From Mesaphorura yosii (taxonomy: Eukaryota > Arthropoda > Collembola > Poduromorpha > Tullbergiidae), in NCBI GenBank assembly GCA_009869945.1, contig WIXG01000072.1, forward strand, positions 124,001-188,000: a DNA stretch of 64,000 nucleotides. The letters are read 5' to 3'. The notes beneath the pieces are model-generated. The model did not search any database. It had not been told where the DNA came from and worked only from the letters and a program-made list of their open reading frames with translations. This document shows, piece after piece, positions 1 through 64,000 of the stretch; positions within the stretch are counted from its first letter, which is position 1; every line of letters starts with the position of its first letter. Made by a program: the position numbers and the translations under genes.

Positions 1-2982
1 ACGGGTACGCATGTCTTTGCAAGAAGACGTACTGCTCTCAAGATGGAAGCTGTGAGGATGCATGCACGCAACAGTCGTTCTCATTCAGGTAAGGCACCGG
101 ACACTATCTTGGCTAGGAAATATTCTGATCGATTACTAATATTTTATTCTGTATTTTTAGTGGTACAAGTTTCTTAGCATACAATGTTGGATCCAGTTTA
201 GAGCGAGAGCTGAGCATTAGTTTCAAAATAAAGACACTCTACACATCTGGAACTCTTATGTACAGCTTTGGACTGTTTGATTACGCAGTGCTTGAGGTTT
301 GACTTTAACTATGAAAAGAATTATCATAAAAATTCTAAAGACGCACCAATAATTGTTATTCGTTCGTACAGATTAAACAAGGACTGGTGCAGTTTTCAGT
401 GGACTTGGGCACTGGCAAGGAAGTGCTAACGCTAACCTCAGTTTCTGTGTCAGATAATCGATGGCATTCAGTTACGCTCCACTTGAAAGACAACCACGCA
501 ATACTCAAGGTTGACGAAAGGTCAACTCTTCGGCAGAAGATTCAGGGTCCAGCTCGCAGCCTGCACACAGGTGGCATAATTTACGTTGGGGCAAGAATCA
601 TAGGCGCAGTTGTAGACCCCATCGACAAGCTGCTTCCATCTATGGGATACATTGGCTGTATGAAGGACCTTCGATACGGCTATCTCATGGAGAATTCTTC
701 ACTGGATAGAAAGAGCGATTTGCATATTCAAGAAGTAAAGCATTACATCACACCCGGCTTAAATACTCGAACTCACTCGAAGGATACGCCAGGAGTTCAT
801 TTCGACCTCGAAGATGAAGAGCCACCTCTAATCTTATTGAACAATGTGAAGTTGTATCCATTGCCACTACACAACTCCCTGAAAGAGCAAGTGGGGCCGT
901 TCCTCTTGCGGTCCCGAAACATCTCATTCACTTGCGACAGAATTCTCAACATCATTGAGTCATGCAGAAGTCAACCATGCCAAAACGGCGGAATCTGCTC
1001 GGAAGATCGGGCTAATGGATACAAATGTACGCACGCTCATGAACATTTGCTTGGTCAAATAGTTTTTACAGTTAAATATAATCTTTTTTCTAAATTTGTT
1101 TCCAGGTAATTGCCCCAATCGTTTCCAAGGATTTAACTGTGAGATTGACCGAGATCCATGCTCATCATCGCCTTGTTTGAATAATGGTGTATGTTCTGCA
1201 ACAAATTCGGCAGACGTCTCCTTCTCGCCTTCAATGGTGACTGGAAACATTCAGAATAATCAATTTCATTGCAACTGCGTGGACGGAACCTTTGGCGCTC
1301 GATGTGAAAGAGGAAAATGGTGTAAAGACAGTCTTGGTGACAGCGATGTTTGCCATTCTCGCGGGGAATGCGAAGAGGGGCAGGTAAGGCTGACTGCTGG
1401 CAACACAAATTACAGATTTGTTCCTCATTCTGAAATATACGAAAAATTGCAATTCTCAATAGACCGAGGCAATTTGTTGGTGTGAGCCTGGCTACACTGG
1501 AACTACTTGCCAGCTTGATATTAACGAATGTGAACGAGGGGACGCTTGCGGAGGCGGCAGCACTTGCGTGAACTTTCTGGGAGGTGAGCACGGTTTTCAA
1601 TAAACGCTAAAGATTAGTTACTCTTTAAAACGCCAAATTTGTCCAGGTTTCCGTTGTCTATGCCCTGAAAACGCCACTGGACGAACGTGCAATCGCCATA
1701 CTACTGACGCGCCTTCGCTAGTCACTAACGACTACCACATCATCCTGCTAATCATTGTAATCGTGGTGTCATTCATTCTCTTTTTGATCGTTTTTGTCAT
1801 TGTACGTCGTTGTTGCTGTCGACGGCGAAGTAGAACACTCACGAACACAATTCCTCTGACAAGTTCCCAATTGAAGGACAAAAGCAATCGGGCACCTGCT
1901 GGTAGAGACAACAGAGACATTCTCCGAAACCGCGACTCAAAAATTTCGAACCTTGAAGTCCGCCCTGTATCCGCTGGGTCGGATATTTTTCCAAGCGATA
2001 TTCGTACCACAGTGGACCCAATCAAAAGCTACAATTCTGGGGACGATCTCGAGAAGCCTCAATTCATCAATAATCTCATGAAAAATAGTACATCTGACAA
2101 ACGACGGTATGGGCAACCAAGCTGGGAGACGAACCGTGATGATTATCCTAAAATCCAAAATTGTAAGTTTTGCAGTTTGCTTATTTTAACAAAAGACTAT
2201 GTCTCAACTGCAGTCATTCTTAATCGTTAGATATGAAAGGGGAGATTACCTGGGGTTCTAAAGGACACAAATCAAATTCTCCTATTCGCCTTGATCTAGG
2301 TAAGTTAGACGTAAATTGCTTTGTGCATCATACCATCAATTTCCTTACAAATATCATTCCTACAGGAGCAAACTGGGATGCCGAGCCTGCAGCAGTAAAC
2401 ATCTCGCCAACGCGAACTCTACCGCCTCCACCCGACATTCCCGACACACTCTCAAATGATTCCAACACGGAGACATCTGATGCGAATATAAACGCCCTAC
2501 TCTCATCACCCGACACGCCAAAGCACGGACCTGAGACTTCTCCAAATTCTCACGCTACTGACGAAGGGACGTCCTGCGATGAGAATTGGCCATTACCAAA
2601 TCCTGAGTATTGCCTGCTAAACGATGCGAGCGGTGACGAAGCAGCGTCCAATGATATCAATGGGAAGCCGCTGGCGATTCGAAATCGCTACAGGAGATCA
2701 CCTAATAATTACAACCACGCAGAAAGAAATTCTAACTCTGACGAAGAGATTCAAGAACATTCGCAACTGTTGGGCAGCCACGAGAAAATTTCAGCAAACA
2801 CAACAAGCCCCACAGCCCATCCATCGAGCTCGACTAGCTTAATCCCAATTCCTACCATCAATTCATCGCAGAAGAAAAGCGCCGCCTCTTCCAGTAAAAT
2901 GTCAATTAAAAGTAAGGATAAAAATGATAAGGCGAATGCTTCACGAAAATTTAGAAAAACTACGCACATAACTGAAGTTTGA
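1..2982 (+). CDS. fat-like: Fat-like atypical cadherin, C-terminal part (5' end outside window)
   Basis: Single-pass adhesion receptor at the cell surface. Only the C-terminal part is in the window, in exons <1-88, 161-296, 372-1026, 1106-1383, 1463-1583, 1647-2162, 2231-2299 and 2366-2982; all junctions are GT-AG and phase-consistent. In order the sequence shows an EGF tail, a laminin-G domain (161 to about 700, with DNRWHSVTL and GYIGCMKDL motifs), a linker, EGF repeats (CRSQPCQNGGIC; DPCSSSPCLNNGVC), a calcium-binding-type EGF (DINECERG), and a strongly hydrophobic TM segment (about 1735-1805) followed by RRCCCRRR. The cytoplasmic tail of about 380 residues is Ser/Pro/Asn-rich and ends ITEV, a class I PDZ ligand resembling the HTEV end of vertebrate FAT1. 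LamG-EGF-TM order and this C-terminus favour the Fat1-3/Kugelei group over neurexin or Crumbs. The cadherin repeats expected upstream cannot be seen, so the subfamily is inferred. Confidence 0.75.
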
Positions 2983-5567
2983 AACTGAAGCTAAAAGCAG
3001 CTAGCAATGCGGTGCGAGAACTTGGTAATTCGAATTCTCAATATATGACTGCCATTTAAATGGCATTGACCAAGCACGAACGGGCGAATTACTTCAACAC
3101 CCTTCGTCTCGACTGATTAAGATTATGTTCAAGACTAATTTCACTTATTCTTGTGAGTTTGTGAGTTTACTTCCCTTTCCGGTAGCCAAACGCGACTTGT
3201 GTTCGTAAAGGTCGCCGAGTTTAATCTCTGGTGTAGTATTTCTTTAGACGGGTAGACAACCTGCGCAAACGCAGACAATTTCCGTGGGGTTGTTAATAAT
3301 GCGAGTGTCCCTCCGCCATGCAGATAGTATCGAATTGCATTTTTGTACTTTTTTTTACAGTGAATAATAATGTCAAGCCTTCCAAGAGTGTGTTCAGAGT
3401 TTTACGTGCAATTCATAAAGTTCGAACTGAAATCAAACCTAGGAGAAAGGTTTTTTTACAACGTATTCCGCCATTAAGTGTAAGACATCGTCAAATGTGT
3501 AAATTGAGACAAATGTGTGTTTCTCTTAATTGCCTTCATACGAAATACGGCAGCTGTGTTTACAAACTGTAGCTAACCAAGTTAATTACTACGATCCCCT
3601 GAAAAAGACTGCTGAATTTATAAGAAATTTTAGGAAAGGTGCTAACGTAACCGTAACTACTTATTATACTTCACGTATTTTTCGAATCCTGTTTGTGTAC
3701 GTTTGAAATTCCATGAATCTACATAATGTACAACTATATCACGTTTGACATTACAATGTTATGCTGTATGCATGTTGTGAGACTGCCAAACCCACTGGAT
3801 TCATACCATGATGCATTTCATTAATCAACTTGAGATTTTAGTCCTTCTAGACACCATACCATGTCATAAGTTGTGCGCATTTATATACCTCATGTAATTC
3901 ATACTTTTGTACTTTTCCCTATTGTATTTTATAATTGTTTGTTATTCGTTCGTCTTGAGTAGCTTTAATCCGCAGTTCGTAATGACAAGAACTGAATCAC
4001 TTTTGTTCGTTACGGTTTAGCTCTGTACGTTTTACTTACGCGTTGGAAATGCACTCTAATTGCTATCAGATAAGCGAAATTGGAGCATCAGACTCACTTT
4101 TTAGTTTTTGAGCTATACCTCGAAAAGTGATACTTTCTGACTCTGGAAACCCTAGTCGTTATTTGTAAGACTAAATGATTGTTAATTTATTTCATGCCAT
4201 CATCCCTCAGGGAAAACACAAATGAGATTTGAAAATAAAGAAAACAAAATACAATTCTCACGCGTACGCCGTGTTTAATGATTTATTCTGTCTTTGCTTA
4301 AAATGATTGCCTCAGCCAGAATTTATTCCTGCTCAATTGCAGCCAGAATCACTCAACATTCCAGTCTCAGTCTATAAACTGACTGACTCGTGATGCATTA
4401 ATGTGAATGCATTAAAATGATTTCAAGACTAATTTTGGATATCACACGCATAATTTGACCAGTTTGTTACCTGTATGAAATAAACATGGAACGCGCTGAG
4501 TGTCTGGTAAATATTCTACGGCATTAAGTCGCAAAGGTCGATCCCTCACTAACTTACTGTCGGCTCTCGTCGAAGTTCGAGCATGACCATTATTTTTAGT
4601 TGCGGTAAACAAATTTAGTCCCCTCTGTCTTTACTGTTGACGTGCAAGAGAACTGAACTTTGGAGTCACTTTCATCTCAACTTTCTGAGACGAAAATTTT
4701 CCGCTGGCCTTGTTTGGTGAAAGCAAAATATTTCCTCACCAATAAATTGCGCATTATAACCGTTCCAAATGTATGGTTCCATATTCCGAAAACCTACACT
4801 CTGGTTCTTGGTCCCACGCGGTGCGAGCGAGAGGAGAGTGTAGCCAAAAGAAGAAAGTGCATGTTTACAAAACCATCTGCGGCGTGCGCATCAACCTGCA
4901 TAATCAATAAATGCCGGATGACTCTCAACTTACTTTCATTGCACCAAAAAACTATTACTAGCCTGGTAAATCTTGTAAAGGCAAGAAAATAAGCAGCATA
5001 AAGAAATGTCAATCACGATCTTAAGTACGGTGTGCGCGTTCATACGTTTACCCAGTTTGCACCTTAATTTTTGAGGCATTTCATTCATAACGTTGCACGT
5101 ATCGGCCGGGGTCGGTGTATTATTACTTTCTACCGTATTTTTAGAATAGGCACGCAGGCAGGCGAATCGTTCACGTGCCGTGTCATTCACTCACTCAGAA
5201 GCAATGAAGCTCAGGCAAAGGCACAAAAGTCGGGCTCTAAGAAATTCCATCCAGCAGTCGTTTCTACTCCTTCGTTTCGAACAAGTTGACCGACTACAAC
5301 TCGTGGCTCGTGCTCACCTTCGTGGACTGTGCTGAGCTTGCGAATTTTAAGTTTTGCAATTGAGTTGCCGTTGTCCTGTATTATAGTCAGTTGAATGGAC
5401 TAATGTACTTAAGAGTCCATGCCGCCGCCGCTTGGTACGTTTTCTTTTACCATTTGGGAAATCCGCCGACGACTGCAATTACTCGCACCTCTCAGCGCAA
5501 GTATTGGTACAGACATTAACTGAAAGGAAGGCGAATCTCAACGTCCAGTGTGGCCAATGAAAGACAA
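2983..5567. other. 3' UTR of the Fat-like gene and upstream region of the SLC22 gene
   Basis: No coding exon recognised. The first approximately 1.25 kb is most likely the Fat-like 3' UTR, ending near the AATAAA at 4234-4239. An open frame at 3318-3572 lies within it and has no recognisable homology. The remainder is intergenic and 5' flank of the transporter gene. Confidence 0.6.
4234..4239 (+). terminator. Polyadenylation signal AATAAA, Fat-like gene
   Basis: AATAAA in the context GAAAATAAAG, about 1.25 kb after the ITEV stop codon. It is the clearest poly(A) signal I noticed before the next gene. Confidence 0.5.
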
Positions 5568-8217
5568 ATGTCCAGCTACAAGGAAAAGGGCTTTGACTCG
5601 GTGTTCTATTACGTTGGAGGTCATGGTCGCTATCAGTGGCAGTTGCTCGGCGTTGTCAGCCTCCAGGTAAAATCAAGTTCTAGCCGAGCAGCAGGAATTT
5701 AAATTAAGACATTTTTCACAACGATGGAAAAGTACTGAAATAACACATTCTGATATTTCAGATGATGTTATTGACTTTTCATCATCTTGGTTTCGTCTTT
5801 CTTGGCGCAGTTCCAGACCATTGGTGCTACAATGAGGGTCTTGTAGATGCGGGATGGACTCCGGAAGAAATTCGCAACTTTTCCTCTCCCCTCATCTCGT
5901 AAGTGCTTGTGCGGCAGTGCGCCTGCTCTCGAGCCATTGCATTGCAAACCCTTGATTGCGTAGCAACGTTCTGCTTTGTTCTAGTACTTACTCGGATATG
6001 GTTGCATTTGATAAATTTTGGTCTTGATTTAGGGAGCCTGGAGAGGCTCCGCGATGGAGTAATTGTGAATACTTTGACTTTGACTACGACTACTTGAACC
6101 AAACGAAAGAGAGTTTCGAAGACGCGACCAAGCTTCGCGAAAAGTTCAACAGGGAGATTAGTCCCAAGAAGCAATGCCACAAATGGTTCTTCGATAAATC
6201 CATTTACGAGTCCACGACCGTTTCGCAAGTAAGTTTCCATTATGTGGGTAATGCCACAAGTTCATGACTCTATGACTCTTTCTTAACCGCAGTTCAATCT
6301 CGTCTGTGAGTACCGTCCACTCGTGGCCACGATTCAGTCCACGTATATGGGCGGAATCCTTTGCGGCTCTTTGATTTTGGCTACTTTGTCCGACAAGTAA
6401 GGCAGAAGCAGACAAAAGACGAACCAAGAGAATGGGCTAATTAGAATGACTAATTTTGGACTCATTCCCTACAGAATATTCGGGAGGCGCAAAGTCACGT
6501 TGTTCTCAATTTGCCTCGTCATCTTGAGTGGAATCGGAGCGTCTTTTGCACCAAACTACTTCGTATTTGTGGCACTGAGATTCTTTCTCGCGTTTGGAGT
6601 GTCCGGCTGCTATCAAAACTGTTACGTATTACGTAAGTCGGGCGGAAGGTATGAAGCTTCTTGGAGTAGAATGTATGTTTTCTTTCAGTGATCGAATATT
6701 CTGATGCCAAATCTCGAACTATGAGCGGAATCTTTGAACAACTGCCGTTCGCAGTCGGTTACATGCTCATTCCCCTGTTCGCATACTTTCTGAGGGCCTG
6801 GTTCAACTTGCAGTTGGCTTTCGCACTGTCTGCTACTTTACTCTTATCCTATATATGGTAATTGCATGTACAACATCCCAATAATGTGCTGACTGCAGTT
6901 TGGTGTCAGTTGTCAAATTTTTACTAACATTTACATTTAGGATCCTTCCCGAGTCAGCCCGCTGGCTCGCCTCGAAAGGACGAACGGAAGAGGCGTTCAA
7001 AATTCTCGACAAAGTGGCTGAGACGAACGGAAAGCCGCGACTGGACAGGGCAACCGTCGAGAAGATTCTAGAGAGCTGTGAGGATAAAGAATTAAGCCGT
7101 TTCCAGGCCTCCAGCTTCGTCGAGCTTATGAAGGCGGCGCTCAAGAATTTCTGGCACCTCGTGAAGACGCCCAAGCTGCGATCGAGGAGTTTGGCGCTTT
7201 GGAGCCTCTTCTTTCTGGTAACCACAGTGTACTACGGACTCTCGTTTGGCTCCGTTCGCCTGTCAGAGAATCCGTTCATTGTCGTGTTTTTGGGGCAAGT
7301 TGAGAAATTTCATACTTGATCGTAAACGTCTTCGTAAATGAAATGATTTTTTTTGCAGTGGTCTTCTGGAAGTACCCGCATACACAGTCATCGTGATATT
7401 TATCAAGAAATTTGGACGCAAACCCGTAATAATCACCACGTTCGCACTGACTGGCTCAGTCCTAATCGCACTGGCGTTCACTCCGGCCGGTACAATTTCA
7501 TTTCGCTATAAAGATCTTGGCGCAATCATATGCCTAGCTTATTCTTATTCTGAAATTGTTAATAGAAATGCACTCACTTCAAATACTTTTTGCATTGGCC
7601 GGCAAACTGTTCATCTCTTCCGCGTTCGCAGTGGTTTATTTACTCGGTAAATAGTAACTTGAAGTTTAAAGTTTGGTTGCAAATAGTTATTTTATCATTA
7701 TCGATTCCTTTTCTGTGACCTTGGTTTTACAGGTGCTGAATTGTATCCCACTGCAATGAGGACTACGGGTAGGTTGTAGACATAAGCAAATATAATAATG
7801 AGAGTAGTAATATTCTGCTTCGATGGTTAAAGGTCTTGGTGCTGCTGTTATAATTGGAAGGTGAGTCGCCTCCTATGAACTTTTAAAGCAACAATCCTTG
7901 TGATGCGATTTTGATGTCATCGACTATCTTCTTTTCAGGTTTGGGTCCATGACTGCCCCTTACTTAGTTGACATTATGGTAATGACTTCGAGCAAAACCT
8001 GGCTAGAGTACCAGCTTGTGCTAAACTCACTGACCTTTGCCCTTTTGTGATCGGATAGGGAACGTACGGATCCGGCATCACCCTGCCCATCAGCCTGTTT
8101 GCTGCTGGTTCCTTTGTCGCTGCCGGAGTTGCCTTTACAATTCCGGAGACAAAATCAAGCGAGTTGCCTGACAATGTGCAAGACGTTGAGAGTGAGCCGA
8201 CTGAAGAAAGACTCTAA
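5568..8217 (+). CDS. SLC22-family organic ion transporter (MFS)
   Basis: Twelve-TM plasma-membrane transporter of organic cations, anions or carnitine-like solutes; the substrate cannot be read from the sequence. Thirteen exons: 5568-5666, 5762-5898, 6033-6228, 6293-6396, 6475-6632, 6689-6857, 6941-7294, 7359-7489, 7566-7646, 7733-7768, 7833-7860, 7939-7978, 8059-8217; total 1692 nt, 563 aa. Family hallmarks: N-terminal FDSVFYYVGGHGRYQ; a large Cys-containing extracellular loop after TM1; FNLVCEYRPLVATIQS; the MFS signature DKIFGRRKV; PESARWLASKGR in the central loop; GAELYPTAMRTTG before TM11. The start is the first ATG in frame with the family N-terminus. Intron 7295-7358 must be GC-AG to keep the frame (VVFLGGLLEVPAY). 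Three consecutive exons are only 36, 28 and 40 nt. Confidence 0.9.
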
Positions 8218-8230
8218 ATCCTGAAAATGC

Positions 8231-8236
8231 AATAAA
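8231..8236 (+). terminator. Polyadenylation signal AATAAA, SLC22 gene
   Basis: AATAAA 14 nt after the transporter stop codon, implying a very short 3' UTR. Confidence 0.65.
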
Positions 8237-9472
8237 AGTATTGTAGCATTCCGTAGCTCATTCAAATATTCGAACTAATCAAACTGGGTACGTGCGAACT
8301 TGTCTCATTGAACTCTGGACCGAGATGGAATTCGCCTGGTGATGTGACGCATTTTCTTTTGGAATGCTGAACAAAACAACAATTAACTTGAACATATCTC
8401 ACATTGACCACATGCATTGCGTTTGCGTTCATTCCATCTCCATTCATGTACGTAGTTCCGTACATAAAGAAAGCGTGAAGTCACGCTTCCGGATAAAAGA
8501 TATCAGTCATCTAGTTGATTAACGACCATTCGTACGTATCAGAATGAATGAAATTAATACAGAACCACGAGTTTTAATACAGCACATAGTAATTAAATGT
8601 TGATAGAACAAGTGTGAATGATTCATATCAGCGTCCGATGCACGAGACGAACTCGCTCCCGTCCACAAAACGATTTGTAGTGTTTAACGTATTCATTGAT
8701 GGAAAATATTAGCACTTGTTGAACGTTGTTTTGCCCAACTGATAAGCTCTCACAAGCATGATCATCACTCACTCATTCGAGTCGCATCGATGCGTTATGC
8801 GTTATACTAATATGGTATTGAAATTCAGTCCTCCGGTCGGCATTGACGATTTGCGCGATGAGAGCATGGCATAAGCATTCATCGGAAACGAAAAACAATG
8901 TTACGGTTACTCCTTATCGCACTTCCATCGTGCACTGTACGTACATTTCGCACCGTTCAGGGTGTGAACTGTGAACGGTTAAAGGCCTCAATGGAGGAGA
9001 GGGAGAAATGGTGATGAGTAATGGGGTGTATTTGCAATCTGCCTGTTTTCTAGCAACCCGCAACTAATATCCACGTTGGACTAATTGGATGAATAGATGA
9101 ATGTGAAGCATTATTCACGCACTCGGTACTTGGAAATCTGCTGTAGCCAACTCATCGCTTATCTGAGTCTCATTACTTGCAGATAAGATACACCCGACAC
9201 AAAATCCGCAATATAATATCTCCGAGCTGCCATTTTGTCGTCCTACCAGTACCAAAGTCACTCGCATCAAGGTGTGGTGAACACAGCAAATGCTTTGCGT
9301 TTGGATACCCATCACCACACTAATCGCTAGTGAAAAGTGAATTGTGAGCACATCCAAATAGCTCTGGAAATTGAGTTCGCGAACGACAAAGACGTTCCAG
9401 CAAGTGAAGCTCGATTTTGAGGGCAAGAAGAAGATTGAAAAGCGACCGAGAGTCTCAGTCATTCAGATCAAC
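8237..9472. other. Intergenic region upstream of mesh
   Basis: About 1.2 kb with no coding exon or RNA gene recognised. The last part is presumably mesh promoter and 5' UTR; the reading frame is open for about 100 nt upstream of the chosen mesh ATG. Confidence 0.5.
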
Positions 9473-12400
9473 ATGGCGAGACTGAAGCAATGCCTGTGGT
9501 TCCTAGTTTCTTTAAGTGCGCTCGTGCACAGTCAAATGATTGACCAATCACAGCCATCAATTCCCGACAACGAAGATGTGGAAATGATACGTAAGAACCA
9601 TTCATTTTACTTATTAGAATAAAGGTAGGATTCATTGCGGTGTTAACGTGAATGGGTATCAACTCGCCGAAGTTCAGTTTCAACTTCTCATTGAATTTAT
9701 TTGTGAAGGACGAAAATGTCAGCTTCCGTCATTCCGTGCGGTTTTTGTTTGATGCAGCTGTTGTAAAAACAGCGAGCATCGAAACTGTTCTGTGGCCCAC
9801 TTGCTTCACCAGACACAACAGTGCCCGCAAAGATTGAGGACACTGGAAGCGTTTTTGCCAGATTTAATCGGTCTAGGCAGGCTTTATTGTTATCTCCGTT
9901 CCGATTTCGTTCGCCAAGAATGAACAATCGATTGTTTTATTTGCGCATGCTAATTTGTCATGTGTGAGAAGGCAACACCCAATGCGAGCGACTCTCCTTT
10001 ATTGACTCAGGCTTACTCTGCACTTATCTAACCATACCAGAGATTATGAAAACAGGTATTGAGGCCAATTTTCGTGTGAATTCGAAGCGTTGTCATGAAT
10101 GTTCCATTTTGAGTCATCATTCGATGACGAGACATATTTGTCGTACCCTATCTTATCGTTTTCTCTGCAGAGCAAAAGCAAATAATCTCATTGCATGGGC
10201 CATGTAAAAATTGGGTTACGTTCAATTTGAATACAAATCGTTTGCTAATGAAATGGTTCGGCTTGGCCCGGTTTACCATCTACGAACTGCTTCTCACAGC
10301 CTTCTTGACTTAAGATTACTCTTAACTAATGACCTTGTAATTCTGTATCAGCTGTAGATCCCGGTGATCCGTGGACTTCACGCATCGCTCCTCTCGACCC
10401 GAAGCAGGTTTCTGGAAGGCAGCAAACCTACTACGAAATCTCTGCTGACAGGCTGCAGTTAATCCGATCCGAGCTCCTGTACCCATTTTACGACCAGGGT
10501 GCGTATAGCATTACAGACTGTCCGGGTGAATCAGAACAATTGTAGAAAAATAATGCGTAACTTATACTCAGGTGGTAACGAAAATATCGGCGACTTCCAG
10601 AAGCACATTCGAGACAACTCGCCACAAGTGAACAAAAATCTGAAGTTTCTTCTGCCGTTCTTTGGATTCGGATACAATTATACATGGGTAAGTGAAGTGT
10701 CTGAGTAAGCAGCACTGGCCAGTTATAATTCATCCTTTGAGTTTCACTTCTTGACTTCTTCTCTCAGGTATCAATGCATGGCTACTTGGCCTTCAGCGAT
10801 GGCCCGACAATTGCACAGAATTACCCTCTGAAATTTCCCCTGGAAGATTATCCAAAGCATTCTGATCCTTCGTTCATTGGTCCTTTCTATTCTAAGTGCA
10901 GATTCGCCGAATTAGTAGGAGATGAATTTGATAAGAGGCGAAGTGGAGTGTACTGGAGGTAACATACATATTCAAGTATTCATTGGAGAGATTCGTACTT
11001 CATTCGATTAAATTTGCCGTACAGAATGGAACAGGATTTGCCAGCTCGCGTGGATCAGTTCGGAGTCGAATTACGTGAGAGACTCAAGTGGGACGTTCGT
11101 GAAGGAATTGTGGGAGCCGAGTGGTTCGAGCCAAGACACGCCATCATTGTCACCTGGAAAAATGTTACCTTCGCTGGTGGTACTGTCCATGCCGTAAAGA
11201 GGGTATGCGCTAATACAGCATTGTCCTTGAAGACATTTCACATTGGATATCACACCTTTGATTTTCTTCTTGCTTAGACCAACACCTTCCAGCTGGTTCT
11301 TGCAACCGACGAAACGAGAACGTACGCCATCTTCAATTACAAGCATTTGGGGTGGATGTCGCACACGGAAGCTGGCGGATCGTCCGAGGATGGCAGCGGT
11401 GGTACTCCGGCTTTTGTAAGTCATGATACAAAAATATAGAACTCACTTGTGAGTCAATCTTTAACGTTATATCTTAATTGTAGATTGGATTTAATGCTGG
11501 CAATGGTACACGTGCGTTTGAGTACAAACCGTATTCGCAGACGACGAAGCTTCCCAACATCATGAACAGCGGTTATGTCAACAACTTTCCTGGGAGACAC
11601 ATTTTCCGAGTTGATGAGAAGATTCTTCCTGGTCAATGCATTCCTGAGCTTTGTAAGTGCCATAAAGAAAAGAAGCTTCCTCTTTGCTTGCTCGGTCGTT
11701 AAATTGTATTTTCTACTAACTTGCAGACGACATGAGTGCGCATTTGCAGCAACTGACTTTTGCCCCCGAAAGTGGGCATATGCTTGGAGGCACAATCGTT
11801 AACGTTACTGGACCCTGCTTCAAACCCAACCAGAAGATTTTGTGCAGGTACGAACAATAAATTCTTTGCGATAGACAATTGTAGCACATGGTGCTCACAT
11901 TGTGAATGCTTACAGATTCAATACGGTTCAAGTGCAAGGCTACTACATCGGTCCAAATCGCGCCTCATGCGTCATGCCCCCGATTTACGCGACCGGCTAC
12001 ATTGATATTTTCGTGGAAATTGATGGATCCAGCGATCTTCATTTCAAGGGAAAATTTTTGGTAGAAACTCCCTTTCAGGCGCCAGAGTTGGTGAAGGTGG
12101 ACGAGGCGGTGACGGAAATGGACCCTAAAACAATTAAAATAGAGTGGGATTATCACAATCTGACCATGGATAGAAACGCAATGGTATCCATTACGCTGTA
12201 CGGGTACAAAGAAAGCACCATCACACCTCAGCTAATCTTCATCGACACGATCGTCGTACGTACATTTTAGCAATTTTTGTCCATCGGCATACACTTGATA
12301 CTGGTTGAACTTTGTCATTAATATTCTAAATAGGCGGGAACACCGAACAACGGTGAATACTCGTTTTCCCCGCAAACGTTCCACAGAAAGAAGACTCCAT

Positions 12401-15400
12401 GGGCCAAAGATGTTGAGATTGGCCTGATCACAGTCAATATCACGGATTCAGTCCAAGTTCTCGGATCTTCGTTTGCTCCGTAAGTTCATTCCTCGATGAA
12501 GAGGTGTGCCTCTTGTTACTTCGCGTACGACAAAGTCGATTTATCTTCTGCGCAGGGTGTTGTGGAGCAGACCGATTCCGCTGGCGTGGTATATGTGGCC
12601 GCAATGGGAGAGCAAACGGGGACGATGGACTGAAAAACTATGTGAGAATTGGATTGTGCGGGATCGATTGCTCAAGAATTTCGCAAAAGACGTAAGTCGA
12701 CGAGCGCACGCACGTGGCTTCTTGCAACCGTTGCATTGAAATGACATTTTCAATTTGCAGCTGCCAATTTGTCCTTGTAACTTGGAACAAGCGTTAGCAG
12801 ACAAAGGGCGTTTCCTGCCTGATCAAAATTGCGATAAAGATGGAAAAGTAGGCCAATGTTATCTTCACGTGGGTGCGAAACATTGCGTTCGATCAGCAAT
12901 GCCAACGTAAAGAGCATACTTTTGAGTGTTGTGTGTCGTTATGCGTCCAGATGAGATTAATGAATGCCAATGTCACCTTGACTTAGGTTGTCCGGTGCTG
13001 GCCAGCAGTGTTGCTACGATATGTACGGGTACCTGATGATGACAGCTGATCAAAAGTGGGGCGGTCGTCCTAACCGAGCTCATGACTTGGGGCATCTGCC
13101 ATGGAATGAGGCCAACAAGGTAATTCTTTCATGCTAAGTACTTGAAACTAAGTAATGTGAGTATTCCAGTATTTTCTCCTGGTTTTCAGGTCCCGTCTTT
13201 ATCACATTACTTGCACGATGTGGCTCCGTTCTTCCCTTGCTGCAAGTGGAACCACGAACACACTTGGTGGTGCATGACGATGAGGTTCGAGCGACGAGCT
13301 TCCCAGAACTGTGTTGGGTACCAGCCCCCGGGAGTCGGTAAGTTAGAAAGATGCTGGGCGCCCCGTCAATTATATCAAAAGTCAAATTCGATTATATTAA
13401 CGAAGCGAATTTTGGTTTGAATAGCCGCGGTGTTTGGTGATCCTCACATTTACACCTTTGATGGAAACCAATACACGTTCAATGGCAAAGGAGAGTTCGT
13501 TTTGGTTCGAACACAAACCGATCGCAGCAGACTTGACATTCAAGGACGATTCGAACAGATTCCAAACAACTATTATGGAGAGGTGAAGGCTACCGTGCTG
13601 ACGGCAGTTGCCGCAAAAGACAATCAATCTTCCACCGTCGAAATTCGGCTGAGACCACGAGATGCTCAATGGCGGTACAAGCTGGACGTATTTGTTGACC
13701 AACACCGCATTTTCTTCGATCGTTATCCACAAAAGATTCAAGCATTCTCTGGAGTGACTGTTTACACTCCAACGGCCATTCAAAACCAGTCTCATGTCGT
13801 CGCCATGTTTGAATCTGGAGCAGGCGTTGAAGTAATTGAAAATATGGGACACTTGACTTGCCGAGTGTATCTCCCAATGACCTTCCTCGTAAGTAACTCC
13901 AAATCAAGTCTCGGCACCCAACTTTGTTGTGTCATGGGCTTACACCTTTTGATTTACTATTAGAATCAAACGAGAGGACTATTTGGCAACTGGAGTGGAA
14001 TCATGGACGACGACTTCATGCTGCCAGACGGATCCATGGGACCCATGTCAAATATAAACAACTTGGACGCAATGCACCGACAGTTTGGAGTCCATTGTAA
14101 GTTCACAACAAAGGCTTTAATAGTGTTTGGCAGTTGCTTTAATTCGCCACATCAATTTTAGGGGCCTTGGATGCGAAAGAGACGATGGACAAAGGCGTTT
14201 CGCTATTCTACCACGAGAACGGAAAACCCGGAACACAGTACGCTGACAGCGTCTTTCTTCCAGAATTCCGCACAACCCTTCATGACATCATTCCTCTCAA
14301 TGTGTAAGCCTTCGATGAGTATTTACTTGCGACTTGTTCGAATCTTACCCATTATACATAATATCTATTCCCTTGTCGTACGTAGAACCCTGAAACCGGA
14401 AGAAGTAGAAGAATATTGTGGCGAATCGTTCCCTTGCAAATATGACTATGCGGTGACGTTAAGTCGCGAGTTTGCTCATTGGTCCAAGTACTACGAACAC
14501 CATTTGGCGAGTCTGAAAGAAAGCGGCCTGAAGCCAAGTAAGACACATAAAACCGTGACCTTAATAGCCTTTCAATGGATATGAGACATAATTTCGCCGT
14601 TCTACAACGCAGTTGTATCCTGTGGGGCGCTGATGACTCCGATTCATGGAAGGAAGAGTACTTTCAAGTACACTCCAGGAACAGAGGTATTGTTCGATTG
14701 CGACGATAACTTTGTGTTGGTGGGAGAACGCCGGCGAGTGTGCGAGTCCAACGGTGTGTGGAATCTACCTTCATCAGGCACGGGAGACCGCAGAACAGAG
14801 TCTGAATGGTTCAACTGGGCGCCCTCAAAGGGTACCCGTTGTATAGGTGAGCTTTTTTGCATTCTGCTCAAAACGCGCTCTCGTTCATTCATTCAACAAC
14901 CATGCCACCATCCTGCAAAAATTCCATAGCGTTAACTAGTCTACGCCTTAAAAATTGGATTTCTGCTCAAGCGAATTTGTGAAGTTATAGCATGGGGTTC
15001 GCATGGTTGTCTTGACTGAACGATGCGTGCTCGGAGCTTTCAGCCGTTCTAGCCGTTCATTGGCAGCGAGCTTCTTTCTGATGGCAAATTAGAGTGAATG
15101 TATTTAGTTCTGACCTTGCTCGTTTGCGATGCTTTCTATCATACCTACTAGCTGTACATTTTAAAACAATACGTATAGAGAGTGCAAGATTCAAAATTAT
15201 GTAATACAGAGGAAGGTGAGCACCAGTACGTCTCGTCCGCCATCACCGCCGGAATAATCATGGCCGTTCTCATTCCAATTGCCGTGATTGCCTTCTGTAT
15301 ATTCGTCGCCTGCCGAAGATTTGTTCGCTCCGAAGAAGAACCGTCGTACTACAAAGATCAAAAGCGAAGGGGCGAGCTGCAAGGCTTCGTGGCGACGGAA

Positions 15401-15976
15401 AATGAAGGAAATGATAAAGATGGGCCTCAAATGACAATTCATAAAGCTGTTGAGCACGAAAATGACAAGATTCCGAACGAAGAGGCAGGGAATGTCCAAG
15501 CAAGCCCGAAAATCTCGCCTCTAATCCCCATCTTGACGGAGTCTCCAAAATCCCCAAGATCCAGAACAGCAGGAAATGGGAACAAGGCCGGTTCTGGGGA
15601 CGATGAAGGGTCCGTCCTCTCATCTGTCGACTCACCGACATCTGTGTCTTCACCCGAACCAGGAACCCCGTCAAGGATTGTGCCCGTCTCAGTTGAACTC
15701 GCCCCGGCTCCTCTTCGATCTCCACTGACTTACGATGGCGAGTATTTCACCGGTGAACCCCTTCCAAACCGACCTGACGTTCAATTTCCAGAAGAAATCC
15801 GTGATCCAGACGAGTATCCGGCTCCACAGACACCCCTGCATACCTTTCCCGAGCGCGTGCCCGTAGCCACTGGGCAATTAAACAGGGCTGCTGCACCTCC
15901 TCCTCCACCCACCAGCCCGCCTCCTTCTGTTTCTGTCCCAGCTGAGCCCTACGTCTCCACATCGTTGAATGTTTAA
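9473..15976 (+). CDS. mesh: Mesh, smooth septate junction membrane protein (long-tail isoform)
   Basis: Junction protein of endodermal epithelia in arthropods; known to act with Snakeskin and Tsp2A. Exons: 9473-9590, 10352-10498, 10572-10687, 10768-10958, 11025-11202, 11278-11415, 11484-11652, 11727-11847, 11916-12255, 12334-12479, 12556-12691, 12761-12906, 12987-13119, 13190-13337, 13425-13888, 13964-14096, 14162-14303, 14386-14537, 14613-14846, 15210-15976; 4119 nt, 1372 aa. The signal peptide ends near SALVHSQ. Then come a NIDO domain (about 10570-11420), an Ig/TIG-like region (11727-12255), a Cys-rich AMOP domain (12556-13337), a VWD domain beginning [15 protein letters not shown] (13425-14303), a Sushi domain (14613-14846) and a TM segment. 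This isoform's tail of about 215 residues is Pro/Ser-rich and ends SLNV. Intron 1 (9591-10351, 761 bp) holds nothing I recognise. The Sushi domain carries an extra stretch of about 20 residues before its last Cys. Confidence 0.88.
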
Positions 15977-16231
15977 GGACCACTTTTTTAACAAATCAGT
16001 AGAATTTAGATTCATGTTTGTTCAAGCAGATTCAATTTTTTATTTAAGACATTTTGTAGTTAACTGTCAATGAGCAGTTTATATTACTATTAATATGTAA
16101 GCAACATAGGTGGGTAGATTTAATAATTTTATGGCTCTATGCCGGTTTCGAGGTATGAAGTCTTAGCAGCGGGCAGAAGCTCGTTATATGGACTCTAATT
16201 TTGATACTGTCAGATTATAGATTAGTTTGAT

Positions 16232-16237
16232 AATAAA
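16232..16237 (+). terminator. Internal polyadenylation signal AATAAA (mesh long-tail isoform)
   Basis: AATAAA 256 nt after the stop codon of the first terminal exon and before the second terminal exon set. This placement fits alternative polyadenylation coupled to terminal-exon choice. Confidence 0.5.
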
Positions 16238-16304
16238 AAATAACTTCCCAGAACTCAGAACTTAGCGATAAACTTAGGGCTTTATAATTTTACTTCTTCT
16301 GCAG

Positions 16305-16663
16305 AGGAGGGAGAACACCAGTACGTTTCTAGCGCGAAGACTGCCGGGATCGTCTTGGGAATCATGCTTCCACTTCTCATCATCGCCTTCTTTGCTTTCC
16401 GATTTTACCAGTCGCGAAAGAATCAGCACGTCGTCAACGCTGCTAACCGTCCAACGTAAGTCCAATAACGTCCAATTTCTGGCCAGATAACCAGATCCTA
16501 TTGACTGTATTGACCTACTGTTGTGAGAAACTGCATGACGGATTGATTGAACTACAGGAATCGAAGGGATATTGAAGTAACGAAGACAATAATTCCGCAC
16601 TCGACAGAAATCAGGAGCGAGAAAGAGTCACCAAGCACAAGAATGAAAGAAACTTCCACCTAA
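16305..16663 (+). CDS. mesh: Mesh alternative terminal exons (short-tail isoform)
   Basis: A second membrane-anchor cassette for mesh: exons 16305-16455 and 16558-16663. The first starts [15 protein letters not shown], nearly the same as [15 protein letters not shown] at 15210, has the same phase-1 acceptor, and encodes a different TM segment (GIVLGIMLPLLIIAFFAF) followed by a basic tail. The second adds NRRDIEVTKT to the end METSTYPE region, finishing KETST. Spliced directly after exon 14613-14846 it gives 3609 nt, 1202 aa, with an intracellular tail of about 60 residues instead of about 215. Homology of the first 12 residues shows tandem exon duplication. Mutually exclusive use is inferred because each cassette carries its own stop and poly(A) signal. 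Confidence 0.75.
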
Positions 16664-16842
16664 TATATTTATGCCCTGTAAATTTTAATATTAGTGTACT
16701 CAGCATGAAAATGTTTCTGAGAAAGAATTAATTTAAATGAAAAATTACATGTGGCATATTGAATATTTTCTTCAGCTGTGTAAAAGCCCATTACTTTGTA
16801 TAAACCCTCACTTTTAGAAAGCTTCAGTTTTTACCATGTAGA

Positions 16843-16848
16843 AATAAA
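16843..16848 (+). terminator. Polyadenylation signal AATAAA (mesh short-tail isoform)
   Basis: AATAAA 180 nt after the stop codon of the distal terminal exon. Confidence 0.55.
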
Positions 16849-18013
16849 ATCAGACCATTTCTTTTGTTTTTGGGTCAACATTGTGAGCGCACTTCATATT
16901 TATTAAGCTTCCAGCATTTATTGGACGACCAGGATAGCACTTGCGCCATGCCAAACGAGGTATTGCGGCATGTGTTAACATTTGCATGACATGAATGACT
17001 TCAGCTGGAATAAATAGCTAGAAACACATTTTTTACAACTGACATAAAGTTATTTATTTATTTTTCGAAATTGGTCTATTTCACAACAAAGAATTTTTTT
17101 TAAAATGACGCTTATGTAACATGTCATTGTCATAGGACATTTACACAATTAAAACGAAAAACCTCCAATTCCTATATATTGATAGTTACACACCGAAACC
17201 TCGGACCCGACCCCCACTATACAGGGAACCTTCTGAAAGACTTTCGTCCCATGTTGGGGGGAGGCGTCAGATCAATTCGATTGCTTGACAGCGCTGTCAA
17301 TCAGACAACATTAGTTACAGCGACAGAGGGGTCGGCGAAGGTGAAGATTAACTATCTTATCTCCTCTCCTTAATACTGATCAGAATTGAGTGAAGTTCGG
17401 AAGGTTGAATTCCCAGACCACATCTCTTGCCTGTTACATTTCCTTTGCCTTACAACACAATTTTAGAAGTTATCAAACACGATGATGGAAGTACCTTCCT
17501 TCGGTGTGTTTGAAAACTTCTAAAATTGTGTGCTGGCATATCTTCGGAAATGTGCGTGGAAAACTTTGTGCCCAAATTATCTGGAAATCCAACACACCGA
17601 TTGAAGGAGATTGTTTAGGGCAAGGTGGTTTTGTATTGGAATTTACAATATTAAATTTAACTATGAGCCGGTGTCACCAAAACTAGGTGACTCAAAAACA
17701 AATTTCAGTACAAGACGAGTTCTTAATCCTTTGAGAATTCTTTTTTCTTTTATTTTTAGCATAACCGATACCAAGGGTATAGAGCTGGGATTACGAATGT
17801 GAAATTTGCTCCTGCCCATCTTTACTAGTTTTCGAGATTTTTGCGCGCAAACGACTGTCGCCAATTAAGAGATAGATTTCTAATCCACCCGACAGGGACG
17901 TTAAAAGGAACCCCTCGGAATGACATGTACACAGAAAAGAACATCCCCCCCCACGAAAGTTGCCGAGGTCTCGGTGTGTTGGTGGTGTTGTGGTGTAGGG
18001 GTCAAATATTCGA
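16849..18013. other. Region between the convergent mesh and THOC2 3' ends
   Basis: No coding exon recognised. It contains the 3' UTR of THOC2 (minus strand) and the hairpin at 17455-17531. An open frame on the plus strand at 17841-18377 runs antisense to the THOC2 C-terminal exon and is best explained as its shadow. Confidence 0.55.
17455..17531. repeat. Near-perfect inverted repeat (hairpin)
   Basis: Arms 17455-17480 and 17506-17531 are reverse complements at 25 of 26 positions, separated by a 25-nt loop. It is not explained by any gene. It could be a small foldback element or a hairpin transcript; no transposase remnant or flanking duplication is evident. Confidence 0.75.
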
Positions 18014-21000
18014 CTATTTGTACGAGCGAGTACGTGATCTTACTTCAACTTTTTTTCTCGATTTTCTTGAAGGACTTGCGTCGTCCCTTGGACTCCTGTC
18101 GACCCGCACTTTCTTGGAGTCGGGTCCTCCAGGTCTTTGTGAATCTTGGGAGTCTGGCGCTCTTGATTTACGTACCAAAGGGGACTTGTCCCCCTTCTCG
18201 GCAGACTTAGGATATTTTCCATCAGCCAAACGTGTTGCTTTTACTTCCTCTTGGCTTCCTGATTTTGATTCTGGAGACGACTTTGCAGATTTCACTTTCC
18301 GGACATTCCGGAGTTCTGTGACTCGATCCACCTTACTATCGGAATTAGGTGCTTTTTTAATTTTCATTGGAATCTGAAGATCAGCTATATTCAGTTTTGG
18401 TTCAGACCCCACTGATGACACTTTCTTCTTCTGCTCTGGCGTTTTTTCGATTTTCTCTTGCTTCACTAATTTAGAGAAAAGGTCCTTCACATCCTCATGA
18501 TTAGCTTTCTGCTCAGGCGTTTTGGGAGCTTTATTCTCTGCAGAAGCCTTTCTTTCCTTTTCTGCTCCAGGATGCTTAATATGAAAATCTTCCTCCGGTA
18601 CAATGGTTCCCCATCTCGCTTTTAGTTGGCCTATGTAACTCGTTCCCAATGCGAAAAGATCTTGGCGCTTATCCTTCTGTTCAGCTCGCACCTGATATTC
18701 CAATCTCAAATGAGTATGATAATTAATAGGAAACTAAAATTCTTCTTCGCAGCCAACTTACCCTTTCCACCCATCTCTCGACCGCGTTGGCAAGGTTAAG
18801 AACTCGTGGGTAGTGAGGAAGTATGCGTTTCAGAACGATGAGTGAATTACGAATTTGAGTGAAATCCTTCGACTCCAGACACACAATGACCGACTAAATA
18901 TCAGAAACATGCAGCTCAATGTAGTGAATTGTAAATCATTTTCAACAAACAAAGTATCTTACCTTGGTGATTTTATAATGCCATTTATGACACACGTGTC
19001 GATAGTTTTCATATTCAACGTGGTCACTATTGTCAGTGGTGGATGAATAGGCAGCGCGAAATTTGGTTATAAATCCTGGAAAGCTGGCGCATTCCTGAAA
19101 CAATTCAAGCATTGAATTCTTTCTCTAAGCTAAAGCTAATGAGGAGCATTCTATTCTCTCACTCACTTTATCAAATACTGCCTTATCACTGTGCCATTTC
19201 ATCACCGTTCCCAGAAGAGAGCAGAGAAATCTCCCGTATCGATTCGCTTCGTTTTCGGTACAGGAGGTAACGGTGTAAATTATATCGCAAAATATCTGCA
19301 ATTGACGAAACGATTTGGGGTCATGAAATTAAATGGAAAGCCAACTAGCCAATGCAATGCATTCCCAATTTCTTACCCTGTCATAGCAGATTAAGGTAGA
19401 AAAGTTAGGCGTTGATAATGAATGTATAATATTCACAAAATGAGCACAATACAGTGCGTCAGGTGCCGTGAAAATACATCTTGGGAAAAGGCACAACTGA
19501 AGGAAAGCCGTCACGGCCTCATTTTTTGCGGACTTGGCCGTTCTAGAAGCAAACCAGGAGTCTTTCTCCTGATGATAACAGAAAAACAAACTCAATTAAT
19601 AATTACAATAAACAATACAAGCTTTTATAACTTGAGAAACTGAAAAACTGACGTGCACTCCTACCTTATTCAGCTTCGCCATTACCCGGTCCACGTGTTC
19701 CTTCTGACGTTTCTTTTCTTCTTGGAGTTTCTCAATTAATACGTTACACCTTTCCTGCTCTCTTTTCCGCTTGCTCGAAGTTAAATCTTTGTTATCAGCA
19801 GCAGAGTTGGACATGAGTTTGATTCGATTGATTTGACTGGTATAAGCGTCATTTGGAACAATCAAGTCGTACAACGTTAACGACCAAAATGTTACGTAAA
19901 ATTGAGGAGAAATATCTTCCCAGGCTTTCGCAGGTAGTTGGTTTCTCATTACATCTGCAATCGGGTCTAATACGATGTTGGCAGCTTCGGAATACTTCTC
20001 TTGTCGCTCTATCGTGCTCATTTTATGTGTCTTGTCGCCACCTCTCTTTAGCTCATCGTATTTCACCTATAATACAAGAGAACGGTATGGAGATGCTGAG
20101 AAAATCTCTCTTTTCTGGACAGCTACACGGGCTACTTACCTGAATAGCGTTTGCGAAAAGAGGCCTCCACAGGAAATATGCGACGTCGGACGCAACATGA
20201 TATTCTTCGACAAGGTCTTTCAAGGGGGGGATTTTCTTTGCGTAGTCATCCAGGGTTCCGGACACTGCCAGAAAACTACCAAACTGCACCAGCGTGTCCT
20301 GGCACTAAGCCACGTGCAATAACATTGACAAATTAGACACTTTTATTAATAACTAAATATTAGCGAGACTTCATTGAATATTCCTTCTTCCTGAAATTTC
20401 TTTCTTTACCTGATCATATAATTTACCAACAAGCTTCGTATGAAGATCGGCAGCTTCATTGAAGATTATACAGTCTCGCTGCTGTGCCATTAATATACAC
20501 AGTGAAACGGCCAAGTCGTTCACCGAGCTCGCGTCCCGTAGTCTGCTCGCCGATTTCTTCGCGGTCCGAACTTGACCGAAATATCCCGCCTTCAAATATA
20601 GAGCTATTAAATCATAGTCATATTAAATAAATGTGTACCTTACTTCACCACGCAGTAATTCTCCTCCACCCATAGCGTCCAACTGCTCCGTTGTCATTTC
20701 TTCAGCTGCTTCGATGCCTGTCATCTTCTGAACTATTTCTTTCAGAAGAAGGAGGTCTAAGCTCTGATTTGCTTTCAACTGATTCGAGATATATTGCAAA
20801 AGCGGGACTAATTCTATTGGGTATTTCTTGCACATGGCTCCAGCGAAAGCAGCTAGGCTCTGCAGCCACGGCGCGATGGTGGATCCGTCATGCTTTGTTC
20901 TCGCTCTATTAGGTAGTAGCATCTAGATCAACAGACAGACGATTTGCAGACCTACAGAACAGGAAAACCGATCAATGCTTGGATAAAGCTTAATTCAACT

Positions 21001-23439
21001 TACGACTGAAAACCCTTCCTTTGTAGACGGGCTGGGAGATAAGGCCTCAAGTAGACAATGACCCAGTACATCGTAACTTAATGGAGTCAAAAACCTGAGC
21101 GCATCGATCACTGGCATGATCAAGTTGTCAAAAAGCTGAATCTGAGAAAGTAACTGCAAAGAAAGAATGAATCGAATCATCGAATGTGGTTATCGCTTCA
21201 CACAAGCAAAATTAACCGAATCATTACGTAGTCAAACACAACTGCTGGCATTGTATGTGACAATTTGCCCAAATGGCGTCCCATCTGCTTCACATTTTCT
21301 TTTGATATTCGGCGCATCAAGTGCTTTACTCGCTTCACTAAATCTACTCTTCGTCGTAATAGCGTTGGATGCAGCAACATAATAGTCTCGCCTTTCCACT
21401 CATAATATAGCCGATATCTGCAACCGAGGGAAAATCAAACCGTTGCCCTTGCCCCAGCGCGTAAATATAATCCACAATGTGGGCCGTACCTGTACAAGTA
21501 TGGATACAGTTTCAAAACCTCCCATATCTCTTCGGATATGGCCCCGTTTGACTCTAAGAAGCAGAGAGCCGGAAGAATAACTTCGTCCATGAGCGAAAGG
21601 TGGTCGTGATACAATTCGTTTCCCTCCGGCTGAGAAACACAACAAAATGAACTCATCATGCAGTCTCGTCTCATGGCCTTGCTTTTATCAAAAGAAAGTT
21701 GTACTCTTACCGTGCACATGTAATGCTTCATCAAGCGCAAGAGCTTGTACAGAAATTCAGGGTTAAAGTGGGCGTATGGACCCACAGCAAGAAACAAGTG
21801 GATGATTTCTTTCATATTTGCGTAAGATTCTAAGGGCTTGGGAGCTTTTGAATTTGTTTTGAAGATCTCTGGCATTACGGGCTCAGTTTCCACAAACGCG
21901 ATTCTAAAAAGAAGCAGTTTCAAAATGTAATCGCAGGGTGGTAATTCAAAATCTGATTTTACCTCGAGTATAAGGGATGAATCAAGTATTCCAGAGCGTC
22001 CATTAGACGAAGAGCAATTCTTTTATTGCTCACGAGCGCAACTTCTGGAACTTTTGTCATGAGAACTTCTAGCATATCCCAAGCCCCCACATGAATCAGA
22101 GCCTCACACAAGCAGAATTTGTGATTTTCGAAGTACTGTAGAAAACATGCATTGTTTTAGCGCATGGAGATGAACAGACAGAATTTGCTTACCAAGTCTT
22201 CTGGCGGAGCCAATTCTTCAGGCTCTTCGATGTTTTCTTTGTTTATTGTGATGACCATAGATTTGCGAGCATATTCTCTTGCTTCAGCCAGCTGTCTTGA
22301 CCATTGTCTTCTTATAGTTTGATCATCCGGTGACAGCTAGAATGCACCAAGCAAATTCGACGCGTTGTAATTCGATGCCAAGCCATTTTACTGGTATCGT
22401 CAGGATCATTTTTTTACCCATTCATATATTTGGTCAAACTTAATGATACGGTGTTGAAGTAGAAATGCAATTACGACGAACAAGTTGTATGAGTAGTTAT
22501 CAGGGACTTGAACTCGGGCTCCCAATAATTCACAGATAGTTCCAGCAGGGGGATTCAATTTTCTTATTAATGTTATAAAATAGTCACAGTTCGGCTGACA
22601 CTCGAACGCCTGAAGAAGTATGTCAAGAACTCGGTTTGGATCCAGGTTGAACCTCCCTGCAATAAAATAAAAATTTATCCATGCTCCGAAACTTCCAACC
22701 TCTCACTTTCATCGCTCAGCATGGATTTTACTTACCTATCAGGCATTGAATGTGCTTCATAACGAGAATTCGATTGCTGGGCTGATCCCTTCGGCATAAT
22801 AATGCGATGAGCTTTGAATATCCTTCGGATTCTTCTCGCAGGAGGTTGAATTTTTGTTGCTTAAAGCTGCAATTGAAACACGTGTTAAATACCATCGCAT
22901 CTGTCATCAGTCTCATTACATATGAATGATGCATCACTTACAATAATTTTGTTTTCAGCCGAATAAATTTCATATTGTATACTTTCGGATTTCCGACGAC
23001 AGCTCCCGACCCGAAAAGGGTGTCTTGGTCAATACGCTCGTGGAGTGTGTACCTCAGCACGATGCTAAGTGATTTCATAATTTGCGAAAAAATTTCACGA
23101 GCTCCGTCGTTATCGGGGCACGACTCCAGAAGGTACACGTTGTGCATAGCCAACATATCCGTAAGAAGAGAACCTGCCTTTGGTGTCTTGCTAGCCAATT
23201 TCTTTAAGATGTTGATGGTTTCGTCGATCTCGATCTCCTTCTGGCAGCAAGCATCAAGCAAGTCATAAATATCATTCTTAAATTCGTCCTTTTGTCCTGA
23301 AATCGTAGAGAAAGATAATCAGCAATTATGCATATCAACGAAGGCAAGTCACACAGACGCCGACAAAGAACTTACCATTCAAAAGTTTCTCGGAAAGTCT
23401 GCTTGCGCTGAAGCTAATCGTCTTCTCGGTGTCACTCAT
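18014..23439 (-). CDS. thoc2: THO complex subunit 2
   Basis: Scaffold of the nuclear THO/TREX complex, which couples transcription to mRNP packaging and export. Nineteen exons read right to left: 23376-23439, 22942-23296, 22736-22866, 22418-22656, 22193-22336, 21963-22135, 21711-21903, 21490-21629, 21228-21417, 21004-21153, 20644-20922, 20410-20589, 20140-20304, 19665-20066, 19377-19568, 19167-19295, 18963-19094, 18762-18893, 18014-18691; 4068 nt, 1355 aa. Conserved stretches match THOC2: [87 protein letters not shown] followed by [12 protein letters not shown]. The C-terminal exon ends in a Lys/Ser/Pro-rich tail finishing RSRTRSYK, the charged tail typical of the family. Vertebrate THOC2 is about 1.6k aa, so this one is somewhat shorter. 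The start ATG at 23439 opens a short N-terminal exon. Confidence 0.93.
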
Positions 23440-24174
23440 TTTCTTAAAATTTTCGTAGCTTAAGTATTAGTCTTTTGCTTCCTACTTGGAATAATAATAA
23501 ATCTATTAACTATTCTATTAACTTAGTCACTAGTTATTATACAAAAAAGTATCACAGCTAAGCAGAGTTCTCATCAAAATCTGCAAAAGACGACTATTAT
23601 ATTGCCTCCTCTTATTTAGTCAGTTATAAAATCGTTTGTCAAGTCGATTAGCTGTATCAGCACGTCCCGCATAAAAAAAAATAATATTGAAATAATTATA
23701 TTAAGTTAATTCTGCTTTGTCGTTATGGGGACTCTTACCCAGCTTGAAACGCTTAAAACAAATTTGAACAAACGGAGGGAACACGTTTTCACGGCAGGCA
23801 GAAACTTCGTGTTTGGTCCTCTAATTGAAGAAGAACCTCGTGTTGAACCAGAGAATCGTTCAGAATTTAAAAGTGAAGTGAAATTCAGCTGTTGGAGTAG
23901 TCTGAAAATGTCAATTTATTACTGTTTTAGCTGCACTTCGGATAGGTTTCCGTTTTTCTTCATACGAAGTAATAATTAGAGCTTAATTAATTTCGTTAAT
24001 CCAATATCCGATATCAGTGATAGCTGGATAGTTCAAAATTATTGCTGTTCAGTATTTAAAGTTAATTTCTCTGGTGGACACACTTGGATTCTTCTCTTCG
24101 AATTGAGTCCAAATTCCTAGTGATAAGTTGCTGTAATTTCATATTAGAGGAATCCGCGAAGGGAAGGATGAAGG
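23440..24174. other. Head-to-head promoter region of THOC2 and ALKBH8
   Basis: About 735 bp separates the two divergent start codons, so it probably holds both promoters. A plus-strand open frame with a true ATG (23725-23979, 84 codons) lies inside it; it has no homology I know and no neighbouring exon I could connect, so I do not call it a gene. Confidence 0.5.
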
Positions 24175-27100
24175 ATGGATGTTAATGCAAGCAAATTCGG
24201 AGTTGTAAGTAGACATTTTGATTTTTGTTATTGAAAAGTTAAAAAGTCAAAACTCACAGGATTGCCAAGCCACCGAAAGTGTTCTAAGGAGATAATATAT
24301 CTGCACCTACCATGGATTAGTTATGTGTTTGAATCACGGCTAAGGGAGCTCTGTGATTTGTTTTGATCTAAATGTTGTTAACGTAAGCTCTGATATTCTT
24401 AACAGGCGCCTAAACCACATTTGCCGAGTAAACCCGTGAAGAAAATCTTGCTTCCTCCGAACCACTCGGACAAACCCCAAATGCCAGAAATTGCTAGCAG
24501 TGTTCTCCCGCCTGCAGTTGAAAGCGCAATCCCAACTATGCCCGATAATAAGAAGGGGTCGAAGGATTTGGTTGAGCCGCTTCAGAAAAAACATCTGGTT
24601 CTCCACTCTGACAAGTTGGAGTCCGTGAACGATGCAAAATTAGTTCAAAAAAACGAAGACTCGTCAAAGCTAAAAGAAGAAGACTTTATTAAGGAAGCGG
24701 TATGGGAAGATCTTCCAGTCAATCCAGGGGAAGTGGTGCCTGGAGAACTTCCATTGAGTCCAGTAAAAGAATGCCCACAGGCGGCCTCAAAAGAAAGTCT
24801 CGAACGTCCTATCAGTCCAGTGAAGATGAAGAACGAAGACGATGATGAAGAACTGAGAGAGCTCGGATTACTAGGAGGGCCGGAGATCTTTGGCAACTCG
24901 AAAGATGGAACTCGTGACAGAATGCCTTCCAAGCAAGTGAGAAAATTATTTCGGAAGGAAGGAGCTGTTCTAGAACAGGTTGCCCAGCAGCTTGGCATTT
25001 ATCGGAGCAGACGCATAAATAAAGTAAGCACTCGACTGTTGACTCACAAGCAATTCGATTAGGAATCTTTCGTTAACTTTAATTTATTACGTTTATGTTA
25101 CTAGTGGGTGGTCGTTTGGGGTGCCGGACTAATGCTCGGTACAATGAAATCGCAACTGGCTGAGCTCTTTAATCCTCAACCGGAAAAAATCTACTTCTAC
25201 ATTGACAAGCCGTATTGCACCTTACTTTTTGCAAACAACGACGATGCCAAAAAAGCGAGATGGGAACACACTGGACGACCAGCATGTGATAACCAAGTAC
25301 TTTACGTCGGATATCTGGCACAAGGCACTTAGCTTCTTTAATTGATGTATTACGAATGAGGGACATACACCTAATCCCACTCATTACACGTAATATAGAA
25401 CCACCGCGAGAAGATCCTGCATTATTGGCCCCATTTAATACTCCGCCAGAAGGGCTAGGTCTGCTTGAAAACTTTATTAGCGAGAAGGACGAGGCCGCGT
25501 TGGTTGAGAAGATTGTTCACCTTCGATCAGGCGACCAAGGTACATTTGATAACTTTGATGATTGCGGAATGTGGTCATTGGTTTTTAATTTTACGCAGGA
25601 AAAGATCTGAAACATCGTTGGGTCCGTCATTATGGATTTGAGTTCAATTACGATACAAATAATGTGGATGAAAATTCTCCAATGCAGGAGCCAATTCCAG
25701 ACTATTTAAATCCATTGATAACTCGTATGATTAACGTTGGTGTACTCCAGCGCCGACCAGATCAACTGACTATCAATGCCTACAAACCTGGACAAGGTTT
25801 TAATTAATCAATCAGTATTGAAACTCGACAGGCACACGGTTGCATTATTAAAACGCATTTAATGATGTATTTCAGGTATCCCACCACATGTGGACACGCA
25901 CAGCGCATTTGACTGCCCGATTGTTTCATTGAGCCTTTGGTCAGATTTGGTAATGGATTTCCGAGCTGATAGTTTATTCAAATCGGTAAAATTGCCACGA
26001 AGATCTCTGCTGGTTTTAAATGGAATGTCAAGGTTTGTAATCAATTCTCAAACTGTTGACTGTGAAGAATTGTGTTATTTAGTGACTCTTATACATTGAT
26101 TTTTTACAGATATGCCTACAAGCATGGAATTGCTAGTCGAACCTTTGATATTATTCCTGACAAAACGTACGGAGGTGTGACATCGCTCATTCGGAAGGAG
26201 AGAATTTCATTGACATTTAGATTGCTTCGTACGCCCAAAGAATGCTTTTGCATGTAAGTGTTTTTAACTTGTCTTGATTTTAGTCGAACTTCATAGGGCG
26301 GTGGGTTAATTCATATGTATACATTAGGTACCCTCAACTCTGTGATACTCAGCAGGGCAAGATTACTGAAGAAATGGCGGTTAGATTGGAAAAGGAACTT
26401 GTTCACAATGTTCGTTGACAAATTCATTTTATGCTCAATTAAGCATATGAGAACATATTTAGTAGTGCATTTTTGTTTGCACACAGGTTTATGAGGAGAT
26501 TGCCACTCATTTCAGTTGTACAAGGCACACTCCTTGGCCGAGAGTTAAAGAATTTGTTGAATCACTCTCTGTTGGAAATTCTCTTTTGGACGTTGGCTGT
26601 GGAAATGGAAAATATTTTAATATTGGAAAGTACATCTATCAGGTATTTCTATCAATTCGTATCAGCTGTAGTTGCCTCTCAGAACTAGTTGTCAGTTATT
26701 TGATGTTGCGATGTTTACATTTCAGGTTGGAACAGACATGAGCAACGGACTGCTGGAAATCGCACGCAGCAACACGTCAGTCGACGGAGTTCAGGCTAAT
26801 TGTTTGAAGCTTCCGTTCAAGGATGGTTCCTTCGAGGCTGTCATCTGCATTGCAGTTCTTCACCATTTATGTACTGAGGTTGGTAAAGCAAAGTTAGCAA
26901 AGTCGTTGCAAGATGACACTTAGAAGAAATTTTAAAGATGTGACCTACTTTTCGTATTTCGTAAACAGGAGCGTCGTACTGAAGCTGTGTCAGAATTACT
27001 TCGAATAATGCGTCCTGGTGCTGAAGGCCTTATCTATGTTTGGGCGAAAAATCAACGAGCAAATGAGATTAAATCTGTTTACGCACGCCAACGAGAACGC

Positions 27101-27442
27101 AAGACTGAACTATTTTCTCTGCAGAAGAAATGTGAAGTACCCAAGCATTACTCATTTCTCCCTGTCCACGACCACGAGGCGAATTTTGCACAAAGTGATA
27201 TGCTGGTTCCATGGATCACCAAGCAAGGAAAGCAGGGCGAGGAAGCCGCAACAGTTCATCACCGTTTTTATCATGTTTTCGAGAAAGGAGAATTGGAAGC
27301 TCTTTTGAAGAAATTCAACCCTGCTCCGCGTATTATCGACTCGTACTACGATCAAGGAAATTGGTGCGTTCGGTTCCAGAAGGAAGAAAAAGAAGATCCA
27401 GTTGTCACATCCACAGAAGATGTTTGCCAAGTTAAGCAATAG
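24175..27442 (+). CDS. alkbh8: ALKBH8, tRNA wobble-uridine hydroxylase/methyltransferase
   Basis: Fe(II)/2-oxoglutarate dioxygenase fused to a SAM methyltransferase. The family methylates cm5U to mcm5U at the tRNA wobble position (with TRMT112) and hydroxylates it to mchm5U. Exons: 24175-24204, 24406-25023, 25105-25324, 25399-25539, 25599-25796, 25876-26032, 26110-26253, 26328-26409, 26487-26642, 26726-26878, 26969-27442; 2373 nt, 790 aa. Residues 1 to about 195 are a charged, low-complexity extension. Then a basic helix, an RRM (about 217-290), and the AlkB core with iron ligands HVD (407-409) and H460 and 2OG-binding R492 in SLTFR. The methyltransferase (from about 531) has motif LLDVGCGNG (D565) and IAVLHHL. 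Intron 25325-25398 is GC-AG; without it a TAG stops the frame. Human ALKBH8 is 664 aa and lacks such a long N-terminal extension. Confidence 0.93.
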
Positions 27443-27503
27443 AAACCAGTCGCCAAACACTTTTCTCCATGAAATAATTGTTATTGTAAATCTCAAAATT
27501 CTA

Positions 27504-27509
27504 AATAAA
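27504..27509 (+). terminator. Polyadenylation signal AATAAA, ALKBH8
   Basis: AATAAA 62 nt after the ALKBH8 stop codon. Confidence 0.65.
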
Positions 27510-29125
27510 ACCTAGTTGCGCACCCGATCTGAATTTTTCACTACTGTTTAATGCTTGCGCTATCCATGTAACCTTACCCAAGCAATCAGTCAGTTCTTAG
27601 GATTTCATTGCATGCTTCGGTTATCTACATCGTGCCGTTGATGAGTTCCTTTATAAGCTACAATTAAAATTGGTCCTTACGACCATGCAATGAAAGTTCT
27701 TTGCTTTGCTTTCGAGGTCATTGACGAAATCAATGACGGAAGCATATAAAAAGATTTGGCTAGTATATTACACGTGCACGCGGCTTAATGTCTTTGATGT
27801 TAAAAACACGTGCATGAAATTTGACAAACACAAAGCCATACAAAGCCAAGAGGCTAGTTACAAGTGAATAATTATTACGATTGTCACCATCGATTGATTT
27901 CAGCCTGAATAATTCATTGAAATAGTGGCTGTTTGTTACGCGGTCGGAGGTATTGATTAGAGTTGGGCTACGATCCGAGGTCTCAGACAGCCCGAGTGCA
28001 GTGCAGTTTGTCAAATAAAACTAGCGCACATTGGCCTGGTTCTAGCAAAGTTTGCTTGGAGAACAATCATAACATTTCTTGCCTCATTTATATTTAACGA
28101 CTTCATGCCACATTTTTCGCCGTCTTTCTTTTCTGGTTCAGTGTGTTGAGTTCTAGTCCCAACGCTCGGTTCTTGTTCTTGTCTCTTCCTCTCTGCCTGT
28201 GTACTTTGTGCGTACGAACAAACTCCAACGCACCTGCACAATGGGTGCGTATGGTATTGCTAATTTGCAAATTATTGCAGTTTCGGTTTACAGGAAGAAC
28301 AAACAGGCAAGGCATGTAGTTTTGTGCCTTTCTTTGGAACCCAGAATTAGGCAGGACTCTTAAGGTTTCGTACATAACACATCGGCCTCTAACTGAGTCG
28401 TTCGTACCCGTCTCTTCCGTCTGTTCGGTTGTTTATTACGGTTGTTTCTGTTCCTGGGATCCTCTGCACTTAACACGGCAGTTGTTGAGCTGGTCGTTGT
28501 CGTTACGTGCTTAAGAGAATTTTGTAAGCATCATTAAAAGCTGACTCTGCATTCTTCGACGACAAAGACGACGACGGTAAGCAAAACGTATTTGTGTTTC
28601 GTGAACGGCTGATTTAGTGGGGTTTCGGCAGGGTCGAGTTAAAAAGTGCAAGATCTCAGTAACATCAATTCGCTTCTCTTCTCGTAGTTGGCTAGTTTTA
28701 GCTTGGACAATTTGAGATTTTGCTTGGATCTATCGGAAGAGCTTGTTTCATATTTTAGTGGAGTTTTGCGTTCTGTTTTGTAGTACTAATTAACTAGTTC
28801 GGCATTGTGCAATAACTCATGTTAAGAGTGAACAAATGAGGTCGAGTTGAAGAGGCCCTCGTATAAACAATGGTCCTACATATGCTAAACAATAATGTCC
28901 AGTTCCCATTGTCATATTCCGTCTCTCGCCTACTTTTGCACATTTCCTTACTATTTCATGCTATTGGTCATGACATGAATTCTCATATGCAGAGAATCAA
29001 ATGTGCTGAAGAAATTAAACAGATTGAAGACTGAAGTCTACCAAATCGCGAATCCGATTGTCTCCATTACGACAACCCAAGCGCCTGCATTTTGTGCTTT
29101 CATAAAGATTTCAAACCAAACAAGA
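27510..29125. other. Intergenic and probable 5' non-coding exon of the next gene
   Basis: No recognised protein exon. A good donor (GACG|GTAAGC at 28577) and an acceptor (ATGCAG at 28987-28992) suggest a 5' non-coding exon ending at 28576 spliced to 28993. From 28994 the frame of the downstream gene is open, so extra N-terminal residues upstream of the ATG at 29126 remain possible. Confidence 0.4.
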
Positions 29126-31535
29126 ATGCTGCCTTCAATTACTGAACAAGAATTACCTCCTGAAAATGAAGGGCCTCCTAAACCGGAACCTGTAAGTTGA
29201 AAGGAAATGAAGCAGGAAATACATGGTAGCCTTTGTATCGAGTGATGCCATTTGCGATATTTTGCAAGATTGCCGTGCCTCAAGCCCAAGAGACTGAAAC
29301 AGATTCTGTGAAGACTGACAGCAAGAAGGTGGAAGAAAAGGTGACCAATGACCACGGGTTGACGCCGGAGGAAGCCGATGCTTTCGATGAGCTTACCGAG
29401 CAAGTGATTCAACACATGGCTCTCATGGCTGCTGTGTGCGAACAGCCGCCGGAGGAAGCCGCTGCTTTTGATGAGCGTACCGAGCAAATGAGTCAACAAC
29501 GCATGGCTGCCGTGTCCGAACAGCCGTCAGTAGAATCTGAATCTGGAAACAGTGCCGAAGAAATTCCCGTCGAAAATTCACCCACAGCGGAATCAGGCAA
29601 TTCCGTCGAAGCCTCAAGGTTATTATTGAAGCCGTTCACATACAAGGAGAGAAACATGGCTTTGTTGAATTTAAATGGGCTGTCCGGCAAATACTGGAAC
29701 TCACCGCCGGAATTGGGGCAAAATCAGACGGGGCGTCCCAAAAGGACAAACGCTGGAGCTAAAATGATCAGTTTGAAGTAATGTGTTCTAATGCTTCGGA
29801 CGAAAACATATGGTCACTTAATTGACTCCACTTTTGTTCGTTTAAAGGCAAAGTAAGCGTAAATTGGAAGACAAATTAGAAGCTCCGAAAAGAAATAGAA
29901 TGGCGAAAACTGAAGTGTAAGCTCAATTTCCAACGTCGAAAGGCAATCAAGTCAAGTTGGAGGTTGGAGCCTACAGGTTAACTCTTATGTTGTTCCAGAT
30001 TGCCCAGTACTTCTGCGATGGCATTGGCGAATAGAGAATCTATCACGACGCTGGAGCTGCCTGCAGAGAATGCTCCGGGGCCACACGTGGCAATATCGAA
30101 TTTGGTCACACAGATTGATTTGGTGACCACACTCGTCACTGCATTGTGTATTCCAGGCGAATACAGCGAAGGGTCAGACATGAAGTATGAGGAGATTCTG
30201 GCAGAATGCAACGAAAATGAGGACCGTAACAAAAATATTTATGCTTCGCAATCGACTGAATCTGGTGAGGACGTGGCAGCGAAGGATTGTCTAGTTGGAA
30301 CAGAAAATATTTCAAGCGGAGACTTGACTGACAAATGGGGTGAACAAAATTGTGCCATCAACAGCATTGTAAGTGCACCTTGGCAACTGTGGGAGGGGTA
30401 GCGCACAGACATCTTTGAAAGTTTCATTGCACTACAGGCAGCAACTGGATCATCTGGAAGGGAGCTTGAAAAGTATTATTCAAACTTCAATCGTCGTACT
30501 GGCACTTCAGTTGCAACCGCAAATGATCTTTCATCGGTTGACATTCACCCGAATTCCATATTCTACCATTCGTTTTTCTTCCATGACGGGAAGTCTGGAA
30601 TGTGCGCGCGTCTTCTTCGCTGTGTAGTGAAAACCATGCCGTTCCCAACTAACTGGATTAAAATGTATGTGTGTTGCTTTCCGTCAAGTTCCATCGTCTC
30701 GATCTTACACAATACCAGTAAGTACTTAGACTAATCATGATTCTCGAACCTTCCAGTAAAGAAGATCCAGTTGAAACTCTTCGCTATATGCTAAACTTCA
30801 AGTCCCGCCTGGTTGGACAAATTGCGACTCGTTTGCTAGTTACTGGTAAAGCCCGAGAAACCCCCACTTCCTGTCAGTTACAAAGTTGTGCGCACGTTTT
30901 TATCATTTTTATTTAGATGACGTGGATGCGAACGAAAATGCAAGAGTTCTCTTAAGCCGTGACGGCTTCGTGGTTACATTTCTGGAATTTAGCGGACAAA
31001 AGCATGACAAGCCGAAAATACTCGAGTGCAGCCCTACGAGTGACAAATTGGTCAGCTTCCCTTTGCTGGTGTTGCCCGGTACTGAAGGTGGTATGAAATG
31101 GCTGTTCTACGAGCTGCCTGCAGACTTATTCAACATGTCGTCAATCTGGTTGTTGGAAATTGGAGTAACTGTAAATGTGACTGGTATTCTGGAAGAACTA
31201 AAGTCATTGTCTTCTACAATAATTCAATACAAATTCAAACACTGCGATCAAAAGAACATCAAAGGACCAGGTAAGTCATAAGTAAAGAGATGAGCGAAAT
31301 TGAAGAAAAAGAGTGATTACTTTGACACATTGCATTGTTTTACTATTGTTCAGACTACGTGACTCTTTCGCCAATGCTTCCCGGCCTGATTATCTATGGT
31401 CCAGTGGCAAAGGATTGCGTCATAACGGATCCAGTCTTAGGACTTGAATACTTCAATTGGTACTCTGAAATCAATGCTGATGGTCACGGCCTAATTTCGC
31501 TCGTACATTCACATTTTCTAAACTGCTGCAATTGA
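29126..31535 (+). CDS. Unrecognised protein, probably nuclear
   Basis: Not a family I recognise. Exons: 29126-29191, 29269-29777, 29848-29916, 29999-30368, 30438-30664, 30757-30845, 30917-31270, 31354-31535; 1866 nt, 621 aa from the first in-frame ATG (the upstream frame is open, so the start is uncertain). The N-terminal third is acidic and disordered-looking, with two tandem copies of a motif of about 27 residues (PEEA-AFDE-TEQ). Basic clusters KQSKRKLEDKLEAPKRNR and GRPKRTN look like nuclear localisation signals. The C-terminal approximately 330 residues look globular, with runs such as FYHSFFFHDGKSGMCARLL, MKWLFYELPADLFNMSSIW and LPGLIIYGPVAKDC. Splice sites and frame are consistent throughout, so it is very probably a real gene. 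Function is unknown; it may be lineage-specific. Confidence 0.7.
29365..29526 (+). repeat. Tandem in-frame duplication within the unknown gene
   Basis: Units 29365-29448 (84 nt) and 29449-29526 (78 nt) align closely at the DNA level. Each starts CCGGAGGAAGCC and ends GAACAGCCG, so each copy encodes PEEA...EQP. The second copy is 6 nt shorter. Confidence 0.8.
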
Positions 31536-32377
31536 AATTTCGGCAGACCAGATTTTTACTGGTTTATTTGACAAAATGTACATAATATACTTAATTCAGA
31601 AGCAAGTTCAAATATTGAATTTATTGAATAATAATTCCTTAAAGTGATCCTTACACAAAATTAAGGAAATAAAATAGTATTTTGTTGGATGTGTTTAACA
31701 ATATTCATGCGTCTATCATCTATTTAAATTATCTTAATTAACGACTCACCACTTTATTAAAATGCGAAAGGCTGACTCCGAATGCACTCGCCTTCTAGCC
31801 TTACGAAACACGTCGCGTAGAGACGAACACAAAGAATACAAATAAGTTAATACAGAATGGACTAGAATGGCTGTTCTTCCTCTTTGGACTTGGTGCGAAA
31901 TTTCTGGCGGAGTTTTCGCATCAAAGATGAACCGGTTCAAGAAATTAAATCGAGTAAAGCTTACAAGTTATACTTATTCGAAGGACGAGAGGCTAATCGT
32001 TAATTACTACGAGGTAAGCTAGTTGAGACAGTTGCATTAACAAATCTTGGTTGAGCAAATACAACTAGAATTCCAAAATGTGATATAAACTAAGTACATA
32101 TTTAGGGAATTTTAAGTTTAAGGCCTCACAAGTTCAAATTTGCGACAATTTCTTTGCACAAAGTGACAGGGCATATTTTCATTAAGAATTCTATGCGCTA
32201 TACATAATCACCAGTATACGTTTTTTACTTAAAAGCCGTAAATAACAGAGTTTCTGCAATTCCGTATTCACCACTTACCTACACTATGGGGCACGATGAG
32301 ACTGCGCTGCGCTTGGCTTTTAGAGTTGCTTCGTTGTTGCTTGAGATTCTCAACGTTGACAGACGCAAATGCCTTCA
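31536..32377. other. Convergent 3' UTRs of the unknown gene and cyclin D
   Basis: No coding sequence. A plus-strand AATAAA at 31668-31673 and a minus-strand AATAAA (TTTATT at 31753-31758) lie about 80 bp apart in an AT-rich stretch. This implies tail-to-tail transcripts that end close together or overlap slightly. Confidence 0.55.
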
Positions 32378-35300
32378 TCAAACCACTATATCTTGGACAT
32401 CGGTTGGCGTGTTTTGCCCGTATGCAGACTGGCCGCCGCAGGACAGTTTGCTGGAAGACGCCGGGGCGGCAGAGCAGGCAGACGTAGTCGAAGACGGACT
32501 CGAGCTTGGAAAAGGCGATTGCTTGACAACTGGCAAGTCGATGCTCTGCTGTTCAATTGCTGCAATTTCAGTCGAGATAACGTGGTCGATCGATGCGGAA
32601 ATGGAGACCAGTTGCTCCACTGTGACTTCAGCCATTGAAGCAAGACTAGAGCCAATCTCTTTGCTGTTGAGTCGAAGTCCATTCAGTGCCGTGTAAATGG
32701 CCGATGCCGCGATCAGAGAGGGCTTCAATCCCACAAATCGAGGCTCTGCAACAAAACACAAATAAATAAAACTTTAGTCAACTTTTTCATTTCATTGTCC
32801 ATGAGTGGCTGTCCAGTAGTGGAGATCAGAAGTAGTGTTAAAGGGGCAGAGGAATTGAGCACATATGGTACTTGTACGTGTGATGATCAATATTTGCATG
32901 TTTGTAGTTATTAGAGCGAAATGCACGCACGGACCTCAGCCTCAGTTTTCAGTTGTGCAGCAGGTGATAAAACTAGGCTGCTGTCGCTGGTACACTTAAA
33001 TTCCTGCCTGCTGGTCAAGATCCTCATCCCATTTCACGCACGGAGCGCAGGAGACTAGTTTTGTAAAAATCCGAATTTAAGTAGCAGCAATACGCGACGC
33101 GTAACGCGTTGATTACCAGCACAAGCACAACTAGGACACAATGCGCACTGAATCAAGTCTGTCTCCCCTTCCTCTCCGATATTTATTGTCATATCAAAGT
33201 GCAATGCAGTGCACGTTGAATGGAAACTAAATAATGGGTCTTTATGGAGAGACAAAGAAGGAATAAAATGTCCAGGTGGTTATGCTTGTTTATAGACTTA
33301 TCAATTTAATTCGACTTAGTCAGTGCCGAATTGCTAGTTCCTGCACGCATGCACAAATTCTCATTTCGCATGTGTCGACTAAAGCTCATTTCCAAATTGG
33401 AGCTACGAAAATGGAGGCAGAGGCAGCCAGTCTAATTTGCTGTAGTCCAAGCTACTGTAACAATGATGCTGCTGCCTGCAGAGATTTGGACAACAAACTT
33501 AACATTGAGCCCACAATTCTGTGGTAACTACCGTAAATTGCTGGACGGAATGTCTAAACCGGTAAATCAAGATAAACGGTACAGCATTGAAAGAAGGATG
33601 TCCAGACCAATCAATGCATTTTTATTTTCTCACATGGGGCAAATTTTCATGGGAAAATGCTGAAAGCAAAATCGGAAATTGGTATTATTAATCTTTTCTT
33701 CCTTGTATTGTGCATGCTGGAGAAAAAATGGCAAGGTCAAGTAAAATAGACGAACAACCAGATTCGAGCTATAGTTGCTTGTCTGAGGACGACGCAATTG
33801 ATTTAAAATAGAAGTGCCTAGCATAAAAGATCATGTCAAACTCCAAATGGTCTAATTGCTCTTAGTAGACATCATTTGATGACTTCCAAATTCTAGACAC
33901 GTACAGTCATCTTCATGCTCTATACTAATGCCGTGCCGTGATTTACATTTTCAAATTCTCACGCACAAGAGTGAAAGAAACACGGAGAACTCTGCATGTA
34001 ATAAAAACTCAAGTAAAAAAGTTGTACCAGCTCATATACAAAAGCACCACAAAATTATGTTTTTAAAAAGTGAAACTGGGACTTTAAAAATTTGCATTTA
34101 GCACAAGATCATTATGTGAAGGCTTCTGTTCCTGTGTACTTTACTTCCATGGTGAGCTCCCAGCTTCCCATTCACGGGAATCACAAACAAATGAAACGGG
34201 GAAATGATGAAGGGTAAGTCTGATTCAGCCTCAACTCAAGCCGGTGGACGTGGACACAAAGGATCGGAAAAATTACGGATGGTTGAATGAGTTTGAGATG
34301 CGACCCCTCAAGTGTACACAGACACAGACAACGAGAGTTATGAGAGTAATAATTTTGGGTTCCACGTGCGTCGTGTGGCAGGGAGCGAGTAAGGCAGTAA
34401 GTAAAAGGCAAGGGAACGGAGACTGCACGGCAACAAACGCCAAGACGACAAAAAATCTTTTGAAATCCAATTCGGGTTGCAACGTAACTGCATTTTCACA
34501 CTCAATGGTACCGTGCCGCTCTGCGTTGACGCAAGACTTCGACCAGTCTTCCGCTTAGTGATGAGGATCAGGGCTGGCTACAGTCTGGTTACGATCCGAG
34601 CCAGGGAAGAAGTGACTCATTCATCTTTCTCTTTCAATCCTTTTTCTGCTTATCGTACTATAATAGCTCTTTATGAAAGATATATACAAAAGTACGACTC
34701 CTGCCTACCACTGTTTATTATGATTTACATTCGAGGCTTATTTTGAGCAAGCATTGGCCAGACCAAGAACAAGACTCGCAAGAAAGGGAAAGGTTAGTAC
34801 TTTGTGGACAAGCCTGCTCAGAAGAAGCTGAGGACGAGAAAGGGCAATTCGTTCCGTGTTGTACGGATTTCTCAAGCCAGAGCATAATTTGCCGAATAAT
34901 TTGTCTCAACAAATCAGGACAAGAAGCTGCTAACATGGGAGGAAAATTAAGAGGCATTAGCACGCTGAGTGGCAGCGCAGTGACTCGGGTCCCACAGTTT
35001 CTCACTGCTCGATGGGAAAGCGCGAAGACGCTGTGACAGTTGAGACTGTAAAATGATTCATTTTTTATAATGATAAAATTTGTCCTTTCAAGCAAACGCA
35101 AGCGCTGGGAACATGCTTTTGTGACTTTTTCCATCTTGTGATTACGTACTTCCGTTTCTTCAAATTAAGTGCTTGGATGAAATGGAGACACGTGGTGACA
35201 CGTCTGATGACATGAAGACTGGGAATGGTAACGTGCAAATTGGCTTGCTAACCTGTCGAGCACAGAGCCATGAATGTAATTGCGTGTCTGCGCAGAAGTT

Positions 35301-38300
35301 GATTTTCGTTTCCAATTTGATGTTCCAGTCCAGGGCATCGGGCGAGGAGAAAGTCCACAAAGTCGGTCGGAGTGAGGACGTTGATGTCCCAGTTGAGATG
35401 GGAAAGAACCATCAGTTCCCAAGACTGCAAACAAAAGACAAACGCGCATGAGTTCACAAGGGGCTGTAAAATTGTAATCGTGCAAGGAGGCAAATGAGGG
35501 CAGGTAGTCGGGGCGGATTTCGTGGATTTCGTGCATTCTTGATGTTTGAGCAGCGCAAATTGCGAAGGAAACCGAGTCACAATTTTTATGTTAATGCTGC
35601 CGGTGGTGGTGTTCAGGGTGAGTGACCACAGCAACAATCTTTGTTGTATGAATGAATAAAGTGTGAATGAATGATGCTCCAGGAGCCCTACTCGGCCGAC
35701 TGAGTGAGTGGGTGAAGTGTCACGCATGCATGCGCCGAAAAAAATACCCTTGATCCATACGAAATGAGAATTCACGGCAAACTTCTCAATTCTCAAATTA
35801 TGCTCCACAACTTTAATGAGTCGTCAAGGTGGTGCGGATCTTTCACTTCCTTCCAAGATGATACATTTCCTGTCAAGATACTTGCCATAAAAGACCAGCA
35901 CACATGAAAAAGGAAACCAGGTGCGCCTCTAATTCGGATGACTTCCTCCACTCCACCAGGCACGAATGTGTACCAGTTTGAAAGTACGTGGCCTTCGTTG
36001 CCTACTGACTTTATACAGGACACATTCTACTCGACTTCGCTTCAGACTCACTCACTACCAAAACTAAACCTGCACGAATTAAGTAACCCACAATAAATTA
36101 CTTGCTTAGTTCCTTTTGTTATTTGCAATTCGCTAGTTTGCGTTTCGAAAACGCTCGGCAAATTCGCCAAATATCCAAAATATGCAAAGTTAATGAGTCA
36201 TTAATTAATTGCCCATTGTTCACACTGCGAGTTGCGTCCGAATTATCATTTATGTACTATGCTGTCTTACTTCGTGTTGTCCGTTGTTTTCTACAGGAAT
36301 ACAAAGATAAAGAATACTGCATTGACTTGTATCATGCACAAAAGCTGTTCAGTCCGATGAACAAATTAATAGAGAAAGGCCTAAATGAATGGAGTTTTAA
36401 AAAACGGTTATCGGCCTCGATTCGAATTCATTTGCATATGTTGTTGGTTTGAACCGCAGTGGTAATAACGGCTTGCAAATAAATTACACAACAAAGCTGC
36501 CACTTTTTTCTCGAAACAACAAAAATTAGACTCGACTCGACTTCTTTGTTAAACTCTGGCTGACTGCACAGGGCACCACATCCACATCCGTGCAGTGAAA
36601 GGAGTGAACGCAGATGCTTCGTAATCATTCATCACAGTCTGCATTTACACACGTGTTTATAACCAATTTATCGTTCGAGCTGAGCTAGAGCACAAGGTGC
36701 GCTGCTGCACGGTGCATCGCTTCTCTCTCCTGTCTTTCTTGTGTTTCAACTCTTACTTCCGACGGAAAGTCAGAGCAAGACAGACATGATGTGTAAGACA
36801 GATTAGGCACGAGAGACGAACGAACACAATGGAATGGCAAACGCACACAAGCCCAGACCAGACCCAGTGACTCGGTGCAACTGGCAGCTCATTAATCCGA
36901 AGGTGAACCTGGGCTCACGCTTCTGTATGCGCAAATTGACCGAATTAGCCCGTGGCCCGTTTCTTTATTAATGACATGGGCGAACTGCACTCTACGGGAG
37001 AATTAATGATGCCATAAAATGAACATAAAATGCTGTGGCCCGTCCTCCCTGAGTGAGTTTTGCATGAGTTCGGCGGGTAGACTGGAGAAGGGTCTCGTGA
37101 GTGAGAAAAGGTGAAGGAAATTGACTTTCAGTTTTGTTGGCAGTCTTTCCGTTCTGTGTGCACTGACGCATGTGGATGTTTAAGGAGACAATGATGAGCA
37201 GTGTATTGTTGTGGCTGCACAAGGAGAGAAAGGTGTATGAGTTGTAAACACAGAATAGACGGCCGAGTGGGCATGTGCACAAGTAGCACGAGAGCACGAA
37301 GCCCTGGAATTCCACCTCCAATTTAAGAGGTCTGGAGTGGCGAAAGGAAACTCATTCTCAGGTGACTAACCCGGAGTGCTTGCGCGGTGACGCTGTTGTC
37401 CGTGTACCAGGAGAGCAGGTCCAGCGAGAAGTAGTTGCACTGTCTCGACTTGGAACTCAGGAGCAGACAGACGCAGGCGACGAGCTGGAGCTGGTCCTTC
37501 TTGACCGTGCATGTGCCCAGGAATTTGTCCAGTAAAGCTACCGCCAATGGAAACACAATCTCGCTGCAACGCTGCTCCTCGCATACCTGCAATGGGTAAA
37601 CGCAAAGGATGCATTAGTCATTTTAACAGACAGTCCAGAACTTCAGCGTGAAGCTTTGGCCTTAATTAAGCGATGCTATCAGTCCATAACTCACTGTGCT
37701 AGCATACACAATATTCACGATAAGCAAAGAGCTCACACTCCACTGATGGGCAATTACTTAATGAAACGGCGCAGATCAGGTCGGAGATACGTCAGTCTGG
37801 CGCGATGAGCCCAGCGAGATTCTCATGAATAATTTCCCGAGCCGAAGGAGTCAGACGGGGGAAGACCCAGACCCCAGACCACGGCCACGGTCACGCCATG
37901 GTGGCATCGGATGCTCCCTTATTCATGTGTGAAATGGGTCTCCGCTTCCGCTCAACCCTTAATTCCACTACACCGCTAAAGTTTGCTCTCGCGGATGAAT
38001 GAACGTGCGAGACAACACGCGACTTACATAATTTATTAGCCCGGTCCTGCCCAGTGCAGTGCGAGCACGGCAGATCACAAGACAAGAAAGCGCATCGCAT
38101 CGCACCAATGTAAACAATTGTAATGCGGCCCGAGACAAATAAATAATCTTTCTTACGGGTTCCGCGCCAGCCCGCCCGGCTCGCTTCTCGTTTCGCTCCT
38201 CCGATTTCACTTTAGGCTACTACACCCTTTGCGCATCTAAAGACTCTTAATGACTCCTTGCGTAATGTAAACATCTCCACCGCAAGGAAACCTTCATGTT

Positions 38301-38821
38301 TAATTTATGGCATTTTGTGTGCTGTATTCAGCTTTCCAGATCTCCCGCTTTCACTTTTTCGATATGATTAGCAAATTAGTCCAGCTCAAGCGTGCGATTG
38401 GAGCGCGCCATGATTTCCGAGGTAAAACAACTGAAAAAAGACAAACCTCAAGCATCCACGAAGCCACAATTTTCCTCATGTACGGCAAAATGTCGTCCTT
38501 CGACGAATTCCGCAAGTAGTCCCGCGGTTTCTCCATGCAAGACTCAAGCGTTTTGATCCTGCTCATTACGTCTGGGTGGTGGAGGATAACCGGATCAAAG
38601 TACGAGTGCACGTACGCTGTTCCCTCATCAGGCTCATTGTTGCGGTCGGGGTCGTCGGGCTTGTGCTGCGTTGATCCGTGGACTGATTTTAATAGCGCCT
38701 CATCTGGTGGCTCCGAGCAGAGCAGCTCCGCGAGCACGGGCACTTGCGGTTGACAGCACTCAAGCTCACTCGGCGTCTCGTTCGCAACTCCGTCGTTCGA
38801 ACCGCCGACCCGGGGTTGCAT
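32378..38821 (-). CDS. CycD: Cyclin D (G1/S cyclin, CDK4/6 partner)
   Basis: Activates CDK4/6 to phosphorylate Rb and drive G1 progression. Four exons, right to left: 38447-38821, 37371-37586, 35253-35424, 32378-32745; 1131 nt, 376 aa. An LxCxE Rb-binding motif (LLCSE, residues 33-37) precedes the cyclin box. The box begins near [22 protein letters not shown] and continues through FPLAVALLDKFL, KDQLQLVACVCLLLSSK, YTDNSVTAQALRSWEL and LRRHAITFMALCSTEPRF. The C-terminus NTPTDVQDIVV matches the TPTDV phosphodegron at the end of vertebrate D cyclins. Introns of 860, 1946 and 2507 bp are long for this window; I saw no genes in them. The open frame continuing past the exon 1 donor is read-through into intron 1. 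Confidence 0.95.
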
Positions 38822-41800
38822 ATCGGCGGGGTTTTAGCTCGGAGCGTTCTCAATTTAGCGTCGCGTCTTGACTCGGCGTGTTCAAGTTAATCAAGATCAA
38901 CCGGAGTACAAACTCGAGTTGACACTGCTTTCCACTGTAAACTTATGGCATGACTGAGACGCGCTGAATGTACTTTCCCGAATTCACTACAAGAGACGGT
39001 GTACTGTGGAAATGGAGTGGCGGTCTACGCGTACGGTAATTTAAGAGAAAGTACGACAAGAAGAACCTCGACTGACTTGAGATGATGACCGATGTTGGCA
39101 CGCGACTGAGTTTCGAGCCCGAGTCTACGTCGAATTCAAATATGAAAAGGAAAGCGAGTAGTATACTTTTTTTACTCCGCTAGTCCCATCGGCCTGCACT
39201 GCACGATACAATAATGGGAAACGTACCTTACACGCTTACCTTCGTAATAACATGCCTGCCATGCAACAATATAAAATTTATATATTAAACCGCATTATCA
39301 GCTGCCAATCCATTCTTTAATGCATAAGGCGAAAACACACAAAAGTGGTCTTTCCTCCGCTGCAGCGAGCAAGGGATGAACCTTCACAATGAGAGGAAGA
39401 CCGTTTATACGAGTAGTGCGTTGAATCGAACTGAAATTATAAAGGACCAGGTGTTCTCGCAGCGACGACAATAACACGTATAATTTGAACCTTATTCTGC
39501 AGGTAGGGAAATTTTTATTTCGGTCGCACTGCCCGTAGCACTCGCTCGTACAATGTCAGCCCAGCCGACCGAACAACCCTCCGTGGAATTGATTGTCTCT
39601 TTTATAAATGTCATAATAGCACTACTGCGATGCTCGTGTGCTTGGTTCTACCGTTAATCTTCCACTCCGAGCACGCAGCTTCTGGCTTCGTGTCAACGTG
39701 CGCGACCAGCAAAAGCGCGATACGTACACACATGAAATTCAACGCTTGGTGTGATTCAAGCCTGGCAAACGCAAGCCAAGTCAGTGATCGAGGGTTTTTG
39801 CGTTTTGCAGCCTCCGTAGTATTCGGGTTCCGAAAAATAATAATATTCTGTCAATGTCAATCTCGTTCCCAGATCCGACTGAGGGTATAGAATGTCATGG
39901 AACTGCACACCAATCACACCGTGAAGCTACAGAAATTCGAGCACAATGCAAATTCAATGAAATATAATCGTACGCAGATAGAAGTGAATTGGTGGAGATC
40001 ACACGGATATCTTTGCCCCCAAAAATTGTAGCTTGAATTCGTCTCGGTTTTAATTTGCAGTTATTGTTGGAACGCTGATGGCAAATGGACATGCCGTGCA
40101 GGACTGTTAATTGATCCGCACTCTTAATTGCGGTGAGCCGACAAATGGTTAACGCAATCGCACTAATGCCGTTATCTTAAGAACAACAGCCGCCAAGTGT
40201 TTTAGTGTTTAGGTTCTGCTCTCACGATGAAGATTTATTGCCTCACATCGGGAATGCTCGAAACTGGTCAGCAACGGCAAAGAGCAGGCGCTTCGCATGC
40301 AAGATGTTGGTCACTGCGACTAAACCATGAATGATGTAATGAAGCTATTACCTTAAGGATGCGGTTACGAAACTTGAATTTTATGAACACGTATTGCGAA
40401 TCGGACAGGAAGTGACCGGAAATTAAAGCGAAGCTCAAGCTAGTCTTAGCATAAGCTACTTAATGAGCACCAGGTTTTTGGGTTTGACCAGTTTCACGAA
40501 AACGCGGATGCAGTCTGTGATCTGAAATGATCACGTTAGTGTAGCCATGGATGAACTGGAACATATATACAGCAGGTTTAGTGATAGTAGGAAGGTCAAT
40601 GTCTTGCTTCATTTGAGCTCTTTCGTTTTTCTGGCCTTTTAAATCCCCAAGATACAGTTTCACGTCTGATCCAAAGCAAAGGTAATTGAAAATCAAGGGA
40701 CTCGCCTTGGCAAAGGCACTCTGTGCTCCCTTTGACTGACTGATCGTATCGTATCAAGTGTGTAAAAGCGAAACATTTCATAGTAAACGTAGCGTAATTG
40801 TAATTGTAAGAAGAAGTTCACCAACTGATCCTGCTTCTTATGGGCACATGCTACAGAGCAGTGTCGACTCCGAAGTGTGTCCGTCTTTCGAGAGACTATG
40901 GCAAGACCATGACGGGACCCGGCACAGCACCTGGACTCCTTCTTATTCAGTCGGCTCTCCTTGAATAGAATCTCTGATGCTGTGTAAATTCTCACATGCA
41001 CTGTCCAATTCAAATAGCAACATTCCCTTTAAAAATCCGATTGCAATTGTTGGACGATTCGTTCCTCTTCTGTCTGAGACCAAATCTGCCTCGTTTAAAG
41101 GGACGAAGAAACATGCCACACGTCTTTCGCACGAGCACTGGTCCTGGCTCGCTGCCCTCTGCGTGTCCCGGACTGGGCCCTGAAAGGGAATTTTTCTTTT
41201 GATTGAAAAGAAACTGGTTGCGTTTTCTTTCAGAAAAACAAACAATTGAGAAGCAATAATGCTTTGCTCTCGCATCATCTGCAAAAGTTGAGTCTGGTCT
41301 AGGGTGAGCACAAAAGCGATTGCATTTCTTTTGAAAGCAGTTAGCCACATATGCAATATTTAATATCCAGCAGCCATTCACATTCTTTTCATTTGTGTTT
41401 GATTACGCACGGTCCCTCTCTCCTTTGACTAATGTGATCTCGGCAGACGGAAGGAAACGACATTATGTGCGGACGACTGAACATTTCCTTGTCCAAAGCG
41501 CCTTCTTTGCAATCGGCCCTTTAAATTTCACCTGGACCGGAGTTGCTGCACTTCTTTTAGTTTCTTTGCGATGCAGCAGCCAAGGCATTTCGATGACGCA
41601 TTGTGTTTCGTGCAAGATCCTTCGAATTAAGCGTGTACAATGGACTTAACCTTTGAAAATCAACACTAACCCCGAATCAACTAATGCCCTTTACTCCCTT
41701 CATCGTCTCGGGCAGGACGTCCGATTGTAATCCAGATGCATCTTGCAATTGAGCTGCATGTGCGTTTCCTTCCTTCTCGCATATGTCGTCTCGACGGCTT

Positions 41801-42367
41801 GCATTTCTTTCTTCCGGTCCAACTCCACGGCAAGACAATAAAGAGTCAACAGTCGTCAGCATTTGGGCCTTGGGAATGCACTCTGGTTCATTTCACATCG
41901 AAATTAGAGCATATGAATAATAAAGGAAGGAGTGGCCCAAGCTGGCTGCCCGTGCAACGTGTGTTTGGAAATAATTACTCGGGCGTTCTTTGTTCCAACC
42001 TTTAAAGAAAGTGAGTCATTGGAGACAGGTCGATTGAAAACTGCCTGCACTGCCTTAATGACATGCCAGCAGCAGGAACAAGTTGGTGTGCATGATATTT
42101 ACTTGTCCAGCAGGTCACGAGTCTGCATCGCCTTGCCATTGTACAAAACAGCTTTAAACCCATTCTCTCCCTCGCGTTCGCGCTGTACTTGACTTGGCCG
42201 GTCGGCCGGCTGTCATGATTATCTTCATATGTCATCATGATCACTCTCTCGCTGACTTCCGAACAGCTGCACCGTAAACTTGCATTCATAGATGTTAATT
42301 GGGCGATAAGAAACGGAATAGAGACCAAATAAAGAGTTGCATGGTAAATTTTTATCCAAACGAATTC
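38822..42367. other. Intergenic region upstream of cyclin D, with one candidate minus-strand exon
   Basis: Mostly non-coding to my eye; the right-hand edge of cyclin D regulatory DNA is probably here. One candidate minus-strand terminal exon is at 40456-40521: acceptor TCATTTCAG, then ITDCIRVFVKLVKPKNLVLIK and a stop, with a minus-strand AATAAA at 40233-40238. Open frames upstream of it (40540-41356) could belong to the same gene but match nothing I know, so no gene is called. Confidence 0.35.
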
Positions 42368-42373
42368 TTTATT
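42368..42373 (-). terminator. Polyadenylation signal AATAAA, TAF8-like locus
   Basis: AATAAA on the minus strand, about 150 nt after the TAF8-like stop codon. Confidence 0.5.
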
Positions 42374-42525
42374 CTTGAAATGAAATGTAAAGATTGCAGG
42401 TTTTTGCGCCCAAGATGTAGACGTTCTAAGTTTGAGGCTTAGTTTCGAATTTGTTGGACAGACAGGATAGCTTCTGGAATGGTCTAATCCCTGGCTGCAG
42501 TCACTTCTGTCAAGGATCGAGCCGG

Positions 42526-43505
42526 CTAGAGGAAGGAGTTATCAACAACTTCCCAAGTTTCTTCTTCCTCTGTACCTCCTTCAGCCACATCCCCAACCTG
42601 ATCGACGACCCCCATGGCTCGCTCCTCCTCGTGCTTCTTAGGGTTCGAATTCGAAGTTCCAGTCTTCTTGATCGTAGGCTTGATCTTTGGCCAGGTGGGC
42701 GTTGGCCGTGGACCTTCCTTGTAAACTTGACCTCCGGCTCAACGAGTTTTTGATCTTTCGGGATCGAAACATCCGAGTAGCTGCCAGGCTTCTGGTTATT
42801 GAACGGAACCGAGCCGTCTTCGAAGAAAGAAGTGCACTCCGAAGTGCGTGTTATAAAACCTCACGAGTGCTTGCTTGCACTGTTCCTGCGATTCTGCCGC
42901 TTTCGCTCGAACCGTCGCGTTATCCGGCTCCGGTGGATTATGAGCTTGCATAAGTGACGCATTTGAAGTTGTGTTAACCCGAATAAATAATGCGAGCGGC
43001 CAATTAATTAAAAGTTCTGATTTCTAATTACCGGAGTTCTGATGTACTCTAGTGGGAAGTACGAGTAGCGCCGTCGCCACTCGCCTATCGGAAACGTGCA
43101 GCAATTTTTCAGACTTCGGCAATAGTTCCCATTCAAGTTTTGGTGGGACATGGCGCCCGGGTCGGCACGCAAATTCCCTCAGTGCGACTGGGTCGACGTT
43201 CCAGTCCAACTCCAAGAAGGCCATTTCTATGTCTCGAATGCATGGCTCCACACGGTTAGCTTGCTCGGCGAACCTCTGGCTAGAATGTCCAACCTTAACC
43301 AGCACTGCAGACAAGTGCGAACAAATTAGACCTCAGAGTTAGCTGGAGTTTGTCTTTAACCATCCATATACTAAGTGAAATGCCACTTACTCTTCTCGAA
43401 CATTATTTGCAACAAAGACTCCATAACGGGAGATCCAGAAACGGCGCTGTAACCAACTTCAGTTCCCATCAACTCAAGCACCCCTTTCAAGTACATCCGC
43501 CCCAT
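42526..43505 (-). CDS. taf8: TAF8-like TFIID subunit, conserved segments in different frames
   Basis: TAF8 pairs with TAF10 through a histone fold in TFIID. Exons, right to left: 43391-43505, 43032-43304, 42526-42944, joined by good GTAAGT/TGCAG and GTAATT/GCAAG sites. Exons 1-2 encode a histone-fold-like stretch (LKGVLELMGTEVGYSAV; VGHSSQRFAEQANRVEPCI; DIEMAFLELDWNVDP) as in TAF8. Exon 3 has PEPDNATVRAKAAESQEQCK followed by QALVRFYNT, matching the TAF8 REKAASQ...ALTRF region, and ends with a basic PKIKPTIKK and an acidic tail TEEEETWEVVDNSFL. The frame is not continuous: ECTSFFEDGSVPF (about 42728-42839) is shifted relative to the segments on either side, and YFPLEYIRTP in exon 2 is also in another frame. 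Intact splice sites and a poly(A) signal argue against a processed copy. It may be a decaying gene, carry assembly indels, or have splicing I missed. Confidence 0.62.
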
Positions 43506-45724
43506 TCCTCAGACTTGGACTCTGCCATTCTCACTTAGCAGCACTCTTTTGATCCACACTACGACAACCAATTAGTTAGATACTAAATTAACCGACGATT
43601 GAGGACTTCAATTGCTTCATTCATTAAATTTTGTATTCACTACTTGTGAAAATGTAAAGAATTCGGATGACTGCGAATTTTGTTCGAATACTTCTTAGCA
43701 AGAACTCACAAACACCTAACACACGGTTAAAGTAAAGGTGACAATGCACTGCGCATGCAATCTACTGTTTTCCGCTACGGAATTCTTTCGATGCTCGCTC
43801 CATCGCATCTGTGTATAGCTTGGCCGGGCTTGCAATGCACACATGACCAACAAGTCAGGCCTGGTAGGCCGAGCGATCGACACCGCACAGCAAAAACCGA
43901 GTTGAACCGAATTACGAATCAAAGCTTTGAAATGAAATGCACAACCGCGAATATCCGATGGTCAAGCTTACAAAAACTGCAAGCATGCATTTGGGATAAG
44001 CGAGAATCATCGATGCACTTAAAATTATTGTGAGGTCAAAAGAAAACCCATTAAACGATGCAGAATGTTTGTATTGAATAGTCTGCAGAATCCGGCTAAA
44101 GAAACAGTTGATGAAAATGGGCTTGAGATGGATGAGACCGAATCCAATGTAAATTCCAATCCTTGAGTTAAGGGAGGTGGTTCGGTTATTCGAGTTTGTT
44201 GTGCATCGTACAAGCTCATTTCGCAGGACAAGCAAGCAGGGGAAAAATGAACTCGCTCCATCAGGTTTCAACAATGGCACCATCACCATCTGCTGACACA
44301 CTGCTGCACTTTTGTTGCATTGCATTGTTGCGATGATTGTTGGCACACCAACATACTCTTTGTTGCCCTTTCCTATAAAATCGGCTATCGACCTTTTGAT
44401 TTGCTATTGCTCCTTGTGGACTTGCTTAATCACGAATTCAATCGTACTATGCGCGACAGCAAATCTTCGTACGATCAAATCAACACAATGGCGCAGAATC
44501 TCCAGCTTTAGTACCAAGCGCCGGTGCTGGCGTAAAAGATCCAAAAGTGCACCTTTGCTGAGTGCTGGCATCATTCGCTCGCAGCGTACGCTCATATTTT
44601 GGCTGGCAGACTAGACGACGGAGCGTGCGCAATTCTCGAGAGATTATTCAGAAATACTGGAGTGAGAAATCGATTGAGGAAACGAGAAATCTTCATAATT
44701 GCGGCAAGGAGGATCGAGCAGGCACGGCGGAGTCGGAGTGAAGGTAGAAGGCAGAGTCGAGTGTGGTTTATGCAAACTGGAGACGGCGAAGGATTTCAGA
44801 GTGGAGAGAAGCTCCGTGGAGGTGAACGGAGAAATGTCAACAAAAGTTGGGGATGACTGTGCCTCTCATTTTAACTTGATTTGAAGTTGGTACTCGTTAG
44901 CTGAGCAAACAAGGGAAAGTGCTGCCTCCCTGCCTTTGCACTATCTTTCACCGTGAAATACACTGTCGTGTTTGTACATACAATCAGCCTAGCTCGAGCA
45001 AGAAGCAAGAGGCTGGACACCGTAGCTGCAGGCCTTGCCATGTGGACACACTCAGATCCGTCTTGAGTTTGGGCGAAAGTATTGTCAAACTCGGTGTGCC
45101 GTGAGATTGGGGAAAGGACAAGGATCTTGTTAATCTGTCTCCAGGAAGGCGAGTGACAAACCGGCGTGGCGAGTCAAGTCAAGTTTTCCTTCTCTTGCCT
45201 TGTACATTCTTTTCCAGCTGACATTGTAGTTTTTGGCTGGCTGACGTCATAAATTTGGGATGCGGACCACGCTCTGCAGTTAATTAAGAAATGTCGCAAT
45301 GGGGCGGCACACACACGACGGATAGCGCGCGGCTACATCTGCAGAGAAGACGGAAGAAGACCGGTCTTGTTTGTGTTTTTTGTTAAAGTTTGCCCCCTGC
45401 AACTTTAATCAGGGTTATGGTGCGCCCCGCATGAATAAATAATCGAAACATCCCACTCGGAAAAATTAATTCAGAAAACTGTCGCTTCTCGATTCGTCAC
45501 TCCACACACTTCCCCTCACATGCGTGCCTCACACCAGACGAGCATCTTATGATTACAATAAACGCTCTAAATGGCTGCTGGTTCCGACAAAAATCACTTC
45601 CAGAATAGCCAGATGAGCTCTGCCTCCTCTGACATCATGCTGCGCACAGCGTAGTCAAGTCAAGCAATGCAAAATAAAATTCCAATTAAATCATGCTTTG
45701 TCTCACATTCTTCAACTATCAAAA
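43506..45724. other. Intergenic region between TAF8-like and the Tc1 element
   Basis: No gene I can support. A minus-strand open frame at 44404-44595 (MPALSKGALLDLLRQ...) is followed, after one TAG, by more open sequence. It has no homology known to me and no splice context. Confidence 0.4.
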
Positions 45725-46217
45725 TACAGTGAGATCAGGAAGGTTAAGACCACTACGTTTTTTCCCCGTTGCTCGGAGACAAAACCTCCGATCCTGACGC
45801 ACTGCATAATGCGGGGCAAAGTGAGAAAGAAATCGCACAGGTTTTATGTCGTTCTAAGACAGTTGTCCACAACTGCATCACAACTACAACATTATCTACA
45901 ATGTGTGCACTGTCCCAATCTCATGTTCAGTTAACGCTGAAGCCCTGCCGATTATGCTTCTAAACAAGATTTAATGTTTCTACCACCGTGTCAGCTTCAA
46001 AACTGAAATCTTTAAAGTGGTCCTAACATTTTTGACCACCTCTTTTGTGACATTTTTGCCAATTTCCCCCATGTCTTGGCACAAATCAATGAAAATGTAC
46101 ACACACATGTGCCTTAATTCCCCCTATATACCAACCAAGTTTGGCCAGGATCGGAGGTTTTGTCTCCGAGCAACGGGGAAAAAACCTAGTGGTCTTAACC
46201 TTCTTGATCTCACTGTA
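45725..46217. mobile_element. Short Tc1/mariner-type DNA transposon derivative (MITE-like)
   Basis: Terminal inverted repeats of 72 bp, 45725-45796 and 46146-46217, identical at 70 of 72 positions, begin TACAGTGAGATCA. The outermost TA is the expected target-site duplication and CAGTG is a Tc1-like terminus. The interior (about 45797-45880, plus strand) encodes a helix-turn-helix fragment (ALHNAGQSEKEIAQVLCRS, then KTVVHNCI) like a Tc1 transposase N-terminus, but the catalytic DDE/D domain is absent. The element is about 490 bp, an internally deleted, non-autonomous copy. Close TIR identity suggests recent insertion or gene conversion. Confidence 0.88.
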
Positions 46218-47758
46218 GCTTTCTGAAATGACGCCAAGCATGGCCAGCAGACGCACTTTCGTTCCCATAATTCCTATTTTGACATTTTCTCAGGCAGTCA
46301 AGTGCCGACCGAAATTGCCGCATGATTGAGAGCAAGGCAATAAATGTCAAATGCAATTTATGGTCCGAGTCCTGCGTGAGAAAGAATACTAAAGCAATTA
46401 ACAAAGTGTGCCAAAATCCTTTGAGACTTGACGTTATGCTGCTTGATGATTGAAATGAAAATATAATAAGACTTTAATAGACAGGAAGCCCAGAATCAGA
46501 AATGGAAGGTGCAGCGCAGAACCAGCGTGTGACGCGACGTGATCTGAGCCGAGGCTGGAAAAGAGCAAGTGATCCGCGCCCCGTGTTTGTGTGTTGGTTG
46601 TAAAATTAGGGAGATCAACGGAGCAATGCCGCTGTTGGTTGTCATTTCTCCAGAGAATTCTGCTGCAGCGTGCACGAAACAATCTAATCATTTATGAATT
46701 TCGGAGGCAGAGACCCAAGAAGCAGTGCCACGGTGATCGTGTGCATAAACGAGAGAGCCGCGCCGTTGAGTTCTTTGCCGAATGAGGGTGTTATTGTCGG
46801 ATTGACTCTTCATTGTTGCACTTGTACCAGCACAGCCTGAAAATGTGAAGTAGGGGTCGACATTCGTTCACATGCACGGGACTGGGAGTGCGTAAGCACG
46901 CGTGGCGGTGCATGGCTGATGCATGCACGCGACTCGTGCGGTCTGCCAAATCTCACATGTCTTTGGATGCAGTTTTGTACATGACCTCACATAAGGATCG
47001 CATCTCGGAGGTCATGAGAAAAGTTTTTATTGAATTACCTCAGTTGAGCCCTACTCACAACGTAATGAAATATAATCTCATGCCAGGACCACTTCTAACA
47101 TGCCTGCTTACGTGCTTACCAAAACAGCGTGGCCGTTTTCATGCTTGTCCCTGTAGCAATTTGGACTTGTTCCGACTCAAATTTACGGGATGAGCAATGA
47201 TTGCGATTATGAGTTTTGGTGTAGAAATATGCTAACGATGATTAGTTTGATTACGCTCATAATCTCAGAAATTACGGCAATGGCCCGTAATTTGGCTTCT
47301 AGGTACTTTGTTTCTGTACCTGCGTGATCCAGAAACACTGGAAAGCGGGAAGTACGTAGAATTGCTGCTACCTGTTGAAAATATGAAAAATTTGTTATTT
47401 TCTCACACTTCCTCGGCATTCCTACTCCGCCATTTCATATTGACATGCTACATTTATCCGTTGTACAGTTGCAAAAGCTAAGGAGTTCTTTGAAGAAGGA
47501 GCGCAGAAGAAAGTGGTACATGTGAGATTTAAAATTAGAATCTGTAGCTACCACAAATGCAATATGCAGTTCACGATGGAACTAGCCTGGATACTGGAGA
47601 GGAGAGAAAGCGCGTTGCGTTGCAGGATGGCAGATGGGTTTTGGTTGAAGCGGAAACGAGCGTTGCGAAGAGTTGGTCATAAACGAGAATAAAGGAGAGA
47701 AAAAGTATTTACTCGGATCTGGATTGGTTCGGGTTGCTTACAAAAGACCCGCCCAGTG
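46218..47758. other. Phox2 upstream region
   Basis: About 1.5 kb between the Tc1 element and the Phox2 TATA box. No coding exon recognised; presumed promoter-proximal regulatory DNA. Confidence 0.45.
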
Positions 47759-47767
47759 TATATAAAA
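47759..47767 (+). promoter_or_regulatory. TATA box of Phox2
   Basis: TATATAAAA, about 560 nt upstream of the Phox2 start codon. It predicts a transcription start near 47790 and a 5' UTR of roughly 530 nt. No upstream intron is needed. Confidence 0.5.
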
Positions 47768-48321
47768 TTAAGTCCAGCCCATTTCCAGACCAAGATCTCT
47801 CGGAAGCGAGCGAGAGGAGATACGGTTGATCTTATAAAGTCTGAAATGGTTCAAAATTGAATTAGAGGCGAACGTTTTAACAGCGAAATTCAGTTATCGT
47901 CGAGACTACAGCTTTATAGCTAAGCCATAATAGTAGTAATAATAATAATATTTTCCAGTCAAGGTCTGTTCTCTTTCCGTGAGATCAGACAACAAAAAAT
48001 CGGAACCAAGGCCTCTCGAAATATAATTATCTTCAATCTAATGAAATTGTCTCCAGTTAGGATTCACTCACAGCGTAAAAATACTCCACTGACCAAGATT
48101 TTCTCCCTGGTCAAAGAAAACGCGTGAATTAATTCCGGCTACGCACTTTTCTCACGCCAAACTCCACAATTTGAGACTGCGTCTCAGCTCCAATCAGCGC
48201 CCTGTTTGTTCTTGTGAAAGTTCTTGAACGCTTCAACAAAAGCGGCTAAAGTGCTCGATTAAATTACGAACCGGAAATTCATAAAGTGGTAAACTACAAA
48301 TATATCCAGAAATCAAGAAGG

Positions 48322-51300
48322 ATGGACTACAGCAGCTACATCAACCACCATCACCAGTCATCTTCCTTTGACCCGCAGTCGTGCGGACTGGCAGGCTCCC
48401 TGGGCGTCACGGGCTCCATGGAGTCGGCCGCAGGAGCCGCACTGACAAACATGGCCTGCTCTTACGCAGACATCTCTGCTTGCGCTCAGGTTAATTTTTG
48501 ATTGAGATATTGATCAAATTATTGAATGATTTTACGCAGTTAGACTTCAAGGGAAAATGATTATGTAATTATTAATGCTGCATTTATTCCAATTTGCAGG
48601 TCGGGGGCTACAGGTACGGTCAAGGGAACATTCGGGGATATCCCGGAACTGGAATGAGTACAGGAAACCCGTGCGGAGTCATGAGACATGATCAGCAAAG
48701 GCATCATCCCGCAAACTCTTTCTCCGCCATGCACTTACAAGGTACGTAATTGAATTATTTTTATGCTTTCATCTTCTCTTTGAGTTCACCGCTGCCGTGC
48801 TGTGTCGGCCGCTCGATTAGCTCCCGTTTCACTCATGCATGAAGTCTGAATTGCACGAGGGTAATTGTAATCTGTAGGAGAGCGTTCTTAGACGAACGGA
48901 TTATTACTCGTTAAGAAATTGGAAAACTTTGATTTTAATGGGCAAAGTAGCCAGGTATATTTTCAGTATTATTGCATTTAAATTCAAAGTTGCCCTTGCC
49001 TGCCTTCTGGCTGGCCTCGTATACGGACGATGAGGCGAAAGAAAAGGGAGAAAGTATAAATAAATGGGAAAGTGTGATCCTCAAGGAAGAGTACCAGACG
49101 GTTTCTCGAGTATGGGGATAATTTTTGTCAACACAACTCAGAAAAACCATTTCTCAAATTTCTCACATACCGTTACGCTATTTCGGCTCCCGTGCAGAAC
49201 GGAATCCGTAAGCGGGCGAGTACGGTGGCCCAGCAAAGAACACATACGACATGACTTTCACATTCTACGGTTTATGTAGAGTCTATGACTTGAGTTTATT
49301 CACCTTCAATGCCGATTTCATTCTAACAGTCGCTTTAAAACGCGAGCGGTTGGAATGTTTGCATGAAGATATTAGACGTGAAAGTTGGGAAACATTTCCA
49401 TTAGAATCCTAGTTTATGACTTAAAATTATAATCTCTTTAACGCATAATTTCACACTTTATTCTCATCGTCCACTTTATGACTTTGTGCATCGTTTTTTG
49501 CAGATTCTCCTCACCATTTGTTCGCGGCTGCCAGCCTGAGTTACAAAATGTATGGCGGAGACGCGGCGTCCGTGTTGACTGAAAAACGGAAGCAGAGAAG
49601 AATTCGGACTACCTTCACCTCTGCTCAGCTCAAAGAATTAGAAAGAGCATTCCAGGTAATGCACAAGCTGTGTAAGACATTGTGTCGCGACAATAATTCG
49701 CATTCTCGCTTGGATTGTGTTCTGAATGAAGTGTTTTTGATGTTGCAAGGAAACGCATTACCCGGACATTTACACAAGAGAAGAGATTGCGATGAAAATC
49801 GATTTAACCGAAGCCCGTGTTCAGGTTTGAATTTTTTATTTCCTTTCATGTTGAGTCAACGTAAAAGTAGTGTTCTTCGGTGCGTCGTGTTCAGCACGGC
49901 CGAAGCACTGATTTCCTTCGCGATTCTGTTTGAATTCGCGTACGGTTCGCCTGCGTACCGTGACTAACACGTGAACGGGATAAGTGGCCAACTTGACATG
50001 CTGTAATTGTATTCTTCAGTTCTTTGGTGGTCTGTGGATGATGCGATTTCGGCCTTAAGCCTATCAAATGAAGGGCACGCGACTCAATGATTGTTGTCAC
50101 TTGCGAGGGATAATTTCCAGCATGAGCAGCGTGGAAGGATATTGTAATCATAACTTCATACACGAACGACACTTGAATCACTTCCTTTATTTCTTCCTCC
50201 GTGTCGGCATACGCCGTAATAAAATACGGCCCGCGTTGTGCGTACAAGTGGCCGACTCATCCTGATCGTGTGTTCACAGGCGGCCACACTCGAAGCACGT
50301 GTCTTCCACTTCAGAGTCCCGTTTACAAGCCATATCAAATTCCTTTGATGTGTTCATTCGCTTGATTGAATTCATTAATAATGCGGACTCTGAATATTTT
50401 ACTGCGTCGCAGAGCGGTCGCAGCGAACGGACGAAATTGAAATGTTTACTCAGACAGAAAGTGTTGGAAATAAATTTCAGACGACTGGCTGATGTCGATG
50501 TTGGTTTTGAAATTCATAAATTGAAAAACAACTTTGAACCCAAACGTAGAATTCAGACGCGAGTCAGGCGGCTGATTTGCGTATTACAGCCATTTTAATG
50601 GGAGGAAGGATGCAAATAAATTTTGTGGATGGACTTGAATGTTTCTCGTCGAAAATGTATTACCGAAAGAAAATAAGACTGCTTCGTCAGCTGGTGGTGA
50701 CTGAGGTAGAGAATCAGGAAGCTATTAATGTGTTTCTGCTCTAAATATCTGAGCGGAATGAGCAGGAGCGAAATAAGAGAGCTCACACTGAGCACTTAGG
50801 AAAATTAAATATCAACTTCACTCCAGTCACACCGAAATTCACTCGTCCTGCTACGCGTTTCTCGGGTCCTGATCTTGTTTCCGCGTCCTGACTCTTCGTT
50901 TGCGCTTACGCTCTGGAACAGACAACCACCCAAAAGTGAATTATCAAGAGCACATTAGTCGCATGAATTTCAGAAGAACAAAATTTCATTCTGTACTGCA
51001 ACAGCGAGCAACATCGCAGCAGTGTCCTTTTCTGGTCTCGTAATTATTGTGACAATTATCGAGCAACAATCCCTCTTTCACACTCCCCGCGCGTATGTCC
51101 AGCTACAACTTTCACTTTTGACCGTAATTGCTCAGGACAATTGCGAACCCATATTTTTCCAGAAGTCAGAAATTGAAAACAGTCAAAGTGTCGTCTGCGA
51201 GGACTTGTAAAGTTCATGAACGAAGAATGGTCACACGAATATTTAAAAATTGTCCTAATGAAGTTCGATGTAGATGCTTATGACTTGGCATGATTACTTA

Positions 51301-54300
51301 ATCCGTGCATGGTGCATTGGCAAAAACCTTGGATATGCACTTTATGGGCGATAAATGTGGTGGTAACATTCGTGAGCATGAGGGAGCGGTATCTCATTGC
51401 GGGCAGGCAGACCTTTTCTCTCCAAACGGGTTCCGAGAGGGTGGAGTGAATGGTGAACATGTGGTCTCTCCTCTCGGGCAAAGGCACGGCACAATGATGA
51501 AGATATTTCGTACATCGATAAATGTGTCGAACGGTTCATAAGGTGCTCGCGGACCATTACATTATACATCACATCACCGTTGGAGACAAAAGTACAAGTA
51601 CCGTGCCGAGCGCAAGTCTTAATTCGATTTTCATGACTTGTACTTTTTGCTTTCCATTTGTCTTTCTCTTCAACTTGTCCATATTTCGTTAGTCTGTTCC
51701 AAGTATTGTACTGTAGAGATAAAACTAGCTATTGTTGTGCCCGCTCATGTCGCATGTCGAGGCACTTTTGTCATTGAACATTGATCACCGACGCAGGCAT
51801 GTAGTATTTAGTATGATAGTTAAAGGGGTGATCACTTAGTCGACTCAGTGATTAAGACTATTTGCCCGTCGCACATGGCAGTGTTTTCTGTCCAAACACA
51901 AACCCGCACTGTAAATAAGCCTTCCACTTGCAGCATCCACTCTCCCGTTTTGCTTAGTTATATTTTGAAAGAAGGATGAGTCTGTTTTCGTTTTCGCTTT
52001 CCTGACTTTTACCCAAATTCAACCAAATGTCGCAGCCAGCGTTCCTAAACTATGCACTGGCGAGGCAACGTTGTACTTTAGACTTCCTTTGCATCATGAT
52101 TGCAATTTCCATGATTTTATTTGTTTTTGAGTTGTACTAGATTTGTTATAAATGAAGTGTCAATGTTGTGTCAGTACTGTGTCAGGACATTATTAGCACG
52201 TGGTCACTCCGGAATCATCATTTGTTAGTTGGGACAGGGCACAAAGCTGCAGAGTCAACAATGACAGGTGGCAGCAACGCAAACTGTACATTCTTTGCTT
52301 TCTCTTTCCAAATCGTAAGCACAAGTATAAATTTATGGGGTGTGACGTGGATCTTTGGTCCGGAACGTGTAATCCCCTCTGCACACATTCATCGCTCGGA
52401 GTCTGTCATTAGCCGACTCAATTTATTCAACATGAACACAACATGGCTCAGAAAACAAGAACGAAATAGAACACCGAGCACTTTGCAGCTTATCAAATGG
52501 AGTATAAACTATTAGCAACAGTGTTCAAAAACTGTTTAAAACAGGATAATAAACAGCAGGCCATCGAGCATTGAGCAGATTTTTGTGTCATATTTTAGTC
52601 ATAAATCAAGCCGGCAGTACCATAAAAGAATGTATTGACATTTTTGACCATGTGTTGGTTTGCAATCGTCATGATAAAAGTACTTCCTTCGCCATGAATA
52701 ACAAATGACACGAGGGAGCAGCGTTGGCAAATATTTTCAGTTCAGATTAAGAAAGAAAGAGTGAGTCATAAAAATTCCCGAATCACGTATATCAATTATT
52801 CTGGAAAAAAAGTGAAAATTTGCACGGGATTACCTTAAATCATCAAGTTAATTTCGGATAACATTAACGATAATTTAACATTTTCTTGTTACTTCATAGG
52901 TCTGGTTTCAAAATCGCCGAGCAAAGTTTCGGAAGCAAGAAAGACTGTCTCAACAAAAGCAAAGCTCAAGCAGCAACTCTGGTGGGTCAAGCAGCAACAC
53001 AAACAGTGGGAGCAACGGCACAAGCAGCATTTCCGAAAACGGTGTCCACTCCAGCAACGGCAAGTCTCAAATGTCGGATATGAATGGAAAATTATCCAAA
53101 GAGAACACCAAGCATTCTGACCACTTAGGTAAATTGGGGACGACGCGTATCGAAATGTCAATTTGTAAAGGTGTCTCTTACCAAACCGTTGGTGTGCAAT
53201 GCCATAATTGAAGGTTCTCAAAATCTGCGCTACTGGAAAGAAGCTGGAATATTTCTTTTTTCGCGCTAGTATTAATAATTCTATGCCAAGGAACGGATTG
53301 ATTACATTTGTATTGAGTGTGAGGGCTTGAGAAATGACCGCCTTGCGAAACAGAAACCATTTGGTAGGTCAGCAAGTAGAATCTCATAGAGAGGCTAGCA
53401 ATGCTGTCGGCCTTGGGAGGAAGCGAGCCTCACTTGCCTTTGAGCTGGGTGCAAGTGAGGAAGGTGTACTACTATATTCCGGTGTGGTTTCTCTGCGAGG
53501 AAATGTAAAGAAAGACAATATTAAATAAATAACGCCGCGTAGTGGAGTACGAGGGATTTGAGCCGTTTAATTCCCTCGGATGGCTATAATTTGTATTTTA
53601 GGGTGGTGAATTCCGTTCCTCCTCGCTGTGCGCGCGTGAGCGAGCCGAGAATCTTTGCCTCTTGGCGTGGTACCATGTGGCATGTAGCCTCATTCCTGAC
53701 GCTAATAGAAACAAACGATTGGAAAGAATGCGAGCCGCAATTTTCTAGATTAAAACGTCACAAACGACAGCGTACATTACGGCTTACGCCTGCACGCTTT
53801 TTCCTTCCTCATCCTATTACTTTACTTGCTTTCCGGCTTTCTCTCGCACTTCCTTCTGCATTCACTGCGCATTAGCCTCCGTACTCCCTGTAGTAATATT
53901 CTGCGAGCTACTTTCTTCAGAAATGGTCGCCATTGTTGCTGTCGCCACCAATCTCCATCCAATGAACCTTCCCCGATGAATTACTCGTAATCAATATTTC
54001 TTATTGCATATCTGTAAATCTATGCTTATAAGTAACGTTGTGTCCAACCATTTGCCCAAAAAAATCAAATATGGGGGATTGATTTTTAGAACAGATGGGA
54101 TGAGCATACGAAATAGCACACTTACAATTAGAAAGCTGAAAAGACGACGTTCCTTTATATAATGGAATTGGATGTCATCTGATAACAATAATATTAAATT
54201 GTGCTTAGCAATCAGGAGAATCTGGACCTATTTTGACCACCAACAAAAGAAATGCCGAAACGCCCCGAAACGAAAGAAACATAAATCTAAATCAATTATT

Positions 54301-54826
54301 CAGAACAAGTGTGCAAGTAAACCCGTATTTATGCTTTCGTTGCGTACAAATGTGGTTGTGCATTGTGCTGCACATAGTTACAGTATCTCACCCAGAATCC
54401 TGTGGAATCTGAATTCTGCCCTCGCTACAGTAAAAACAAAGTAATGACGCAAACGTAGACAGTGAATTTCCTTTCAAAACAAGTGAACCAAGTATTCAGT
54501 AGTGATAGGTAGACAAGGTACGAAATGTGTATAAAATCTTCCGGCAAATTTAACAATTGAGAATGCGGCGTTTGAAATATTGTCCTAGCTCATAGAAGCT
54601 CATAAACCAAAACAGGATATGTTCACGTGATTCATGTACTGACATGTTCTGATTTGTCAATGCAGGAAAGCTTCACAGCTCGAACGTTCCTTCGCCTCGT
54701 GGAACGCAGTCACCTTCAAAGTCACCAGTGACACTGTCTTCCCACACATTCACTCCGCTAATGCTGACTCCGAATCCATCGTCAATCTCCTCAAACTACG
54801 GCCTTACGGCGAAGGCACTCTTTTGA
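48322..54826 (+). CDS. phox2: Phox2 paired-like homeodomain transcription factor
   Basis: Nuclear DNA-binding regulator of autonomic, visceral and motor neuron identity in animals. Exons: 48322-48489, 48600-48741, 49504-49655, 49750-49824, 52900-53128, 54666-54826; 927 nt, 308 aa. The N-terminus [10 protein letters not shown] resembles the MDYSYLNSY start of vertebrate PHOX2. The homeodomain, preceded by LTEKRK, begins [20 protein letters not shown], continues [19 protein letters not shown] and ends [16 protein letters not shown], with Gln at position 50 as in Phox2. A Ser/Gly/Asn-rich linker and a Pro/Ser C-terminus ending TAKALF follow. Introns fall after homeodomain residues 21 and 46; the second is the classical paired-class position. 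Introns of 762, 3075 and 1537 bp hold no gene I recognise and may carry enhancers. Confidence 0.95.
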
Positions 54827-57800
54827 GAGTGTGAAACATCAAACATCTTTCTCCACGTCTCTCATGGACAACCGGCGTGAACGTTGTGGACATTCAGCAT
54901 TCAACAGAAAGAAGACATCCAAGTGAATTCGCGAAGGAAGATCTTTATATTTGAAGCTAGGTTGTAAAATACACAAAGTTTAAGAGTTAAGTGTTCGAGG
55001 AATTCTCGCCGCATGAAAACAAAGGTCCTTTATGGAACAAGACGAACCTCAAATTTGAGCCGCATAGGAATCTCAAGTGTTAAGACAGTGCTACACTAGA
55101 TGACTCGCCGTTGGTCTTCTGACAACGTGAAGCGAAGACGAGACTCCATCGCCCGATTTCCGGCTCGCCAAATAAACGTGCACATTAGCGAAAAGTAATT
55201 GCATAAGCAGTTATTTAGTAATCAATGCCCAATTAGTTTCAATGTAATTTAATGAGAAGATTTGTAAGAATCCGATCAAGATTTTCGGAAAATGCGTTCC
55301 ATAACGACCCAATTTTCAGATTAAGAACTGTTCGTTTTTTTGCGTTTGCTTTTATATGTAGAACTATTGGAATTGGAATGAAAAAACAATGTGACAAATA
55401 TAGAACTTCATATAAATGTCAATATAGAATATCAATTTCGACTTGCTTCATTTTAGGAGAATCACATTTACAAGGGTGTTTTCCTTTTGCTTCCTTAGTT
55501 TTCTGCTTACATTTTTTTGTTACTCGGATTTACGATTACAGAATTACTGTATGGTACAATAAATTATAGCCACTAAGTCACCCCGATATATGTACATAAG
55601 CTAAATTCATAACGTACATGTTAAATTGTACAAAATATTGAACCAATGTAATTAAAATATATTTTATCATTAAACATGGAAACCATATCTTCCATGCATC
55701 TAATTAAGGCATCAGGGAATCGCAGGATTAGAACTGCTTAATTACACGTAGAGAATTGATCTCTCGACAATTGGCCTTAATTTCTGAAGAAGTAGGACTT
55801 CAGCTGTCGTGAGCTTAGCTGGGAGCATTAGAAATTCGGTAATTCATGCCGCATTGTTCCTTGACCATGAAGATTACAATTTGGGCAGACGCGCAAACGC
55901 GCAATGACGCAATGCGTAGTTCACCTGAACACGCCAATGGAACGCTTGCATTTGCGTTTGCGAGACGTCAAGACGTGTTGATGGTGATATCACGCCAAGA
56001 TTCTTGAATACTTACTAACCTACTGGACTGAAATGCGCGTAAAATGTAAATGCATGTCGTAAATTTTTACGCAGCCCGACGCCGACCGTCTGCCAGTTTC
56101 ATTCCAGCGCTCCATTTTACAAGTCCTTCGAAACCTGAAGAGCAGCCTTCGCTGGCTCATATTGAACTTCATCAAAATCTCTTATGCCACAGTGAGCGTA
56201 TGCCGGTCTGACGGGCCCATGATTACTGACCATCATCAGAACCAGTGCAAATACTACAAAAAGACTTGGTTAGCAGTTACAAACTCCGGGAGACGACTGT
56301 CGTCAGGCGTCGGCGAATCAGGTCATATAGAACCAGGCGTATACCTTTTTAATGTGTCAAAATTCGTACTTTTCAAATTGCAGTGTTGTGACTCAAGAAT
56401 GCCAAATAGCCTACAATATATTCCTGCATGTAAAGCAGGCAGGTGGCCGAAGTTCAAGTTGAAGTACGTATTTGCATTGTTTCTAGCTAAATTTAGGTGA
56501 AGCCAATTATAACGGACAAATATTAAACACTAATTTAAATTTATGAAAATCAAGTCAGCAACAGCAAATTTTACCATAAACTGCAAGTTGCCGTAGTTGG
56601 CCCACAGTTTTATGCAATTATGCATGAGTTTCTCTGGTTTCCTTTCGAACCTCTGCGTAATACAAATTAGCCAGTACGTCAGTGGTGCATACTTTAGTAC
56701 ACAAATTGCTGCTGGTTCAAAGTGCATATTTATTTAGAAAGATCCGTTAGTAAAAAGTACACCCAGCACACTTTAGCTTGGCACCAAAATCTTATTTGGG
56801 ATCCCCGCCCCATCAGCATCAGCGTTCCATCACAAGTCCCAATTGCTCCATTAACTTAGAGAGCCCAACCAAATTTGCATAGGCGGAATGAATTTGCGTT
56901 TGAAGATGACTTCAGTTTAGGTTAGCGTGCACTGGGTAAGGAGTGGAAGTGGACCAACTGGCCACCGGGTAATGAGTGTGAGAACAGGCAGATGTAAAAC
57001 GGAGAGCGGCGCCTCGCGCGTGCGTCTCGGACGAAAGTTGGTTAGTGGAACTTTCTGGACGGATTGCGCATGGAATAATTGTCATGGTTGTTATCTGTTG
57101 TCTGAATGCTTCCACTTGAATCATGACAACCAGCAACGCAAGAGCAAAGTACTTGGCCTTTTGGTATTCATTGCTGGGGATTGCGATATGCAAACGCCAG
57201 CCGCCAGCCTCGTTCCAGATCGAATTGCCGTGTTGTGAAGATGAGCAGCGCAGGAACACGAAGCCAAAGGATGGAGAAAAGAAAAGGGCAGGTGTTACTC
57301 GGACAGGTTGGAAGCCGACCTTGGCATTGGAAGTTGATTTTTTATCAACTCGTTATGCGGTTGTCTCATAATATTATAATAAAAATAGACGTTCACGCAC
57401 GGAGGGGAGAAAGATCAGAAGAGAAATACAACCGGAGTAAAAGTTATTACGTGATCTCTCGCGCACGATGCTTTCGGGTGAGTTGGATGGTTGGCGTTTT
57501 ATTTCGGGTCGTCATTGTAATTATAATCAAATCGTCGGAACAGGCCGATGTAAATTTTTTAACCACCACTTTAAAACCTCACAACTGCTTCTTTGAACTT
57601 GAACTTCACAGTGCCGAGCTGCTGGAGCCTTAAGGAATAACGTGCTCACCGAGTTATGTAAATTTGAGGGGCAGCTGGAAACTAACTGGATAAAAGAAAG
57701 GTCTAACATGAAGAAGATGCTTCAATCTCAAAATGAAATACGAACGAGGAAGCAAAAGGCGGCTATTGTGATCGAGTATCTGACGAATATTATAATTCTT

Positions 57801-59388
57801 GTCCACGAAATGCGTCTTTCCTTTCATGCCACCCTCAATCTCAAAAAGCGCATCCAAGAAACAAATCTCCAGCATGCTTTTAAAAACGGCCAAAGGTTTA
57901 AAAGTGTATATATAAAGACAAACGAAGGATGGGCAATTAAGGCGTAAGTTTATAAAAGTCGAATTTATTTCACAATCAAGTGTAAAGGTATAAATGCTAT
58001 TACGTATACCACTTACAGTGTATATCCTAAGGTAATATCTATCTTAAAATAACAGCAACCAACAAAGTAACACTAGACTACACGCAAACATTCGATTGAT
58101 TCGTCGATACGATCTTATATAACAATGGTGATGAGCTTTGTATACGTACAAGACCGCATTCTTCTTTGCACAAGTCGATATTATCAAATCGGTGTCATAC
58201 ATTTTGAAATGCAAAATAGTTTTAGCCAATTTAACTTTCTCGTCCGAATGTTTGCAGCAATACTTTACTGGTTAAATCTCGATTGATTCCCGCAGAGTGC
58301 AAGTCAGCGCAATAAATTATTTTGTTTCCGACACTAAATGCCTACCGCTCATTTACTTTACTAATGTCTAGGTCAGTCTGCCTTTCAGCCTCAGCTAAAG
58401 TATTTTTTTTTCGTTTTCAGTTCTTAACTATAAAATGAACCCTACATAGTTAATACGAAACGCACAAGTCGGAGCAAACTACCTCTTAGCGTATCCCCAA
58501 TCTACGTCAAACTTAAATATAGATATAAAATCTTGGTGAATCTTGACATTTGCTACGAGAGAAAGCACACAGTTTGCGACGCATTTTAACATTAACATGA
58601 AACGTACTCTGATGGTTCCACGCCCAATCGTTTGTTTATCACAGTATTTCATCAACTATTTGCCCAATGATTCCGTGTCCTTTATTTGGGAGACAAAAGA
58701 TGGTCAATAGTTCAGATCAGCAAGCTTAAGTCACATTTTGGAAATGAGGCTGACAGATTGTAATTTTTTAATGTCAATACGAATTCTTGTCGCGCGATTG
58801 TCAAACATTCAGAATCATTTAAATGCAAAGAGGAACTGACTCTCTTTCTCTCTTGCGCTTACGGTTAATACTCAAGCCGCAGTCAGATTCTGTACTTAGC
58901 ATCACCAAAGTGTTTTTCTTACGACTAATCTATTTCTAAAATGTGGATCAACTAAAAACAACTACGTTAAGGCAATAATGTTACTACGAAACAACAAACA
59001 GTTGACATTCACTCCAAAGTCTAAAGGATTAAGTACCTGCCCGTTGTGTTACGCGTAGCCTATTTATCCCCGAGTCTGCCTTGTGTTCACTGTGGAGAGT
59101 GCAGTTCTTCTTGTCCTAACTATTTTTGCACACTTAAACTACAGAGTGAAGCCATTTTCTTAGAATGCCATAGAACACAAGATATTGAACTGATGTGAGG
59201 AAATTGTTCATTCCTATCAGCGGGAAAAAATAAAATTAGTTCAAATGATCCACGTATGCCATCAAAATCAAAATAATGTGATAAAGAGAATAAAATCAAA
59301 GACTACAATTACAAAAGAAAGGCGAAAATGCTTTCAGCGGTTTGAATGAGAAACAATCTTTTGTGAGTGATAGTGATTGATTTCATGA
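54827..59388. other. Convergent 3' regions of Phox2 and ovo
   Basis: The first approximately 740 nt is Phox2 3' UTR, ending near AATAAA at 55558-55563. The right end is ovo 3' UTR on the minus strand; TTTATT at 58680-58685 is one possible signal. Open frames at 55252-55569 and 57642-57947 have no recognisable homology and were not called. Confidence 0.5.
55558..55563 (+). terminator. Polyadenylation signal AATAAA, Phox2
   Basis: AATAAA about 730 nt after the Phox2 stop codon, in an AT-rich tail. Confidence 0.5.
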
Positions 59389-62524
<3,136 letters not shown>

Positions 62525-64000
62525 TTTAACAGAGGAATCCCAGACTGAACACAATGCAGCACTGAGCCAATGCGAGGTGAGTTAAATGGAAAAGGGAATG
62601 AGAAAATTAAAATCCCATCAGAACAAGCGAGTAGAATAACTGGCACCGGTGTACACTGACACGGCATGGCATCTCACAGCGCACAAAGCGAAATGTATAA
62701 TGAACCACGTCTGAATAACCAGCAGCAACAGGAATTCAGGGAAGAAAAGACGTGGTGTGCAGAAACAGCACTTAATACTCGCAGAAGTGTTGCATCGAAT
62801 CAACTTTACTACCCCCAATCAACTTTCTGGGTTGTCTGACGCGTCTTTCTCTCTTTCACTTGCAGAACAACAACACGATTACTGTGCAAAATCCTGCGGG
62901 ATTAAATGCCAAAAGTCGTTTTCATGAAACGGGATTTCATTTCCTTTCAACAAGATTCTGTACACATATGGTAGTGGTTCATGATGAAAACGAAATAGGA
63001 ATGAAACCTAAAAAACAAGTCCAAACGACCTGCGTTGCTTCGGGATAAAAATCTGCGGCGGCACAGGAAAGAAGCAATCGTCTTGATAGTGAAGATAACG
63101 CAGAAAAGTATTGACGTGATTTAGTCAACGATATCCACTCTCAGCCTTCATTCCGCGCTGGCAGAAGGTTAAATTATGTCAAGCATTGGGTTAGACTTAT
63201 GGTAATGTACAGTTAATAAAATCAGACACAGAAATCTATTTTCCATAAATAAATATAAAAATGATACGCACATTTTCATCCATTGTGGTTCTGGAATCGT
63301 CGATAAACGCCTCGGAAACAGTCTTGATTACATAATCACAGAGCTGGCAGACTCGCTGGCTACTTAGATTCCAAGAATTCTGACCGCGGTGCAGATTGAT
63401 TTATTCAACGCATAAAGCAACATGCATCAGAAAATCTAAATCAACATATGGCTGAAGTCTTCGAGAAGCGACGGCCTGGGCGACTATATGTCCAAGCAAG
63501 AAAGCGAATTATGAAAATCATTGTTGTTGTAAATGACTGGCTATTCTCCATCCTGAAGTGTTAATTACACCGGCTTCTTGATAAAAAGCAAGATGGCCAC
63601 GCAAATACGAGCAGCTTCAGCAACCGCTATAAATATTGAGGGTGAATGAACTGGGTTATGCGTAGTAAGTTAATGGCGACTCCGAATCTGTTGCCGCAAC
63701 GCAGCTGAATGAAATAAATAAGCGCATTATTCTTTCGCCATTCTTCGGAATGGATGGCAGGATGATAAGAGCGACAGCCGTACAAAAGAACCAAACGAAG
63801 CATTGCAATACGAACTTCACGTTTCTCATTATCCGTCAAAATGCATAAAAAACAGCCTCCACCTTCTCGTGCAAGGCAAAGACGACGGAACAGGGATTTG
63901 CAAAAATCAGCCAACTACGACGCTTTCTTGCCCACCCGAGCCAGAGAAAGGCGAAAGGGGGTGAAGAAGAACTTTCCTTGCGAACAACGGGGTTCGTACA
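62525..64000. other. Ovo upstream region
   Basis: About 1.5 kb with no coding exon recognised on either strand. It is either ovo promoter DNA or part of a longer first intron if alternative upstream ovo exons exist. Confidence 0.4.

Follow-up and report, generated by a model that had tools for sequence, protein, structure and literature searches.

Mesh is a gut-junction gene of arthropods, and its product is characteristically localised to smooth septate junctions with Ssk and Tsp2A. In the fly, the gene gives rise to three isoforms with differing cytoplasmic C-termini (PMC4964579), and 'Protein mesh isoform X1' and 'x2' are names found in tables of PMC10419257 and PMC7379565. Tandem duplicated exon substitution has been described on a larger scale in PMC9741552, which counts 236 human events, 77 of them C-terminal (an enriched class), as well as 154 Drosophila genes with events of this type; neither mesh nor CG31004 occurs in the main text of that source. 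Another described system is the adhesion protein Dscam-hv (Dscam1), whose exon 17 comes as two mutually exclusive transmembrane exons (PMC3364881).

The mesh locus of Mesaphorura yosii that we describe here, contained in a window of 64,000 nucleotides (the whole stretch of DNA analysed), resembles each of these in part. With fly Mesh it shares gene identity, judged by architecture, and a variable cytoplasmic C-terminus. Its likeness to C-terminal tandem duplicated exon substitution lies in homologous tandem terminal exons of which one can replace the other, albeit that the sets in PMC9741552 were drawn from annotated gene sets whereas the mesh cassettes are known here from genomic sequence alone. 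As in Dscam-hv, two alternative exons provide one arthropod adhesion protein with alternative transmembrane segments; the Dscam-hv exons, however, are internal and followed by endodomain exons (19 and 23 being optional), whereas in mesh the tail and the 3' end change along with the helix. Going by the portions of these sources available to us, the kind of event and the tail variation of the mesh gene are known; new are the tandem homology of the predicted endings, membrane helix included, and the apparent selection on both stalks. Among the titles and abstract openings of open-licence papers listed for mesh isoforms, septate junctions and tandem exons, none describes terminal exons of mesh as duplicated, and the available parts of PMC8277862, PMC9545526, PMC6209374 and PMC9019602 hold nothing on Mesh endings. 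The case is ordinary in kind and a useful test case.

All features given below lie on the forward strand. By its predicted domain architecture the gene at 9473-16663 is Mesh, as the original prediction had named it, since the Pfam domains and their order in the encoded protein (NIDO, TIG, AMOP, VWD, Sushi) match the domain list given for Mesh, namely NIDO, TIG, AMOP, VWD and Sushi, in the part of PMC4964579 available to us. NIDO covers residues 126-341, TIG residues 365-431 (20.3 bits, slightly below the cut-off of 20.9), AMOP residues 581-718, VWD residues 744-921 and Sushi residues 1051-1092, the last being followed by a hydrophobic stretch of membrane-helix strength, and sub-threshold Pfam matches were obtained to C8-3_MUC4 and Ig_F54D1_6. 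AMOP matches in the genome occur at three loci, the mesh gene, C678 and C910. The genome also gives 66 Chitin_bind_4 matches, which point to an arthropod; COX1 gave none while 8 of 14 controls were recovered, and Col_cuticle_N gave none in a search whose controls likewise failed to appear. We built the gene model by chaining open segments across frame-preserving GT-AG introns and ranking the chains by splice-site score, with scores taken from a generic, hand-entered matrix rather than one trained on the M. yosii genome. The model begins with the ATG at 9473 and runs through 19 common exons up to 14846, with a stop-free frame into either ending, so that the idea of a constant ectodomain with exchangeable helix and tail holds for the model.

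Exons 1 to 18 (9473-14537) encode the NIDO, TIG, AMOP, VWD and C8-3-like regions and lie at 9473-9590, 10352-10498, 10572-10687, 10768-10958, 11025-11202, 11278-11415, 11484-11652, 11727-11847, 11916-12255, 12334-12479, 12556-12691, 12761-12906, 12987-13119, 13190-13337, 13425-13888, 13964-14096, 14162-14303 and 14386-14537; for exon 2, splice scores leave near-tied alternatives at its start (10352 or 10358) and its end (10498 or 10525). Exon 19 (14613-14846), the last one shared, carries the Sushi domain and ends in phase 1 at the donor CGTTGTATAG/GTGAGC (score 8.6). Apart from the first (761 bases), the 18 common introns measure 65-87 bases; their acceptors score between -2.3 and 8.2 and their donors between 2.1 and 9.3. 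A signal peptide was seen, by eye, at the N-terminus of Mesh.

Beyond exon 19 we consider it very probable that mesh ends in two alternative terminal cassettes, which would have arisen by an old tandem duplication of an exon encoding the stalk, the membrane helix and the start of the tail. Cassette A, entered across an intron of 363 bases (14847-15209), is one terminal coding exon (15210-15976) comprising stalk, membrane helix, tail and a stop at 15974-15976, and together with the common exons it gives Mesh-A of 1372 amino acids. Its acceptor (15209/15210) scores 3.3, which is mid-range, nine of the 18 common acceptors being higher. The proline-rich tail of about 215 residues ending in SLNV that had been foreseen for this cassette is borne out: the tail has 217 amino acids, is acidic (pI 4.7), holds 36 prolines including proline runs, ten Ser/Thr-Pro sites and six tyrosines, and ends in SLNV, which fits the class II PDZ-ligand pattern. 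PxxP motifs number nine in cassette A and none in cassette B, and neither cassette contains YxxPhi, PPxY or [DE]xxxL[LI] motifs. Among solved structures, none resembled cassette A at E of 1 or less. A receives weak support from codon usage as learned from the common exons (0.16 per codon, with none of the five remaining frames above 0.00).

For cassette B the prediction of a different membrane helix with a short basic tail also stands, with one correction that its wording leaves unsaid: B consists of two exons separated by an intron. Exon 1 (16305-16455) encodes the stalk, the differing helix (best 19-residue hydropathy 2.67 vs 3.11 in A) and the start of the basic tail; the intron (16456-16557) reads GTAAGT...CTACAG; and exon 2 (16558-16663), the least certain part, supplies the rest of the tail up to its end ETST and the stop at 16661-16663. 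The resulting Mesh-B has 1202 amino acids, with a tail of 52 residues, pI 10.1 and ten Lys/Arg. If the intron were retained, an in-frame TAA right after NRPT would cut the tail to about 18 residues; the B tail is thus short with or without splicing, its precise end being uncertain. The boundaries 14846, 15210, 16305 and 16663 named at the outset are correct. Searched alone against Pfam, cassette B gave no match.

That A and B are homologous, as had been proposed, is supported by several measures. The local alignment of their proteins scores 115, against maxima of 54 in 2000 full shuffles and 60 in 2000 block-preserving shuffles. In whole-genome tblastn with the best candidates scored, the A query returned two matches at E of 0.001 or less, A itself and B (9.3e-6), and the B query returned B's two exons and A at E of 1 or less, with no further cassette copy at either threshold. 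The A/B values of 9.3e-6 and 6.2e-7 lie below the E of 0.01 that serves, with other evidence as an alternative, as the criterion for homology in the part of PMC9741552 available to us. Two DNA-pattern matches elsewhere were rejected, one at C962 that sits in an esterase-like frame (judged by reading) and one at C154, whose short frame shows no likeness on visual inspection. Parts of the ectodomain, compared with viral contigs and with prokaryotic genome contigs, gave six and 22 pattern matches, none of which was confirmed; little was to be expected from these scans because the collections are viral and prokaryotic.

The homology is concentrated at the exon starts and fades past the membrane helix. 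After the donor at 14846 both cassettes open with a codon split as G/AG, the G coming from the phase-1 donor and the AG from the start of either exon, so that the shared phase and common opening claimed before are found and the same upstream partner is possible for both; the first 11 residues are identical. Between the two copies, codons 1-16 have accumulated 13 nucleotide differences (one, two and ten at first, second and third codon positions), yet a single residue change, corresponding to Nei-Gojobori proportions of 0.83 for synonymous and 0.11 for nonsynonymous sites. When 13 changes were placed at random, in a simple simulation that allows one change per site, weights transitions and starts from A, residue changes averaged 8.1 per trial with a minimum of 3, and not one of 20,000 trials came down to the single change observed. 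In codons 17-32, which lie inside the membrane helix, the pattern is neutral-like, 13,976 of 20,000 trials having no more residue changes than observed, with hydrophobic character mostly retained. Across codons 1-32, DNA differs in 11 of the 20 codons whose residue is identical. A single residue change among the 13 differences in codons 1-16 means that synonymous sites moved apart while the protein sequence of both predicted extracellular stalks was maintained, and B would have been translated in the frame of the 14846 donor for much of its history.

The duplication does not appear recent since the flanking introns, the tails and the 3' UTRs are no more alike than shuffled sequence: of 300 shuffles each, the observed similarity was reached by 83 and 225 for the introns, 169 for the tails and 184 for the 3' UTRs, as opposed to none for the exon starts. 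Chance likeness of two membrane helices is ruled out by the block-preserving shuffles (0/2000) and the synonymous pattern, as is a recent segmental copy or gene conversion by near-saturation of synonymous sites in codons 1-16 and by the dissimilar flanks. An assembly artefact or haplotype duplication is a negligible prospect, given that the 2051-base cassette region is single-copy in the genome, that the DNA of the cassettes has diverged and that their flanks are dissimilar.

Cassette B might instead be a decaying relic of the duplication that is left unspliced, with Mesh-A as the sole protein. This would fit the feeble codon-usage support for B, which amounts to 0.09 per codon vs 0.03 in the best other frame and thus to hardly any; B exon 1 scores 0.20 vs 0.22 in one reverse frame, and exon 2, at -0.07 and lower than two other frames, finds no support. 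The acceptor of exon 2 is weak as well (0.0, with 17 of the 18 common acceptors higher). Counting against the two-cassette reading itself, 468 of 5000 shuffles of the 49 codons of the B tail were open too and 438 scored as coding-like as the tail or more so. A relic, however, would be expected to lose stalk residues and strong splice sites, yet 15 of the 16 stalk residues are kept, though 10 of those 15 codons have changed synonymously, the exon 1 acceptor (16304/16305) at 8.2 equals the best of the 18 common ones, and the exon 1 donor at 8.1 is exceeded by only five of 18. We therefore regard a relic as very unlikely.

Still less credible to us is a role for B in the 3' UTR only, in which A would be retained and a donor downstream of its stop spliced to exon B, leaving B untranslated. 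Donor-like sites for such an event do exist between the stop of A and exon B, at 16109 (7.7) and 16152 (7.8), but conservation concerns residues, beyond DNA, and does so in the very frame that the 14846 donor supplies.

A different complication arises from cassette A itself, where a 5' splice-site-like sequence AAG/GTGAGC (15213-15221) lies 6 nt into the exon. This donor, at 15215, scores 10.3, outscoring both that at 14846 and all 18 common mesh donors, and only eight of the 3627 GT dinucleotides on the forward strand of the whole window score as high or higher. Conceivably, then, 15210-15215 acts as a 6-nt, phase-1 microexon joined to 16305, for which the frame is open and which would produce Mesh-B with two additional Glu, or else the site is a U1 decoy that represses A. 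Set against this, the corresponding position of exon B lacks a GT, and 6-nt exons are seldom defined unaided. EEGEH can be encoded in 64 synonymous ways, four of which create a donor scoring 8.6 or higher, so the site may have come about by coding chance. On balance we consider a microexon or decoy unlikely.

Returning to two alternative terminal cassettes as the preferred reading, their use may be envisaged as follows. Splicing from 14846 to 15210, together with 3' end formation near the AATAAA at 16232-16237 (67 bases upstream of exon B), would yield Mesh-A with its long acidic tail. Mesh-B, with the other helix and the short basic tail, would arise when A is skipped, 14846 is spliced to 16305 and the transcript ends near the AATAAA at 16843-16848 (a further AATAAA lies at 17009). 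Each cassette having its own stop, the endings would be mutually exclusive without any special device. The stop and AATAAA ascribed to each cassette by the original prediction are indeed present, but the AATAAA signals are weak evidence by themselves because they are frequent in shuffled sequence: mononucleotide shuffling produced at least one in 0.30 of trials for 15977-16304 and in 0.27 for 16664-16900. With an AATAAA 67 bases before exon B, the sequence used to form the 3' end of A would adjoin that by which the B acceptor is recognised. This layout suggests a kinetic contest in which the proximal exon A, with a middling acceptor backed by its poly(A) site, would be pitted against the stronger splice to a distal exon B with its very strong acceptor.

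We infer the existence of both RNAs, a regulated choice between them and different partners for the two endings; either ending may be put to actual, perhaps tissue-specific, use, while the switch between junction types suggested at the outset is conjecture. With the ectodomain unchanged, tail A would couple Mesh to cytoplasmic partners and tail B would leave it largely uncoupled. A bolder proposal holds that the duplicate anchor, ancient and kept in both copies by selection, toggles Mesh between two states, coupled through its tail or nearly without one, and that the toggle is set by the U1 site in A, which would either silence A or make a microexon and with it a third isoform; to our minds this combination is distinctly improbable.

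Conservation of the stalk in both copies points to a likely functional segment beside the membrane. Placing one and the same ectodomain either on a long, phosphorylatable and possibly PDZ-binding tail or on a short basic one may offer a direct route to separating adhesion from signalling.

Six bases into exon A, the terminal coding exon of Mesh-A, lies a very strong 5' splice-site-like sequence (15213-15221 of the window), which receives a higher splice score than the other mesh donors and is a candidate for either a decoy or the donor of a microexon.

On its upstream side, mesh is preceded by the end of an adhesion-type gene (339-2982) with matches to laminin G and, below the threshold, to EGF, after which the open frames, judged by eye, run through a hydrophobic stretch into a long tail. 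Between this gene and mesh sits another with a match to the sugar-transporter family (PF00083, 6885-7316). On the 3' side, a minus-strand gene resembling THOC2 (16848-22022) is arranged tail-to-tail with mesh and is recognised by its Tho2 (19599-20066, minus) and THOC2_N (21438-22022, minus) domain matches; an open frame of 239 aa on the same strand (18014-18733) may represent the end of this gene.

Besides mesh, AMOP matches occur at two loci of the same genome, G000:C678 (L009:274-3069) and G000:C910 (L010). The open frame on C678 is 931 aa long and combines NIDO, AMOP, VWD, C8-3 and Sushi domains, and inspection by eye found no membrane helix in it. This locus is possibly an intron-poor paralogue coding for a secreted Mesh-like protein.
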